Positions 1-59,596 are shown, counted from the first letter of the stretch. The stretch is 59,596 nucleotides of DNA from an uncultured Bdellovibrionales bacterium (GCA_903926205.1 CAIYID010000076.1:1-59596), one strand, 5' to 3'. Numbers and translations: made by a program. Notes: generated from the sequence alone by a model not told the origin.

Positions 1-1
1 C

Positions 2-334
2 TTGATCAAGTCGGATCAAAACCCTCATTATGTCTCTGATGTGCAAACGCATTTTCCAAAGGCAAGACATGAAACTCACAAGGGCCGAAGAGGTTGCGTA
101 GTAGGCCAGGGAGAATTGAAGCGTGGTGGATTCGATCCTCTCTTTAGCTTGAATCATACTTGCGCTATGCTTCGAGCCAATATCAATCGCTTATTTCGGC
201 GAACTTGGTGCACAACAAAGCTTCAGGATCGTTTAAGTTACCACATCGCAATCTATGCATTATTCCACAATTTAGTGCTGCTTCACCCAAATAAAAATAA
301 ACGAGAGAATGCTGTCCTTATCAGAAGCTTTTAA
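2..334 (+). pseudogene. C-terminal part of a transposase-like protein, cut by the window edge
   Basis: The frame is open from the first bases and no convincing start or ribosome binding site is visible, so the gene probably begins to the left of the window. The 110 visible residues include FDPLFSLNHTCAMLRANINR and then RRTWCTTK, followed by a YHIAIYALFHN segment. This wording resembles the C-terminal end of a group of bacterial transposases, recalled from family knowledge and not searched. No terminal inverted repeat or target duplication was found between the stop and 470. It could be the tail of an intact element or a decayed remnant. Downstream, 335-469 holds nothing recognisable. Confidence 0.45.
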
Positions 335-469
335 ATTCGGCTCGTCGCTCTTGTTAATTAATAGACAGTAGCACATAGTCATCCGAATAATTTATGAAAA
401 GCTCGTAGTTTCACGGTAATATTTCAGCAAGAGCTAAGTCATCACCACGATAGGGGGCCAGTTTTAAAT

Positions 470-1285
470 TTATTGGCCGGGAAAAAGTCGAACCCGGTCT
501 TGGTGTTTTTTGGGCAAACGTTCTAATAGAATTTTTTCGGCTTCTGCAATCGAGTAGCGGCTTGATAAATGAATCAATAAAATATCTTTTGCTTTGAGCT
601 CGTCCAGAAGTAGGAGGAGCTCGTCCAAATGCGTGTGCCCCCATGTTTTAGCGTGAGCAATGTCTTTTCTTTGATCCAGATAAGTGCATTCCATTACTAG
701 CGTCTTGGCTTCTGTGGCCCAACGAGATTTATTAATAAATTCAATTTGCGTATCCCCGGTAAAACTTAAGATCGGCTCAATGTGAGTTTGGCTCACGTCT
801 TGTCCTTGATGACTCAAATTCTGAATTTCAGATTGCGAGCGGCCTTGAAAATCTGGATGTAATTTTTTACTGCGAGAAAAAAGCGTAAATCCAAAAGACT
901 CAATTCGGTGAACGGTAGAGAACGGACGAATGAAATAGCGGGGATTGATATCGATTTCGGAAGCTTCGTTGATGCTGATAAATTCGTATTGATAATCATG
1001 CTTTTCAATTTTTTCCCACTGATTCATGATTTCTGTCATGGGAAGGACGAGGCTTTCCGGCATATAAAAAATAGGAGGGGGCTCGTGGAGCAAGGCTTTC
1101 TGAGAAATCACGTAGGGGATTCCTGCGGCATGATCCATATGGCCGTGGGTGATAAAGAATTTTTTTTGTTTGAGACTGAACGGAAGTCCTTGAGCCACGT
1201 CAAAGGCGATTCCTAATTGAGGAAGCGTCAAACTGGTGTGAATTCCAGACAAGGAAAGACCGAAAAGTTCCAAGTCTCCAAGCAT
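470..1285 (-). CDS. Metallo-beta-lactamase-fold hydrolase, RNase Z-like
   Basis: Likely a zinc-dependent phosphodiesterase of the RNase Z / ElaC branch, which in other bacteria trims tRNA 3' ends. The metal-binding motif THGHMDH sits near residues 45-51. Further along are SFTGDTQIEF, the VMECTYLD segment, WGHTHLDE and LLIHLSSRYS, which supply the remaining expected Asp and His ligands. The start at 1285 is preferred because GGGAG stands eight bases before it and the family normally begins with a sequence like LELFGLSLSG. An upstream ATG at 1315 overlaps the stop of the preceding gene as ATGA but has no visible Shine-Dalgarno sequence. The overlap implies co-transcription with the gene at 1312-2616. 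Whether it really processes tRNA cannot be told from sequence alone; the fold is secure. Confidence 0.75.
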   Translation of the reverse strand: MLGDLELFGLSLSGIHTSLTLPQLGIAFDVAQGLPFSLKQKKFFITHGHMDHAAGIPYVISQKALLHEPPPIFYMPESLVLPMTEIMNQWEKIEKHDYQYEFISINEASEIDINPRYFIRPFSTVHRIESFGFTLFSRSKKLHPDFQGRSQSEIQNLSHQGQDVSQTHIEPILSFTGDTQIEFINKSRWATEAKTLVMECTYLDQRKDIAHAKTWGHTHLDELLLLLDELKAKDILLIHLSSRYSIAEAEKILLERLPKKHQDRVRLFPGQ

Positions 1286-1311
1286 GAGTTTCGCTCCCGC
1301 CTGGAGGGTTC

Positions 1312-2616
1312 TCATAAATCCGCGTAAACTTTGGCTAGAATGTCGTGGTTAATCCAGGACACCGGTGACTCTGGATGGGCGATATCATTCAACATCACTT
1401 TTCCACAGCCAGAGAAGACGACCTCACTTAAGGTGGCGGTCAGAATGTCATTATCACCATTGCTGAAAGTGTATAAATGCTGAGAGGCTTTTAACATCAA
1501 CTCAAGTTGTTCGCGACTGGAATGTTGTGGCCATTGCTCAAAAATGCAATGATCACGAATGATCGGATTGCTAAGATATTGGCTAGTAAACTGAGTCATT
1601 TCCGAAAGATTAACTTCAGGTTTTAGGAGCGTTTGGCATTTAGATAAAAGCGCCTTTGATTTTTGAGATTGACCAGCTTCTTTTTCAAGAGCGGTGAGCA
1701 AAGGATAAAGTGAAACTTCAACGCCTTGGAATATGCTGCTGGAGTTGGTCGAAATTTCCGGACAATTGTAAACTGTGCAAGTGACTCCTCGTTGATTCCA
1801 AACCTGAGAATAATTTTCTAGTTGAAGTTTTGCCCAGCCTTGAATGTAGGGTGAATAACTCTGCCACACATAATTGTGTCCCATGAGTACTTCCGTACCA
1901 TGGTAACCGTAGGCGGTGTAACCCACTTTTTGTCCACGATTTTGAATTTTTTCTCTGAGAGTTGTTGATTCTTGAACTAAAACATCAAAGGTGGCGGCGG
2001 TGACTTCGCTAAAGCTAGCAGAAACAAGTTCTCCGATCTCAGATTCCCAAAGTTTTTTGCTCGGCAGGTAGCGATCGCCAATGCCTTTCACTGTTCGATT
2101 GATCAGTGGTAAAACGATTTTAGCACGGGGAACTCCGCCGGCCATCAAGTGGGCAAAGAGGACATTGGCGTTTTCAGGAATATGAGTTTCTAACTCTTTT
2201 AAATAAAGTTGCACATTTTTACGAAAACGAGTCTGACCTTTTTTTAGGGATTGATGAAGGGATTCGCGATCCAGTTTAAAGCTTTCCCAATCGCTCAGTT
2301 TCAAGTCTTTGAGTTGATCGACAGGTGAGAGTCCGTTGTCAGCGGGCTCTAAATCAAAGCCTGCTTCCAACGGAATATTGATGAAGGGTCCGGGAATGTT
2401 GGAAGTTTCTTCTGCCGTGAGCGGTCGAAGAGAATTGTCTTTTTCTCTGCGGCCCACAGTCGTGCGAACGATGGTCATACCCCTTTTTTCCGCCTCTTCA
2501 ACAAGGCCATTGGCGTATCCGCGGTGGAACAACTCGCCAAATAATACCAAGACATCTCCCGCTTTATAGGTGGTATTTTTTTTCAAATGACGAAGGGCAT
2601 GATAATGTGCGGCCAT
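1312..2616 (-). CDS. Conserved protein, possibly FabMG-type enoyl-ACP reductase
   Basis: A 434-residue cytoplasmic protein without signal peptide. Near the N-terminus VLVLFGELFHRGYA (about residues 22-35) resembles a nucleotide-binding Rossmann start, followed by TVGRREKD. The overall wording recalls the FabMG family of enoyl-ACP reductases, first described from metagenomic clones, which reduce the last double bond in fatty-acid elongation. This is recollection of a family pattern, not a search result, so the name is tentative; a generic conserved hypothetical is the fallback. The start at 2616 is chosen over 2640 because CGGAG lies seven bases upstream. The stop overlaps an in-frame ATG (1315) of the RNase Z-like gene as ATGA, so the two are probably transcribed together. 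Confidence 0.5.
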   Translation of the reverse strand: MAAHYHALRHLKKNTTYKAGDVLVLFGELFHRGYANGLVEEAEKRGMTIVRTTVGRREKDNSLRPLTAEETSNIPGPFINIPLEAGFDLEPADNGLSPVDQLKDLKLSDWESFKLDRESLHQSLKKGQTRFRKNVQLYLKELETHIPENANVLFAHLMAGGVPRAKIVLPLINRTVKGIGDRYLPSKKLWESEIGELVSASFSEVTAATFDVLVQESTTLREKIQNRGQKVGYTAYGYHGTEVLMGHNYVWQSYSPYIQGWAKLQLENYSQVWNQRGVTCTVYNCPEISTNSSSIFQGVEVSLYPLLTALEKEAGQSQKSKALLSKCQTLLKPEVNLSEMTQFTSQYLSNPIIRDHCIFEQWPQHSSREQLELMLKASQHLYTFSNGDNDILTATLSEVVFSGCGKVMLNDIAHPESPVSWINHDILAKVYADL

Positions 2617-2723
2617 AGTTTTTCTCCGAGGAGAAACCATCTCAAATAGACAAATTTCAGGTCAAGATAAAATAGAGTACTGGCCCGTTGTTATGCGTCA
2701 GCTTGCCTCATATAGAGGCACAC

Positions 2724-2746
2724 CAAAAAGAGAGCCATGGGCTCTT
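2724..2746 (-). terminator. Rho-independent terminator after the large lipoprotein gene
   Basis: On the minus strand a six-base-pair stem AGAGCC / GGCTCT with a three-base loop is followed by CTTTTTG. It lies just past the stop of the lipoprotein gene that ends at 2762, where the barrel/lipoprotein operon should finish. The stem is short, so strength is uncertain. A second small hairpin, GCCTC-ATATA-GAGGC, lies at 2705-2719. Confidence 0.55.
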
Positions 2747-2761
2747 CAGTAGCGCCGTCAC

Positions 2762-5700
2762 CTAGCGAGGGGCAACCAATTGACCTGGATAACTGCGAAA
2801 TCCTCGATTGAAAACACTCAGTAATGGATCATGTAGCAAATGAGATTGCTGATAGTCTGAATCAAAGCTGCTAGGAACACCGAGGGTGTTTTCGACAAAA
2901 CTCATGAAGGACACAAAGTCTGCTCGTCCACGGAGAGACACAAAAAACGGACGGTTTTTGTCGGTGGCATTATCCATCGCTTGAGTGATCCATACTTTTT
3001 GATTCACGACATAATAATTTTCATCGAAAACCAAAGGGCGACCGCTTCTTTCGCCGGTGCAAATCATAAAGCCACGACTGGAAAGTTCCTGTTTCTCTGA
3101 TGTGTTAAGATTGGCACTTAACATCTGCACGCTGGTTTTTTGAAAAAGCTGATTGAGAGTAGAGGCAATTTTGCTGTTGTTGTAAAGGCCATCACTCTGC
3201 TTGTTGAAAAGTTGATTACCATTTAATTTAATCACAGCACATTTTTCATAATCTTCTGCTCGCACCTTGAGTCCAATGGTTTCAACCGTGGCAGCAATGC
3301 CGTTGTTAACATTAATAGAATTTCCCAGATTTTTTACCTTGTGCCAGCCTAAGTTTAGAAATGTGTACTTGAAACCAGTAGAGGCAGAAAGCGAGAGAAA
3401 TTTAATTGGCGCATCGACTCTCGCACCCACGCCGGCTTCACCCGCGAGAGATTGAGAATCACTTAAGCTAAAGGTATTCGACAAACTGAAACTCTGATTA
3501 ATTGTGAAATCACGAGTGTAGGCTCCCAAATCAGCCGCTTTACTCCCACGTTGGACTAGATAGCGGTACTCAATATCAAAAAATCTTCTGGGTTCATTTT
3601 TTGCGGTTGAAATACACTCATTGATCATATTTCGCTGCATACTAGAGTCTTTTATTAGCTGCGCGAATGGAGAAACTTTTTTTGATTTGAGAGGAGAAGT
3701 CAGAACTTCGCTCATCCATAAAGAGCAAAGATTATTGAGCGTGGATTCATCAAGTGTTCCAGAGATCACCCATTGGTGAAGTTTGTTCATGTCGAATTTT
3801 TTAGGGTTGGCACTTAATGACGGACCAGCTCTTAAATTGATGAGTTTTAAATTATTATTCGCAGCAAAATATTCTTTTGTGCTGATTCTTTTTGCAAAGA
3901 GGAACTGACTTTTTAGATCTTTTTTATATTGTTGAATCAAAGTTGGAATCACGGAGTTAAAGGAAGTGATTTCAAAATTGGTGCTGACATTATCCATCGT
4001 TAAATTGATCGGAGCGCGGAAAGTGGACGTCCGCATTCCTGAGAGGTGATTTTTGGGCTCGGCGCCCTTCGGTACCACCTCAATAAGAATATAATTTGTG
4101 TTACCGAGGGTTTTTAGGTTCGCCAAAGAGAGCGTCAAGGTATCATTAATGGTGGAATTACTGAGTACGCTGACTTCTTTTTCTCCGGCGGCGTAGATAA
4201 ATCCAGCAGCTTTTGCATAGTCCTTCACTGAGAGATCCACCACGGCCCAGCGCAAAGTGTAAGGTCCAACGGGAAGGTCTTGATTTTCCGCTCCTGTGGC
4301 TGAGGATAGACTTGGACGATTCAACGAAAGTTTCAAACTTAAGGTGCCGGTTTTATGAATCTGTAAATTTAAAAGTTCATCCACTGAATAATTATATTCA
4401 ACTTTGCTGAGTGAAAAATTAGTAGCTATGATTGAGGACTGTCCTTGAGCACAGTTACTATTGGCGCCATCTTGCAATCGAGCCGGAAAACGCAAATCGC
4501 GGAAGAAGGGGCCAAAGGCCTCAAAAACGTTAATTTCAACCGGAATTTTTTCATTGAGTTCCAAGTCGTCGCTTTGAATTCTAATTTCCTGCTTTTTCCA
4601 GCACTCGGCTGAATAATAATTGAAGGTAAAAGAGTCTTCAACGCTCGCGCAACCATCGACAAAAGTTTTCGGAGTCAGCGTTTTTCCTCCAACGCCTGTG
4701 ACTTTAAGGGATTGAGCGCGAATGGGAGAATTATCGAGAGCATTCGATAGGCAAAAATTGAGATAAAACTTACGTTCCTTTTCATAACTGTTTTTTGTTG
4801 AAAAGGAATAAGATCTTGCTTCAATTTGCCCAATTTGAATCGAAGATTTTTGCACACCGGAGTCATTGCTTGCGGTGGCAGCAGGATTGACGGTTGTCGG
4901 AGTGTTCGCTCCAGAAGCCGTATTTTGTTCCGTCGAGATTTGTGTTCCATTGGCCGCTAAAACAGGTGTTTCTGTTTTAGATGAAGTCAAAAAACTTTCG
5001 ATTTTAAAAACTTGACTGCCGTTGCCTTTAAATTCTCCATCATTCAATAATCGAGGCAATTGACGTGACACGATGGAACTGCACTGGCCTAATTGGTAAA
5101 TCCCATGGAATTCTTGCAAGCCTTGAGGTGCATTGTTCACCGCAACCTCAACACCCAAATAGCATTGAGACAAACTGAAACCACCTGGAATTTTCATCTC
5201 GGAAGAAATAGCGAGGACATTTGATGTTAACGATTCAACATTCAGGGCTGGCGTTTGTGAAAGGAGAGTTCGAGTGGGTGTCTTTCCAGTGCTCTGCTCA
5301 CGGATAAGAGACAATTTTACTGTGAATTTTCCTTGAGTCAGGCTCGTAAGAACATCTAGACCACCCATGTCCTTCAGAATGATTTTAGGTTCGGCTTGAA
5401 TTTCAACAGCATAGTCAGTGCCTGAAGAACTCAATTGTTTTGTGGTAAAAATAACCGCCATGGCCTGCAACCAAAGTGGTCGAGGACTTGCCTGACCACT
5501 GGTGGCGTCTAAGCCTTGGATTCTTGCTTGGGCTTGCTCTTTTGAAACAAGGCCTGATACTCGAGAATCTTTCAAAGACAAAATTTTATCTTGCCAAGGA
5601 TTAATCGCAAAAGAAATCTTGCGCGAGCCTCGTTGGTAGCCTTTGGCCGTGATGGTTCTTTGCCATTCAACGAAAGCAGGTGCGGATAAATGATTGTAAG

Positions 5701-6049
5701 AGAGATTTTCTTGCCAAACAGCGCAGCCCGCTGAGTCTGTTGTTACAGATTGTTCATTTTGACCTTGCTCGCCGGAAATCGTGAATTGATGATTGCCAAC
5801 CACTTTATTGAATTGAAGATCTTTAACACAAAATTTTGTGCTGATGGTTTTGGCGGTGGGAAGTCCAATCGAATTTTGAGAGACAACAGCAGTGAAATTG
5901 GCGTCTTGGGTATCAACTGAAAAAGTAGCACCAGCGGCATCAGAATTTCCATTTTGCGAGGGAGAGGGTAAATGACAAGCGACCAAGGCGGTGCTCAAAA
6001 AGAACAACGCGAAGTGACGCCAAATTTTTGCCAAATTAGAAATTTGCAT
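2762..6049 (-). CDS. Very large exported lipoprotein of unknown function
   Basis: A 1095-residue protein with a charged N-terminus, a hydrophobic stretch and the lipobox LVAC, giving lipidated Cys25. It is therefore predicted to sit in a membrane facing the periplasm or outside. The next residues are Ser/Asn/Ala-rich. The body reads as a series of beta-rich domains, with a Thr/Ala/Asn linker near residues 370-400. The last third includes a Ser/Leu-rich beta section (SFSLSNTFSLSDSQSLAG) and a few scattered Cys. I recognise no enzyme motif. The start at 6049 has GGAG nine bases upstream; a longer reading from 6073 would hide the signal peptide. It overlaps the end of the barrel gene by 14 bases, so the two are translationally coupled and may form one outer-membrane complex. 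Confidence 0.7.
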   Translation of the reverse strand: MQISNLAKIWRHFALFFLSTALVACHLPSPSQNGNSDAAGATFSVDTQDANFTAVVSQNSIGLPTAKTISTKFCVKDLQFNKVVGNHQFTISGEQGQNEQSVTTDSAGCAVWQENLSYNHLSAPAFVEWQRTITAKGYQRGSRKISFAINPWQDKILSLKDSRVSGLVSKEQAQARIQGLDATSGQASPRPLWLQAMAVIFTTKQLSSSGTDYAVEIQAEPKIILKDMGGLDVLTSLTQGKFTVKLSLIREQSTGKTPTRTLLSQTPALNVESLTSNVLAISSEMKIPGGFSLSQCYLGVEVAVNNAPQGLQEFHGIYQLGQCSSIVSRQLPRLLNDGEFKGNGSQVFKIESFLTSSKTETPVLAANGTQISTEQNTASGANTPTTVNPAATASNDSGVQKSSIQIGQIEARSYSFSTKNSYEKERKFYLNFCLSNALDNSPIRAQSLKVTGVGGKTLTPKTFVDGCASVEDSFTFNYYSAECWKKQEIRIQSDDLELNEKIPVEINVFEAFGPFFRDLRFPARLQDGANSNCAQGQSSIIATNFSLSKVEYNYSVDELLNLQIHKTGTLSLKLSLNRPSLSSATGAENQDLPVGPYTLRWAVVDLSVKDYAKAAGFIYAAGEKEVSVLSNSTINDTLTLSLANLKTLGNTNYILIEVVPKGAEPKNHLSGMRTSTFRAPINLTMDNVSTNFEITSFNSVIPTLIQQYKKDLKSQFLFAKRISTKEYFAANNNLKLINLRAGPSLSANPKKFDMNKLHQWVISGTLDESTLNNLCSLWMSEVLTSPLKSKKVSPFAQLIKDSSMQRNMINECISTAKNEPRRFFDIEYRYLVQRGSKAADLGAYTRDFTINQSFSLSNTFSLSDSQSLAGEAGVGARVDAPIKFLSLSASTGFKYTFLNLGWHKVKNLGNSINVNNGIAATVETIGLKVRAEDYEKCAVIKLNGNQLFNKQSDGLYNNSKIASTLNQLFQKTSVQMLSANLNTSEKQELSSRGFMICTGERSGRPLVFDENYYVVNQKVWITQAMDNATDKNRPFFVSLRGRADFVSFMSFVENTLGVPSSFDSDYQQSHLLHDPLLSVFNRGFRSYPGQLVAPR

Positions 6050-7250
6050 TTTCAGTCTCCAATCCCAATCCATACCAAGTTTCTGAAGGCTGTGAAGGAT
6101 TCAAAACGATAGGCACTCTTTGCCCATAGCTAATTTTCAATTGTACTTTTTGATTATAATAAAATTTGACTTGAGATACGTAGCCTTCGCGATTTGTATT
6201 GATGAACGAATCATTATAAACAGCCACGGTGGCATCTGACTCCATATGATAGTAATTAAAGCGTGGTTCGACTTGGAAGGACCGAGAAAAATCGTATTTA
6301 ACAAAGCCCCCCAAGTTCCAGCCTAAATTTTTTCCAGTGGGAGCTTGCGTGTTTTCAATGCCATCAGCGAAAAAGCCTAAAGCCAGTGGCCTGGTGAGAT
6401 GAAACTTCCCTTCAAAACTTGCTTCGAAACCTTGGTAGTCGTATTTAAACAAGTAATTTGAACCTGCAGAGTTCACTCCACTATTTCCTAAAAACACGCT
6501 GGAGGTGGAAAGATCACGAGACAAACCTGCAAACTGATATGCATTCACGAAGGATTTGATGGTGTAGCCAACGGAATCAGCGCCCAGTTGGAAGCCGAGC
6601 CCTGCAGAGTTCAAACTTGGGGTGGCTCCCAAGTCGGCATTATTATTTGAAATAGAACTACTGGTTGGCATCGCGCTCTCTAGAAAAACATACAGATGAT
6701 TTTTTTTCTCATCGCCGATGCGACTGACCAAGCGCGCGGCAGGGAAACTGCGTCGACTCATAAAAATGGCTTCGTGATAAATTCGTTGATCAAGAGAGCC
6801 TACCGAAAAATTGAATAAATTTGATGGTTTTAAATCTAAGGAAGCATTGCGAATCTCAATGCGACTGCCGGCTGGATCAACGGAATCTGGAGCTTGAATA
6901 TAGCCATTTTGCGCGATAATTTTCGGAGTCAAATTCATGGACATCCAAGGGCTGAAGGCCAAATCAAATTTCAGAGTCAGGCCTAATTCTATTTCATTTT
7001 TATTATTTGAAAGCTCATCCAGAGAGTGATCCGCTTTCAGACTTGTTGACCACGAGAGAGCATAATCTTTTTGTGGGGCTGTCGGTTTAAAATCGTTGAG
7101 ATTTGTGGTGTTTGAAGTTGAGCTTGAACTTCCAACTGTTTTTCCGTTAGTCGGCCAGGTCGCGGCAAATAAATCAGTAGAACCCGCAGCGAGGATCGCT
7201 GTGAAAAAAAGAAATCGACATGAATTCAGCCAATTCGAAATGTTCTTCAT
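6036..7250 (-). CDS. Outer-membrane beta-barrel, porin-like
   Basis: A 404-residue protein with a signal peptide ending near LFAA, then a Ser/Thr/Asn-rich segment, then alternating polar/aromatic beta-strands to a C-terminus ending in Phe, the usual signature of an outer-membrane barrel. Strand-like stretches include IELGLTLKFDLAF, LGWNLGGFVKYDFS and VKFYYNQKVQLKISYGQR. No known porin subfamily is recognisable. Its last 14 bases overlap the start of the large lipoprotein gene, implying coupled translation and perhaps a barrel/lipoprotein complex. The gap to the Kdo transferase gene upstream (7251-7388) presumably carries its promoter, though no convincing sigma-70 boxes were picked out. Confidence 0.7.
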   Translation of the reverse strand: MKNISNWLNSCRFLFFTAILAAGSTDLFAATWPTNGKTVGSSSSTSNTTNLNDFKPTAPQKDYALSWSTSLKADHSLDELSNNKNEIELGLTLKFDLAFSPWMSMNLTPKIIAQNGYIQAPDSVDPAGSRIEIRNASLDLKPSNLFNFSVGSLDQRIYHEAIFMSRRSFPAARLVSRIGDEKKNHLYVFLESAMPTSSSISNNNADLGATPSLNSAGLGFQLGADSVGYTIKSFVNAYQFAGLSRDLSTSSVFLGNSGVNSAGSNYLFKYDYQGFEASFEGKFHLTRPLALGFFADGIENTQAPTGKNLGWNLGGFVKYDFSRSFQVEPRFNYYHMESDATVAVYNDSFINTNREGYVSQVKFYYNQKVQLKISYGQRVPIVLNPSQPSETWYGLGLETENANF

Positions 7251-7388
7251 GCTTTGTCAAGACTCCGTTAGAGCCTATCTAGATCAAGAATCATGCTTGA
7301 TGAAACTGACTGCGGGAGTGGGTTTGCGGTTTTAACTTATTGAATTTGATCAGGTCGTCTTTTGTGGCAAAGGAAGCAACTGTCTAAC

Positions 7389-8702
7389 TTATTGACTGAG
7401 AGCCCCAATTTGGCCCAGAAGAAGCTCGGTGGCTCCTGATTTTTCGCTGATTTTTTGCCCAATTCTAAGCTTTAATTTGGGCCATATAAGTTGATTTTTT
7501 AACAGGCGTTCAAGGTGCCAACTGAGTTCTTGCTGATCTCGAATGATTGAAACAAGGGAAAAAGAATATTTATTTACGGATTCATTGGTTTTAATAAAAG
7601 AATTTTGAAAGTGTAAAGCCTCGCGATTATTGAGATGGAAGGGGCCTACGAGTGTCGGCAAACCTGCCGCCAGAGGCTCCATCACAGAGTGCACTTTGCT
7701 CTTAAAACTTCCACCGACAAACGCAAGATCTCCCCAAGTATAAACTTCCTGCAAGTGGCCGATTTGATCAATCAAGAGCACCTCGTTCGAATTCCATGTT
7801 TCACTCGAAGAATACAAAATAGATTTTACACCCAAGGATTGAAGCTTTTTTTGAATGACGTTCAAGTGAGCAGAATCCACTTCATGAGGCGCGATCACGA
7901 CCCGTCCTCCATTTTTTATAAACTCAGGAAGCACGGGCAAAAGGACTTCTTCATCCTGTGGCCAACTGCTGCCGATCACCAAAGTTGGCGGAGCAGGAAC
8001 TTCTGAAGACGCTAAATTCAAGGGTTTGATGGGGGCGGGATTTTGAATTCGCCAACGAACTTGATCGTAGCGAGTATCGCCTGAATTGTGGCAAGGAACA
8101 ATACTGCCGATTTTAGCAATTTCTTCGATGTCTTCTTCTGAGACACAATTGACAGCGGATAGTTGATTGAAAGCAAAGCGTGTGAGGGGCGATGACAGAA
8201 GACCGTTTCGACTGCTCTGAGTCGCCAAGGTGGCGGAAAAAAGCAAAGAGGAAATGCCCCTGCGACGGCACTCATAGGCGAACTCAGGCCAAACATCAGT
8301 GCGGGCAATCAAGAGAATTTCCGGGCGAAAATGATCAAGAAATTTTTTGACCAAATGTCTTTCGTCCCATGGTAAGGGCACCACCGCATCGATTCCTGGC
8401 ATGGACTTGATCAGCTTTTTTGCCGAGGGAGAATAGTAGGTGATCAAAATCATTCGCTGTGGCCAACGTTCTTTGAGCGCGCGAATAACGGGTTTGGCGT
8501 ATTCGATTTCTCCGCTGGCAGCATGGATCCAAATCGGACGTGAAGGTAATTCTGGCCAATGAAAATTTAATCTTTCTTCGATCATTACTTTTAATTTGTT
8601 TGGTAGAAGTGGGCGGGAAATTTTTAGGAAAAATACGGTCATCGGAATGAGAAAATACCGATAGAGTGCAAAAAAAATCCAGGAGGTCAGTTGTCGGCTC
8701 AT
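7389..8702 (-). CDS. waaA: 3-deoxy-D-manno-octulosonic acid (Kdo) transferase
   Basis: Transfers Kdo from CMP-Kdo to lipid A at the inner face of the cytoplasmic membrane, the first step of LPS core assembly. The 437-residue protein has an N-terminal hydrophobic anchor (YRYFLIPMTVFFLKI), then IHAASGEIEYAKP, where the Glu of the GE pair matches the catalytic base region of the family. The C-terminal GT-B half has GSSWPQDEEVLL and EPLAAGLPTLVGPFHLNN, typical of the nucleotide-sugar site. The stretch usually written ETELWPN reads ARTDVWPE here, a divergence worth noting. The start at 8702 overlaps the stop of the upstream glycosyltransferase gene as ATGA, so both form an LPS-core operon. Length agrees with the family. 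Confidence 0.85.
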   Translation of the reverse strand: MSRQLTSWIFFALYRYFLIPMTVFFLKISRPLLPNKLKVMIEERLNFHWPELPSRPIWIHAASGEIEYAKPVIRALKERWPQRMILITYYSPSAKKLIKSMPGIDAVVPLPWDERHLVKKFLDHFRPEILLIARTDVWPEFAYECRRRGISSLLFSATLATQSSRNGLLSSPLTRFAFNQLSAVNCVSEEDIEEIAKIGSIVPCHNSGDTRYDQVRWRIQNPAPIKPLNLASSEVPAPPTLVIGSSWPQDEEVLLPVLPEFIKNGGRVVIAPHEVDSAHLNVIQKKLQSLGVKSILYSSSETWNSNEVLLIDQIGHLQEVYTWGDLAFVGGSFKSKVHSVMEPLAAGLPTLVGPFHLNNREALHFQNSFIKTNESVNKYSFSLVSIIRDQQELSWHLERLLKNQLIWPKLKLRIGQKISEKSGATELLLGQIGALSQ

Positions 8703-9778
8703 TTTTTTACCATTCTCAAATACGCGTTTAACACCATTTTGGGTGAAATATCGACCAGGCATTGATGAAATTTATCATTCACGCAAGGGCCTTGGCCATG
8801 TTTACTGCAAGGGCGGCAGGCTAAGTTCAATTCCAAAACTTGTGTGCTGGGACGAGAAGGAAAACCAAATGGCGCGGGCCCCATGAGGGCAAGGCTTTGT
8901 TTGCCCAATTGCTCCGCCACATGCAAAATTCCGGTGTCATTGGAAATTAAGGCGCGAGCAAAAGCGACCACGGCCACGGTCTCGGCAAAAGAAGTTTTAC
9001 CGGCCCAATTTTGCACTTGAGTGGGATATTCCTCGGCGAGCTCTGACAAAAAAACATCTTCCGGCCCACCCAAAATAATGAATTTCTCTTCCGGCAATAA
9101 GGAAACTAATTCTTTCCAGTGCGCCATTGGCCAGCGTTTGAGTGTATGCGCGGCAGAAGGAGCGAGGACGGTGAACTTTTCCAATTTTTGATCTTGTAAT
9201 TTTTTTTCGATTTGGGATTTTACTATCGGTGAAAGAACGATCTGTGGTGGAGGAGGTAGGGTCTCATCAATTCCCCAAGCGGCCAAGGGCTCAAGCAGGT
9301 CTCTTTGACCAGAAAAGGGCATTCGGTATTTATTTATTCGAAAACGAAAAAGTAATAACCGTTTCCAGCGTTTTTGAGATTTTCGAATCAGTTCAGGAGG
9401 TGAAAACACGCGCGTGAGATCCAAGGGTGGAATCAAAAACCAGCAGATGAGTCGACTGCGCAAATTATTATGAGCATCGTAGATGTGACTGAATTTTTCT
9501 TTTTTCAACTGAGAAATTAATTGCAAAAGGCCACGAAGTCCTAATTTTCGATCTAAAGTCCAAATTTTATGAATGTGTGGATGCCCCAGTAAGAGGGGCT
9601 CAAATTCGCGACGAGTGGCCCAATGAATTTCGACAGGAATTTTATTATTTTTTTCTGAAATAAAAGAATTTTCAGAAGCAAAATGCGCGGCTAATTTCGA
9701 GGGCACACTCAAGCATTGAGTCACGTCGCCGAAGCTAGAGAAACGCAAAATGAGTATTTTACTCACTTCCGTCACCAT
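8699..9778 (-). CDS. Family-9 glycosyltransferase, ADP-heptose:LPS heptosyltransferase-like
   Basis: Adds heptose (or a related sugar) to the LPS inner core in the cytoplasm. The N-terminus KILILRFSSFGDVTQ is the standard GT9 opening. YDAHNNLRSRL follows, then the acceptor/donor region LAPSAAHTLKRWP, and the donor-site segment SNDTGILHVAEQLGK with ALMGP. Near the end four Cys occur in CRPCSKHGQGPC and HQC, as in many WaaF/WaaQ relatives. The start at 9778 is chosen because AGGA lies about ten bases upstream and the family motif begins seven residues later; an upstream ATG at 9823 would add an unlikely leader. It is translationally coupled by an ATGA overlap to the Kdo transferase. The exact heptosyltransferase type is not decided. 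Confidence 0.8.
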   Translation of the reverse strand: MVTEVSKILILRFSSFGDVTQCLSVPSKLAAHFASENSFISEKNNKIPVEIHWATRREFEPLLLGHPHIHKIWTLDRKLGLRGLLQLISQLKKEKFSHIYDAHNNLRSRLICWFLIPPLDLTRVFSPPELIRKSQKRWKRLLLFRFRINKYRMPFSGQRDLLEPLAAWGIDETLPPPPQIVLSPIVKSQIEKKLQDQKLEKFTVLAPSAAHTLKRWPMAHWKELVSLLPEEKFIILGGPEDVFLSELAEEYPTQVQNWAGKTSFAETVAVVAFARALISNDTGILHVAEQLGKQSLALMGPAPFGFPSRPSTQVLELNLACRPCSKHGQGPCVNDKFHQCLVDISPKMVLNAYLRMVKK

Positions 9779-9816
9779 TTTTTTTGTTCCTGTCGAGATG
9801 TCATTACCGCCTGAGT

Positions 9817-9845
9817 CTAACACTAAGAACGGGCAGGAGTGTTAG
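9817..9845. repeat. 8-bp inverted repeat upstream of the LPS operon
   Basis: CTAACACT (9817-9824) and AGTGTTAG (9838-9845) are perfect inverted copies 13 bases apart, in the divergent region between the LPS pair and the barrel gene at 9961. It could be an operator or a leader hairpin; there is no T-tract, so it is not a terminator. Confidence 0.4.
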
Positions 9846-9960
9846 CCGAAAAGGAGCTCTTGTCTAAAAAATCGACAGGTTCTGCTCGCTGAACTTGATT
9901 TAGTGCGTGCCGTCAGGGTCCAGTTATTGAAGAAGCAGTTCATGGTGAGGTTTTGTGCTG

Positions 9961-11418
9961 ATGATACCAATGGAAACATTTCGCAAATTTTTCAAACGCC
10001 AAGTGCTTTTAAGGGCTTTGGTTTCTTTTATTTTTCTCATTAGTTTTTCACACTTAGCTTCGGCGCAGGGTTCGATTGAAATGAACCTTCCACAAAACCC
10101 ATCCGCAACACTGGCCCCTTCCAGTCAAGTAGAGACCAAAAATTCGGAAGTCTCATTTCGTTCAGAGTCTTTTATCAGCCCTAATTTTAACTCAAAATCT
10201 GAAAATAATTTTGGGTTTGTAGGGGCTAAGTATAACAACATCGATGCTTCAAAAGGCGCGCCTATTTTGCAAGCAGATATCTCTGGACTTTTTTCCCCTC
10301 AGCAACCAGTGATGAGTTATCTCAATGTAAATCAATTCTTTATCGATGCTTGGGGTTTGCAGTTCGGTCGAAAAAGAGCGAATTGGAGTCTTCTGGACGA
10401 AGAATGGCATCTGGGATTTTTTCAACCTCAATTTCGTTGGAATGCACTTCTGCCAGAATCTCAAGGTTTGACGGGCTTTTTTCTTTCCTTGAGAAATGAA
10501 GATAAGCAGCACCCGATGGGAATTCGATTTTTTGGTTCGTTCCTCTATCTTCCTGATCAAAGTTCCAGCTATCAAATTAAAAATGGTGATTTTCAATCAG
10601 TGAATCCTTGGTTCCCTCAAATGCCTTCACAAATTCAATTTGACGGCCTTGGTTCTGTGACGAATAAACTCAATTGGAGCATTCAAACTCCAGAGACCAC
10701 GAAAGTTTTATTCAACTCTTCCTACATGACGCAGTTGTATTATGGACGTGAACACAAAAATTTTTATTTAGCTGCTTCGGCAGGCTACAAACCCTCGAAT
10801 CAACTTTTAATGGCAGTGGATTCGGCCACTTTATCCACAGGTCAAACCAATGTAACAATTTATCCAGAAATTTATTATCACACGGTTGGTGCGATCGACC
10901 TGCGCTATTCGTTCACCTCGCTCTATTATGGCATTAGTTTTTTGAGCGAAAAACCTTCAGAGCCAGAATCAATACCTAGTCAATTGAATTATCGGATTTA
11001 TAATTCTAAACAAATGTATTCACCTATTCTTGGCTTTAAGGGCGGAAGTTTTGAAGCCTCTTTAAGTTATTTGGATGTCGAGGGAAAATCGGACTTTGTT
11101 ACCGGTCCTCAATCAGAGGTGCTTGCGAATTATTTACCCCAACAAACTGGTTATGGCAATGCTTGGCAAGCACAGATCTCGTACACTTTTGGTCGTCAAT
11201 TTTTGCCAGGTTTGAAATTGAGTTCGACTTATCTTCAAGGGGCCAATGATGATTTTGCATTATGGAATTCCACTGGTCGCTATCAACTCAATAAACAATG
11301 GAGTCTTGACGGAAGCGTCTTGCTGGTTCGCGCAGAGAGTTCTTCAGTGACGGCTTCGTTATTTCAACAGTATCAGAACAACGATTTAGTTACTTTGGGA
11401 GCCAACTATGCGTTTTAA
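9961..11418 (+). CDS. Outer-membrane beta-barrel of unknown function
   Basis: A 485-residue exported protein. The signal peptide has a basic start (FRKFFKRQ), a hydrophobic core and a cut near ASAQG. The rest is a run of amphipathic strands rich in Tyr, Phe and Asn, ending in LGANYAF; a terminal Phe is typical of barrel assembly signals. GLQFGRKRANWSLLDEEWHLG near residue 125 is typical of porin-like barrels that form a strand-turn-strand. ATG at 9961 is preferred to GTG at 9955, because GGTGAGG lies ten bases upstream of the ATG and only four from the GTG. The last 11 bases overlap the following lipoprotein gene, so the products are probably made in fixed ratio. No substrate can be assigned. 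Confidence 0.7.
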   Translation: MIPMETFRKFFKRQVLLRALVSFIFLISFSHLASAQGSIEMNLPQNPSATLAPSSQVETKNSEVSFRSESFISPNFNSKSENNFGFVGAKYNNIDASKGAPILQADISGLFSPQQPVMSYLNVNQFFIDAWGLQFGRKRANWSLLDEEWHLGFFQPQFRWNALLPESQGLTGFFLSLRNEDKQHPMGIRFFGSFLYLPDQSSSYQIKNGDFQSVNPWFPQMPSQIQFDGLGSVTNKLNWSIQTPETTKVLFNSSYMTQLYYGREHKNFYLAASAGYKPSNQLLMAVDSATLSTGQTNVTIYPEIYYHTVGAIDLRYSFTSLYYGISFLSEKPSEPESIPSQLNYRIYNSKQMYSPILGFKGGSFEASLSYLDVEGKSDFVTGPQSEVLANYLPQQTGYGNAWQAQISYTFGRQFLPGLKLSSTYLQGANDDFALWNSTGRYQLNKQWSLDGSVLLVRAESSSVTASLFQQYQNNDLVTLGANYAF

Positions 11419-13735
11419 ATCAATCGTGGTTTTATTCTCTGTTTTAGTGACGTTGGTCTTTACGGCTTGTGATCGTTTTACAAAAAGTAGCACGACCTCT
11501 GGAGTTTATAAAGACGTCATTGTGGTGCAGTCGAAGGAATTGGAATGTTTAAATGCCTGGCCGGAACAGGTGAAATTCTATTTTCAAGATCAATTGAGTG
11601 ATGGGCAAACTTCGCAAATTTTTACTTGTGTGGATGGAGCCCTCGGCGTCTTTGAAAAATTCGCCCGTGGCGATAATCCAAATCAATTCAGCGCGACGGA
11701 ATTGCGACAATTCTTGAATCGCTACATGTTAAAAAATCAGATTTCTGAATCGTTCATGGCGCAATTGATGAAATTGAAAATTCTATTACTGGGTGGAAAT
11801 AAAGACTTCATGACTAAAGAAGAGTTGGCTCATTCCCATCAGTTAATTGCGACTTTTTCCCAGGAAGGTTTACTTCTGCGTGGACGTTGGAAAACTCTTT
11901 TGTTTGATGAAGATCCCAAGAAAATTGATCTTAATGATTTAATAGAGACCCACACGAGAGCCAAAAAAGCATTAGCGGACATTATTGATTTTTCTCATGC
12001 GGATCAGTCCAATTATAACTGGACGGACTTTATCGGACTGTTTGGCGAAATGGAATCTTATATGAGCGCTGGTGACTTGCTGGCGAACATTAAGAAATGG
12101 ATGCCTCTGACGGAATCATTGCGGCTCCTTTTTTTAGGTAAGGAAACCCTGGCCTCAACGAAATCAGGTTGGCAGGAAACGGGGGTTTGGACGGCCGATG
12201 TTTATGGGTGGGTGGCAAAGATTTTTTATCGCATGCGTAAGCCAGATCTGCACTCGACTTCGACTTGGATTGATCTCATGAGTTTAGCCGATTCAAGTCT
12301 AGAACTTCTGAATAATTCACCGCAGATGAGAACTGTAAAAGTTCTCAGCGTGAGCCATCTCGATGCCGTGATCGACGAGGCGAACAAATTGAAGTTGGTG
12401 CCAACGGGTTTGTCCCCTCTGGTCGTCAAGCAGACCTATCGACATTTTTTTGCGATTTTAAAGCAAGGTGAACAATTGACGGGAGCCTCTTCTGTTGATT
12501 GGCGCACGATCAAGGGTTTTGATGGGGATATGTTGGCTCATCTGAAATTGGAGTATCAAATCTGGAAGTTGGCAGAAAATCAAATCAGTCAGGATTTCAA
12601 AGATAAGGCTGATCATTCACTTTCCGCCATGATCACTCATTGGAAAAGTTTTGATTTGCAGGCCGCGACTCGTGAATGGAATTTAGATTTTTCAGCGCAA
12701 CAAAAAATGGCGCGTTCGTGGAGTGATTGGATGCAGATTTTAGAGTCGCCCAATCCTTTGACTTTCAAAAACGGTGTTTTTTTGCAAATTCCAGCAACGC
12801 CCAAGACGGCCACGGTGAATTTCTATTCTCTCACCGTTCTGAATTCCTTAAGGACTTTTGTGCGATTAATGGAAATGGGTTATGGGCTTAAAAAAAATCA
12901 GCAAGATGATGTTTGGGATCGTGTCATGACAAAAGCAACGATACAAAAATGGGATAATGACTTTGAAGCTTTCGGCCAAGGAATTCACTTCTTAGATCCT
13001 CGACAAAATAATTCAGTTTCAAGGTTTTACAATGACTCAATATTTTTTACGTTTTCAAGTCTCGGTTCTCCGACAATCAATGCTCAACAAACTTTAGAAT
13101 TAATTTCTTTGATGTTGAGTGGAGGAAAAGCGGTCGCCGATCAAGTGATGCTAAAACTAAAGAAAGATCATTGTTTGACGGCCAAAAAAGATCCTAGTTT
13201 TCAGCAGCCAATGGTGGATCAAAAATGTTTTGAACAAAGTTTTAAAAATAATTTCTCAGGGCTTTTTTATAATTTGCCGAATCTTGTAAGCGAGGTTCAT
13301 GCAAATAGAATGTCTTTGGACGCCGTCTTGGGCCTGTTGGAGACGATCGCGAAAGAAAATATCAAACCAGCGGGACTCATTGAATATGGAGAGATTCGGA
13401 CCATGGGTGGTGTTCTTGATTATCTTGAAGCACTGATGGCGGTGTATGACACAAACCATGATCAGTTTTTGACTCAAGAAGAATTATTAGTGGCCTATCC
13501 TCGTTTCAAAAGCATTGTCAGTACTGTGAGTCCGCTGAAAGACTGGTTCAGCGAAGACGCGTTTTTGTATGTCGTGTATCGCGGAAAAATGCCTTCAACA
13601 AGCACGATATCGAATGGTTTTTCTTCGGCTGCAGATTTTGCTTCCTTCGTCGTGGAAAGACGGTTAGGATTGCCCAAGGTATCGCGAATGAATTTGCTTC
13701 GAGTCATCGCTGTGCTGAAGGCTAATTCGAAATAA
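11408..13735 (+). CDS. Large helical lipoprotein with one EF-hand-like loop
   Basis: A 775-residue lipoprotein: hydrophobic leader and lipobox FTAC with lipidated Cys21. The mature part appears mainly alpha-helical. Near residues 681-693 the stretch YDTNHDQFLTQEEL fits the calcium-loop pattern DxNxDxxxxxxE with helix on both sides, so calcium binding is plausible. No catalytic motif is recognised. The ATG has GGGAG eight bases upstream and lies inside the end of the barrel gene. Coupled translation and a predicted membrane-surface location suggest that the lipoprotein works with that barrel, either as a plug, an assembly partner or an exposed receptor. This partnership is inference. The next gene begins 46 bases later on the same strand. 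Confidence 0.65.
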   Translation: MRFKSIVVLFSVLVTLVFTACDRFTKSSTTSGVYKDVIVVQSKELECLNAWPEQVKFYFQDQLSDGQTSQIFTCVDGALGVFEKFARGDNPNQFSATELRQFLNRYMLKNQISESFMAQLMKLKILLLGGNKDFMTKEELAHSHQLIATFSQEGLLLRGRWKTLLFDEDPKKIDLNDLIETHTRAKKALADIIDFSHADQSNYNWTDFIGLFGEMESYMSAGDLLANIKKWMPLTESLRLLFLGKETLASTKSGWQETGVWTADVYGWVAKIFYRMRKPDLHSTSTWIDLMSLADSSLELLNNSPQMRTVKVLSVSHLDAVIDEANKLKLVPTGLSPLVVKQTYRHFFAILKQGEQLTGASSVDWRTIKGFDGDMLAHLKLEYQIWKLAENQISQDFKDKADHSLSAMITHWKSFDLQAATREWNLDFSAQQKMARSWSDWMQILESPNPLTFKNGVFLQIPATPKTATVNFYSLTVLNSLRTFVRLMEMGYGLKKNQQDDVWDRVMTKATIQKWDNDFEAFGQGIHFLDPRQNNSVSRFYNDSIFFTFSSLGSPTINAQQTLELISLMLSGGKAVADQVMLKLKKDHCLTAKKDPSFQQPMVDQKCFEQSFKNNFSGLFYNLPNLVSEVHANRMSLDAVLGLLETIAKENIKPAGLIEYGEIRTMGGVLDYLEALMAVYDTNHDQFLTQEELLVAYPRFKSIVSTVSPLKDWFSEDAFLYVVYRGKMPSTSTISNGFSSAADFASFVVERRLGLPKVSRMNLLRVIAVLKANSK

Positions 13736-13781
13736 CAACAAATGGCAGCAACGAGCGGAAAAGTACAGGCAACTTCAGAAT

Positions 13782-14933
13782 ATGCGTCAGGTTCATAAAA
13801 GTTATATTTATCTCGCTTACGCGAGCCTCATGGTCCAAGGGTTAGCAGATAATATCCGTGGACCTCTCTTTCCAGAGCTCTTGCAGCAGTTTAATCTTGA
13901 TAATAAGACAGGTTCATTATTTTTTTCTGTGGCCAGTGGAATGATCATTGTCGGTGGATATCTGGGTGGATATCTTCTTGATAAAATTGGTCGAGTCAGG
14001 GCTCTACAAGTTTCGACTTTTATTTTATTCTTGTCTCTCTTAGGAATTTGGATCAGTCCTCAGTTTTTCATGGTCTTAGTCTCTGTTTTCTTTTTTGGTT
14101 TGTCCTTTGGAATTATGGGCGTCGCTCAAAATGTTATGGTGATTGAAGCCTCTCCTGTCCGCGATGTGCAAAAGTGGCAATCAGGACTGCAAAGCATGTA
14201 TGGTTTGGCGAGTTTAACGGCCCCACTTTTAGTTTCATTGATGCATGCTTTTGGTTATCAGTGGAAAATATCTTTTTTGGTGGCATCGGTTTTAACCGGA
14301 ATTTTGTTATTAGTAACTTTTTTCGGCAAAGAAAAAAAACATGAAATAACTGTCGATCACATTGAGGCACAGCGCTCGAAGGTTTTAGAGATTTTTTATT
14401 TTGGATTTATTCTTGCTTCCTACGTCGCAGTCGAAATCATGGTTTCTTCACGACTTGCGCAGTTTACCAGGGAAGTGGCAAGATGGGATTACTCGGCGAC
14501 CGGCACTTTGAATTCTCTCTTTTTTGTTGGTTTGTTTGTCGGTCGATTAATTTTTGTTTTTTGGCGGCCACCAGTCAGTCTCAAAACTCAAATGATGGTT
14601 TGCCTCTTTGCGACGATCCTCGTTTTGAGTTTTGGAATTTTAGTTCACCCAGCGGGTTTGGCGATGGCGGGCTTGGCGATGGCTCCCTTTTATCCTTTGT
14701 GCATGACGATGGCGGGAAGACTCTTTCCCAAAGATTTGAATCGAGTGGCAGGACAGGGAATTGCATTGACGGGTGTCACCGTCGTCGCAATGCAAACCAT
14801 TGTCGGTTATTGTGCTGACAAATTTGGTTTAGGTCTTAGTCTTTTTGTCGGACCGGCCTTTGCTGGCCTGTCTTTGATGATGATTTTGGCTTACCAACCC
14901 TTATTTCAGAGGAACATCAGTGGCATTGAGTAA
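13782..14933 (+). CDS. Major facilitator superfamily transporter
   Basis: A 383-residue inner-membrane protein with about twelve hydrophobic segments. The loop after TM2 reads GGYLLDKIGRVRAL, matching the conserved MFS pattern (G-x-x-x-D-x-x-G-R) seen between helices 2 and 3. The second half has the related FVGRLIFVFWRPP after the central loop. The substrate is not predictable. No good Shine-Dalgarno sequence precedes the ATG; a ribosome arriving from upstream may be needed. The stop overlaps the next gene (methyltransferase) by 14 bases, so the two share an mRNA although their roles are not obviously linked. Confidence 0.75.
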   Translation: MRQVHKSYIYLAYASLMVQGLADNIRGPLFPELLQQFNLDNKTGSLFFSVASGMIIVGGYLGGYLLDKIGRVRALQVSTFILFLSLLGIWISPQFFMVLVSVFFFGLSFGIMGVAQNVMVIEASPVRDVQKWQSGLQSMYGLASLTAPLLVSLMHAFGYQWKISFLVASVLTGILLLVTFFGKEKKHEITVDHIEAQRSKVLEIFYFGFILASYVAVEIMVSSRLAQFTREVARWDYSATGTLNSLFFVGLFVGRLIFVFWRPPVSLKTQMMVCLFATILVLSFGILVHPAGLAMAGLAMAPFYPLCMTMAGRLFPKDLNRVAGQGIALTGVTVVAMQTIVGYCADKFGLGLSLFVGPAFAGLSLMMILAYQPLFQRNISGIE

Positions 14934-16080
14934 TCAATTTTACGTGATTACGCAGCCAGGACTTGAGGATGAACTTCGTCAAGAAATCAGTGAGATTTGG
15001 CCTTATCTTCTCAATTTAGAGGCTCGCCCAAATGCCGAGCCTGTCATTTTTCTTAAGCAAGAAATCGGTGGTTGGCTGATCGAAGCGCCATTGATTTTAG
15101 GTTTGCAACTGAATCATTTTTCTCATTTGGCCAGTCGGATTTTATTAAGACTCGATGAGTTTAAGGTCAAAGATTTTCCCAAACTCTACGATCGTTTACG
15201 AAAAATCCCTGTTGATTCTTATTTTTCCAAGCAAGATTTCCGAGTCGAGGTCGCGGCCTCAAAGTCCCGGTTGAACAATGAAAAACGAATTCTCGAGCTC
15301 GCAAAAAAAGCCTGGCCCAAAATGCAAGAGGAGGCTTCTGGCGCGATCATGATTCGCATGCACGATGATATTTGCACGGTGAGTGTGGATACCACGGGCG
15401 AACATTTGCACCGTCGGGAACATCGCGCTTCAGATAAATGGATTGGTGAAGCACCGATTCGTGAAACCTTGGCGGCTTTTTGTATTCGCAAATTGATTGC
15501 GGCGGAGCCCCTCGCGTCGCTGAGTGAAGTGATTCTTTGTGATCCGATGGCAGGCTCTGGCACTTTGTTGAAGGAAGCTCATCAGCTTTTGCAGGGGCAT
15601 TTTCTTAGCGAATACAGTTTTCAAAAATTTGCGGTGACGCCGAAACTTTTGAAACTCGAGGGTTTGGCTTCCAATTTTACTTCTTTTCCCACTCTTTTTG
15701 CAAAACTTTGGGCGACAGACCGAGATCAAAAAATGATGGAAGTTTTACGCAGAAATTTATCTGAAATCAGCGCAAAGCAAATCAATTGCGCTGATGTTTT
15801 TTCCAATTCCGATCCGGTCGGGGTATCGGTCACGCAACGGCTCTGGTTGGTGACCAATCCGCCCTACGGCGAAAGATTGGAATTCAAAGAAGGCTTCGAA
15901 CGTTTAGGCGAAGCCATGGCTCAGCGTTCGTCTGAACGAATTGGCGTGATTTTGCCGAAAGGGGCATTTGCGCAATTCTTCAAAGGCTTGAATCGACAAA
16001 GTTCATGGCAAGTGCAAAGCCAAAGTTTTTTTAAAAACGGTGGAATTTCAGTTGAATTTTCAGTCTTTGTACCTGCGTGA
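14920..16080 (+). CDS. THUMP-domain RNA methyltransferase, RlmL-like (guanine-N2)
   Basis: Predicted to transfer a methyl group from S-adenosylmethionine to a guanine base of RNA, most likely 23S rRNA as the N-terminal half of E. coli RlmL does. The N-terminal ferredoxin-like/THUMP part covers roughly residues 1-165, then HLHRREHRASDKWIGEAPIR, then the SAM-binding loop LCDPMAGSGTLLKEA, and the catalytic NPPYGERLEF. The protein has 386 residues, equal to a stand-alone RlmL N-half without the fused RlmK domain. The start is GTG at 14920 with AGAGGAAC upstream, inside the end of the MFS gene. The stop lies five bases from the convergent hemolysin III gene. Exact target base is uncertain. Confidence 0.8.
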   Translation: MALSNQFYVITQPGLEDELRQEISEIWPYLLNLEARPNAEPVIFLKQEIGGWLIEAPLILGLQLNHFSHLASRILLRLDEFKVKDFPKLYDRLRKIPVDSYFSKQDFRVEVAASKSRLNNEKRILELAKKAWPKMQEEASGAIMIRMHDDICTVSVDTTGEHLHRREHRASDKWIGEAPIRETLAAFCIRKLIAAEPLASLSEVILCDPMAGSGTLLKEAHQLLQGHFLSEYSFQKFAVTPKLLKLEGLASNFTSFPTLFAKLWATDRDQKMMEVLRRNLSEISAKQINCADVFSNSDPVGVSVTQRLWLVTNPPYGERLEFKEGFERLGEAMAQRSSERIGVILPKGAFAQFFKGLNRQSSWQVQSQSFFKNGGISVEFSVFVPA

Positions 16081-16085
16081 GGACA

Positions 16086-16742
16086 TCAAGAGCTCACGCC
16101 AGTTAGTCCTACGATAATGACAAAATGTAAAACGGCGGCAATAATGACCATCGTGTGAAAAATTTCGTGATAGCCAAAAATTTCAGGAAAAGGATTGGGG
16201 CGCTTAAAGGCATAGACAAGCGCACCCGCTGTGTAAATGATTCCTCCGAGAACCAGGAGAATGACCCGGGTTCGTCCTAGAAAATGATCCATCTCTCCAA
16301 GGTAGGGCGCGGTCAGCCAACCGGCCGTGACATATAAAATAGCAGCGAGCCATTTCGGAGCATTGACCCAAAGGAGTGATTGACCAATTCCTACAAAAGC
16401 CACGACCCAAAAAATCATCAGAAGCCTATTTCCAGTTTCGTTGGGAACTCCGAGCGCAAACAAAGGCGTCGCCGTTCCTGCGATCAGAAGAAAAATAGAG
16501 GAGTGATCAAGTCTGCGCATCCAAGCTCTCAGTTTTTGATTCCATTGAATGCGATGATAGAGGGCGCTCACCGTGAAGAGGCCCGTTAGACTTATTCCAT
16601 AGATCAAATTAGCAATGACCGCCCGTGTGCTATGGCTTTGTGCCACCAGCATTGCAGAACTACCTAAGGCAATAAAAGCTGCGGCTTGGTGAAAGTGGCC
16701 GCGCAAAAAAGGTTTTTTTATGTTGGAAGATGCTGATTTCAT
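16086..16742 (-). CDS. Hemolysin III / PAQR family membrane protein
   Basis: A 218-residue inner-membrane protein with seven predicted helices. The family's zinc-site landmarks are present: SALYHRIQW, RLDHSSIFLLIAGTATP and, near the C-terminus, FGYHEIFHTMVIIAAVLHF with two His. Bacterial members (YqfA type) are called hemolysin III for historical reasons; a role in membrane lipid homeostasis is discussed, and toxin activity should not be assumed. ATG at 16742 is preferred over an in-frame TTG at 16763; neither has a clear ribosome binding site. The gene converges with the methyltransferase. Upstream, 16743-16871 carries no clear gene. Confidence 0.85.
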   Translation of the reverse strand: MKSASSNIKKPFLRGHFHQAAAFIALGSSAMLVAQSHSTRAVIANLIYGISLTGLFTVSALYHRIQWNQKLRAWMRRLDHSSIFLLIAGTATPLFALGVPNETGNRLLMIFWVVAFVGIGQSLLWVNAPKWLAAILYVTAGWLTAPYLGEMDHFLGRTRVILLVLGGIIYTAGALVYAFKRPNPFPEIFGYHEIFHTMVIIAAVLHFVIIVGLTGVSS

Positions 16743-16871
16743 CAAGATTATTTTATAACTCAACAGAGGAAAAACCGGAATGTTTTAATTGTTCAGGTTT
16801 GCTTTGGATTTATATAAATTTTAGTTTAGGGCCCTTAGGTCAAAGGCCCAGAGTTCTCGGCTCAAGGTCGT

Positions 16872-17390
16872 TCAGTTGGGATTGTCTCTGATGGAGCGAT
16901 CCTTAACCAGTTGGTCCGCTTGCACCATCGCTGGTCGTCCGGTGCCTGACCATGTCGAGGACTGATAGGAACCATCTCGGACTTTTTTCGATTTCAGATC
17001 GACATCGATGATCGCATTGCAGTTGGCCATCACTGCAAAAAAAGCCAATCGCAAAACGGCTTGATCATAATCCAGGCAGTCATTAACGTTCACTAAATCC
17101 TGATCGCGTTTTATCAAACGAGTTTCTTTGGCCTGACTTTTTTCAAAAACCAAAATTTCTTTGGCCTGTTCCATTTTTTGCTCGTAATTTGTCAAGGCCG
17201 AAGCCACTGTTTCGTTGAAGCAAGCTTCGCAATAAGTATTGTGAGCTAATTCTGCCGGAATTTTTGCCAAGAATGAAAATTGACCGTCATCTAAAAAATG
17301 TGTGCAAGCTTTGCAAATAGGCTCATGGCACAATCCACACTCCAAATTTGCTTTTGATTTTCCGCAGGACGAACAAGAGTCTTTTTTCAT
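16872..17390 (-). CDS. Zinc-ribbon protein of unknown function, coupled to a secreted nuclease gene
   Basis: A 172-residue protein without signal peptide. The first 60 residues carry CSSCGK, CGLCHEPICKAC, a His and CEAC, a Cys/His pattern like cross-brace zinc fingers (B-box or RING-like). A central helical section (NYEQKMEQAKEILVFEKSQA) follows, then a C-terminal globular part. The start ATG overlaps the stop of the nuclease gene as TGATG, so translation is coupled and the two proteins are probably used together. A regulator or cytoplasmic protector linked to the nuclease is possible, but nothing in the sequence shows it. I do not recognise a named family. Confidence 0.6.
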   Translation of the reverse strand: MKKDSCSSCGKSKANLECGLCHEPICKACTHFLDDGQFSFLAKIPAELAHNTYCEACFNETVASALTNYEQKMEQAKEILVFEKSQAKETRLIKRDQDLVNVNDCLDYDQAVLRLAFFAVMANCNAIIDVDLKSKKVRDGSYQSSTWSGTGRPAMVQADQLVKDRSIRDNPN

Positions 17391-18262
17391 CAAGGAGTCA
17401 TTGCAAAAGAGAAATTGTGAAAGACCAAATTTGATTTATTTTCTATTTCCGTAAGGCTAGTTTGGTATTGTTTCCAATCCTCTTTACTGCCCAGGGAGTC
17501 CGTTGCGGAACCTCCACAGTTTGGAGTCGAGGGCACTGGCGCTTGGCCGTTTTTCAAAGTGTTCGGCATGATCACCGCAATCATAGGAGTGTTTTGGTGA
17601 ATATCCGCCACTGTCTGATTGGGTTCTAAAATAAAAATGATTTTAAATTCTTTCGAAGGCACGGGGATGTCTTTGTTCGGTCCGATATTACCAAAATTAG
17701 CATCGTAAATGGGGCCCGCGATAATAAATACTTTTTTCCCTTGTTCTAGCACAAGACTGCGCGTGTAACTTTCAAGATGTTCCCACATTCCGCGATTAAG
17801 AAAAGGAGTTTGCGGAATCATATTGCTCATATTGAAGGTCGCTTCATTGTTTTCTTTGGTATCAGTGCGATCACCGGAGGGGATTTGATGTCCTCGATCA
17901 AAACAACTTCTTGTGTAATCAGTGGCGTTGACGGCGTGAAAACCTCCACCAGATTTAGTGAGATAATTTTCTAGCTCTGAATCTTGTTGAAATTTATTGG
18001 AGCGTCCGATGCTTCCCAGTTGATTCGCTTCAATTTTCCAAGCCACCCAATTCGGAGCTCGACGATATTTATTGTAAGAAATCAAATACTGTTGGCGAGA
18101 AATCAAGACTTCGGAATTTTCCGTTTCTGGCAGCAAAATGGCGAGATTTGGATTTTTATTGAGAGGAAGGCTTCCAATCACGGCCTCGACTCGGGCGTCG
18201 GCGATATTGAAAGTTGAGATGGAAATCGCTAGAGCCAAAATAAACTTTTGAAACAGTTGCAT
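17390..18262 (-). CDS. Secreted DNA/RNA non-specific endonuclease (beta-beta-alpha-Me)
   Basis: An exported NucA/EndA-type nuclease that cuts DNA and RNA without sequence preference, using one divalent metal ion. The 290-residue protein has a signal peptide cut near IADA. The active-site motif DRGHQIPSGDR starts near residue 122, with His125 as general base, and NMSNMIPQTPFLNRGMWEHLE supplies the metal-binding Asn. Further on are VFIIAGPIYD and PSKEFKIIFI, both typical of the fold. GGGGGG seven bases before the ATG is the ribosome site. In a predator it would help degrade host nucleic acid; in a free-living cell it would scavenge nucleotides. The deoC operon in this window could use the deoxyribose it releases. 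Confidence 0.85.
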   Translation of the reverse strand: MQLFQKFILALAISISTFNIADARVEAVIGSLPLNKNPNLAILLPETENSEVLISRQQYLISYNKYRRAPNWVAWKIEANQLGSIGRSNKFQQDSELENYLTKSGGGFHAVNATDYTRSCFDRGHQIPSGDRTDTKENNEATFNMSNMIPQTPFLNRGMWEHLESYTRSLVLEQGKKVFIIAGPIYDANFGNIGPNKDIPVPSKEFKIIFILEPNQTVADIHQNTPMIAVIMPNTLKNGQAPVPSTPNCGGSATDSLGSKEDWKQYQTSLTEIENKSNLVFHNFSFAMTP

Positions 18263-18652
18263 ATTATTCCCCCCGGTTAAAAGCCTAGTAATTTGTTGGT
18301 TGATTTGAAAGAATTGTTTTTAAAAAAATTGATTCCTGACATTGCAAGTAAAGCAGGCAGCAATTATTAAGATCTAAAAAAGCTCTTGTTTTTAATAATA
18401 CACAATGAAATCAGCTAGGAATGGGCGAACAGAAGGTTTCTATTTAGAGGTGGACGAAAAATATTTTTGACTCAGTAGGAAATAACTAGACCAAAGTCGA
18501 TAGATAACAATCATGTACAAAGCTTCAGCATCATTCAAATGGCGCCACAATTATGAGCATTATCATTTCATGCATTAAATCAATAAAGCACGGAATATTC
18601 TAAAAAAATACCATCAAAATCCGATGAGAAACAGTTGGAGGATCAACCCCAT
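18263..18652. other. Divergent intergenic region, no gene seen
   Basis: About 390 AT-rich bases between the nuclease gene (minus) and the hydrolase gene (plus). It should hold both promoters. A 21-codon reading frame at 18512 has no ribosome site and is not believed. No hairpin with a T-tract and no strong repeat was found. Confidence 0.5.
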
Positions 18653-20296
18653 ATGAAACGCTATTTTATATTTTTATTTTTAATTTTAGGCAGTGTTTTT
18701 TGCGGAGTTTATTATTGGACAAATCGTCTCGACATCAAAGGTTTTGCAGAATTATCAAGTAAAAGTCCAGGGGTCATTCCACCTGAGGATTTTATTCTTC
18801 CTGATTTGCTGGACACCGCTCAAATTCTCACGAAAAAGGTCCGCGATCCTCAAGTGTTTAAAATCGAAAATTGTGCCAAAGGGATTAGTACTCTTTCCGA
18901 AGCGATTCGAAAACTGGATGCTGAGTACTTCACTCCCAGTTTAGCGAATCACAAGGTGAAAGAGATCAATGAGGCTTTGTTTGGATTGCGACTGTCGCTC
19001 CGCGCCCGCTTGTTAGGTTTTTTCGAAGCTGGGCAACTCAATGATGAAAATGGTCGAGCTTGCATGAATGCCACACGCTTAGCCTTCCGCACGATTCGCT
19101 ACTTGGAAGACGAATTGCTTCTTCAAGCTTTGAATCCTAAGGCCTTTGATCCAAAGACGGACAAAGTGGCGGGCAATGTATTGAATGATTCTTCGCCTAT
19201 TTTAATGACAGCGAATTCGGCTCCGGTGAAATTACGTTCAGGAGACGTTTTTTTGAGTCGCGGGAACACTTTTGAAAGTGCGGCCATTGCTCGCATTGGC
19301 AAAGAAGAAGCTCAGTTTTCACACTTGGCTTTGGTCTATATTGAGGCACCAGTGGGAACGGAACTTTCTGTCGAAGACGCTGACAATGATCCAAGAGCGC
19401 ACACCATCGAAGCTCATATAGAGGTCGGAGCCTTCGGACGTCTTTTTAAAAATTATGTCGATGATGGAAATGGTCGCGTGTTGCAATTTCGTTCGAAGCT
19501 TCCTCCCGAAAAAGCGCATCAAGCTGCGGAAAGTTTGTTCAACTACGTCGGTAAATATCAGCAGGACAGAATGAAAAAAGCGGGGAGAGATCAGCTCGAA
19601 CCTGACGATAATCCTCCTTATGATTTTAAAATGAATGCAAAAGATCATCGCGAAATTTTCTGTGCTGAGGTGGTCTCCATGGCTTATGAAAATGTGGGAT
19701 GGAATATTCCGACGTTTCCTTCAGAGCTTCGCAATAATGATCTGACACAATTGATGCAAATCACGAGCCTCTCTACTTTTGCACCCGCTGACATGGAAGT
19801 GGAACCCCGTTTTGATTTTTTAGCTGAATGGAGAGACGTTCGCAAAACGGCGGCCCTTCTTCGCAAGGATGTCGTGCTCGCCTCAATTTATAATTGGATG
19901 GATGTCGAACGCTACCGCTTTCATTTTTCTCCTGTGGATTTTGCCAAAGCTTGGGTGGCCTGGGGCGTTCGTCACGCGGGCATCGGCTTTCAAAAAGTGA
20001 TTCCAAACAATATTCCTTTACCGACAGTGCGTCTGACTTTTGAGCTCGATAAAGTGGGGGAGGTTTTAGAAAATCACCTCAAAGACTTCGAAGCTGAGTA
20101 TCGCAAAAATCACAAGGGAGCGAAACCCAGTTTTATTGAGGAAGAAAATGAATTGGAGCTTTTTCGGCAGGCCGATGTAAAAATCGCCGCGACGGCTCAT
20201 CAGGTGATGGAAGAGTGGTTGAAAAAGAACGATGTGGACATCACGAATCCTCCGTCTGTGATTCAACCGAATTTTTTAAATTTCCTCGGGCCTTAA
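18653..20296 (+). CDS. YiiX-like permuted papain-fold hydrolase, membrane-anchored
   Basis: A 547-residue protein with a strong N-terminal hydrophobic helix (FIFLFLILGSVFCGVYY), acting as an anchor or signal. The centre matches the YiiX/YebB branch of the NlpC/P60 superfamily: LRSGDVFLSRG, then FSHLALVYIE with His near residue 224, and IFCAEVVSMAYENVG with Cys near residue 337. These order the catalytic His before Cys, as expected for the circularly permuted fold. Members cut peptide or lipid amide/ester bonds. N- and C-terminal extensions of about 200 residues each are unassigned. ATG at 18653 is chosen because GGAGG lies eleven bases upstream. It stands alone on its strand. Confidence 0.65.
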   Translation: MKRYFIFLFLILGSVFCGVYYWTNRLDIKGFAELSSKSPGVIPPEDFILPDLLDTAQILTKKVRDPQVFKIENCAKGISTLSEAIRKLDAEYFTPSLANHKVKEINEALFGLRLSLRARLLGFFEAGQLNDENGRACMNATRLAFRTIRYLEDELLLQALNPKAFDPKTDKVAGNVLNDSSPILMTANSAPVKLRSGDVFLSRGNTFESAAIARIGKEEAQFSHLALVYIEAPVGTELSVEDADNDPRAHTIEAHIEVGAFGRLFKNYVDDGNGRVLQFRSKLPPEKAHQAAESLFNYVGKYQQDRMKKAGRDQLEPDDNPPYDFKMNAKDHREIFCAEVVSMAYENVGWNIPTFPSELRNNDLTQLMQITSLSTFAPADMEVEPRFDFLAEWRDVRKTAALLRKDVVLASIYNWMDVERYRFHFSPVDFAKAWVAWGVRHAGIGFQKVIPNNIPLPTVRLTFELDKVGEVLENHLKDFEAEYRKNHKGAKPSFIEEENELELFRQADVKIAATAHQVMEEWLKKNDVDITNPPSVIQPNFLNFLGP

Positions 20297-20334
20297 AGTG
20301 GATGAGTCAATGAACGGAATTGACTCTTCAACGT

Positions 20335-20598
20335 TTATTTCTTGAAGCCAATGATATCAACGTAAGTGATGCCTTTAGCTAAGCTGGAAGAGGGGCGCGC
20401 TTGTTGCCCTTTGATCAGAATTTTTCCGCTGTTGAAAAGTTCCTTGTACGCAGTTCGGGTGATTTCGCGGAGATTAAGATTATCATTTTGTCCCTTGATC
20501 GCTCTTAATAAAACAGTGTCTAAGCGTTTCTCTGGACTGTTTAGTTCAAGAACGAGGCGAAAAGAATTGGCCGGCTGAGGGGGGATGTGATCAGTCAT
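20335..20598 (-). CDS. Small S4-like RNA-binding protein
   Basis: An 87-residue protein. The region RLDTVLLRAIKG, then a helix-turn section, then NSGKILIKGQQARPSSSLAKGITYVDI resembles the S4 fold (R-L-D at the start, the S-G-K-x-x-x-x-G-x-x-x-x-P-S centre, and a late glycine turn). S4 domains bind structured RNA in ribosomal protein S4, pseudouridine synthases and heat-shock protein Hsp15. Here the domain would be nearly the whole protein, so it resembles an Hsp15-like or YaaA-like single-domain binder. The resemblance is by eye, without a search. The gene converges on the hydrolase gene, with 38 bases between the stops, and has no operon partner. Confidence 0.5.
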   Translation of the reverse strand: MTDHIPPQPANSFRLVLELNSPEKRLDTVLLRAIKGQNDNLNLREITRTAYKELFNSGKILIKGQQARPSSSLAKGITYVDIIGFKK

Positions 20599-20776
20599 AA
20601 TAATTTCTCCATGTAGGGCACAGTATTAACAGAGGCACAGTATCAATAAATGAATCCATTATTCAATCCATAGAAGGAAGTCTTCAACACGATCTTAAGA
20701 AATCCACAATTGTTAAACATAATTTTTTTCGCTCCACGATAATTAGCAGTCTAATAATAGGTGGATGGAGATTCTA

Positions 20777-20890
20777 ATGAAAAAATTAAAACTAAGGTCT
20801 GTATCAGAGAGCAGAGTTTTTGTTTTTAATTTGTCAGTGCCAATATTCTGGGAATTTTTGTCACAATGTTTCTTAAAAAATAAAAAATAA
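20777..20890 (+). CDS. Possible 37-residue small protein
   Basis: ATG preceded by GGAG at spacing of seven bases, then a short basic start (MKKLKLRSVSESR) and a hydrophobic middle, ending in LKNKK. It lies upstream of the cytochrome operon. The composition could equally arise by chance in AT-rich DNA, so this is a weak call. Confidence 0.2.
   Translation: MKKLKLRSVSESRVFVFNLSVPIFWEFLSQCFLKNKK
20858..20886 (+). promoter_or_regulatory. Candidate sigma-70-like promoter of the cytochrome operon
   Basis: TTGTCA (20858-20863), a 17-base spacer and TAAAAA (20881-20886). It lies 80 bases before the ATG of the c-heme barrel gene. The -10 element is imperfect and the area is AT-rich, so confidence is low. 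Confidence 0.3.
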
Positions 20891-20966
20891 AGATACCAAT
20901 TATAAGCAAAATCCATCTCAATATTACCACATGGACAAAATGTTAACTTTACGGAGGAATAAACAA

Positions 20967-22337
20967 ATGAAATCAAAAGCAATGATGTTGCCGCTCCTAG
21001 CATTAGCGGTTCAGGCAATCATCACTATATCAAGTTCAACGAGTTTGGCGATTCCCGCCTTTGCGCGGAAAGAAGACGTCAACTGTATGGTCTGCCACTC
21101 GGCTGTACCAAAATTAAATCGCACTGGTTTTGAATACCGAGCGGCTGGCTATCGTATGCCCGACAAAATCGGCGTTGATACAACCACAAAAGATCTCGGA
21201 CAAATGATGAGTGCTCGCGCGAGTGTTGCAGCTTCACGAACTGACGCTAACACAGGTACCAACGGTGCAAACATTGGAACGAATACATTCACTTCAACTG
21301 GTGGATCTATTTATGCGCTCGCTGGATCATGGGGAACTAACTTCGGTTCTTTGGTTGAATTCGGATTGAGTTCAAAAACAGTGAAGGGCACGACTGGGAC
21401 TGCCTTATCAGGAACTACATACCCTGCGACTTCGGCACCTTCAATTTCAGTTGGTAATGCAATGATTCGTGGAGCTTTCGGAACTGAAGAAGCTCACTGG
21501 AATTTCCGTGCAGGTCAAATGCATGTAAACGAAGGTTTCGGAGCTCAGGATTCTTCCTTAGCCTCAAGTCAAACGATAACACCAATTGCACCATTGACTG
21601 GTTTGGCTGCCGGAGTGAGCAACAAATGGCCAGGCGCTGCGAAGTTGGCTCCAGGTGGTGTACCTAATACTCCAGGCTTCGAGTTGGGATATTCTCTCCA
21701 CGATTGGGAATTTGCATTAGCAAGTTTGGATGGTCTTGAGTATGATGGTATAGACCAATCTTTGCATGCTGTCGGCAATGGTTTTTCTGCTCGAGACAAA
21801 ACAGATCCTCTTTTTAATGATCGCGATATTTTCTTCCGCTTTAATAAATTCTTCGGTGAAAGAAGTTCTGTTGGTGGCTATTACTACCAAGGTGCTGTGA
21901 GTCTTCCGACTGTAACAGATCCAGCTAAAACCTCAGCTTATGCATCGACCTTCACCGTGGATCGTTACACCCGTACAGGTCTTTACGGAACTTATGGCGT
22001 GAATGATAGTCTCACATTGATGTTGGGGTATTTACTCGGTACAGACAGTACGAGCAATGTCTTGGGTGCTGATGTTAGTACTTCTGGTGGTTTCTTGGCG
22101 GCGGATTTATTCCACAGTGAGACGGCAGCCTGCGGAGTGCGATTCGATATGGGAAATCCATCGAATGACTCTGGTTATGCGCAATCTCAACAAGATATTT
22201 ACTGGACCAAATTTTGGAAATCAGGCGCGTATGTAAAAATTGATTACGCGCACACTGAGACTGGTGCTGGAACGGTAGCAACACCAAATTTGGGAATCAG
22301 CGGAAAATTGACAGCAACTGCTTATTACATGTTCTAA
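20967..22337 (+). CDS. Outer-membrane barrel with an N-terminal c-type heme motif
   Basis: A 456-residue exported protein. The signal peptide ends near SLAIP. Directly after it comes EDVNCMVCHSAVPKLN, with the heme-attachment CMVCH at residues 40-44, then FEYRAAGYRMPD. This opening belongs to a family of putative cytochrome/porin proteins in proteobacteria, known to me by pattern only. The remaining 390 residues read as amphipathic beta-strands, with Gly/Thr/Ser loops and a C-terminus of LTATAYYMF, as in outer-membrane barrels. So heme and barrel are in one chain. The start at 20967 follows GGAGG; an upstream ATG-like reading from 20931 lacks one. The next gene, a soluble cytochrome c, is 59 bases on, suggesting electron passage near the outer membrane. 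Confidence 0.65.
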   Translation: MKSKAMMLPLLALAVQAIITISSSTSLAIPAFARKEDVNCMVCHSAVPKLNRTGFEYRAAGYRMPDKIGVDTTTKDLGQMMSARASVAASRTDANTGTNGANIGTNTFTSTGGSIYALAGSWGTNFGSLVEFGLSSKTVKGTTGTALSGTTYPATSAPSISVGNAMIRGAFGTEEAHWNFRAGQMHVNEGFGAQDSSLASSQTITPIAPLTGLAAGVSNKWPGAAKLAPGGVPNTPGFELGYSLHDWEFALASLDGLEYDGIDQSLHAVGNGFSARDKTDPLFNDRDIFFRFNKFFGERSSVGGYYYQGAVSLPTVTDPAKTSAYASTFTVDRYTRTGLYGTYGVNDSLTLMLGYLLGTDSTSNVLGADVSTSGGFLAADLFHSETAACGVRFDMGNPSNDSGYAQSQQDIYWTKFWKSGAYVKIDYAHTETGAGTVATPNLGISGKLTATAYYMF

Positions 22338-22396
22338 GAAAATTTGAAGGAATTGAATTAAATAACAAACTATATTTTTTCAGCTAAGGAGAAAAA

Positions 22397-22732
22397 ATGA
22401 AATTAACAGGAATTTTAGCAGGTCTTTTGGTAACAACTATGATGTCTTCTTTTGCTCACGCAGATGCAAAAGAGCTTTATGAAAGCAAATGTGCAAAATG
22501 TCACGGTGCTGATGGCGATGGTACTGGTCGCGCAGGTAAATCATTGAAGCACAAACCAACAGTGTTCAATGCTGCTGGCGATTGGACTAAGCACACTGAT
22601 GAAGAACTTTTCTTGTCGATCAAAAAAGGTGGCGAAGCGATTAAATTGTCAAAAGACATGGAAGCTTACGGCAGCCTGAGCGATGATGAAGTTAAAGGAT
22701 TAGTTGCATACATTAAAACTTTGAAAAAATAA
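22397..22732 (+). CDS. Periplasmic class I cytochrome c
   Basis: A small single-heme electron carrier in the periplasm. The 111 residues have a signal peptide cut near AHAD, the heme motif CAKCH at residues 32-36, and a likely axial ligand Met88 in LSKDMEAYG. The order and length fit c551/c553-type cytochromes, which pass electrons to oxidases or from donors. AAGGAG precedes the ATG. The gene follows the heme-bearing barrel gene and is followed by a strong terminator, so the two form a compact operon. The partner reductase or oxidase is not in the window. Confidence 0.85.
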   Translation: MKLTGILAGLLVTTMMSSFAHADAKELYESKCAKCHGADGDGTGRAGKSLKHKPTVFNAAGDWTKHTDEELFLSIKKGGEAIKLSKDMEAYGSLSDDEVKGLVAYIKTLKK

Positions 22733-22781
22733 GTTTTGATTATCAGGTATGGGTCATCCCTCGTGGTGACCTCTTGAATGG

Positions 22782-22818
22782 AAAACCCGGCACTTCGGTA
22801 CCGGGTTTTTTATTTTTT
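22782..22818 (+). terminator. Rho-independent terminator after the cytochrome gene
   Basis: AAAACCCGG, the loop CACTTCGGTA around a cTTCGg tetraloop, and CCGGGTTTT, followed by a run of T. A second 7-bp hairpin (GGTCATC / GGTGACC, with one wobble) precedes it at 22752-22771. Confidence 0.85.
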
Positions 22819-22933
22819 GCTACATCTCGCATTGTTCGGTAATGTTCCTTCTAAGTAAACCACCAAGAAGAGCTTTGATGGTGGAACCATCATTTCACTT
22901 GTCAAATCTAATTCATTCATGGAGTTGGGTAAA

Positions 22934-22945
22934 ACACATATGTGT
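22934..22945. promoter_or_regulatory. 12-bp perfect palindrome, possible operator
   Basis: ACACATATGTGT lies 45 bases before the putative CTG start of the HicB-like gene. Antitoxins of this type usually bind a palindrome near their own promoter, so autoregulation is plausible but unproven. Confidence 0.35.
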
Positions 22946-22990
22946 GTTAAAGTTGTGTGAGTAAAATCTCAAAAATCTGGTAGGTGAGAA

Positions 22991-23233
22991 CTGAAACTCG
23001 AGGGATATCTTATCAAATCCGGAAAATTCTGGGCGGTAGAATTTCCAGCACTTGGTATTCATACCCAAGGAAAATCTAAGGCGGAAGCCTACGAGATGGC
23101 AAAGGATGCTATTGAAGCGGTGTTAGATAAACTTAACGACCAAGGAAGTGCTGAAAGAATGAATGAAAAATCAGTGACGGGCTATATGAGGTATGAGCGT
23201 GTCGAATCGCTGCCTAGTTTTGAAAAAACATAA
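22991..23233 (+). CDS. Orphan HicB-like antitoxin, apparent CTG start
   Basis: Eighty codons read KLEGYLIKSGKFWAVEFPAL after the first codon, then GIHTQGKSKAEAYEMAKDAI, the canonical HicB-like partial RNase H fold of antitoxins. Family members normally begin with Met-Lys-Leu at exactly this point, but here the first codon is CTG (22991), with no ATG, GTG or TTG upstream before the in-frame stop at 22985. AGGTGAG lies a few bases before CTG, so a CTG start is possible; a disabled start codon is the alternative. No HicA toxin gene is visible on either side. The last 41 bases overlap the HutD gene. The reading frame is otherwise intact, which argues against long decay. Confidence 0.6.
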   Translation: MKLEGYLIKSGKFWAVEFPALGIHTQGKSKAEAYEMAKDAIEAVLDKLNDQGSAERMNEKSVTGYMRYERVESLPSFEKT

Positions 23234-23801
23234 AAATTATAAAACAAGCCCTTGGAAAAATGGTTTGGGCTTAACGTCGGAAGTAGAAATATTTCCTGAG
23301 GGTTCGGATTTCTCCAAGAGCGATTTTCTGTGGAGGTTGAGCTCTGCCAAAATTCGGGAGTCCAGTTCCTTTTCTTCTTTTCCAGGTTATGATCGTCTTT
23401 TAGTTTTAATTCAAGGACAGGGCGTGCTTCTGAATGGGAATCATTTGGCGCCCCTTGTTCCTTTTTTTTTTCAAGGTGAAACATCGATCAAATGTGAGCT
23501 CGTTGCCGAAGAGGTTCTTGATCTGGGTCTTCTTTTTAAAAGAGGTGAAGTCTCTGCGAAAATGAGTGTGGAAACTTCTAGCTCTGAACTTATTTTTACG
23601 AAGCAACTCACTTTTATTTTTTGCATTCAAGGAAGCTTTGCGTTCCAGGGTGAGCTGTCAGCGCCAGCGGCTGTGGTTGCCGCTATGGCCGCGGAACAAG
23701 TCGAAGCGATGGACTGTCTGAAAGTTTCAGAGCCCTGTCAGCTGCAAATTCAGCCGAGTGAGGACCTCATTTATGTTCGTATCGAGATTCAGAAGATTTA
23801 G
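23193..23801 (+). CDS. HutD/Ves family protein
   Basis: A 202-residue cytoplasmic protein of the HutD/Ves cupin-like family. The diagnostic opening is present: a short N-terminus, PWKNGLGLTSEVEIFPEG, FLWRLSSAKI, SSFSSFPGYDRLLVLIQGQG and LLNG. HutD proteins occur near histidine-use genes or alone; their biochemical role is not established. No hut genes are nearby, so no pathway is assigned. ATG at 23193 is used; a GTG at 23199 has better spacing from GAGG and may be the real start. It overlaps the HicB-like gene by 41 bases, which is unusually long and suggests shared transcription or a mis-set boundary. A gene for a U32 protein follows 109 bases later. Confidence 0.8.
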   Translation: MSVSNRCLVLKKHKNYKTSPWKNGLGLTSEVEIFPEGSDFSKSDFLWRLSSAKIRESSSFSSFPGYDRLLVLIQGQGVLLNGNHLAPLVPFFFQGETSIKCELVAEEVLDLGLLFKRGEVSAKMSVETSSSELIFTKQLTFIFCIQGSFAFQGELSAPAAVVAAMAAEQVEAMDCLKVSEPCQLQIQPSEDLIYVRIEIQKI

Positions 23802-23910
23802 TTTGAAAGACAATAGCCTCGCAGCCTTGTTCTTAAAAAAACATCCTAAATAATTTTCACTTGGAAGCATAACTATTGTGACTCCCCGAGCTTGTGTGTA
23901 CCACTAAGCT

Positions 23911-26487
23911 ATGTCTTTCGAATTGCTTTTGCCGGTCGGAAATAAGGAGATGGCTTTAGCCGCTATTCATAATGGCGCTGATGCGGTTTACTTTGGCGTG
24001 CCGGGGTTCAATGCTCGCGGACGAAGTGCTGATTTTGATGAAGCGACTCTCAAGGAGCTCATTGAAACTTGTCATCTCTACGGAGTTAAAGCCCACTTGG
24101 CCTTTAACGTGGTGATTTTTGAAAATGAGCTTCCAGCGCTGATTCCTCTGATTAAGAAAATCCTTGCTCTCAAGCCGGACTCACTCATTGTTCAAGATTT
24201 GGGGCTCGTGCAAATCATTCGGGCGATCGCACCCACGCAAGTCCTTCATGCTTCCACTCAAATGACCGTGACTAATCACGAAGCCATTTCCTTTCTAGAA
24301 GATTTAGAGCTCAAACGTTTTGTTCTAGGTCGAGAAAACTCTCTTTCAGAAATTGAATTGATCGCGAAAAATACGGATAAAGAGCTCGAAGTTTTTGTGC
24401 ACGGCGCCTTGTGCGTCTCTTATTCCGGCCAATGTTTCACTTCGGAATCCATCGGCGGCCGCTCTGCCAATCGCGGGCAGTGCGCGCAGAGTTGTCGATT
24501 TTCCTATGAACTTTTTGTGGATGGCGAAAAGAAAGAGTTACAAGCTCAGAAATTTTTAGTTTCACCGCAAGATTTGTGTGGGATTGAAGAAATTCCGCAG
24601 TTGATGAAAATGGGCGTTTCAAGTTTTAAAGTCGAAGGTCGCCTGAAGGCACCAGAATATGTGGCGACGGCGGCACGCTCTTATCGACAAGTCATCGATC
24701 AGGCAGCAAATTTAAAAAATTCCAATGCTGCGTTTAAATCGATCACTCAACTTGAAAAAGATATGGCGGTTTCTTACTCACGGGGTTTTTGCTCGGGTTG
24801 GCTTCAAGGAGTGAATCATCAAAAATTAGTGGATGGAACTTTTAGCTCCCATCGTGGATTTTATTTTGCCGAAATCGTGGGAGTGCTTTCCTCTGGGATT
24901 CTGCTAAAAACTCATTCGGAAATTGAACTTAAAAATGGAGATGGTCTACTCTGGGTTTATAACAAAGGCGCGCAAATTTTAGAAAGTGGCAGCCATATTT
25001 ACTCTGTGCAAAAAGTTTCTGGCGGACGCTTGAAAGTTGAACTAGCGCGTGAAGTGAGAATTTCTGAGGAGCTCATCGGGGCTAAAGTTTACTTGAATCA
25101 CGATAAAGAGCTAAAGCATGAAGTGGCAAAAAGTTTTCAGGATCGAAATTCCCTGAAGCGAATTCCGGTCCAAATTAAGGCACAATTGCAGTTGGGTGAG
25201 CCTTTACGAGTCACCATGAGCGATGGAAAATACGAAGTTTCAGCGATTTCTCAAAGTTTGCTCAGCTTAGCTCGAACAGCGGGACTTTCAGATGAATTAC
25301 TTAAAGAAGAATTAGGAGCTCTTTCGGGTTCAGTTTTTATTGCAAGCAAAATCAGTTTGGCGCGTACTTCCGCAGAGGCTTTATTTTTGTCTCATAAAGA
25401 ACTTAAAGAATTGCGCCGGCAATTACAAACCGAGTTGTCCATTTTACGCTCGAAGGAGCGAGTGGTGTCGAAGCCCTCCCGTGACAGCGAAGGTATCGAT
25501 TCACCGCAAGTTGAAATTAACTCTGAATATCAGTTGCCCGCACCGCAAATCTTCGCCACAAAAACAAATTCCGCGAAGCAAAAGCCACAACTCAACATCG
25601 TTTTACGACAGAAATCGCAAGTCGAGGCGCTGGCTCTTGCGGTGGCATCCGGGGAGTTGGCGCCTTCGCAATTAGGGGCGGTGATTTTAGATTTTGAATT
25701 TGGTCGTGATTTTGAAACCTCACTTAGGCAATTGAAAGCGCTCGGTTTTAGGACGGGCCTTGCAACCACTCGCATTCTTAAGCCAGGCGAGTACGGGCAC
25801 TTAAAAGCTATCGTCAGAATGAAGCCTGATGTCATTCTTGCGAGAAGTTTGGGTGCCATTCAATATTTCACAAAAGTAGAGCCTGTGTCTTCGCTGCTAT
25901 TCGGGGATTTTAGTTTGAATGTCACCAATCATCTCACCGCAAAATATCTTTTAAAAAAAGGGCTGCACTCTGTTTGTGCTTCTTATGATTTGAACCAAAG
26001 ACAAGTCAGAGACCTTTTAGTTCATTCAGAGGCCTCCAAATTAGAAGTGACCATTCATCAATACATGCCATCTTTTCATATGGAGCATTGTGTGTTTGCG
26101 GCCCTTTTGAGCGAGGGCAGTAGTTGGCGTGACTGCGGCAAACCTTGTGAGAAACATCGAGTGGAATTGAAAGATCAGTTTGGAAATCGTCATTTCATTA
26201 AAGCCGATCAAGAGTGCCGAAACACGATGTACAATGCGACTCCGCAGACGGCGCTTAATTTTTTAAACGACTGGTCGGAACTCGGGCTAGGTTCTGTGCG
26301 CTACGAAGCTTTGTTTGAAGAGGGACAAGATCTTTTACAAAAAATTAAAATTTATATTTCTGTTTTAGAAAACACTTTGGCTATTCCTTCTGCCTTAAAA
26401 GGACTCCAAGCTTTAGAAAGCTATGGCTTAGACGAAGGCGCGGTCGCTCGTGAACAAGAATATCAATCACGAAAAAAAGAGCATTAA
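23911..26487 (+). CDS. Long U32-family protein, RlhA/TrhP-like RNA hydroxylase
   Basis: U32 proteins were called peptidases, but E. coli RlhA (YdcP) and TrhP (YegQ) are needed for cytidine hydroxylation in 23S rRNA and for a tRNA wobble uridine modification. This 858-residue protein has the U32 core in residues 1-300: LLLPVGNKEMALAAIHNGAD, AVYFGVPGFNARGR, a Cys-rich segment (CVSYSGQCFTSES, GQCAQSCRF) and SSFKVEGRLKAPEYVATAAR. The remaining part is like the C-terminal DUF3656 extension of the long YdcP form, ending with two more Cys-containing pieces (HCVFAALL, WRDCGKPCEKH). The last Cys group may bind an iron-sulfur cluster. The ATG has no clear ribosome site. The target RNA is undecided. Confidence 0.75.
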   Translation: MSFELLLPVGNKEMALAAIHNGADAVYFGVPGFNARGRSADFDEATLKELIETCHLYGVKAHLAFNVVIFENELPALIPLIKKILALKPDSLIVQDLGLVQIIRAIAPTQVLHASTQMTVTNHEAISFLEDLELKRFVLGRENSLSEIELIAKNTDKELEVFVHGALCVSYSGQCFTSESIGGRSANRGQCAQSCRFSYELFVDGEKKELQAQKFLVSPQDLCGIEEIPQLMKMGVSSFKVEGRLKAPEYVATAARSYRQVIDQAANLKNSNAAFKSITQLEKDMAVSYSRGFCSGWLQGVNHQKLVDGTFSSHRGFYFAEIVGVLSSGILLKTHSEIELKNGDGLLWVYNKGAQILESGSHIYSVQKVSGGRLKVELAREVRISEELIGAKVYLNHDKELKHEVAKSFQDRNSLKRIPVQIKAQLQLGEPLRVTMSDGKYEVSAISQSLLSLARTAGLSDELLKEELGALSGSVFIASKISLARTSAEALFLSHKELKELRRQLQTELSILRSKERVVSKPSRDSEGIDSPQVEINSEYQLPAPQIFATKTNSAKQKPQLNIVLRQKSQVEALALAVASGELAPSQLGAVILDFEFGRDFETSLRQLKALGFRTGLATTRILKPGEYGHLKAIVRMKPDVILARSLGAIQYFTKVEPVSSLLFGDFSLNVTNHLTAKYLLKKGLHSVCASYDLNQRQVRDLLVHSEASKLEVTIHQYMPSFHMEHCVFAALLSEGSSWRDCGKPCEKHRVELKDQFGNRHFIKADQECRNTMYNATPQTALNFLNDWSELGLGSVRYEALFEEGQDLLQKIKIYISVLENTLAIPSALKGLQALESYGLDEGAVAREQEYQSRKKEH

Positions 26488-26519
26488 TCGCAGTGTTTGC
26501 TGGTCTGCCTTATTTAGTC

Positions 26520-27581
26520 TTATTTAACTGTGCAACTAAATCCAGGACCGAAGGTGGGATTTGCAATTGTGCCATTAGAGATTAACACATTTTTGCTGGG
26601 GTCAGTCTCGGTAAAAATGACTCCATTAAGAGCAACACTTCCATAAATCGTGCTGTCATAGGAGCTAAACATGATTCCGGCCGCTTGGTTATTCGATAGA
26701 TGAGAGCAATTGACGGTTCCTGTTGTATTCACTTGCGCTTCTGTTTCTAGCTTGAGACCAACATCATTGCCATTGGCTGTGAACTGAGTAATGACGAAAC
26801 TTGGAGTTCTATAAATGTCTAAGCCAATTTGTTCTTCTGATGGTAGCGGAGTTAAGCTTGTGCTCACGTCCAAATTGGAAACACCCAAAGACTTCGCAGA
26901 ATCAACAAAGATACCAACATGGCGAATACTCTCATCCAGAAGAGAAATATCATGAATAAGGAAATTTCCGCCTTTAAGGTAAATTCCGCTGGTGGATTCG
27001 AAAAGGGAATTAGCCCCGGCCATAGTGACTTCAAATTCGTCAGCTTCAACAAAAAGTGCAAAACTCCCGCTTTGACTTAAATCATTGGCGATGATCACAG
27101 GGTGGCCGATAGAGCCTTGAAAGCTATGACTGACGTAAATGCCAAAAACGCTGTTATTGCTGAGGGTGTTAGAAGCGATCGTCACGGTATTCATTGAAGT
27201 GGTGTCGGCGTAGATGCGAATGCCATACATATTATTGGTGCTTTGATTTTGGTGCAGACTGACTCCAGGACTATCGTAGACAAAAATACCGGTTCCAGTT
27301 TGAATGCCCGTGATCACAAATCCACTGATGTTGGGGCTGAGACCATGAACAAAAATACCTGCAATGGCCAGAGGAGCGTAAATCGCGTGTCCATTACCAT
27401 TCACGGAAATATTATCACCAATAATATTCAAAGCAAAATCGGTTGTGTTTGGACAATTTAAATCCTGAGTCAGTGTGATGCTTGTTTGAATCGTTTCGCC
27501 GCATTGAAGAGCAAAACTATTAGAGCTGAAAAAAAGAAAATTAAAAATGATCAAAGTTGGAATAAACAAAATATTTTTCAT
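26520..27581 (-). CDS. Secreted right-handed parallel beta-helix protein
   Basis: A 353-residue exported protein with a signal peptide ending near SNSFA. The mature part has short repeating strands and Asn/Ser/Gly turns (NQSTNNMYGIRIYADT, TIASNTLSNNSVFGIYV, GTVNCSHLSNNQAAGIMF), the pattern of NosD/pectate-lyase-like beta-helices. Such proteins bind or cut carbohydrate polymers, but no catalytic Asp/Lys set stands out, so a binding role is as likely. Two Cys near the N-terminus (LQCGETIQTS, TQDLNCPNT) and one near the end (GFSCTVK) may form disulphides. GAGGTAG precedes the ATG. The gene converges with the U32 gene; the stops are 33 bases apart. Confidence 0.6.
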   Translation of the reverse strand: MKNILFIPTLIIFNFLFFSSNSFALQCGETIQTSITLTQDLNCPNTTDFALNIIGDNISVNGNGHAIYAPLAIAGIFVHGLSPNISGFVITGIQTGTGIFVYDSPGVSLHQNQSTNNMYGIRIYADTTSMNTVTIASNTLSNNSVFGIYVSHSFQGSIGHPVIIANDLSQSGSFALFVEADEFEVTMAGANSLFESTSGIYLKGGNFLIHDISLLDESIRHVGIFVDSAKSLGVSNLDVSTSLTPLPSEEQIGLDIYRTPSFVITQFTANGNDVGLKLETEAQVNTTGTVNCSHLSNNQAAGIMFSSYDSTIYGSVALNGVIFTETDPSKNVLISNGTIANPTFGPGFSCTVK

Positions 27582-27755
27582 GAACTACCTCGAAGATTGG
27601 CTCATTTCTAAAGTCGCATAAGGATTGTCCTCAAGTCAACAGGAAGCCCGCGATTCGCCCTTTGACCTCTTGACTTGGGAATAGATTCGTTTAACTCATT
27701 GTTTGAGAGGTGCAGGTAGGAAAAAAATACTCATTCACCCTTAGGATGGTTACCG

Positions 27756-29483
27756 ATGAAACCTTGTTATTATGTACGTAGATTATGTTTTACATTCGTC
27801 CTTTTTTTAGGTTTTGCGGCTTCCTTCGCTTTTGCTGAATTGTCGTCTTCAGCACCGAAAAATTTTCATCCAAATGAACTCTCAATCGCGCTCAACGCAG
27901 AATTTGATACTTTAAATCCCGTGATCAATGCAATGATGGCGGCCGTTTATGTCCAAGATTCAGTGCTTCGTCCGTTGGTGGCGCTGACTCCTGAAGGAAA
28001 ACCTTACCCTGTTTTGATTAAAGAAATCCCTTCATTAGAAAATCATAAAATGAAATTGATCAAAGTGGCTGAGGGCAAAGGTCCGACCGCACTGAGTGCG
28101 CAATTTGAGATTTTAGCAGAAGCCAAATGGGGAGACGGGGAACCTGTCATTTGTGAAGATATCCGAGCGGCTTGGTTGATTGGCAAGCATCCGAATGTTT
28201 CTGCTCCCGCAAAAGATGACTTTTCAAATATTGAAGAAATTTCAGCGGATTCTCAAAATCCCAAACTTTGCACGGTGCTCTTTAAAAAAGCTCAATGGAA
28301 TTTTTATCTTAATTTTCCCCGCCCCTTAGCGGCTCATTTGGAGTTAAAAATATTTGAGAAACATAAGGATCAACCGCAAGCTTATGAAAGAAATTCTCTT
28401 TATGTTCGCGAACCCACCAATCCTGGCCTTTACAATGGTCCTTATCGAGTGACGGAAATTAAAATAGGAAACCATGTGTCCTTGGCGGCGAATTCTTTTT
28501 TTTATGGAACGAAGCCTTATTTCCAAAAAGTGATTTTTAAATTTATTCTTAATTCCTCTTCTATGGAGGCCAATCTGCGAACGGGTGCGATTCAAATTGC
28601 CTCTTCTTCCGGTTTGAGTTTTGACCAGGCTTTGGCTTTTGGGAAAAAAGTAAAAAAGGAAAACCTACCCTTTCAAGTTATTTTTGTCCCAGGAGTTGTG
28701 TATGCCCATTTGGCGTTAAATTTAGATAATGAAAAGTTAAAAGATAAACAGGTGCGACAAGCATTGGCTTATGCTTTGAATCGTAAAGAAATGACTCAAG
28801 CTTTTTTTGAGGGAAAACAACCACCGGCCTTTCACTTTTCTACTCCTTTGGATTCTTGGTACACGGAAGATCCAGAACTTATCAAAGTTTACAAATATGA
28901 TAAGGCCAAGTCCAATCAACTCCTTGACCAGGCCGGCTGGAAAAAGGGACCGCAGGGTTTTCGTTACAAGGATGGAAAAAAACTCAGTCTGACCATTTCG
29001 GGAGTGTCGGATTATAAGCTCAATGAAATGATCGAAGTGTTTATTCAATCGGCTTGGAAACAAGTAGGAGTCGAATTGCTCATTAAAAATTATCCTGCGC
29101 GAGTGCTTTTTTCTTCCATTGTTCGTGAACGTAAATTTGAAATTGGTTTTTATTCCTGGGTCAATTTACCGGATGACATTTTAAGAGGTTCTTTGCACTC
29201 TTCGATGATTCCGACTTTAGAAAATTCGTGGTCAGGGTCCAATCGCTCAGGCTGGCGGAATAAGCAGGTTGACGAATGGTTGGATCAAACGGAGTCGGAG
29301 TTTGATCCAAAAAAGCGACTGCAACTGATGCACAAAGTGCTGAAGGCGTACACGGAAGATCTTCCTGCAATACCGGGCTATTATCGAACCAATGTTTCTG
29401 TGATTCCAGTGGGTTTAAAAAATTATCGCATGAGTGGGCATGTTTACACTGAATATCTCAACATCGAAAAGTGGAGTTACTAA
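27756..29483 (+). CDS. Periplasmic peptide-binding protein of an ABC transporter (family 5)
   Basis: Binds oligopeptides in the periplasm for import, as DppA/OppA do. The 575-residue protein has a signal peptide cut after ASFAFAE, then LNAEFDTLNPVINAMMAAVYV, the normal lobe I start, and WGDGEPVICEDIRAAWLIG, the recurring W-x-D-G-x-P motif. The later part has RQALAYALNRKEM and NQLLDQAGWKKGPQGFRYKDGKKLSLTIS, both typical of the family. The C-terminus has EDLPAIPGYYRTN. AGGATGG lies before the ATG. No permease or ATPase gene is adjacent, so the transporter must be encoded elsewhere. Uptake of host peptides released by secreted proteases of this window is a plausible role. Confidence 0.8.
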   Translation: MKPCYYVRRLCFTFVLFLGFAASFAFAELSSSAPKNFHPNELSIALNAEFDTLNPVINAMMAAVYVQDSVLRPLVALTPEGKPYPVLIKEIPSLENHKMKLIKVAEGKGPTALSAQFEILAEAKWGDGEPVICEDIRAAWLIGKHPNVSAPAKDDFSNIEEISADSQNPKLCTVLFKKAQWNFYLNFPRPLAAHLELKIFEKHKDQPQAYERNSLYVREPTNPGLYNGPYRVTEIKIGNHVSLAANSFFYGTKPYFQKVIFKFILNSSSMEANLRTGAIQIASSSGLSFDQALAFGKKVKKENLPFQVIFVPGVVYAHLALNLDNEKLKDKQVRQALAYALNRKEMTQAFFEGKQPPAFHFSTPLDSWYTEDPELIKVYKYDKAKSNQLLDQAGWKKGPQGFRYKDGKKLSLTISGVSDYKLNEMIEVFIQSAWKQVGVELLIKNYPARVLFSSIVRERKFEIGFYSWVNLPDDILRGSLHSSMIPTLENSWSGSNRSGWRNKQVDEWLDQTESEFDPKKRLQLMHKVLKAYTEDLPAIPGYYRTNVSVIPVGLKNYRMSGHVYTEYLNIEKWSY

Positions 29484-29517
29484 CTTTCGGCGAAAATATT
29501 TGCAACGCGAGTTTGTT

Positions 29518-30516
29518 TTAGAGCGAAGAGCGCAAAGCGCGAAGCGTATTGAGCACCACAGGGTTGTGAAGTTTACCCACAAGCTCCGGGACGCGGTCAG
29601 CGGTGGAGACCATGCGATCAATCATGGAGCTCGGGCTGCGCAGCACATCAGTTTTTTGTTCTTGAGCGTAGAGCAAAACAGCGGTTTTGGTGACTGAGGC
29701 TGTTGCCTGTGAGGTACCGGTCATCATTCCGTATTGATTTTGTGGAAGAGTGGATAAGATCTGTTGACCTGGGGCTGCCAATTTCACCGTTTTTACTCCA
29801 TAATTACTGGAGGGGAGCAAACTTCCAGCTTGATCAACAGCTGCGACAGACAAAATGTTGGGAAGATGATAAGCGGCGGGATAAAATCCGAAGCGATCGG
29901 CATCGCTGCGATCATTGCCTGCGGCGGCAACCACAAGAATGCCGGCTTTTGCCGCAATTCCCAAGGCGGCTTCTTCCTCGGGACTTGGCTGCGAGCCTCC
30001 TCCTGAATAATTAATAATTTGTGCGTGCATTCGAATGGCGTAATGAATAGCGTTGATTGTTGCCGTTAAAACTTCTTGACCTGAACGATGAGCATCAAAA
30101 GCTTTCAAAACCATCACTTGAGCGGGTGGAGCACCAGAAATAATTCCGGCGATATGAGTTCCGTGGCCTTGTTCATCATGAAGATTTTTATCGTTGTCAG
30201 AAAAATTCCAACCGTTCACATCATCAATGAATCCATTTCCATCATCATCAATGCCGTTGGAAGATTTGTCGCGGTGAAGGGAATCGTAGCCAAGTTCACC
30301 AAGGTTTCGCCACAAATGTCCTTTGAGATTTTGATGATATATATCAGCGCCAGTGTCGATGACGGCAACAATCACGCCACTGGAAGCAGGGCTCAGTCGA
30401 GTGGCATGAGCGGCTCGTGGCGTAACAAGAAGTGACGTGACGAGTGCTGTGGAAAAGACAGCCGCGCGGAAATGCAGAGCAAAATGAGAACGACGAAGTG
30501 GGGATGTTTTTTTCAT
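29518..30516 (-). CDS. Exported subtilisin-like serine protease (S8)
   Basis: A 332-residue secreted serine protease. The catalytic triad is complete: Asp54 in VAVIDTGAD, His118 in GHGTHIAG and Ser269 in GTSQATA. A calcium-loop-like stretch, NGIDDDGNGFIDDVNGWNFS, lies between Asp and His, as in many bacterial S8 enzymes. The signal peptide ends near RAAHA, and the catalytic domain begins almost at once, so the usual inhibitory propeptide is missing. The start at 30516 is set by AGGAGG six bases upstream; longer readings from 30615 would bury the signal. The leader from 30517 to about 30605 is almost free of G on the minus strand. It converges with the peptide-binding protein gene, 34 bases between stops. 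Confidence 0.85.
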   Translation of the reverse strand: MKKTSPLRRSHFALHFRAAVFSTALVTSLLVTPRAAHATRLSPASSGVIVAVIDTGADIYHQNLKGHLWRNLGELGYDSLHRDKSSNGIDDDGNGFIDDVNGWNFSDNDKNLHDEQGHGTHIAGIISGAPPAQVMVLKAFDAHRSGQEVLTATINAIHYAIRMHAQIINYSGGGSQPSPEEEAALGIAAKAGILVVAAAGNDRSDADRFGFYPAAYHLPNILSVAAVDQAGSLLPSSNYGVKTVKLAAPGQQILSTLPQNQYGMMTGTSQATASVTKTAVLLYAQEQKTDVLRSPSSMIDRMVSTADRVPELVGKLHNPVVLNTLRALRSSL

Positions 30517-30853
30517 CCAATACCTCCTGGTTGTTTGTGTTTGTTGATTGGTTTGGTTGTACGAAAAAGAATGTTTGTGCGTAGAGTGAGTGCTTGTGCT
30601 TGAATAGCAAAGCAAAAAGCTTGCCTATTTCAAATGGTCGGACAATCGATTTGAAAAAATATATTTGAGCTGAGCCTGTAACCCTGGTGTCGGACTAACA
30701 GGGGTGTTGAACTTTAGATCAGTCACAAATTAGTCAATTTTTGAAAATAGTATAGAGTGGCCTCTGACCCTGGCTTTGAATTAAGTAAAAAATTGTGATT
30801 CTTGATGGCTGTTGATAGGTAAGTGTTACCAACTTCTGTGGAAAGGTCTTTGT
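30517..30853. other. Divergent promoter region between two protease genes
   Basis: About 340 bases between the S8 (minus) and S41 (plus) genes. The part next to the S8 gene is a C/A-rich, G-poor untranslated leader. The remainder should hold both promoters; no clear -35/-10 pair could be fixed. No gene is seen. Confidence 0.45.
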
Positions 30854-32587
30854 ATGAAAAATCGTTCAACTTTAGCTGCCTCCTTAGGATTAGTTTCTCT
30901 GTGTTTTTTGATCTTAGGATGCTCGAAAGCCAGTACGGGATTTTTACCCTCATCGTCCAAAAATGTCGGTTTGCGACCTTTAAAAACTCAGGAATTGACT
31001 CAGGATCTAGCTCAAGAAGTTCAGCTGTTTAAAAGTTACTACGGACCTTATAGCTATAAACAATCTCGATTTTCTTTCAATATTGATGAGCTCGCGACCC
31101 AGTTATCAGGCAAGATCGCTCAGGCACAAAGCGAAGACGAAGCTCTTGGGTATCTTTATCAATTCGGCGCAAGTCTTCATGATGGCCACGTGCAAATTAG
31201 ACACACACTGAGTTCTTCAGAAGTGTCGTCTTACTCTCTTCCTTTCGGTTTGAGTCCTGTGGAAGGCAAAGCCTTGGTTGCTAATATTGTTAAAGAAAAA
31301 CTCAAAGACACGCCAATTGCTCTGGGTGATGAGTTGGTGACTCTTGATGGAAAAACTCCGGGTGAGTATTTAGCAAGTATCGTGAAATACAAATCCTGGG
31401 CCACCGAGGAGTCGAATAAACACTTAATTGCATTCATCACAAATCGCGCATCTTATTTTACCGAAATTAAGCCCACCAAAGAAGTTGCGACTGCGGTTTT
31501 TAAAAATGCTAAGGGAGAAACTTATCAAGTGAATATTCCTTGGTCAGTCGGAAAATATAACCCCAAGGACACTGGTTTTTATCAGCCCGGCAATCAGCTA
31601 GCAACCGCTTGGGTGGATGATTTCAATGAGGCTCTTCAAGGATCGCTTTATCAAATGGGGAATCCCGTACCATTTTTTGCCTCAGAAGGCGTGAAGAAGA
31701 AATTTAGCTGGGTGCAAGTGTATGCGAGCGATGAGGCCCGAACAGCTGCGGGTCTTGGTAAAGATGAGAAACCTCCGGTTTTCGCGGCTCTTTATCGTGT
31801 TCAGAATAAAACGATTTTACTAGTACGAAGTTTTAGTTATTCCCCTACCGACTATTCTGTTGAAGTTTATTTGAAGTATTATTTAGCTGTGTTGAAAGAG
31901 TATGAGCCCTTGGCGGATGTGCTTGTTTTAGATCAAACGCACAATCCTGGTGGCAATGGCTATTACTGCACAAGTTTGGCTTCAATGTTTTTAACGAGCA
32001 GTAATAATGCTCCCGTGCAGATGTGTCATGCGGATCGCAAGTGGATTAATGATATGAATCAAGGAGCCGCTACAGATACTAAGAATGAAAATCCTAATGG
32101 ACTTCGTTTGTCCATTGCGATGGCTCACACGATTGAAAAAGCTTACGATGAAGGAAAAGAATTAAGTGAGCCTTTGCCGATTTTCTCTGGCGATTTGAAA
32201 CTCTCTTCTTACGGTGATTATCGTTGGAAAAAGCCAAGACTGGTTTTAATTGACGAGTTGGCGGGTTCTTGCGGTGATGTTTTTCCTATGATCTTACGTG
32301 ATAATAAGGCCACCAAATTTTTTGGGCAAACGACTATGGGCCTCGGTGGGAATGTGGAAGAAGTCGGCGTCTTAACTAATTCTCAGGTGAGTGTAAAAGT
32401 CACCCGTGGATTATTTATGACTTACAAAGAAAGCAATCAATACGAACCCAGTGACTATATTGAGAACAACGGTGTTCAGCCTGATTATCTCTACACCCAC
32501 ACGGCCGAAGATTTCCGAGCGGGTTTTGTTAACTACGTAAGGAGCTTCTCGGAAAAAGCGATTGAGCAAATCGGCGCAGCTCAGTGA
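30854..32587 (+). CDS. Lipoprotein of the S41 (tail-specific) protease family
   Basis: A 577-residue lipoprotein with lipobox LILGC (Cys23). The mature protein shows a helical N-terminal domain, a probable PDZ-like piece (LSSSEVSSYSLPFGLSPVEGKALVANIV, LGDELVTLDGKTPGEYLAS), and the S41 core: VLVLDQTHNPGGNGYYCTS followed by LIDELAGSCGDVFPMILRD with the nucleophile candidate Ser472. The later GQTTMGLGGNVEEVG is the C-terminal processing-protease signature. The Lys of the usual Ser/Lys pair is not clear by eye. GGAAAGG precedes the ATG at 30854; the reading from 30812 lacks a ribosome site. A periplasmic or surface-bound endopeptidase is likely. The gene converges on the GGDEF gene with only five bases between stops. 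Confidence 0.75.
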   Translation: MKNRSTLAASLGLVSLCFLILGCSKASTGFLPSSSKNVGLRPLKTQELTQDLAQEVQLFKSYYGPYSYKQSRFSFNIDELATQLSGKIAQAQSEDEALGYLYQFGASLHDGHVQIRHTLSSSEVSSYSLPFGLSPVEGKALVANIVKEKLKDTPIALGDELVTLDGKTPGEYLASIVKYKSWATEESNKHLIAFITNRASYFTEIKPTKEVATAVFKNAKGETYQVNIPWSVGKYNPKDTGFYQPGNQLATAWVDDFNEALQGSLYQMGNPVPFFASEGVKKKFSWVQVYASDEARTAAGLGKDEKPPVFAALYRVQNKTILLVRSFSYSPTDYSVEVYLKYYLAVLKEYEPLADVLVLDQTHNPGGNGYYCTSLASMFLTSSNNAPVQMCHADRKWINDMNQGAATDTKNENPNGLRLSIAMAHTIEKAYDEGKELSEPLPIFSGDLKLSSYGDYRWKKPRLVLIDELAGSCGDVFPMILRDNKATKFFGQTTMGLGGNVEEVGVLTNSQVSVKVTRGLFMTYKESNQYEPSDYIENNGVQPDYLYTHTAEDFRAGFVNYVRSFSEKAIEQIGAAQ

Positions 32588-32592
32588 TTGAG

Positions 32593-33702
32593 CTACGCCA
32601 CATGGTCCTTTTTAAGCTGCACATGGGCGGCCACCGTGTATCGGTCTCGCCCGGATTTTTTTGAATCGTAAAGAGCTGTGTCCGCACGTTTCATCCAGTT
32701 TTCGATACTTTCGCTTTCCATTAATTGTGCAATGCCAATGGAGATCGTGAACTTGGCTTGCATGTCTTTATCGACAATGGTTTCTCCTCTGAATTTATTC
32801 AATGCGACTTCCGACTTTTTGATGGCGTGTTCAATTTGATAGTCCGGAAGCAAAACAGCGAATTCTTCTCCGCCAATGCGGGAAATGGAATCCACTTCTC
32901 GAGGAAAAACTTCTTTGAGCATTTTCACGCACTCAACTAAAACCAGATCACCCATGGCATGACCAAAGGTGTCGTTGATTCGTTTGAAAAAATCGATATC
33001 AAGCATCAGCAAGGAAACCGGCTGACGACTGATCTGAAAAAGATTCCATTGCTGTCGAATTTGCTCTTCAAAGCAACGACGATTATAGGCTTTTGTTAAA
33101 TGATCGAGTCTCAATGTGTTATTGGCATCCACCAATTGTTTTTTTACTTGGGAGAGCTGTCTCTTGACGGTTTCTGAACGTTTGCCGCGACGAATTTGTT
33201 TTTGCTCTTGAATTTTTATATAAGAATTAATGAATTCCCGCGATTGACACTTGATTTGCTCCACGGAATTTAATTCCATGGCCTCACGAAGTTGCTGAAC
33301 TTTTGCGGCCAGTCCTAGGTCTTCAGAATTCTCTGCAGTGAGATCTTCGCTGAGATTTTCAATCAAGTCCCAAATGAGTCGACGAAACTCATCGAAATTT
33401 TTTTGCACATAAGTGTACTCATCAATTCGATGGCTAGACATAAACTGCCGCAAACGAAAAAATGTCTTTTCCAAATTGTCATCAGTCTGTTGAAGAAGAT
33501 TTTTGGCGAACTCATCCAAAGCCTCTCGCACTCGACGCACGGGGAAGACCTCCGTCTCAATCAAATGTTTTGAGTAAGTATCGAGCAGAAAAAGAAGTGT
33601 GGCTCGATCCTCAGAGACCTCCACCTCAGAACTGGAATTTTTGCTATTATCGTTAGTATCAACATTCAATTGATGTACAAATTTTTGAATCCATTTTTTC
33701 AA
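32593..33702 (-). CDS. Diguanylate cyclase (GGDEF domain)
   Basis: Makes the second messenger cyclic di-GMP from two GTP. The C-terminal domain begins at LDHLTKAYNRRCFEEQI, has the metal-binding DIDFFKRINDTFGHAMGD and the active-site loop RIGGEEFAVLLPD, a complete GGEEF. The N-terminal 200 residues are helical and lack a recognisable sensor, with a possible coiled coil (QLREAMELNSVEQIK to SQVKKQLVDANNT) that would dimerise the enzyme. No RxxD product-inhibition site is evident directly before GGEEF. The start is probably TTG at 33702, with AAGGGAG nine bases upstream; an ATG at 33750 lacks a site. It is soluble. Cyclic di-GMP controls predation and motility switching in Bdellovibrio, so this is a candidate lifestyle signal. 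Confidence 0.85.
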   Translation of the reverse strand: MKKWIQKFVHQLNVDTNDNSKNSSSEVEVSEDRATLLFLLDTYSKHLIETEVFPVRRVREALDEFAKNLLQQTDDNLEKTFFRLRQFMSSHRIDEYTYVQKNFDEFRRLIWDLIENLSEDLTAENSEDLGLAAKVQQLREAMELNSVEQIKCQSREFINSYIKIQEQKQIRRGKRSETVKRQLSQVKKQLVDANNTLRLDHLTKAYNRRCFEEQIRQQWNLFQISRQPVSLLMLDIDFFKRINDTFGHAMGDLVLVECVKMLKEVFPREVDSISRIGGEEFAVLLPDYQIEHAIKKSEVALNKFRGETIVDKDMQAKFTISIGIAQLMESESIENWMKRADTALYDSKKSGRDRYTVAAHVQLKKDHVA

Positions 33703-33912
33703 GAGAGCTCCCTTTGAAAGGCTTAGAAATGAGGCAGTAAATAACTGCACCTAGTGCACAAGCCTCTTCGGAATTTGCTATTAACTTCTTTATGGCATTT
33801 GGTAGATAACAGGCAGTGTCAAAACAAAAACACAACAAAGGAGTTCTTGATAAAGCAGCTAGACCTAAGTCTAATCCGCTGGCGTTCAAGGGTGCTCACA
33901 AGGGGGTTCGTG

Positions 33913-35064
33913 ATGTTCCAACTGAAGACGTTTCTTGTTACTCTGACTTTGGTGTTTCAGGTTTCTGCACTGGCACAAAAGCTGGCTGGTCCAATTGATT
34001 TCTTTTATGCTCCAAAACCAGACGCGCATCAGCCAGTTATTGATGCAATCAATGCTTCAAAGCAAAGCGTGAAAATGGTGATGTTTCATCTTTCTGATCC
34101 AGCGGTGGGTTCGGCGTTGATGTCGGCGGCGAAACGTGGGATCGACGTGCGCGTGATTTTTGATAAGAGTGAATGGCGTAGTCCTAAGGATCAAAGCCTC
34201 GTTGCGGACATGAAAACAGCGGGTGTTAAAGCCGTGCAGGCGACAGCGGCCTTTCGAATCACTCATGAAAAAGCCATGGTGATTGATGACCAGCGCGCGA
34301 TGATTTCAACCATGAACCAAGTAAAAACTTTTATGGGCATGTTTGATATGGGGATTTTCACCACGGATAAAGATGTCATTGCCGAGTGGAACAAAGTCTT
34401 TGAGGCTGACTGGCAGAACGCGGCGGACGGCGGAAGTATCACTCCTCCTTTGACCAACGCTAATTTGCTTTGGAGTCCAATTAATTCTATTGATCGCTTA
34501 GTGGCTTTGATTGGCGGAGCTCATCATCGCATTGAATTAACCGTGGAAAATTTAAGTGAAGAGCATATTCAAAATGCCTTGTTTGATGCAGCTTCGCGGG
34601 GCGTGGCCGTGCGAGTGATTGTTCCGCAGTGTGACGTGGTCAAAGCAAATTTCAATTACCCTGCAGTGATGGCACTTCGTCTGGCGAAAGTGGATGCGCG
34701 TATGATGCCAGGACCGGCATCGACCAATACTCCTTATATTCATGCGAAAGCGATCGTTGCTGACCAGAATGTCGTTTATATGGGTTCAGAGAATTTTTCA
34801 TATAGTTCTTTGACACTGTCTCGGGAAGTGGGAATTATCGCCGAGGACTCAGATTTAGCGACAAAGGTGGATTTACTTTTTGAAGATTTGTGGCAAAAGT
34901 CGAATATGCCGCCGGCAGATCCAAATTACAAATGCGCAGCATTCGATGTGGGCACAAAAAGTCCAGCGCCTGATTCAGATGCTGGATCGGGTTCAGCTTC
35001 GGGAACATCAGTTTCTGGTACGAATTGGTTGGATCGTTTGATGATTCAACCAAGTCTCCACTGA
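33913..35064 (+). CDS. Exported phospholipase D-like protein
   Basis: A 383-residue secreted member of the phospholipase D superfamily, which cleaves phosphodiester bonds in phospholipids or nucleic acid. The signal peptide ends near VSALAQ. The two HKD motifs are present: ITHEKAMVIDDQRAM and YIHAKAIVADQNVVYMGSENFS. The second half repeats the first (VKMVMFHLSDPAVGSALMSA, ELTVENLSEEHIQNALFDAA). The C-terminus is a Ser/Gly-rich tail. GGGGG stands before the ATG at 33913; a GTG one codon earlier is also possible. The following gene, rlmE, starts 26 bases later. Periplasmic nucleases of this type (Nuc) also fit; the substrate is undecided. Confidence 0.8.
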   Translation: MFQLKTFLVTLTLVFQVSALAQKLAGPIDFFYAPKPDAHQPVIDAINASKQSVKMVMFHLSDPAVGSALMSAAKRGIDVRVIFDKSEWRSPKDQSLVADMKTAGVKAVQATAAFRITHEKAMVIDDQRAMISTMNQVKTFMGMFDMGIFTTDKDVIAEWNKVFEADWQNAADGGSITPPLTNANLLWSPINSIDRLVALIGGAHHRIELTVENLSEEHIQNALFDAASRGVAVRVIVPQCDVVKANFNYPAVMALRLAKVDARMMPGPASTNTPYIHAKAIVADQNVVYMGSENFSYSSLTLSREVGIIAEDSDLATKVDLLFEDLWQKSNMPPADPNYKCAAFDVGTKSPAPDSDAGSGSASGTSVSGTNWLDRLMIQPSLH

Positions 35065-35090
35065 GCTTGTTTGGTTTTTAAAGGAATTGA

Positions 35091-35684
35091 ATGAGTTATA
35101 ATCCACGCGATCATTATTTTAAAAAAGCCAAAGATCTAAATTTTGCGGCTCGTTCAGTATTTAAACTCGAAGAAATTGACCAGAAATTTAAAATCGTTAA
35201 GCCCGGTCAGACAGTTTTGGATTTGGGTGCCGCACCCGGTTCCTGGTCGCAATATTGCTCTCAAAAAATTGGGGCTCACGGACGCATTTTGGGAGTGGAT
35301 TTGTCGCCTGTGACCGTGCCATTGAAAAATGCGGTTTTTATTCAAGCTGATTTGCGAGATCTCAATTTAGAAAATGTTTTTGTAGAGCACGGCTTTACTC
35401 CACCCTTTGATTTAGTGATTTCTGATATGGCACCAAGGACGACTGGAATTCGAATCACAGATCAAGCGCGATCTGTGGAATTAGTGGAGCTCGCGATGGA
35501 GATTGCTCAAAAAAATCTGCGTTCCGGGGGCTCTTTCGTCGCGAAGCTTTTTCACTGCGAGGATTTTACAAAGCTTCGCGACGAAATTAAAAAACGCTAC
35601 GAAAAATTTGAAGCGATGAAGCCCGATTCCACCCGAAAAATCAGCAAAGAAATATTTTTAATCGGTCTTCGTAAAAAAGGCTAA
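35091..35684 (+). CDS. rlmE: 23S rRNA 2'-O-ribose U2552 methyltransferase RlmE
   Basis: Methylates the ribose of U2552 in the ribosomal A-site loop in the late 50S assembly step, using S-adenosylmethionine. The 197-residue protein matches FtsJ/RrmJ: NFAARSVFKLEEIDQKFKI with catalytic Lys, VLDLGAAPGSWSQY as the SAM loop, ISDMAPRTTG with catalytic Asp, GGSFVAKLFHCEDF with the second Lys, and SKEIFLIG with the Glu. All four of the K-D-K-E residues are thus visible. Its length is typical. AAAGGA lies six bases before the ATG. It is 26 bases behind the phospholipase D gene, possibly on the same mRNA, although function gives no link. Confidence 0.92.
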   Translation: MSYNPRDHYFKKAKDLNFAARSVFKLEEIDQKFKIVKPGQTVLDLGAAPGSWSQYCSQKIGAHGRILGVDLSPVTVPLKNAVFIQADLRDLNLENVFVEHGFTPPFDLVISDMAPRTTGIRITDQARSVELVELAMEIAQKNLRSGGSFVAKLFHCEDFTKLRDEIKKRYEKFEAMKPDSTRKISKEIFLIGLRKKG

Positions 35685-35722
35685 ACGCACTTTCGGCTAA
35701 GCACACTTGATCCACTTAAAGC

Positions 35723-35995
35723 CTACTGATTCCCCGCCAAAGGATGTAAATCCACTTTGAATTCGCTCTCATCAACAGCACGACGAACTGTTGCGATTTC
35801 CCTTTGTGAATTTGATTCCTCGTCTTGAGCTTTCGCGAGGCGAAGCTCGGAAACGGGCAAGTGCTTAAGGACAATCACGATCTCCTCATCAGGAGATTGG
35901 ATGGAATATTCCTCTCTTGACTCTGCGAGCACTTCAACCCCTAAGAGGAAAACAATGGCTAAAACTAAACCACCAAAAAGAAGGTCCCTGTTCAT
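35723..35995 (-). CDS. Small exported protein of unknown function
   Basis: A 90-residue protein beginning MNRDLLFGGLVLAIVFLLGV and ending its leader near VLAES, so it is exported or anchored by a single helix. The remaining 65 residues are acidic/polar (SPDEEIVIVLKHLPVSELRLA). Nothing is recognised. AGGGGGTGAGT precedes the ATG, a good ribosome site. The gene is single on its strand and converges with rlmE. Confidence 0.5.
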   Translation of the reverse strand: MNRDLLFGGLVLAIVFLLGVEVLAESREEYSIQSPDEEIVIVLKHLPVSELRLAKAQDEESNSQREIATVRRAVDESEFKVDLHPLAGNQ

Positions 35996-36103
35996 ACTCA
36001 CCCCCTGCAAAGAAGACAGTGGTGAGACAAAAAGGGGTTAATCCTTTTCTCAAGATCAATGCGTTAGCCTCGAAAATCTTACTAATTATGTCTATTATTA
36101 GCT

Positions 36104-37762
36104 CTACTTATGTCCGCGCACGACGGTCTTAAAGAAGTCATTACCTTTGTTATCGACAATGATGAAAGCGGGAAAATTTTTAACTTCAATTTTCCAAATA
36201 GCTTCCATGCCTAATTCTGGGTATTCCAGAACTTCCACTTTTGTGATGCATTCTTTGCCCAGGCGAGCCGCCGGTCCACCAACAGAACCTAAATAAAAGC
36301 CGCCATTCTGTTGACAAGAGTCTGTGATGCTCGACGTGCGATTTCCCTTACCCAACATGACCAAAGAGCCACCATGGCTTTGGAAGCTTGGAACATAGGG
36401 ATCCATGCGTTCTGAAGTGGTAGGTCCGAAAGAGCCTGAAGCAAAACCCTTCGGAGTTTTTGCGGGTCCTGCATAATAGACCGCAAATTTTTTCAAACAC
36501 TCTGGAAGTTTTCCTTCATTTTTTAATCTTTCATTGAGCTTCGCGTGAGCCACGTCACGGGCCACAATCATCGGACCGTTTAACATCACGCGCGTAGCAA
36601 CACTCAAACCATCAAGGATTTTGAGGGTCTCGCTCATCGGTTTATTGAGATCAATTTCCACCACGGGAAGGTTGGAGTCCTTCAAATCCGTCGGTAAATA
36701 TTGAGAAGGATTTTCTTCCAGTTGCTCAATAAAAATACCATCGCGCGTGATTTTTCCTTTGATCTGGCGATCCGCAGAGCAACTCACACCAAGCCCCACA
36801 GGGCAGCTCGCTCCATGCCGAGGCATGCGAATCACACGAGCATCGTGAGCCAAATATTTTCCGCCAAATTGTGCGCCGATTTTGGTTTCGCGTGCCCACT
36901 GTTCGACTTGGGCTTCCATCTTTAAATCACGGAAGGCTCGTCCATCAGCATTGCCTTCGGTCGGAAGATAATCAAGATACCCGGTGGACGCAAGTTTCAC
37001 GGTTTTCATGGTGTCCTCAGCAGAGGTGCCACCGATGACAAGCGCCAAGTGATAAGGGGGGCAGGCCGCAGTTCCAAGATTTCCCAATGCCTCGCGCACA
37101 AATTTTTCCATGGACTCTGGATTCAGCAACGCTTTGGTCTTTTGATACAAGTAAGATTTATTCGCACTCCCGCCACCCTTGGTGATGAAGAGAAAATTAA
37201 ACTCTTCTCCGGCGTCGGCATAAATATCAATTTGTGCGGGTAGATTATTTCCGGTGTTTTTTTCTTCATACATCGAAAGGGGGGCCATTTGAGAGTAGCG
37301 CAAATTTTTTCGTTGAAAAGTATTATAAATTCCTTCGCTGATCGCGAGTTTATCATCGGCGTCAGTGATGACATTTTGTCCTTTTTTTCCAAGAACGATG
37401 GCTGTCCCGGTGTCTTGGCAAGACGGAAAAACTCGCTCGGCGGCGATCACGGCATTTCGAAGTAAATCAATAGCGACGAAACGGTCATTGTCAGAGGCTT
37501 CAGGATCTTTCAAGATTTTTGTTAATTTTTCTAAGTGAGCTTTTCGGAGCAAGTGAGAAACATCATCCATGGCCACTTCCGTGAGCTTTCGAATAGCTTC
37601 AGGGTTGACAAAGAGGAATTCGCGCTCGGTTGTTTTTTGCTCGCCGGCGATGGCTGCGAGTTTTTTTAGTTCCACGCCTTCTTTGCCCAAGAATCTATAT
37701 TCGGTCTTGTCGTTAGATTTAGCAGCAGAAAAATCAAAAATGCTTTGGTATTTGAAGCTCAT
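36104..37762 (-). CDS. Class I fumarate hydratase (iron-sulfur)
   Basis: Converts fumarate to malate in the TCA cycle with an oxygen-labile [4Fe-4S] cluster. The 552 residues fit the fused single-chain FumA/FumB type: alpha-part with [17 protein letters not shown] and [16 protein letters not shown], and beta-part from about residue 360 with [30 protein letters not shown] and [20 protein letters not shown]. The Cys in SCQDTG, ACPPYH and SCQQNG are the expected cluster ligands. A weak GAGAAA is the only ribosome-site candidate. It follows the ABC-F gene by 16 bases and is probably read from the same mRNA. Numbering as fumA or fumB is not decided. Confidence 0.9.
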
Positions 37763-37778
37763 TCTTTTCTCGTTTCCG

Positions 37779-39401
37779 TTATCCCTTTTGGGCTTTCTTT
37801 TCTAAATAGTAATCCCATGAGCCATCAGTCACAAGAAGTTGATTCTTGTCGAGCTCAAAAACTCGGGTGGTAATTTCGCGCAGGAAATGGCGATCATGGC
37901 TCACGATCATCACGGTGCCTGGAAATTGTTTTATCGCGTTTAGTAAAACTTCTCTCGAGACAATGTCCAAATGATTCGTGGGCTCATCCAAAATGAGCAA
38001 ATTGACAGGTTTAGCCAAAATAGTCGCGAGCACCACTCGACTTTTTTCACCACCAGAAAGAATGCTAATGCGTTTCTCGACGTCGTCGCCAGAAAATTTC
38101 ATCGTGCCGAGGAGATTTCGCACATAGCCTAAATTGGCGTTTGGAATATAAGAGTGCACTTCGTCTAAAACGGTGGAGTTTGGATCCAAAATATCCAAAG
38201 AGTTCTGACTGAAATAACCCACTTCAATATTTGCACCAATGGTGTATTTTCCGGAAGTGGGCTCTGCTTGGCCCGTTAAAATTTTCATCAGAGTGGACTT
38301 GCCGGCTCCGTTGACTCCGACGACCGCAATGCGATCCATGCGTTTCACCAGCGCATTGGCACCTTGGAAAACCAATTTGTCTTTTCGATCGGGTGTACTC
38401 CAAATTTTTCCTAAGTTTTCGATTTTCACCACCTCATCACCTCCGCGGGGAGGGGTGGGCCATTCAAAATCGATCACTCTGTCTTCAGTTGGAATTTCCA
38501 CCAAGTCAATTTTCTCGAGTTTTTTCACCCGCGACTGCACTTGTGCAGCGTGTGACGCTCTTGCTGCAAATCGCGCAATGAACTCATGTTCTTTGGCCAG
38601 CATATCTTCTTGGCGCTTGGCCGTTGCGATCAGCTGATCTTTGCGGATGGCTTTTTCTCGTTCATAATAATCATAATTGCCAGAGTAAACAGTCACGGTT
38701 TGATATGCGACTTCCACAATTTTTGTCACAAGGCGATTGAGAAAATCACGATCATGGCTGGTCATTAAGATAGAGCCCTTGAAATTTTGTAGCCAGGCTT
38801 CCAGCCAAACGATGCTTTCTAAATCCAAGTGATTCGTGGGCTCATCCATCAACAAAACATCAGGATTGATGGCAAGAATTTTCGCTAGAGCGATTCGCAT
38901 TTTCCAACCACCACTAAAACTTTCGGTGGGGCGGTGGTAGTCCTCAGGACCGATACCCAAGCCGGTGAGGATTTCGGCGGCACGGGATTCTAATTCATAA
39001 CCACCGATATGATCAAATTCGTGTTGAAGTTCGCCATACTCTTCCAAAACCTTGGTCATCTTGTCTTCGTCCATGGGCTCTGAAAGCTGATGTTCAAGCT
39101 CTGCTAAACGAGTTTTAATCGCCGAATAATTACCAACGCCGGAGATCACTTCTCCGATAGCAGAGTGGCCTTTCATTTCTTCGATATTTTGAGAAAAATA
39201 GCCGATTTTAATTTTATCGGGTTTCGATACCGCGCCGGCATCAACGCCTTCTTCATTCATAATAATGCGGAAGATGGTTGTCTTACCGGCGCCATTGGGA
39301 CCCACCAGGCCAATTTTTTCGCCAGGATTGATTTGGAATGAAGCATTCTTGTAGAGAATTTTATTCCCATATTGCTTTGCAACACCCGAAATATGAACCA
39401 T
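37779..39401 (-). CDS. ABC-F family ATPase
   Basis: A soluble tandem ABC ATPase that acts on ribosomes, not on membranes. The 540 residues hold two nucleotide-binding domains: Walker [17 protein letters not shown], signature [17 protein letters not shown], Walker [12 protein letters not shown]; and Walker [17 protein letters not shown], signature [16 protein letters not shown], Walker [13 protein letters not shown]. The linker between them, with [20 protein letters not shown], is the P-site-tRNA-interacting type. There are no membrane helices. The closest E. coli relatives are YbiT/Uup/EttA/YheS; I cannot tell which one by eye. The start at 39401 follows CAGGGAG; a longer reading to 39452 has none. 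It precedes fumarase by 16 bases. Confidence 0.88.
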
Positions 39402-39601
39402 TGAGACTCCCTGTAGATAAGACAGAAATGGCCTTCCCGGCGATTCCCGCATTGGATCGGCTCACTCTGCCAAAAAAAGGGAAAAAAAACAGTAAAAAAA
39501 TCAAAAGTCTTGAGTTCTATGTCGGATGCAATGAAAATGAGCACTCGTTTTTTTAGGAGTGTTGCTCTCAAAGGGAGAGCCTTCTTGGTGGGAGGTCCTA
39601 A

Positions 39602-40483
39602 GTGTCCAGTCCGATAATTGATCTCGTGGGTGTTGAGGAGCGTGTGGCTCGTCTGAATTCACGAAGCATAAAAAAATCTTCAAAACAAGAAGCGCTGAAA
39701 ATGGCGCTATCTATGATGGATTTGACAACCTTGGAGGCTAAGGATACGCCCGGGAAAGTGCGCCAAATGTGCCAAAAAGCCATCACTCCCTACGAACTGA
39801 TGCCAGAGCTTCCGTCGGTCGCGGCCGTCTGTGTGTACCCAAATTTGGTTCGAGTGGCGAAAAAAGCTCTCGAAGGACATTCGGTGAAAGTGGCTGCCGT
39901 GGCCACGGCCTTTCCCTCAGGGATGAGTTCTCTCCGTTTTAAGTTGGAAGAGACCCGCTGGGCGGTGGCGGAGGGTGCTGATGAAATTGATATGGTGATT
40001 TCTCGTGGGAAGTTTTTTTCAGGAGATTACAATTACGTTTCTGATGAAATCGCAGCAGTGAAAGAAGCCTGCGGTACAGCACACCTAAAAGTGATTTTAG
40101 AAACAGGGGATCTTGCAACTTTGGATAATGTTCGTTTGGCTAGTGACATTGCTATGGAGGCCGGTGCCGATTTTATTAAAACCTCCACCGGAAAGATTCA
40201 ACCAGCAGCCACTCTTCCTGTGACTTTGGTGATGTTAGAAGCGATTCGAGATCATTATTACCGCACAGGAATAAAAATTGGAATGAAGCCCGCCGGTGGT
40301 ATTCAAACCGCCAAACTAGCGCTCCAATATTTGGTCATGGTGAAAGAAACTTTAGGTGAGGATTGGCTCACGCCTGATATGTTTCGTTTTGGTGCGAGTG
40401 TACTCGCGAACGATTTACTTCGACAAATCGTGAAAGAAAAAACCGGTCGTTACCAATCTTTTGATTATTTTTCTAAAGACTAA
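39602..40483 (+). CDS. deoC: Deoxyribose-phosphate aldolase
   Basis: Splits 2-deoxyribose-5-phosphate into glyceraldehyde-3-phosphate and acetaldehyde, the last step in using deoxyribose from DNA. The 293 residues have AAVCVYPNLVRVAKKALEGH, AEGADEIDMVISRGKF, KVILETGDL, then FIKTSTGKI, whose Lys forms the Schiff base, and IGMKPAGGIQTAKLAL, with the second active-site Lys. Length is within the family range. The start is GTG at 39602 with GGGAGG seven bases before. A short hairpin (GCTCTC / GAGAGC, 39564-39580) lies in its leader. It opens an operon with two aldehyde dehydrogenase genes, the first of which can oxidise the acetaldehyde. Confidence 0.92.
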   Translation: MSSPIIDLVGVEERVARLNSRSIKKSSKQEALKMALSMMDLTTLEAKDTPGKVRQMCQKAITPYELMPELPSVAAVCVYPNLVRVAKKALEGHSVKVAAVATAFPSGMSSLRFKLEETRWAVAEGADEIDMVISRGKFFSGDYNYVSDEIAAVKEACGTAHLKVILETGDLATLDNVRLASDIAMEAGADFIKTSTGKIQPAATLPVTLVMLEAIRDHYYRTGIKIGMKPAGGIQTAKLALQYLVMVKETLGEDWLTPDMFRFGASVLANDLLRQIVKEKTGRYQSFDYFSKD

Positions 40484-40494
40484 AGGAAGCAGCG

Positions 40495-42156
40495 ATGGCA
40501 AAAAACAACAAAACAAAATTGAACTCTAAAACAGTAAAAAAATTGAATAAAAGCTCCTCCCGTCTTCGCGCCGGGATTCTGGTCAAAGCCACTCAGAAAT
40601 CCGCGACGACTCCAACCAAACTTCCAGTTGTGCGAGTGGCCGGCGTTTCTGCTCTTGCTAAATCTTATGAGAAATCAACGAGGAACTTGGCGGGAAAATC
40701 CACTCCGAAACTGAAGTTTTCTACAACTTGGCAATACGCACCTTCTTTAGAAGCTACTGACCAAGTAAAGTTGGAAAAAAAATATGATCTTTTTATCAAC
40801 GGAAAATTCCAAGAGCCGAACTCAGGCAAATACTTTGCAACGCTGAACCCTGCGACGGAGAATAAAATTGCAGATGTAGCAGAAGCCAATGAGCAAGATG
40901 TGACCTTAGCGGTGAGTGCGGCCCGAAATGCTTATGACAATGTTTGGTCCCGCATGGCGGGAAAAGAGCGCGCAAAATATATTTTTAGAATTGCGCGCCT
41001 CATTCAAGAGAGAGCCAAAGAGCTTTCTATTATTGAGACCATGGATGGCGGAAAACCAGTGAGGGAATCCCGCACCGTGGATATTCCTTTAGCGGCCGCT
41101 CATTTTTTCTATTATGCGGGCTGGGCAGATAAAATGGAATTTGCTTTTCCAGGCCGTCAACCACAAGCCCTCGGTGTCGCTGGCCAAATCATTCCTTGGA
41201 ATTTTCCTCTGCTCATGGCCGCTTGGAAAATCGCCCCAGCGCTCGCCGCTGGAAATACGGTGGTCCTTAAGCCGGCAGAAACCACACCGCTCACAGCGCT
41301 GAAGTTGGCAGAAATTATTCAGCAAGCCGAACTTCCTCCAGGCGTGGTCAATATCATCACCGGCGCTGGCCCAACTGGTGCGGCTTTGGTCAATCATCCG
41401 GATTTGAATAAAATTGCTTTCACGGGCTCTACTGAAATCGGAAAAATCATTCAGCGAGCAGCCGCAGGAACCGGAAAAAAGCTCACCTTGGAACTAGGTG
41501 GGAAGAGTGCCAATATTATTTTTGAAGATGCGGCCATCGATCAAGCGGTTGAGGGAGTGGTGAATGCGATATTCTTTAACCAAGGTCATGTTTGTTGCGC
41601 GGGCTCGCGCCTGTTTGTGCAGGAGTCCGTGGCAGCAATGGTGATTCGTAAACTTCAAGATCGTTTGGAGTCTTTGAGTGTCGGTGATCCCTTGGACAAA
41701 AACACGGACATCGGGGCCATTAACTCAAAAATGCAATTAGATAAAATCAATGCCTATTTGGACGTGGGAGTGAAAGAGGGCGCTTTGATGTATCAAAACT
41801 CTTGTCCTCTACCAAAGAAAGGCTATTGGTGCCGCCCAACCATATTTACGGAAGTGGCGCAATCTCACAAAATTGTGCAAGAGGAAATTTTTGGCCCAGT
41901 TTTGACCGTGCAAACTTTCCGCACTCCAGAAGAGGCCATTGAGAAAGCGAATAACACACCTTACGGTTTGGCTGGCGGAATTTGGACCGAAAAAGGTTCA
42001 AAGATTTTTAAACTAACGAGCCAAATTCGGGCGGGAGTTTTGTGGGCGAACACCTATAATAAATTTGATCCGACGTCTCCTTTTGGTGGTTATAAAGAGA
42101 GCGGTATGGGACGTGAAGGTGGTGTTCACGGTTTACTTCCTTACGTGAAATTTTAA
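40495..42156 (+). CDS. NAD-dependent aldehyde dehydrogenase with a basic N-terminal extension
   Basis: Oxidises an aldehyde, here probably the acetaldehyde from DeoC, to its acid. The 553 residues include [15 protein letters not shown] with the general-base Glu, [11 protein letters not shown] with catalytic Cys near residue 367, the cofactor loop [12 protein letters not shown] and [10 protein letters not shown]. The first 75 residues are a Lys/Ser/Thr-rich basic tail ([16 protein letters not shown]) before FINGKFQEP, where the normal ALDH fold begins; such a tail is unusual and may bind nucleic acid, protein or a membrane. AAAGGAAG lies before the ATG. It starts 12 bases after deoC and is followed by a half-length homologue. 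Confidence 0.88.
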
Positions 42157-42188
42157 TTTTTTAAATAAAGAAATCGAAGGTTTTAACA

Positions 42189-43049
42189 ATGGAAAACAGA
42201 ATCAGTGTTCAAAAAACTTATAAAATTTATGTTGACGGTAAATTTCCAAGAACAGAGTCCGGCCGATTTTTCGAGTTTAAATCGCCGAAGGGAAATATGA
42301 CGGCGAATGTTTCCCTTTGCTCGCGTAAAGATTTTCGTGATGCTGTGGTTGCGGCACGCGCGGCTCAGCCCAAGTGGGCGAGCGCTTCGGCCTACAATCG
42401 TGGTCAAATTCTTTATCGAATTGCGGAAATGTTGGAGGGGCGACGCTCGCAATTTGTTGAGGAGCTTATTTGGGAAGGCTCCTCCGAAGTGCAAGCACAG
42501 GCGGAAGTTTCAGCAAGCATTGATCGTTTAGTTTATTACGCAGGATGGTCAGATAAGTATCAACAAATTTTTAGTGCTGTGAATCCGGTGGCCTCCAGTC
42601 ATTTTAATTTTTCAGTTTTGGAGCCCACTGGCGTGGTGGGGATTATTTGCCCTGAGAGCACGGCTCTTTTAGGCTTAGTGTCACTGATGGCTCCTATCAT
42701 CGTTGGGGGAAATTCTTGTGTGATTCTTTCTTCGAGTTCAAAGCCACTGAGCTCGATCACCTTTGCGGAAGTGCTAGAGACTTCTGATGTGCCAGCGGGC
42801 GTTGTTAATATTTTAACAGGGATGCGTGCAGAGCTCGTGAAGCAGTTTGCGCAGCACATGGATGTGAATGCCTTAGCCATTTGCGGCGATGAAAACGAAA
42901 AATCTTTGTGTGAGGTGGAGGCCGTTGAAAATCTTAAACGTGTTCGTGCCTATGATATCCAAGATTGGGCCTTGAGCTTGGCGCAGGGACCTTATTTTAT
43001 TTCAGATTTTCAGGAAATCAAAACCACTTGGCATCCGATTGGAATTTAG
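42189..43049 (+). CDS. Aldehyde dehydrogenase-like protein lacking the catalytic half
   Basis: A 286-residue protein that matches only the N-terminal cofactor-binding half of an aldehyde dehydrogenase: YKIYVDGKFPRTESGR, AAQPKWASASAYNRGQILYR, LVYYAGWSDKYQQIF, VLEPTGVVGIICPE and VPAGVVNILTGM. It stops before the Glu and Cys active-site regions and ends in a short unique tail (TTWHPIGI). The reading frame is clean, with GAAGG before the ATG, so this looks like a maintained protein and not a broken gene. An inactive partner for the preceding enzyme, forming mixed oligomers, is an attractive guess. Similar deoC-ALDH-ALDH clusters occur in other bacteria; whether their second member is also catalytically dead would be worth comparing. 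Confidence 0.75.
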   Translation: MENRISVQKTYKIYVDGKFPRTESGRFFEFKSPKGNMTANVSLCSRKDFRDAVVAARAAQPKWASASAYNRGQILYRIAEMLEGRRSQFVEELIWEGSSEVQAQAEVSASIDRLVYYAGWSDKYQQIFSAVNPVASSHFNFSVLEPTGVVGIICPESTALLGLVSLMAPIIVGGNSCVILSSSSKPLSSITFAEVLETSDVPAGVVNILTGMRAELVKQFAQHMDVNALAICGDENEKSLCEVEAVENLKRVRAYDIQDWALSLAQGPYFISDFQEIKTTWHPIGI

Positions 43050-43173
43050 ACTTGAGCTTGTGAGAGGTTTCTTTGTTAGCGTTTATTTATTGTTCAGTTA
43101 AATAAGTATTAAATAGTTGTTGCAATTCTTAGTCATTTTCGATGGGATTGATTTCAAACCTTTGGAGGGGCGA

Positions 43174-44055
43174 ATGAAAATTTTAATGAGTGTTCTGGTG
43201 TTGTTCTTGGCGTTAGGTGCGCAAGCGAAGCATGGTATCATGCAAATACAAAATCGGGTGACACCGAAAATGTCCATGATGAGTAAAAAAGATAATTTGG
43301 TGTACTACGGTGGACCGGTGATTTCGAATGTTCGGCTTTACACAGTTTTTTGGGGACCAAAAGTCGATTCAAAATTGAAACAAGATATGCCAAAATTTTA
43401 CTCTGCCTATGTGAGCAGCGCGCAAATGGAATGGCTTGATCAGTACAACACTCGTCTTCAATCGGTGAGTCACACTGAGGGTACGAATCAACATATCGGC
43501 CGTGGTAACTATGGCGGAGATTTTGAGATCACGCCAAAAAATACAAGCACGAATTTGCAAGATGCAGATGTCCAAGCGGAATTGGAATATCAAATTGCAC
43601 AAAATATTTTGCCTAAACCGGATGAAAATTCTTTGTACATGATTCATTTTCCAATGAATGTGAAAATCACCATTGAAGGACAATCATCATGTAGCTCTTT
43701 CTGTGCGTATCACGAAGGATTTAAATCGAAAACTTTCGGTAATGTTTTTTATGGTGTGATGCCTGATTTGAAATCTTCAGGTTGCTCCTTTTCATGTGCA
43801 ATGGGAAGCTCCTCTTTTAATGCCACAACTTATGTGTCTTCTCATGAGTTAGTTGAAGCAGTGACTGATCCATTTCCAACTCCAGGAAGTCATCCGGCTT
43901 TTCCACAAGCGTGGAATACGACTGGCGGAGAAGAGATTGCAGATGTTTGCGAAACAAGTTCGACTTTGACAGCAGGCGGAACCGTTTTTGCTATCACTAA
44001 ACTTTGGGATAATTCGATTGGTGCTTGCAGCAGTGCGACTTATACAAATCCATAG
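43174..44055 (+). CDS. Secreted HELxEAVTDP protein, putative zinc hydrolase
   Basis: A 293-residue exported protein, signal cut near AQA. VYYGGPVISNVRLYTVFWGP near the start and SSHELVEAVTDP near residue 222 are followed by a GGEEIADVCE segment and a final WDNSIGAC. This set (HELxEAVTDP and GEExxDxC) recurs in bacterial secreted proteins that I know by pattern, partly similar to the plant EXORDIUM/PHI-1 domain. The His-Glu and later Glu/Asp could hold zinc, but the normal HExxH is altered to HELVEA, so protease activity is not certain. Six Cys suggest disulphides. GGAGGGG precedes the ATG at 43174; the reading from 43117 lacks a site. A strong terminator follows, so it is transcribed alone. 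Confidence 0.6.
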   Translation: MKILMSVLVLFLALGAQAKHGIMQIQNRVTPKMSMMSKKDNLVYYGGPVISNVRLYTVFWGPKVDSKLKQDMPKFYSAYVSSAQMEWLDQYNTRLQSVSHTEGTNQHIGRGNYGGDFEITPKNTSTNLQDADVQAELEYQIAQNILPKPDENSLYMIHFPMNVKITIEGQSSCSSFCAYHEGFKSKTFGNVFYGVMPDLKSSGCSFSCAMGSSSFNATTYVSSHELVEAVTDPFPTPGSHPAFPQAWNTTGGEEIADVCETSSTLTAGGTVFAITKLWDNSIGACSSATYTNP

Positions 44056-44094
44056 TTTGTAATATACGAAGTTCTAATGAGAATCTTTTTTATC

Positions 44095-44124
44095 GGGCGT
44101 CCACCACGGACGCCCAATTTTTTT
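44095..44124 (+). terminator. Rho-independent terminator after the HELxEAVTDP gene
   Basis: GGGCGTCC, loop ACCAC, GGACGCCC, then AA and seven T. A perfect 8-bp GC-rich stem. Confidence 0.9.
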
Positions 44125-44170
44125 GCTAAAGCCTTCCTTCACAATTACTTAGAATATCAATCAGGGTATC

Positions 44171-44196
44171 GGTCATTTTGTGCGGTCATTTTGTGC
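44171..44196 (+). repeat. Perfect 13-bp tandem duplication
   Basis: GGTCATTTTGTGC occurs twice back to back at 44171-44183 and 44184-44196. It is in the gap before the repeat-protein gene (44125-44364), which otherwise holds only that gene's promoter and leader. Confidence 0.8.
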
Positions 44197-44255
44197 CCAG
44201 TCCCTTTTCTTCGAGTAGATATTTCATGATTGTAAAATAGTTTTCATGGCACCGG

Positions 44256-44283
44256 TTGTTTTCCTTAAGTAATTTCATATAGA
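44256..44283 (+). promoter_or_regulatory. Candidate sigma-70-like promoter of the repeat-protein gene
   Basis: TTGTTT (44256-44261), a 16-base spacer and TATAGA (44278-44283), 82 bases before the ATG at 44365. A reasonable match to the consensus, not confirmed. Confidence 0.4.
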
Positions 44284-44336
44284 TATAAGTTGGCTCGCGG
44301 ATTGCTAGGCTTAGCCTCGAATCCAATTAACTAACA

Positions 44337-44352
44337 TCAGAAATATTTCTGA
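44337..44352. promoter_or_regulatory. 16-bp perfect palindrome beside a ribosome binding site
   Basis: TCAGAAATATTTCTGA is its own reverse complement and ends two bases before AAGGTGG, the ribosome site of the gene at 44365. It could be an operator or an RNA hairpin that affects ribosome access. Confidence 0.45.
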
Positions 44353-44364
44353 AAAGGTGGAATT

Positions 44365-44988
44365 ATGAAATTAACGAGTTTAGTTTTATCCGTTTTGTCT
44401 GTTGTCGCTTTGACATCATCATTAAGTTTGGCCGATGGCGGTCGTGAAGAGCGTGGAGGCGGAGATCGTGGTGGTGACCGAGGCGGAGATCGCGGTGGTG
44501 ACCGAGGCGGAGACCGACGAGGAGATCGTGGAGGAGATCGTGATCATGGCAGACACGACGTTATTGTTTACCCAGTATATCCAGTGTACCCAGTATATCC
44601 AGTGTACCCAGTACATCCCGTATATCCTCCACACCACGATCAGGTTTCAGGAGCTGTTTATTGCGCGCCTGAAGTTGTAGATTCTAACGTTAAAAAAACC
44701 GACGCTGTGTTGGCTCAATTAGCGGCTAATGAGTTAAAATCTTCAGATCTTTTCAAAACTAAAGTGGCAGACATTGCTCAATTGCCAGCGGGTGAAGCTA
44801 AAACAAACGCTTATTTCACTCTTGTTGGAGTGAGTGATCCTAGCAATTCTTCTGAAGTTTTGAATTTGATCTATGCTCGTCAAATCGATCAAAAATATGT
44901 TAACGCTGTTAGCGGTAATCTTCAATTGACAGATACTGAAGCGAAGATGGTTATTCAACGCGTGACCACTGCTTTGCAACCGCGATAA
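44365..44988 (+). CDS. Secreted repeat-rich protein (GGDR and YPV repeats)
   Basis: A 207-residue exported protein of unknown function. The signal peptide ends near SLADG. Next comes a charged run of GGDRGGD repeats (about residues 32-60), then a YPVYPVYP run (about residues 69-87), then a globular helical domain of about 110 residues with YCAPEVVDSNVKK and TDTEAKMVIQRVTTAL. The first tract is strongly basic/acidic and Gly-rich, the second Tyr/Pro/Val-rich, as in surface-exposed or cell-wall-linked linkers. AAGGTGG precedes the ATG, a perfect palindrome lies just upstream and a clear terminator follows, so it is a single transcription unit. Confidence 0.65.
   Translation: MKLTSLVLSVLSVVALTSSLSLADGGREERGGGDRGGDRGGDRGGDRGGDRRGDRGGDRDHGRHDVIVYPVYPVYPVYPVYPVHPVYPPHHDQVSGAVYCAPEVVDSNVKKTDAVLAQLAANELKSSDLFKTKVADIAQLPAGEAKTNAYFTLVGVSDPSNSSEVLNLIYARQIDQKYVNAVSGNLQLTDTEAKMVIQRVTTALQPR
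44458..44543 (+). repeat. 24-base repeats encoding GGDRGGDR
   Basis: About three and a half copies of a 24-base unit like GGCGGAGATCGTGGTGGTGA, with few substitutions and in frame with the gene. Such tandem DNA can gain or lose units, changing the protein in steps of eight residues. Confidence 0.75.
44572..44626 (+). repeat. 18-base repeats encoding YPV
   Basis: CCAGTATATCCAGTGTAC occurs twice exactly (44572-44589 and 44590-44607), then a diverged third copy. Each unit encodes two YPV triplets. Confidence 0.8.
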
Positions 44989-45038
44989 TTTCTCGATTGT
45001 GAGTGTAAACTCGCAAATAAAAATAATTAGGAACGCCG

Positions 45039-45070
45039 AACTGACGACCAATGGGTCGTCAGTTTTTTTT
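45039..45070 (+). terminator. Rho-independent terminator after the repeat-protein gene
   Basis: An 11-bp stem AACTGACGACC / GGTCGTCAGTT with loop AATG, then a run of eight T. Confidence 0.9.
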
Positions 45071-45235
45071 GAGGTAGATTTTTGTTTGAGACAATTTCTC
45101 TTATTGAGGCATTTCGTAAGCACTTTTTCGTACTCGCAGAAACTCAGTGCGCCGCTGTTCACAAAATAGGCAAAAAGACTGACTTCTTAGGCCTCTGATC
45201 CATTTTTCTGTTAAAATATTATTTAGAGGTGTCAT

Positions 45236-46447
45236 TTGAAGTGGATATGCTCACTTTTAATGTTGATTTCACACCCCTGTCTAGCCGGTCAGGTAGCTAA
45301 GCCATCTTCACGATATTTATCAAGGCGCCAAGAGTTATTCTATATGACTAAAAAACATGATTCGTTAAATAAAATACTGCGTAGCTTTGGAATCAGGCCT
45401 GCATGGGGTTCTGGTGGGGCTGTGGAAAAGCTATTGCTTTCTAATCCAGCCTTGCAAGAACACAAGAAAAAGGCTGATTTCATTTATCCAAGAGAAAAAA
45501 TTCAGTTCGACTCAAGTTTCACGGAAGTGTTTTTTAATCGGAGAGAACGGGGTATTGCATCGATCAGTGAGTCCGGTGAGATCAATTTTATTTGCTCTGA
45601 TGAATCTTTAAAGCAATGGGCTTTAATCAGACATGAACTTGAACCAGATGTCGATCCATTTGATAAACGTTATCCTACGTTGGCACTTGATTGTAAGCAG
45701 GAGCAGCCGGAAGTCTCTATTCCTGCTTTAGCGTCAGAGCCAGCGGCGGTGGCACCAGCGCCATTGCAGCCAATGATTCAAGAGGTTAAAAGCAATGAGA
45801 ATCTGGTTGATAGTCATATGGAATTTTCAATTGGCAGTGGACATTCGAAGATCAGCTCAACCTACGCAGGTACTTCTTCAAATGCTAATATTTTATCGCA
45901 ATCCATGCAGGAAGTAATGTTCCGTTGGGAACAGCACTGGAGTGAACGGCAGCATAGTTTTATAGAATGGAATAACCTCGCGATGTCATATGTGGGCGCC
46001 AATATCGGCACATTGAACAATGGCACTCAGCAGATTTCTAATTTCAGCTTTGGAGGGAATTACAGATTTTCAGATCAATGGGTGATCGAGACGCAACTGG
46101 GTCTGCATGGTTATGTGTTTGCGCCATCCTATGCCGCGGGCTCGGTAAATTTAGAGGTAAAACCCTTGCCTTACGCGCAAGTGCAATTCCTCCGGGATCT
46201 GGTCAAAGTACGAAGTTTGACTCTTAAGGGTGGAGGAGGGCTTGTCTATACAGCTCCATCGACAGAGGCGGGATATAATATTGGAGCCGGCAGTGCCTAT
46301 TATGGGCTTCTCCGCATCGAACAGCAGCTGAAGTCATTCGGGCTCTTCACCGAAGGTCAATACGAGTATTTTAATCAAAGTACTTCCTTCACGAGTCAGA
46401 CGACTCAAGAGCTCTGGGGTCGAATGGGGGTTCGATGGGATTTGTGA
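45236..46447 (+). CDS. Outer-membrane barrel with a LysM-like N-terminal domain
   Basis: A 403-residue exported protein. The short signal peptide ends near CLAG. Residues 35-90 (DSLNKILRSFGIRPAWGSGG, LLLSNPALQEHKK, FIYPREKIQF) follow the LysM-like pattern of repeat-start, N-P and I-x-P-G-x-x-I, so a peptidoglycan contact is plausible. A Pro/Ala/Glu linker (SIPALASEPAAVAPAPL) then leads to a beta-strand domain of about 200 residues ending GVRWDL. The start is TTG with AGAGGTG five bases upstream; no ATG gives the signal. Its last 13 bases overlap the lipoprotein gene, followed in turn by the fibre gene, so three products are made together. An anchor for the fibre is my inference. Confidence 0.6.
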   Translation: MKWICSLLMLISHPCLAGQVAKPSSRYLSRRQELFYMTKKHDSLNKILRSFGIRPAWGSGGAVEKLLLSNPALQEHKKKADFIYPREKIQFDSSFTEVFFNRRERGIASISESGEINFICSDESLKQWALIRHELEPDVDPFDKRYPTLALDCKQEQPEVSIPALASEPAAVAPAPLQPMIQEVKSNENLVDSHMEFSIGSGHSKISSTYAGTSSNANILSQSMQEVMFRWEQHWSERQHSFIEWNNLAMSYVGANIGTLNNGTQQISNFSFGGNYRFSDQWVIETQLGLHGYVFAPSYAAGSVNLEVKPLPYAQVQFLRDLVKVRSLTLKGGGGLVYTAPSTEAGYNIGAGSAYYGLLRIEQQLKSFGLFTEGQYEYFNQSTSFTSQTTQELWGRMGVRWDL

Positions 46448-46779
46448 ATCACTCAAACTCCTTGAGTTTTTTATTAAAGCAAAAGACTTTAATTGTTTTA
46501 AGTTTGTTTCTTTGCAGTTTGGTGATGGGCTGCGGACCAAACCCATTTGGTTCAGGGGCTACGACAATTTCAACGACCTACGGCCCTAACCCAAGCGTGC
46601 CAGTGGTGCCAAGTGCCACAAACATTGCTCCTATTACAGGGAGTGTTCAGTCGGGGCTGACGACACAGAACGCTCGTGCCTCTTTGTCGGTAGGGGCTGC
46701 AACATCAAAAATGAAATTAACGACAACAAATGGAGCTACGGCTTATTTAAGTGTGCAGGGACAAATTATCTCGAAATGA
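46435..46779 (+). CDS. Small lipoprotein between barrel and fibre genes
   Basis: A 114-residue lipoprotein: helical leader (LIVLSLFLCS) and lipobox LVMGC with Cys33, then PNPFGSG and a Pro/Ser/Thr-rich section that looks exposed. The start ATG lies within the end of the barrel gene, next to GGGGG as ribosome site, and the stop is six bases before the fibre gene. No family is recognised. Its position suggests a tether or assembly factor for the fibre or barrel. Confidence 0.6.
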   Translation: MGFVNHSNSLSFLLKQKTLIVLSLFLCSLVMGCGPNPFGSGATTISTTYGPNPSVPVVPSATNIAPITGSVQSGLTTQNARASLSVGAATSKMKLTTTNGATAYLSVQGQIISK

Positions 46780-46785
46780 GGAGTT

Positions 46786-49290
46786 ATGACCAAAACGAGG
46801 CAGAAAAAATCACTAGCAATACTTATGAAGATGATTCTGGCGTTTGGATTTGTCCTGACGCAATCTTCCTTGGTGGAAGCGGCTCAGAGTTTCACCGTCG
46901 AGGGGCGGATTTTAAATCCTGATGGAAGTGTCCTCGCTTACGCGGCCACTCAGTTTCAGGTTTCAGTGTACAATCAAGCTTACAATGTTGTCACTCCAGC
47001 CACGAATTGTCTTCTTTATCAAGAGATGCAAACACTGGATCTTTCTGTCACACAAGGGGCCTTTTCGCTGACGATTGGAAATGGCACTCGAGTCGGAGCC
47101 GGAGTTGATGGCGGCTATTCACTCAGTCAGGTGTTTTCAAACTCAGTTCCATTGAATGCAATGCCTGCGGGCCATTGTCCCGCTGGAGTGTACGCACCAG
47201 GTACCGCTGAGACCCGCGTGCTTGTCCTTTCCTATTATAACGGCAGTGTGTGGGACACAGTTCCGGTGGTGGGATTAAGTTGGGTGCCTCAAGCACTTTA
47301 CGCTGAAGACACGGGCTCCCTTGGTGGAATTTTGGCAAGTAATTACGTCACAAACGCAGGTATTCCCACTTGCGGAGTCAACTCCGCACTGACATGGAAT
47401 GGCAGTGCGTTTTCGTGCTTAAGTTCAGGAGCAGGGAGTGTTACCAGTGTGTCTTCTTCTAACGCTGACATCGGCGTGGCTAGCGGCACCAGCGCCTCAG
47501 TTATTACTTTGAACTCTGGCACCTCCGCCAATCAGATCGTCAAATTGAATGGCAGTGCTCAGCTTCCGGCTGTTGATGGATCTCTGCTTACAAATTTAAA
47601 TGCGAGCAATTTTACTAGTGGCACGGTCGCAGTAAATCGTGGTGGGACTGGGTTGTCAGGCTATGTTACCGGTGACCTCGTGGTAGCTACGGGAGCCACT
47701 GCTCTTGCCTCACTCCCAGATGTGACAAGCGGCAAAGCCTTGGTTTCTCAAGGTGTTGGAGTCGCTCCTGCGTATTCCAACGCCATCGGGGGAGTGACTC
47801 TCTCCGGAGGTAATGTGACAACCGCAGGAAATATTTCAAACTCCAGTGGAATAATGACTGTCAGTGCGGCCACAAATTTAACTGTTTCATCTGGGATTGG
47901 CTCGTTAACGACCATCGGTAATGCCATTGGAGCTTCTGCGTCTGTTGTGCAAGCAGGAGCGGCCGGAGGAATTACACTTTCACCAAATGGATCGAATGTC
48001 ACTGTTTCTGGTTGGACGGCAGGCTTTGTAAAAAGCAATGGCTCTGGTGTACTTGGGCCGGCGGCACTAGCGGCAGGGGATATCACAGGGGCTTTGACTT
48101 ACACGCCAGTAAATAAAGCTGGCGACACCATGAGTGCGAGTCTGACCTCTCCCTCCTTTATTCCTAATAGCGCGACAGAGCCGACAAATGGGGTTTACCT
48201 TCCTGCTACAAATACTGTTGGAATTGCCGCTAACTCCATCGCAGCAGCACAGTTCACCTCAACAGGCATGAATAGCACAGTGATCGGTGCGACTACTCCT
48301 GCGGCGGGGACATTCACAATGATGAATGGCACAAGTGAAACTCTGACCACACAATTAACCTCGCCGACTATTTATGGATCAACAGCCGCGTCGGGGACGT
48401 TGACTCTCGCGGGAACGTCGAATGGAACGCCAGGAAACATTATTTTGAATTCTACAGCAGGGAACGTTGGTATCGGCACGACAACGCCGGTGTCAACTCT
48501 TGATGTCGCTGGAACAATTAGAATGGCTAAGAATACCAGTGCACCGGCGACATGTGATGCAACCCATGATTCAATGCTTGCTACGAATGCAAATTATACC
48601 ATGTGCATTTGTAGAAACGGAATTGGCTGGGTGTTAACTTCAGATGGGCTCACGAGTTGTACTTGGGGAGTGGTCTCATCAAATGGTATTTCTGACTTTG
48701 GTTCTGGTAGCGGTTGGCAAGTTAATAGTAATGGTAATGGATCACCCGGAATTATCGGAGGTAATCTCGTCTTAACTAACAACGTAGGCACTATGGCCAG
48801 TTCTGCTTTTTTTACTACCAAGCAGAACTGGGTGACTGGATTTAACGTCAGTTTCATCTATACAGCTGTTGGCTCGGCAGACGGAATGGCCTTTGTCATT
48901 CAGAATTCTTCAATCACAGCTCTTGGTGCAAGTGGGGGAGGACTCGGATACAGTGGCATCAATACGACCAGTATGGCGATCGAATTTAATATTTGGGGTA
49001 GCTCCGGATCGGCCATGGGTACCAATGGATCGACGGGTGGCTACACATCGACAAGTCCCGTTGTTCTTAACTCTGGGCACCCTATCAGCGTGAGTATCGG
49101 TTACCTCGTTACTGGCAATTTGACCTACACTCTCACTGATCAAACAACAAGCCAGACCATTACATATAATAGGATAATCAACCTAGCGACAGTGTTAGGG
49201 GCCAATGGAGGTTATGTCGGATTTTCAGGAGGAGATGGTGGTGCCACGTCCACTCAAACTATCTCCAATTTTGTTTTTACGCTACTTTGA
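46786..49290 (+). CDS. Fibre adhesin with a legume-lectin-like C-terminal tip (MAT-like)
   Basis: An 834-residue exported protein. After the signal (end near VEAAQ) the N-terminal domain reads QSFTVEGRILNPDGSVLAYA, then CLLYQE and GAFSLTIGNGTRVG, an opening I associate with the Mosaic Adhesive Trimer fibres of Bdellovibrio. Residues about 200-590 are low-complexity shaft, rich in Gly, Ser, Thr and Asn, with phage-tail-like turns (LPAVDGSLLTNLNASNF, NRGGTGL, GNVGIGTTTPVSTLDVAG). The last 200 residues resemble an L-type lectin: GNLVLTNN, GSADGMAFVIQN, GGGLGYSGI and MAIEFNIW. Thus a trimeric shaft with a sugar-binding tip is likely. GAGGAG precedes the ATG. It is the end of a barrel-lipoprotein-fibre operon. 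Trimerisation and glycan specificity are inferred. Confidence 0.65.
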   Translation: MTKTRQKKSLAILMKMILAFGFVLTQSSLVEAAQSFTVEGRILNPDGSVLAYAATQFQVSVYNQAYNVVTPATNCLLYQEMQTLDLSVTQGAFSLTIGNGTRVGAGVDGGYSLSQVFSNSVPLNAMPAGHCPAGVYAPGTAETRVLVLSYYNGSVWDTVPVVGLSWVPQALYAEDTGSLGGILASNYVTNAGIPTCGVNSALTWNGSAFSCLSSGAGSVTSVSSSNADIGVASGTSASVITLNSGTSANQIVKLNGSAQLPAVDGSLLTNLNASNFTSGTVAVNRGGTGLSGYVTGDLVVATGATALASLPDVTSGKALVSQGVGVAPAYSNAIGGVTLSGGNVTTAGNISNSSGIMTVSAATNLTVSSGIGSLTTIGNAIGASASVVQAGAAGGITLSPNGSNVTVSGWTAGFVKSNGSGVLGPAALAAGDITGALTYTPVNKAGDTMSASLTSPSFIPNSATEPTNGVYLPATNTVGIAANSIAAAQFTSTGMNSTVIGATTPAAGTFTMMNGTSETLTTQLTSPTIYGSTAASGTLTLAGTSNGTPGNIILNSTAGNVGIGTTTPVSTLDVAGTIRMAKNTSAPATCDATHDSMLATNANYTMCICRNGIGWVLTSDGLTSCTWGVVSSNGISDFGSGSGWQVNSNGNGSPGIIGGNLVLTNNVGTMASSAFFTTKQNWVTGFNVSFIYTAVGSADGMAFVIQNSSITALGASGGGLGYSGINTTSMAIEFNIWGSSGSAMGTNGSTGGYTSTSPVVLNSGHPISVSIGYLVTGNLTYTLTDQTTSQTITYNRIINLATVLGANGGYVGFSGGDGGATSTQTISNFVFTLL

Positions 49291-49354
49291 TGACACCGAT
49301 CTCTTACTAAAATGGACGGACTTTGATTTTTCCAAAATCGGCAGAGCTTAAAAT

Positions 49355-49399
49355 TCCAAAATTGAGAATTTAAATAATCTCAATTTTGGATTTTTTTTT
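49355..49399 (+). terminator. Rho-independent terminator after the fibre gene
   Basis: A perfect 13-bp stem TCCAAAATTGAGA / TCTCAATTTTGGA around a ten-base loop, followed by nine T. It separates the fibre operon from the protease pair. The rest of 49291-49531 holds no gene. Confidence 0.9.
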
Positions 49400-49531
49400 A
49401 AATCGAAGTTAGTGTTTTACTTAGAAAATAAAAGAGGCAATTCGTTCTCAAAATAAGTCGCATTACATTCTAAAGAAATGACCAAATTTATCCGATAGGG
49501 AGATGGGTAGGCGAACCATAGGGGGATGAAG

Positions 49532-51232
49532 ATGAAACGTAGCTCTACATTTGTCCTTATTTTTTCTGGGGTCTCTGTAGTCATGGGACTTCTCTATCAA
49601 AATTGCTCCGAAAATGGATTTAGTTCAAATGCCAGCGGCTCGATCAATAGCAATGTGCTTGCTAATTCAACAGGTCCGAACACCGGGAGCAGCAGCGGCA
49701 GTAGTAGTGGCAGCACCGGGAGCAGCAGTGGCAGCACCGGAAGTAGCAGCGGCGGTAGTAGTGGAAGTACCGGGAGCAGTAGCGGCGGCAGTGCCAATGC
49801 TTATATAGATCCTGTTGCGGCCGGAGTTCTGGATAGCAATTGTCTTAATTCAAACACCTATGACGCTTGTATTTTTCTTAAAAATCCTGTGGCCCAAGAA
49901 GGAGCTGCTCTTTCATTTTTAGGAACTTCTGGAAACTTGTCAGCTATTTATCAGTCGTCACAATTGGCGGCGGTGCAAAAATTTGGAGTTAAATTAACTG
50001 GCTTGACCGACCCTAGTCATCTCACCTCAAGCTCTTTTTATGTCTATTATTCCTCGGATTTAATCAATGGTCCTAAATACCGCCTGACGTTGAATAATGG
50101 ACAATTTCGACAGTCCTATGCATTGGATGGTGATGAAAACACGAAGGATGGGCAAAAGAAAACCGTTGCCCAAATTATGGCGTACTTCTGGTTAACGTAT
50201 TTAAGTGATCAAATGAAATCCAGAACGGGCTTGTTTTGGGCGGATGCCGCGAGAACAGGGAAAGTCACAAATGTCGATGCATATAGCCACACGGTGGAGA
50301 CCGCTTTTGCAAGTAGTGTGCGATCCAATGCTTTTTTTACTTATAACACAGATTCCACCGGTGCTGCGACAACAAGATCTATCATTATGGGCTACGCCAA
50401 AAAGGCCGGAGCGACAGCGGGTACCTACGTCAATTTACAAGAGATGGCCCTCAGTGCAGAGGTGTATGTTCATGAAATGGGTCATGCAAATCTCTTAGCT
50501 GCCGCAGGGACAGCTATTAGTCATGATAATTCCAATGAGCAGTACTACCTTACGGTGAGTACTTGTTCTGATTCAACACAAGTAGGAAAGAAGTATATTT
50601 GTAGCGATGTCAGCTCTTCTTATTGTGCCAATACAACACTTTCGGGTCTTCAAACATTATGTGGAGCTTCATTTAATTACTCTCTTACGGCTCGCTTCTG
50701 TAAAACAGCAAATGGTTGCATTGGTGGTATTAACGAAGGGCAGGCTGATTTTCACTACCTGATGATGTTCCCGTTAAAAACGGCCTTGGCTGAAACTATT
50801 TTTAACTCTCCTATTGGAGGTTTTAATAGTTCAAATACTTATTCTCAAGACACGTCGGTAAGCCCGGCAGTTTGTTCTACAAGTATTCTTAGTGAAGGAG
50901 CAAAGAGGGATGTGAGTCAGGTCCCGACAAGCTGGACGACCACAAACTTCTTTAATGGTTCTGCTTTGCAATTTAACTCCTGCGGAGTTACAATCCCGGG
51001 CGAAATTCATGGAATGGGCAGTGCCTATGCATACCTTCTGTGGTCGATTTACAGCGATCCTTCAACTGATAAACGAATCTTTGAAAAAACATTTCAAAAC
51101 CATCTTGCGCAAATGGGTCCCTCCACGAATTTTTCCTCTGCTAAAAGTGCTCTTCTTTCAAGCGATGCGGCTCTTGGTGGAAAAAATCAAGCTGTTATCA
51201 GCCGCGTGTTTACGGCTAAAGGAGTATTGTAG
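49532..51232 (+). CDS. Gluzincin metalloprotease lipoprotein with a Ser/Gly linker
   Basis: A 566-residue exported zinc protease. The leader ends VVMGLLYQNC, an atypical lipobox with Cys25. Next is a Ser/Gly/Thr repeat linker (about residues 50-88) and a catalytic domain. The HExxH motif HEMGH lies at residues 314-318 and GGINEGQADF supplies the third zinc ligand Glu402, placing it with the thermolysin/fungalysin-like gluzincins. Several Cys follow. There is no N-terminal FTP/PepSY propeptide, which such enzymes usually carry; the next gene encodes one. ATG at 49532 is preferred, as GGGGG is six bases upstream; an ATG at 49526 is too close. The stop TAG shares its last base with the GTG of the next gene. 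Confidence 0.75.
   Translation: MKRSSTFVLIFSGVSVVMGLLYQNCSENGFSSNASGSINSNVLANSTGPNTGSSSGSSSGSTGSSSGSTGSSSGGSSGSTGSSSGGSANAYIDPVAAGVLDSNCLNSNTYDACIFLKNPVAQEGAALSFLGTSGNLSAIYQSSQLAAVQKFGVKLTGLTDPSHLTSSSFYVYYSSDLINGPKYRLTLNNGQFRQSYALDGDENTKDGQKKTVAQIMAYFWLTYLSDQMKSRTGLFWADAARTGKVTNVDAYSHTVETAFASSVRSNAFFTYNTDSTGAATTRSIIMGYAKKAGATAGTYVNLQEMALSAEVYVHEMGHANLLAAAGTAISHDNSNEQYYLTVSTCSDSTQVGKKYICSDVSSSYCANTTLSGLQTLCGASFNYSLTARFCKTANGCIGGINEGQADFHYLMMFPLKTALAETIFNSPIGGFNSSNTYSQDTSVSPAVCSTSILSEGAKRDVSQVPTSWTTTNFFNGSALQFNSCGVTIPGEIHGMGSAYAYLLWSIYSDPSTDKRIFEKTFQNHLAQMGPSTNFSSAKSALLSSDAALGGKNQAVISRVFTAKGVL
49684..49792 (+). repeat. Ser/Gly-encoding tandem repeats
   Basis: Repeats of GGGAGCAGCAGTGGCAGCAC and relatives, encoding a SSSGSTGS linker in the metalloprotease. 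Changes in copy number would lengthen or shorten the linker without a frameshift when the unit is a multiple of three. Confidence 0.7.
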
Positions 51233-52074
51233 TGAAATCCAGAAAATCCATTCTTTTTTCTCTTCTTGCTGTCGCACTTATTTTGAGTTGGTTTTGGAGT
51301 CGAAATAAACAAAGTGAACCTATTTTGGTTTCCGAGGATGTTGATAATTCACAAGAAGAAGCCAGCCAAAGTAATAAAAAAGCAGTCAATCCAGTTTCTC
51401 GAAATACAGCTTCTTCAAACGGGAATTCACAAAGTGCTCAAGGGCAAAATCAGATTTCTTCTTCAGGGAAAGAAACTTTGGAGCAATTTTTAAAACGACT
51501 TGATCCAAAGGCTGATTGGCGTGTTGATAAAATTGAAACTGGACGAGTGATTTCAATTTCAGGCTCAATGATTAAGGGTTATTCGGAAACTCCAGAGAAA
51601 ATGCTCTCTTTTACCCAAACTATTGCCCAACTAACAGGAGTTCCGGCTCAGCAGATGGTGTTGTCGGACCAGCAGCCTGATAGTCCTCCTGAATCAAAAA
51701 TTACTAAATATGATCAAATGGTCGGTGATTATAAAGTTTTTTCTTCCTATATAAAAATATTTACTCGCGATTCTGATGGATCCATTTATTTTGTAGGCAA
51801 TGAAACGAGAGATGTTGGTACTGTTGATTTGAGAATCCAGTACAATTTCCAAGATGTAAAAGAAGTGGCTCTTCAGCGTTATGCCAATAAACGTGGAGCC
51901 ATTGTGGAAAACAGCCCGACAAAACCCGTCATTTATTCTAGTGTTTCGGGACAGGGAGAGCTCGCCTGGGAAGTGGTTGTGTTCTTTGAGGGGCCAACCT
52001 TTGGACGTCAACATCTTCTGGTCAGTGCCGCGAGCAAAACAATTCTTAAAGATGTTAGTTTGGTAGAGAATTAG
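51232..52074 (+). CDS. Propeptide-like (FTP/PepSY) exported protein
   Basis: A 280-residue protein with an N-terminal membrane/signal helix (SILFSLLAVALILSWFW), a Ser/Asn/Gln-rich section to about residue 80, then a domain with ITKYDQMVGDYKVFSSYIKI, FTRDSDGSIYFVGNETR, and ELAWEVVVFFEGPTFGRQHLLVSA. This matches the pattern of fungalysin/thermolysin propeptides and PepSY domains, which fold and inhibit their protease. It begins at a GTG that shares one base with the protease stop, so the two are made in equal amounts. It therefore looks like a propeptide supplied as a separate protein. The pairing is inferred from order; no active site is present. Confidence 0.6.
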   Translation: MKSRKSILFSLLAVALILSWFWSRNKQSEPILVSEDVDNSQEEASQSNKKAVNPVSRNTASSNGNSQSAQGQNQISSSGKETLEQFLKRLDPKADWRVDKIETGRVISISGSMIKGYSETPEKMLSFTQTIAQLTGVPAQQMVLSDQQPDSPPESKITKYDQMVGDYKVFSSYIKIFTRDSDGSIYFVGNETRDVGTVDLRIQYNFQDVKEVALQRYANKRGAIVENSPTKPVIYSSVSGQGELAWEVVVFFEGPTFGRQHLLVSAASKTILKDVSLVEN

Positions 52075-52155
52075 GCTATTCGCGAGGCCTCTTTATTCAT
52101 TTCAAATCACGAATAATGTTAGGTAGATCGCAAAGACACGCAGTCCCACCACGCA

Positions 52156-52175
52156 TTTTTACAGCTTTTTTACGC
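52156..52175 (+). promoter_or_regulatory. KdpE-box-like direct repeat before the porin gene
   Basis: TTTTTACAGCTTTTTTACGC holds two TTTAC half-sites exactly 11 bases apart, the same arrangement as the E. coli kdpFABC operator (TTTATA then TTTACA, 11 bases apart, as I remember it). It lies 56 bases before the ATG of the barrel gene. An almost identical box precedes kdpF. Confidence 0.6.
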
Positions 52176-52230
52176 AAATTGGTTGCAGAACTAAAGCAAG
52201 AGTTTGTTGAAAACCTGTAGGAGTGTTGAA

Positions 52231-53421
52231 ATGAAAGCGAAAATAATTAAGAGCACGGGAGAAGTTTTTTTTATTCTTTTTGCAATGGTCGGATCTTGTT
52301 TTGCCGAAGAAGCAAAGTCGACGTCATATCCGCTGGCTGGAATTGAGATCAACGGATATTTTGATTTTTACTTCCAAGCAAGCCCACAGGCACATGCTCC
52401 TATTCCCGCAACGTCAGCCGGGCCACAAGTTGTCGAGGGAACAGTTTTTGAACGAAACATAAACCAGATGACACTGAACGTGGCCGAGATTTCGGTAAAG
52501 AAGAAAATAGGAAAAGTTTCATTCCGAGCTGATCTTGCTTTGGGTGAGATGGTAGATCAGCTGAGCGGTGGGGGATTGCAATCAGTCACCGGGACAAACG
52601 CTGGGCAAAATCCAACGAATACGGCCGCCAACGAACCGACTCGAAATTTGACTCAAGCTGTTTTAACCTACACAGCGAGTGATCGGCTCACGCTGAATGC
52701 TGGGAAGTTTTATACTTTCATGGGATATGAAACAGCCAAGGCTAAAGATAATTGGCAGTACAATCGAAGTTATAGCTATAACTATGGTGTTCCTTTTTGG
52801 CATGAAGGTGTGAATGGAACTTATGTTTTCACGCCCGATAAACTAAGTTCAACTTTTTATCTTCTTAATTCCTGGGATGGACGAATTTCACAAGAGCAAA
52901 ATAAGGCAATGACCCTTGGATTAAATGTGGCCTACAATCCCACCTCTGAAATTTCACTGAATCTCAATTATATTGGCGGAGCCGAATCCTCAGATCAAAG
53001 TCGGCGTGAAGTCAGTGAAGTCACGGCAAGTTACAACCTTCATCCGAAAGTAACTTTGGCAGCAGATTATATTTACGGAGTACAAAAAAACATCGCAGGC
53101 GTTGGCGATGTGAGATGGACTGCGATGGACCTTTATTTAAAATGGGCAGCCACGGAGAATTATACATTAAGTCCACGGATAGAATACTTTGATGATTCAG
53201 ACAAAGGCTTTGCCGTTGCTGGCGGACTCTCTGGAGTTGGACTTAAGCAGAGGATCACATCTGTCACACTTGCCAATAATTTTAGTTTAGGCGATGGCAT
53301 CGAGGCCAGATTTGAACTCAAGGTTGATGGTTCTGACTCCGCTGGATTTTTTAAAGATCAAAATGGAGCAGGGTTGAATCACCAGGAATCATATACATTA
53401 GCCCTTCTTTACGCTTTTTAG
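52231..53421 (+). CDS. Outer-membrane beta-barrel, likely potassium-regulon porin
   Basis: A 396-residue exported protein with a signal peptide ending near CFAEE. IEINGYFDFYFQASP and VSFRADLALGEMVDQL match the opening of the OmpL-like/BBP2 porin group; the rest is regular amphipathic strands (NYTLSPRIEYFDDSDKGFAV) and ends ESYTLALLYAF, as expected for a barrel. GTAGGAG lies before the ATG at 52231. A KdpE-box-like repeat stands upstream, and another lies directly after its stop in front of kdpF. The porin is thus probably induced with the Kdp pump when potassium is scarce and could let K+ cross the outer membrane. Its ion preference is not visible in the sequence. Confidence 0.7.
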   Translation: MKAKIIKSTGEVFFILFAMVGSCFAEEAKSTSYPLAGIEINGYFDFYFQASPQAHAPIPATSAGPQVVEGTVFERNINQMTLNVAEISVKKKIGKVSFRADLALGEMVDQLSGGGLQSVTGTNAGQNPTNTAANEPTRNLTQAVLTYTASDRLTLNAGKFYTFMGYETAKAKDNWQYNRSYSYNYGVPFWHEGVNGTYVFTPDKLSSTFYLLNSWDGRISQEQNKAMTLGLNVAYNPTSEISLNLNYIGGAESSDQSRREVSEVTASYNLHPKVTLAADYIYGVQKNIAGVGDVRWTAMDLYLKWAATENYTLSPRIEYFDDSDKGFAVAGGLSGVGLKQRITSVTLANNFSLGDGIEARFELKVDGSDSAGFFKDQNGAGLNHQESYTLALLYAF

Positions 53422-53422
53422 A

Positions 53423-53442
53423 TTTTTACATCTTTTTTACGT
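53423..53442 (+). promoter_or_regulatory. KdpE-box-like direct repeat before kdpF
   Basis: TTTTTACATCTTTTTTACGT again has TTTAC half-sites 11 bases apart and differs from the box before the porin in only two of twenty positions (9 and 20). It lies right after the porin stop and 46 bases before the kdpF GTG. A further TTTACG is at 53408-53413. Confidence 0.65.
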
Positions 53443-53488
53443 CCTTGGGCTCTAAACTTTACTCAAGATCACTAGCTTCGGAGGAAAC

Positions 53489-53572
53489 GTGGATTTTATT
53501 ATCGCTGGCTTTATCGGTATCGCGGTGCTGGGTTATTTGACCTACGCCCTTTTCAACCCTGAAAAGTTTTGA
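53489..53572 (+). CDS. kdpF: KdpF, small subunit of the potassium pump
   Basis: A 27-residue single-helix membrane protein, MDFIIAGFIGIAVLGYLTYA then LFNPEKF, the normal KdpF length and pattern (one transmembrane helix followed by a LxxPE(K/R)F tail). KdpF lies at the KdpA interface and stabilises the KdpFABC complex. The start is GTG with GGAGG five bases upstream. The stop is seven bases before kdpA. It heads the kdp operon. Confidence 0.9.
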   Translation: MDFIIAGFIGIAVLGYLTYALFNPEKF

Positions 53573-53579
53573 GGGATTT

Positions 53580-55271
53580 ATGCAAACGAATGAATATGCT
53601 CAATTTATTATTTTTCTTATTTTATTGATCGCCCTGACCCCGCTGCTGGGGCGATTCATGGCAAAGGTTTTTCAAGGGGAAAAGACTTTCCTTACAAAAC
53701 CACTGGGATGGCTTGAACATCTGACTTATAAAGTTTCTGGCATTGACCCCAAAGAAGAAATGACTTGGAAGAGTTATCTCAGTGGCTTCTTGGTTTTTCA
53801 CTTGATCGGCATTGTGATTTTGATGATTTTTCAAATGACTCAAGCCTGGCTTCCCTACAATCCTCAAAATCTTCCAAATGTTTCGTGGCACTCGGCATTC
53901 AATACAGCCGTGAGCTTCATTACAAATACCAACTGGCAAGGTTACTCAGGCGAAGTGACGATGAGTTACTTAACTCAGATGGCCGCGTTAACAGTACAAA
54001 ACTTTTTAAGTGCGGCTTGCGGTATTGCTGTCGCGATTGCGATCACTCGAGGGATCGCGCGTCGAAACGCTTTGACCATCGGGAATTTTTGGGTGGATAC
54101 GACTCGTGCAACGGTTTATATTTTATTACCTGTCTCAATTGTTTTTACCTTGGTGCTTGTGGATCAAGGGATTGTGCAAACTTTAGCTCCTTATGTTGAT
54201 GTGATCACGCTTGAAGGGGCTAAGCAAAGTATCGCTCTTGGACCTGTGGCTTCACAGGTAGCGATTAAAATGTTTGGGACTAATGGTGGCGGTTTTTTCA
54301 ATGCCAATGCGGCTCATCCTTTTGAAAATCCAACAGCGGTTTCTAACTTTTTACAGATGCTTTCTATTTTTGCGATTGGTGCTGCTCTGACTTACACCTA
54401 TGGAATAATGACGAAAGCTCGTCGGCATGGATGGGTTATCTTTGGAACAATGCTGGCGCTATTTGTGAGCTTAACAAGTGTTTCGTTGTACTCAGAATAC
54501 ACTCACAACCCTGTATTTAATTTATCAGGCATAATGGAAGGAAAAGAATCTCGCTTTGGAGTTTTTAATTCCGTATTTTTTTCATCAATCACCACGTCCG
54601 CATCATGCGGAGCTGTGAATGCGATGCACGCTTCACTTTCGCCTTTGAGTGGAGGAGTCGCAATGGTGAATATGATGTTGGGTGAAATTATTTTTGGCGG
54701 AGTCGGCGCGGGCCTTTACGGAATGTTGCTTTTTGTTTTACTGACTGTTTTCATCGCCGGCTTGATGGTGGGACGAACTCCTGAATACATGGGTAAAAAG
54801 ATTGAGGCCAAGGAGATGACCATGATCATCTTGGCAATTCTCGCACCTTGTGCTGCGATTCTTTTAGGGACGGCAATTTCAATCGTTTCACCTGTTGCCT
54901 TGCCGAGTTTGAGTGCCAAAGGGCCACATGGATTTTCAGAAATGCTTTATGCCTTTACTTCAGCCGCAGCTAATAACGGAAGTGCCTTTGCTGGAATCAA
55001 TGCCAATACAGTTTATATAAACTTGATTTTATCATTGGTCATGCTGATTGGGCGATTTGCAATCATTGCTCCGGTTCTTGCTGTGGCTGGAAGTTTGGCT
55101 CAGAAAAAATACTCACCACCATCTTCTGGAACTTTTGAGACTGACACTGGCATCTTTGCCGTGCTTTTAGTTGGAGTTATTTTAATTATTGGCGCATTGA
55201 CATTTTTGCCAGGACTTTCGCTTGGCCCAATTGTCGAACATTTAATGATGTTGAAAGGTCAAACCTTTTAA
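53580..55271 (+). CDS. kdpA: KdpA, potassium-binding channel subunit of the Kdp P-type ATPase
   Basis: The channel-like subunit that selects K+ and passes it to KdpB in the inner membrane. The 563 residues match the family, with about ten helices. The four selectivity loops are visible: [12 protein letters not shown] near residue 115, [19 protein letters not shown] near 235, [11 protein letters not shown] near 340 and [14 protein letters not shown] near 465. GAGGG precedes the ATG. It sits between kdpF (7 bases) and kdpB (10 bases), the standard order. No oddities in length or motif were seen. Confidence 0.95.
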
Positions 55272-55281
55272 GGGGTCAATT

Positions 55282-57366
55282 ATGTCTGAAAATAAAAGTG
55301 CATTATTTGATATGAAGTTGGTTATTCCAGCATTGAAGGATTCCTTCGCTAAATTGAATCCGCAGGTGCAAATGCGAAATCCGGTCATGTTTGTGACCTT
55401 GATTGGTGCAGCCATGACAAGTGTTTATGTACTCTTTGGTATCGGTCACGGTTCAAAAACCTTTGAACTGCAAATTGCGATTTGGCTCTGGTTCACGGTG
55501 CTTTTTGCAAACTTTGCCGAAGCCATTGCCGAGGGGCGAGGAAAGGCTCAAGCAGAAAGTTTGAAGAAAACTCGAACACTGACGGTGGCACGCCTTCTAA
55601 CGGGTTCTAAAGAAACCAAGATCAGTGCTGCTGATTTAAAAAAAGGCAACACCGTTGTTTGTGAAACTGGTGATATTATTCCAGGTGATGGTGAGGTCAT
55701 CGAGGGCATTGCGAGCGTCGATGAATCAGCCATTACCGGCGAGTCCGCACCTGTTATTAGAGAGTCTGGCGGTGATCGCAGCGCGGTGACAGGCGGAACT
55801 CGAGTGATCAGTGATCGAATTGTGATTCGTATCACGGCAGAGCCTGGTAATAGTTTTTTGGATCGTATGATCGCACTGGTTGAGGGTGCCAAAAGGCAGA
55901 AGACGCCCAATGAAATTGCGCTCAGTATTGTTTTAGCAGGACTCACTATCATATTTGTCTTAGCTGTAATGACCTTGAAACCATTTGCGGATTATAGCGC
56001 GGCTGCGGCTAATCAGGATCTCTCAGCTATTGTGACCGTGCCGGTGTTGATAGCTCTTCTTGTTTGCCTCATTCCAACCACCATTGGTGGTTTGCTCAGT
56101 GCGATTGGTATTAGCGGAATGGATCGCCTCATCCGACGGAACGTGATCGCCACGAGTGGACGCGCGGTGGAAGCCGCCGGTGATATTGATGTTTTGCTTC
56201 TCGACAAGACAGGGACGATCACTCTAGGAAATCGCATGGCGACAGCCTTTTTGCCAGTGCAAGGTGTGACGACAGAACGACTGGCTGAAGCTGCGCAGCT
56301 GGCTTCACTCGCCGATGAGACGCCCGAAGGTCGCTCCATTGTGATTCTAGCAAAAGAAAAATATGCTTTGCGTGGCAACGGAGTACAGCCCAATCAGGCT
56401 TTGTTTATTCCATTTTCTGCAAATACTAGAATGAGCGGCGTGGATTATCAAAGTCCGCAAGGCCAAAAAAGTATTCGTAAAGGAGCCGGCGATTCGATCA
56501 AAGAATATGTAAAAAATAACGGAGGCCTCATTCCTAAGGATGTGGATCTGTTAATCGATGGTGTTGCGAAAGCTGGTGGAACACCTCTTGTTGTCTCGGA
56601 AGGCAAAGAAATTCTTGGCATTGTTCAACTCAAAGATATTGTGAAGGGTGGTATCAAGGAGCGTTTCGCAGAGCTGAGAAAAATGGGAATACGAACGGTC
56701 ATGATCACCGGTGATAATCCCTTAACGGCGGCGGCGATTGCGGCGGAAGCGGGTGTTGATGATTTTATGGCACAGGCAACTCCCGAATCAAAATTAAAAC
56801 GAATTCGTGAGGAACAGGCTAAGGGACATCTTGTCGCTATGACAGGTGATGGAACCAATGATGCACCGGCATTGGCGCAAGCTGATGTTGGTGTTGCTAT
56901 GAACACTGGAACACAAGCTGCGCGTGAAGCTGGTAATATGGTGGACCTGGATAGCAATCCTACTAAACTGATTGAGATTGTCGAGATCGGCAAACAGTTG
57001 TTGATGACACGCGGAAGTTTAACCACGTTTAGTATTGCCAACGATGTGGCGAAATATTTTGCTATTCTTCCTGCATTATTTAGCACTTTGTATGTTCTTC
57101 AAGGAGCCAAAGAAGGTCCATTGTCTGTGCTCAATGTTATGCGCTTAGTCTCTCCTCAGAGTGCCATCTTGAGTGCTGTAATTTTCAACGCGCTCATTAT
57201 CGTGGCATTGATTCCGCTTGCGCTAAAGGGAGTGCCCTATCGTGCCGAGGGTTCGGCCTTGGTGCTAAGAAGAAATTTACTAATTTATGGTCTCGGCGGA
57301 ATTATTATTCCGTTCGTTGGGATTAAATTTATTGATGTTTTGATCACTTCAGTTGGTTTAATTTAA
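55282..57366 (+). CDS. kdpB: KdpB, catalytic P-type ATPase subunit
   Basis: The ATP-driven subunit of the potassium pump. The 694 residues are of normal length. P-type landmarks are complete: AITGESAPV (actuator, near residue 153), [11 protein letters not shown] with the phosphorylated Asp near residue 308, a nucleotide-binding domain, and [17 protein letters not shown] near residue 520. The regulatory Ser of the TGES loop (phosphorylated in E. coli KdpB) is also present. AAGGGG stands before the ATG. kdpC follows nine bases after its stop. Confidence 0.95.
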
Positions 57367-57375
57367 GGAGTGTTT

Positions 57376-58044
57376 ATGAAATATATTTTACCGGCTCTTC
57401 GATATAAACTTTTTATGACATTGTTACTCGGCCTACTTTATCCATTGTTGATGACCGCCATCGCGAAAGTGATATTTCCACGACAAGCCAGCGGTGAATT
57501 TATTAGCCGAGGTGGGCAGGTCGTTGGAGCAAAGCTCATTGCTCAAAAATTTGAGAGACCAGAATACTTTTGGGCTCGTCCATCAGCTGTAGATTATAAT
57601 CCGCTGCCTTCAGGGGGATCGAACTTAGGACAAGCTAGCCAGGATTTAAAAAAAGCTTTTGATGAACGAGTTGCGAAACTCAAGGCTGCGCACGCGGATC
57701 AGACGGGAGAACCCCCGCAGGATTTACTTTTTGCCTCAGGAAGTGGACTTGATCCGCATATTTCTCCAGAGGCCGCACGATATCAAATTGGGCGCGTGGC
57801 AAACGCAAGAAATAAGGGAAAAAATTTGTCCATAGATCAGCTACAGAAACTTGTTGACGCTTCGACAGAGCCTCGCCAGCTTGGTTTTTTTGGAGAATCG
57901 GTAGTGAATGTCCTCGCGCTCAATTTGGCTCTGGATAAAATGCAGGGCATCGAAACGGCCCCGGTCTTCATTCCACCGCCGCCAGCTTCAGCTGGCAGTA
58001 ATTCTTCTGGCTCTCCACTGACTAATAATCCAGAATCTAAATAA
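57376..58044 (+). CDS. kdpC: KdpC, accessory subunit of the potassium pump
   Basis: A periplasmic subunit anchored by one N-terminal helix (MTLLLGLLYPLLMTAIAKVIF). The 222 residues contain GQVVGAKLIAQKFERPEYFWARPSA, YNPLPSGGSNLGQASQDL, and DLLFASGSGLDPHISPEAA, which are the conserved KdpC blocks; QLGFFGESVVNVLALNLALD follows. It is about 30 residues longer than most KdpC, due to a Pro/Ser-rich tail (FIPPPPASAGSNSSGS). AAGGAG lies before ATG 57376; a GTG at 57370 is too close. kdpD follows 11 bases after the stop. Confidence 0.93.
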   Translation: MKYILPALRYKLFMTLLLGLLYPLLMTAIAKVIFPRQASGEFISRGGQVVGAKLIAQKFERPEYFWARPSAVDYNPLPSGGSNLGQASQDLKKAFDERVAKLKAAHADQTGEPPQDLLFASGSGLDPHISPEAARYQIGRVANARNKGKNLSIDQLQKLVDASTEPRQLGFFGESVVNVLALNLALDKMQGIETAPVFIPPPPASAGSNSSGSPLTNNPESK

Positions 58045-58055
58045 GGAGTTTTAGA

Positions 58056-59596
58056 TTGAGAGATGACGAACGACCGGACCCCGATGCTCTGTTAAGTGCC
58101 ATCGAGGAATCCGAAAATAGGAAAAGCCAAGGGAACCTTCGGGTGTTCTTAGGAATGTCCGCAGGTGTAGGTAAAACCTATGCCATGCTTCGAGCCGCAC
58201 ACCAAAAACTTAAAGATGGTGTGACTGTCGTCATTGGCGTGGTGGAAACTCATGGTCGAGCAGAGACCGTCGCTTTAACCGAAGGTCTGACAACAATTCA
58301 AAAATCTGTGGTGAATTATCGTGGAACTCAGCTTGAAGAAATGGATATCGATGCAATTTTAGCACGAAAACCAGAACTCGTGATTGTTGACGAATTGGCG
58401 CACACCAATATTCCAGGATCAAGACATGAAAAAAGATATCAAGATGTTCTAGAGCTTCTTGAAGCTGGAATTGATGTCTTCACCGCATTTAATGTTCAAC
58501 ATCTTGATAGTCGGAAAGATGCCGTCGAGGCCATCACGGGAATTCCTATTCGCGAAACAGTTCCGGATAGTATTCTAGAAAAAGCGTCTCAAGTAGAGTT
58601 AGTTGATATTTCTCCTTCGGAATTATTGAAGCGTTTGAAAGAAGGTAAGGTTTACCTTGGAGATAAAGCCGAAAGAGCGACACAAAATTTTTTTAAAGAA
58701 GATAAATTAACCGCTCTGCGGGAAATAGCCCTTCGTATGACTGCTGAGCGAGTGGATCAAGATCTGCAAAAACTTGTGAGCATTCGTTCAGAAGGTGCGC
58801 CTTGGCAAACCAATGAAAGACTTCTCGTGGCATTCAGTCACAGTCCTTATTCTGAAAAGCTCATTCGCGCGACACGAAGATTGGCCTACAATCTTGAAGC
58901 TCCTTGGATTGCCGTGCATGTTGACACTGGTATTACTTTAAACGATAGCGATCAAGCCCAGCTGGTTAAAAATATAAATTTGGCAAAAGAACTGAATGCC
59001 GAACTTATCACGACCACCGAAGTCGATGTTCCGACGGCCATTCGTCGAATTTGCAGGCAAAAAAATGTGACTCAAGTTATCGTTGGTCGACCGACCAGGC
59101 GTTGGTTTCGGGACATCATCGAAGGTGGAAGTTTACTGCAAAGACTGGTCAGGGAAAGTTTAGAAGTTGATGTTCACATCATTCGACATGATGGCCCCTC
59201 GCTGAAAAGACCAAAATTACTTGATGAGATTTCTTATTATCGCAGTCAAACGGGTTTGATAAAATATTGGAACACTTTGTGGGGTGTTATTATTGTTACA
59301 ATGATTGGATTGGCCATTGAGCCTTTCATTGGATATCGCTCGGTGGGTTTTGTCTATCTGATGGGGGTTATTTTCATAGGCATGTTTGGCTCAATTTCAG
59401 CCGTCGCTTTTGCGGCGGTATTGAGCGCTGTGGTTTGGGATTTTCTTTTCATTCCACCCAAATACACTTTCTATATCACCAACTCAGAAGACATCCTTAT
59501 GTGTGTTTCTTTCTTTGCCGTAGCAATGATCACAGGATTTTTGACCAACCGATTACGCTACTCGGAAAAAATCATTCGAGAGCGAGAAGAAAGAAC
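58056..59596 (+). CDS. kdpD: KdpD, sensor histidine kinase (N-terminal part; runs off the window)
   Basis: Senses low potassium and phosphorylates KdpE to activate kdp transcription. The visible 513 residues begin at TTG with AAGGAG seven bases upstream. The KdpD domain has the ATP-binding loop GMSAGVGKTYAM near residue 33 and VDELAHTNIPGSRHEKRYQD near 110; a universal-stress-protein domain follows (PWQTNERLLVAFSHSP, QVIVGRPTRRWFRD), then the four-helix membrane region from about residue 405. The frame is open to the last base; the coiled-coil, histidine and ATPase parts, and kdpE, must lie beyond. The coding sequence directly follows kdpC, so sensor and pump share an operon. Confidence 0.92.
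   Translation, partial: MRDDERPDPDALLSAIEESENRKSQGNLRVFLGMSAGVGKTYAMLRAAHQKLKDGVTVVIGVVETHGRAETVALTEGLTTIQKSVVNYRGTQLEEMDIDAILARKPELVIVDELAHTNIPGSRHEKRYQDVLELLEAGIDVFTAFNVQHLDSRKDAVEAITGIPIRETVPDSILEKASQVELVDISPSELLKRLKEGKVYLGDKAERATQNFFKEDKLTALREIALRMTAERVDQDLQKLVSIRSEGAPWQTNERLLVAFSHSPYSEKLIRATRRLAYNLEAPWIAVHVDTGITLNDSDQAQLVKNINLAKELNAELITTTEVDVPTAIRRICRQKNVTQVIVGRPTRRWFRDIIEGGSLLQRLVRESLEVDVHIIRHDGPSLKRPKLLDEISYYRSQTGLIKYWNTLWGVIIVTMIGLAIEPFIGYRSVGFVYLMGVIFIGMFGSISAVAFAAVLSAVVWDFLFIPPKYTFYITNSEDILMCVSFFAVAMITGFLTNRLRYSEKIIREREER

Follow-up and report, generated by a model that had tools for sequence, protein, structure and literature searches.

In an uncultured, predatory-type Bdellovibrionales bacterium, the current work identifies a real and conserved adhesin cassette, whose fibre belongs to the Mosaic Adhesive Trimer (MAT) family and stands in a new setting. 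The fibre gene is preceded by genes for a predicted outer-membrane beta-barrel and a small lipoprotein, and this linkage of barrel and lipoprotein with a MAT is what is new. In the literature consulted, represented for MATs by the main text of the MAT paper, we found neither this barrel described nor any lipoprotein or operon partner of MATs. That main text (PMC10769870) mentions no operon or lipoprotein, and the words "legume" and "L-type" are absent from it.

The window, that is, the whole stretch of DNA analysed, is contig C76 (59,596 nucleotides) of a genome of 3.34 Mb in 94 contigs, belonging to the Bdellovibrio family. A three-gene transcription unit of barrel, lipoprotein and fibre occupies 45236-49290 of its plus strand (Table 1). 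The initial annotation had described these genes as overlapping or six bases apart and as closed by a strong terminator; the open reading frames agree with the first point, and a hairpin of -16.4 kcal/mol (z -4.8), equalled in stability by none of the shuffles, agrees with the second. This terminator was overlooked by a simple terminator scan because of its long loop. Upstream, a terminator-like site at 45038-45065 lies between the preceding gene and the operon; the frequency of such sites in this region is not above that in shuffles.

Table 1. Features of the barrel-lipoprotein-fibre operon (window positions)
Feature	Position	Strand	Basis or detail
LysM-like / 10-stranded outer-membrane beta-barrel gene (predicted)	45236..46447	+	ORF, 403 aa, TTG start
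LysM-like region of barrel protein, aa about 33-92, degenerate	45332..45511	+	alignment A7 with LysM-bearing homologues
Predicted beta-barrel domain, aa 190-403	45803..46444	+	AlphaFold2, structural matches
Small lipoprotein gene	46435..46779	+	ORF, 114 aa; overlaps barrel gene by 13 bp
N-terminal tether CGPNPFGSGATTISTTYG, barrel-associated motif C-x(0-3)-N-P-[LFMI]-G	46531..46584	+	motif association, Fisher p 2e-8
C-terminal domain of about 55 aa, common to MAT-linked lipoproteins	46618..46776	+	alignment A2
MAT-family fibre gene, L-type lectin tip	46786..49290	+	ORF, 834 aa; starts 6 bp past lipoprotein stop
MAT N-terminal domain	46852..47355	+	NF053851 match, aa 23-190, 95.5 bits
Cap region ending ...GWVLTSDGLTSCTW, end point of paralogue G000:C48	48460..48666	+	62.5% identity to paralogue's last 72 aa
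L-type lectin domain, C-terminal graft (apparent)	48691..49281	+	Pfam PF00139; PDB 7elv
Intrinsic terminator of operon	about 49355-49399	+	13-bp stem, then nine T

The fibre and its lectin tip

The fibre was assigned to the MAT family on several sequence features. Its N-terminus, in which the initial annotation had already seen a resemblance to MATs, matches the NCBIfam model Bdello_MAT_N well above threshold (NF053851; cut-off 60 bits, E-value 2.9e-27), and the label attached by NCBIfam is that of a mosaic adhesive trimer family chimeric fibre. The signal peptide is followed by the conserved, beta-rich domain, about 130 aa long, which can be aligned with the N-terminal domains of the MATs of genome G036, which we take to be B. 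bacteriovorus HD100. The C-terminal tip is variable and exchangeable, as seen in a paralogue (G000:C48) that terminates at the cap, where the fibre in the window carries on into a lectin. By inspection, the sequence of the shaft is MAT- or phage-tail-like, and MAT shafts are trimeric and beta-helical or meandering. The N-terminal domain, signal peptide, phage-tail-like shaft and exchangeable adhesive tip are thus shared with the MATs of Bdellovibrio bacteriovorus (NF053851; PMC10769870); the window fibre differs from these in its L-type lectin tip and in the dedicated barrel and lipoprotein encoded in its operon.

The last 200 or so residues of the fibre correspond to the legume lectin family Lectin_legB (PF00139; 32.8 bits against a Pfam cut-off of 26.3, E-value 6.7e-8), and the tip also matches a solved legume-type lectin, PDB 7elv, at 8.5e-8. 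The L-type lectin proposed in the initial annotation, for which a search of the C-terminus had been suggested, is therefore recovered at the level of sequence, and the tip probably has the legume-lectin fold. It departs from L-type (legume) lectins in being fused to a bacterial fibre and in its metal site. There, the ADG and GGGLGY loops are retained and the E-x-D...D metal loop reads EFNIWGSSGSAMGT; since most of the metal-site residues have been lost, sugar binding through the classical site is doubtful.

Identity between the fibre and its paralogue is 52% in residues 5-224 and 62.5% in the cap (residues 559-627). The tip itself is 33% identical to lipidated lectins at a second locus of the same genome (G000:C49), where two L-type lectins in tandem adjoin a small homologue of the barrel. 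Among 66 genomes of the family, Lectin_legB matched only in that of the window, namely in the fibre and in one of the two lectins at C49, with no match in the 65 others. Confinement of the domain to one genome, together with the ending of the paralogue at the cap, suggests that the tip is a lineage-specific graft, common to two barrel-associated loci of this genome.

Linkage of barrel, lipoprotein and fibre across the phylum

The barrel of the window is named by none of the libraries searched (Pfam, NCBIfam and PHROGs), Pfam giving no match at E<=1. It is nevertheless predicted with high confidence to be a 10-stranded outer-membrane barrel. In an AlphaFold2 model built on a four-sequence alignment, residues 190-403 form about ten long strands with pLDDT of about 80-95. 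The closest structure found with VIA-align was OpcA (2vdf; Z 20.3, rmsd 2.6 over 196 residues), followed by omptins (Z about 18-19); intimin (4e1s) scored Z 9.4. The likeness to these 10-stranded barrels is one of fold, since identity is about 10% or less, an N-terminal LysM-like region is present, and no sequence family match was obtained. Homologues of the barrel contain LysM above the Pfam cut-off (L078, 1.9e-7; L081, 4.1e-7; L079, 1.6e-5), and the window copy has no Pfam LysM match. Of the LysM-like barrel proposed in the initial annotation, the barrel was thus confidently predicted, and the LysM is clear in homologues and degenerate here.

Of the 291 phylum genomes examined, 149 contain a barrel of this family (A7), nearly always with a lipoprotein gene next downstream. 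Triads of barrel, lipoprotein and MAT in this order occur in at least 13 genomes: that of the window, G032 (L025/L148), G010 (L026/L149), G296 (L150), G190, G027, G268, G281, G271, G249, G022, G031 and G147. The L150 triad is that of Bdellovibrio sp. 28-41-41, apparently the same as G296, and G147 lies outside the order, in another family of the phylum. Two more genomes, G244 and G151, have barrel-lipoprotein loci with a divergent MAT. This linkage is far beyond chance, and the absence of linkage in relatives, which had been named as grounds for abandoning the proposal, was not what the genomes contain. In a tree of 35 barrels, the MAT-linked ones are spread over three or more distinct parts, and at least three changes are needed even when only well-supported branches count; the association between barrel and MAT has therefore changed or been gained more than once. 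A triad at L102 of G002 was set aside because its 361-aa outer-membrane protein (OMP) lies outside the barrel family; another OMP may fill this role there.

Where a barrel locus has no MAT, the gene directly after the barrel often encodes a lipoprotein of 812-2041 aa, with a shaft of Invasin_D3, fn3 or Big domains and concanavalin-like Laminin_G_3 domains. These giant lipoproteins look like the fused counterpart of the small lipoprotein acting as an adaptor, the MAT version being the split form. Some barrels and some lipoproteins are solitary. Among 72 sampled MATs, 22 had a candidate adjacent lipoprotein, some of these being spurious, and the majority had none. HD100 has 21 MATs and no barrel of family A7; MATs are thus displayed there without it, and the barrel cannot be a general requirement of MATs and would be the partner of a subset only. 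Small lipoprotein genes are found in HD100 immediately upstream of Bd2740 and Bd2734, too divergent to be reached by the profile of the lipoprotein C-terminal domain (A2). According to the main text of the MAT paper, deletion of these two MATs slows predation (PMC10769870).

A lipoprotein of two parts

The small lipoprotein, itself called a lipoprotein in the initial annotation, has the lipobox LVMGC with the lipidated position at Cys33, and its homologues lie directly upstream of MAT genes. The cysteine leads into an extended tether, and a conserved domain makes up the last 55 or so residues; neither the protein nor this domain is named in Pfam, NCBIfam or PHROGs. The two parts have different associations. 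For the tether, 62 lipoproteins were gathered because they lie beside barrels, lie beside MATs or bear the A2 domain. The motif of Table 1 was present in 17 of the 25 that adjoin a barrel, as against one of the other 37, an association whose p-value is uncorrected for phylogeny; the single exception is the window lipoprotein's own paralogue.

The C-terminal 55 or so residues, in turn, are the part common to MAT-linked lipoproteins with or without a barrel. A search of 60 relatives with the A2 profile gave 42 matches in 29 genomes. For 26 of these matches the next gene downstream, on the same strand, encodes a MAT; four others adjoin a MAT gene in a different arrangement. Outside the set used to build the profile, the proportion directly upstream of a MAT gene is 14 of 30. 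By a rough estimate, which assumes that roughly 1-20 of the thousands of genes in a genome encode MATs and in which related genomes are not independent, well under one such adjacency would be expected by chance. The front end of the lipoprotein therefore tracks the barrel and the back end tracks the MAT, as would be expected of an adaptor; the small lipoprotein is a candidate for this role between the two.

Possible roles of the barrel and lipoprotein

These comparisons give good support to a role in attachment and to the idea that the partners anchor the fibre. We consider that barrel and lipoprotein may together dock the MAT fibre in the outer membrane, with a link to peptidoglycan, and that the fibre would present its lectin tip to glycans, a reading whose chances we put at about even. 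We infer all the contacts among barrel, lipoprotein and MAT in this arrangement, and likewise that the tip binds glycans. The barrel, as its predicted fold suggests, would sit in the outer membrane, with its LysM-like region, by analogy with homologues, gripping peptidoglycan in the periplasm. The lipid of the lipoprotein would insert in the outer membrane; co-occurrence and the fused versions point to its post-cysteine tether, C-x-N-P-[LF]-G, as the part that would engage the barrel, and to its C-terminal hairpin domain as the part that would engage the conserved N-terminal domain of the MAT. The fibre, as a MAT, would then project as a trimeric shaft with the L-type lectin tip outward, toward glycans on prey or another surface.

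A model of the lipoprotein joined to the MAT N-terminal domain by reading through the single intervening TGA, an artificial construct, was of low confidence (pTM 0.48); the lipoprotein hairpin reached pLDDT of about 60-72 and the core of the domain 70-80, and their relative placement is unreadable. A MAFFT overlay of the last strand of the lipoprotein (SVQGQILS) on the first strand of the MAT (TVQGRILN) raised the idea that one mimics or complements the other; a profile comparison gave it a probability of 0.9%, and it is kept as a lead only.

The initial annotation had left open whether the partners anchor or export the fibre, and export now seems the less likely function. As an exporter of the kind of Slam or type XI secretion, the barrel would pass the lipoprotein, and perhaps the fibre, across the membrane, with N-P-[LF]-G as export signal, and would then leave the complex. 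The order of an OMP followed by a lipoprotein cargo, and the varied C-termini behind a common post-cysteine motif, fit this, and they resemble Slam/TXISS cargo or the lipoprotein export signals of Bacteroidota (PMC5449769, PMC8406197, PMC6222051). The predicted barrel, however, has only 10 strands, is closest to OpcA and OmpT and would be too narrow for bulk export; the window barrel lacks a Pfam DUF560/SlamC match, its homologues carry an N-terminal LysM and not TPR, and the cargo of the g7 lineage is without the tether motif. An exporter is unlikely. Membership of Slam / type XI secretion, which is defined by a DUF560 OMP with N-terminal TPR, was rejected. The analogy is kept for the adjoining outer-membrane barrel and lipoprotein and the diverse cargo, while the present barrel is smaller and bears a LysM-like region, and the MAT is no lipoprotein.

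It is also unlikely that an unrelated receptor anchors the MAT, with the barrel and lipoprotein forming a separate surface unit that is only co-expressed. Such an arrangement would explain why HD100 can display its MATs although it lacks the barrel and most of them have no lipoprotein gene beside them, and it would explain the solitary barrels and lipoproteins. Against it, the C-terminal domain of the lipoprotein goes with MAT genes also at loci that lack a barrel, and triads occur in unrelated parts of the barrel tree. A coincidental operon of three unrelated envelope proteins, for which nothing speaks beyond the common clustering of envelope genes, is already contradicted by the linkage: the genes overlap, and their order is conserved between genera and also in a second family of the phylum. 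Such a coincidence is highly improbable.

Returning to the dock, among its close analogues are the inverse autotransporters (type Ve), such as intimin and invasin, in which LysM, an outer-membrane barrel, an Ig/Invasin_D3 shaft and a lectin-like tip are found as one set, a likeness clearest in the loci of barrel and giant lipoprotein. Here, in contrast, the parts are on separate polypeptides, the passenger or adaptor is lipidated, and the shaft in the window is that of a MAT; moreover, the predicted barrel has 10 strands and those of type Ve have 12. Because the genes are separate and the best structural matches are 10-stranded, the barrel was not classed as type Ve, and the comparison is kept as analogy. 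A broader proposal is made tentatively, at somewhat less than an even chance: the LysM-barrel and the N-P-[LF]-G-tethered lipoprotein may constitute an undescribed, phylum-wide display system of the Bdellovibrionota, a two-polypeptide counterpart of intimin and invasin that presents lipidated Ig/LamG adhesins or, through an adaptor, MATs, whose missing partner it would supply. According to the main text of the MAT paper, the surface element that binds the N-terminal domain of MATs still awaits identification (PMC10769870).

A barrel-lipoprotein adhesin module, to which the locus points, is common to about half of the sampled genomes of the phylum. The locus illustrates how a lectin tip appears to have been grafted onto a fibre within one lineage. 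It also offers two candidates for the surface partners of MATs, which are, among the known adhesins of Bdellovibrio, the main ones in prey recognition.

Lipoprotein genes beside the fibres

In the window, a single TGA separates the lipoprotein from the Mosaic Adhesive Trimer (MAT) fibre within one reading frame (46435-47355), and the last strand of the lipoprotein resembles the first MAT strand of the fibre. In G036, which is taken as Bdellovibrio bacteriovorus HD100, a small lipoprotein gene lies immediately upstream of a 627-aa MAT (locus L088), presumably Bd2740 from its protein length, and another lies immediately upstream of its divergent neighbour, which we take to be Bd2734. The sole copy in this genome of a lipoprotein with the C-terminal domain of MAT-linked lipoproteins (L265 1520-1870; G036:C1, about 3191199) is located immediately downstream of a MAT gene, an arrangement also found in G007 and G033.

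A lipoprotein-MAT pair is also encoded at L160 (CALQIT020000013.1), in a record titled Streptomyces griseus. Because of this pair, and because the contig appears identical to G020, a member of the window's own family, the title is probably wrong.

Neighbours of the window operon

The first gene past the operon terminator encodes a predicted lipoprotein that has a linker of serine and glycine and an HEMGH motif resembling that of zinc metalloproteases; a Pfam search of this 568-aa product returned no match. Upstream, the 286-aa aldehyde-dehydrogenase-like ORF looks like a shortened tandem copy of the full-length one immediately preceding it.

Coordinates of features in the window and at locus L268
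Feature	Sequence	Position	Strand
Aldehyde-dehydrogenase-like ORF, full-length	window	40495-42156	
Aldehyde-dehydrogenase-like ORF, 286 aa	window	42189-43049	
Secreted 207-aa protein, GGDRGGD and PVYPVYP repeats	window	44365-44988	
Predicted lipoprotein, 568 aa	window	49526-51232	
Two tandem lipoproteins, 461 and 463 aa	L268 (G000:C49)	4122-6955	minus

Lipoproteins linked to the barrel

At L207-L215 and L260-L262, the gene of the outer-membrane barrel is overlapped by giant lipoprotein genes, whose products reach 2041 aa and carry Ig-like and LamG domains; in the genus g7 subset the N-terminus differs (C-x-K-K-G-S-S-I-E-x-G-F-L-A-G). In the window's own genome, the tandem L268 lipoproteins, one of which starts with CSNPIGG, contain autotransporter-type repeats and an L-type lectin, and are followed by a 249-aa barrel homologue. 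The same genome thereby carries the window system in fused form as well.
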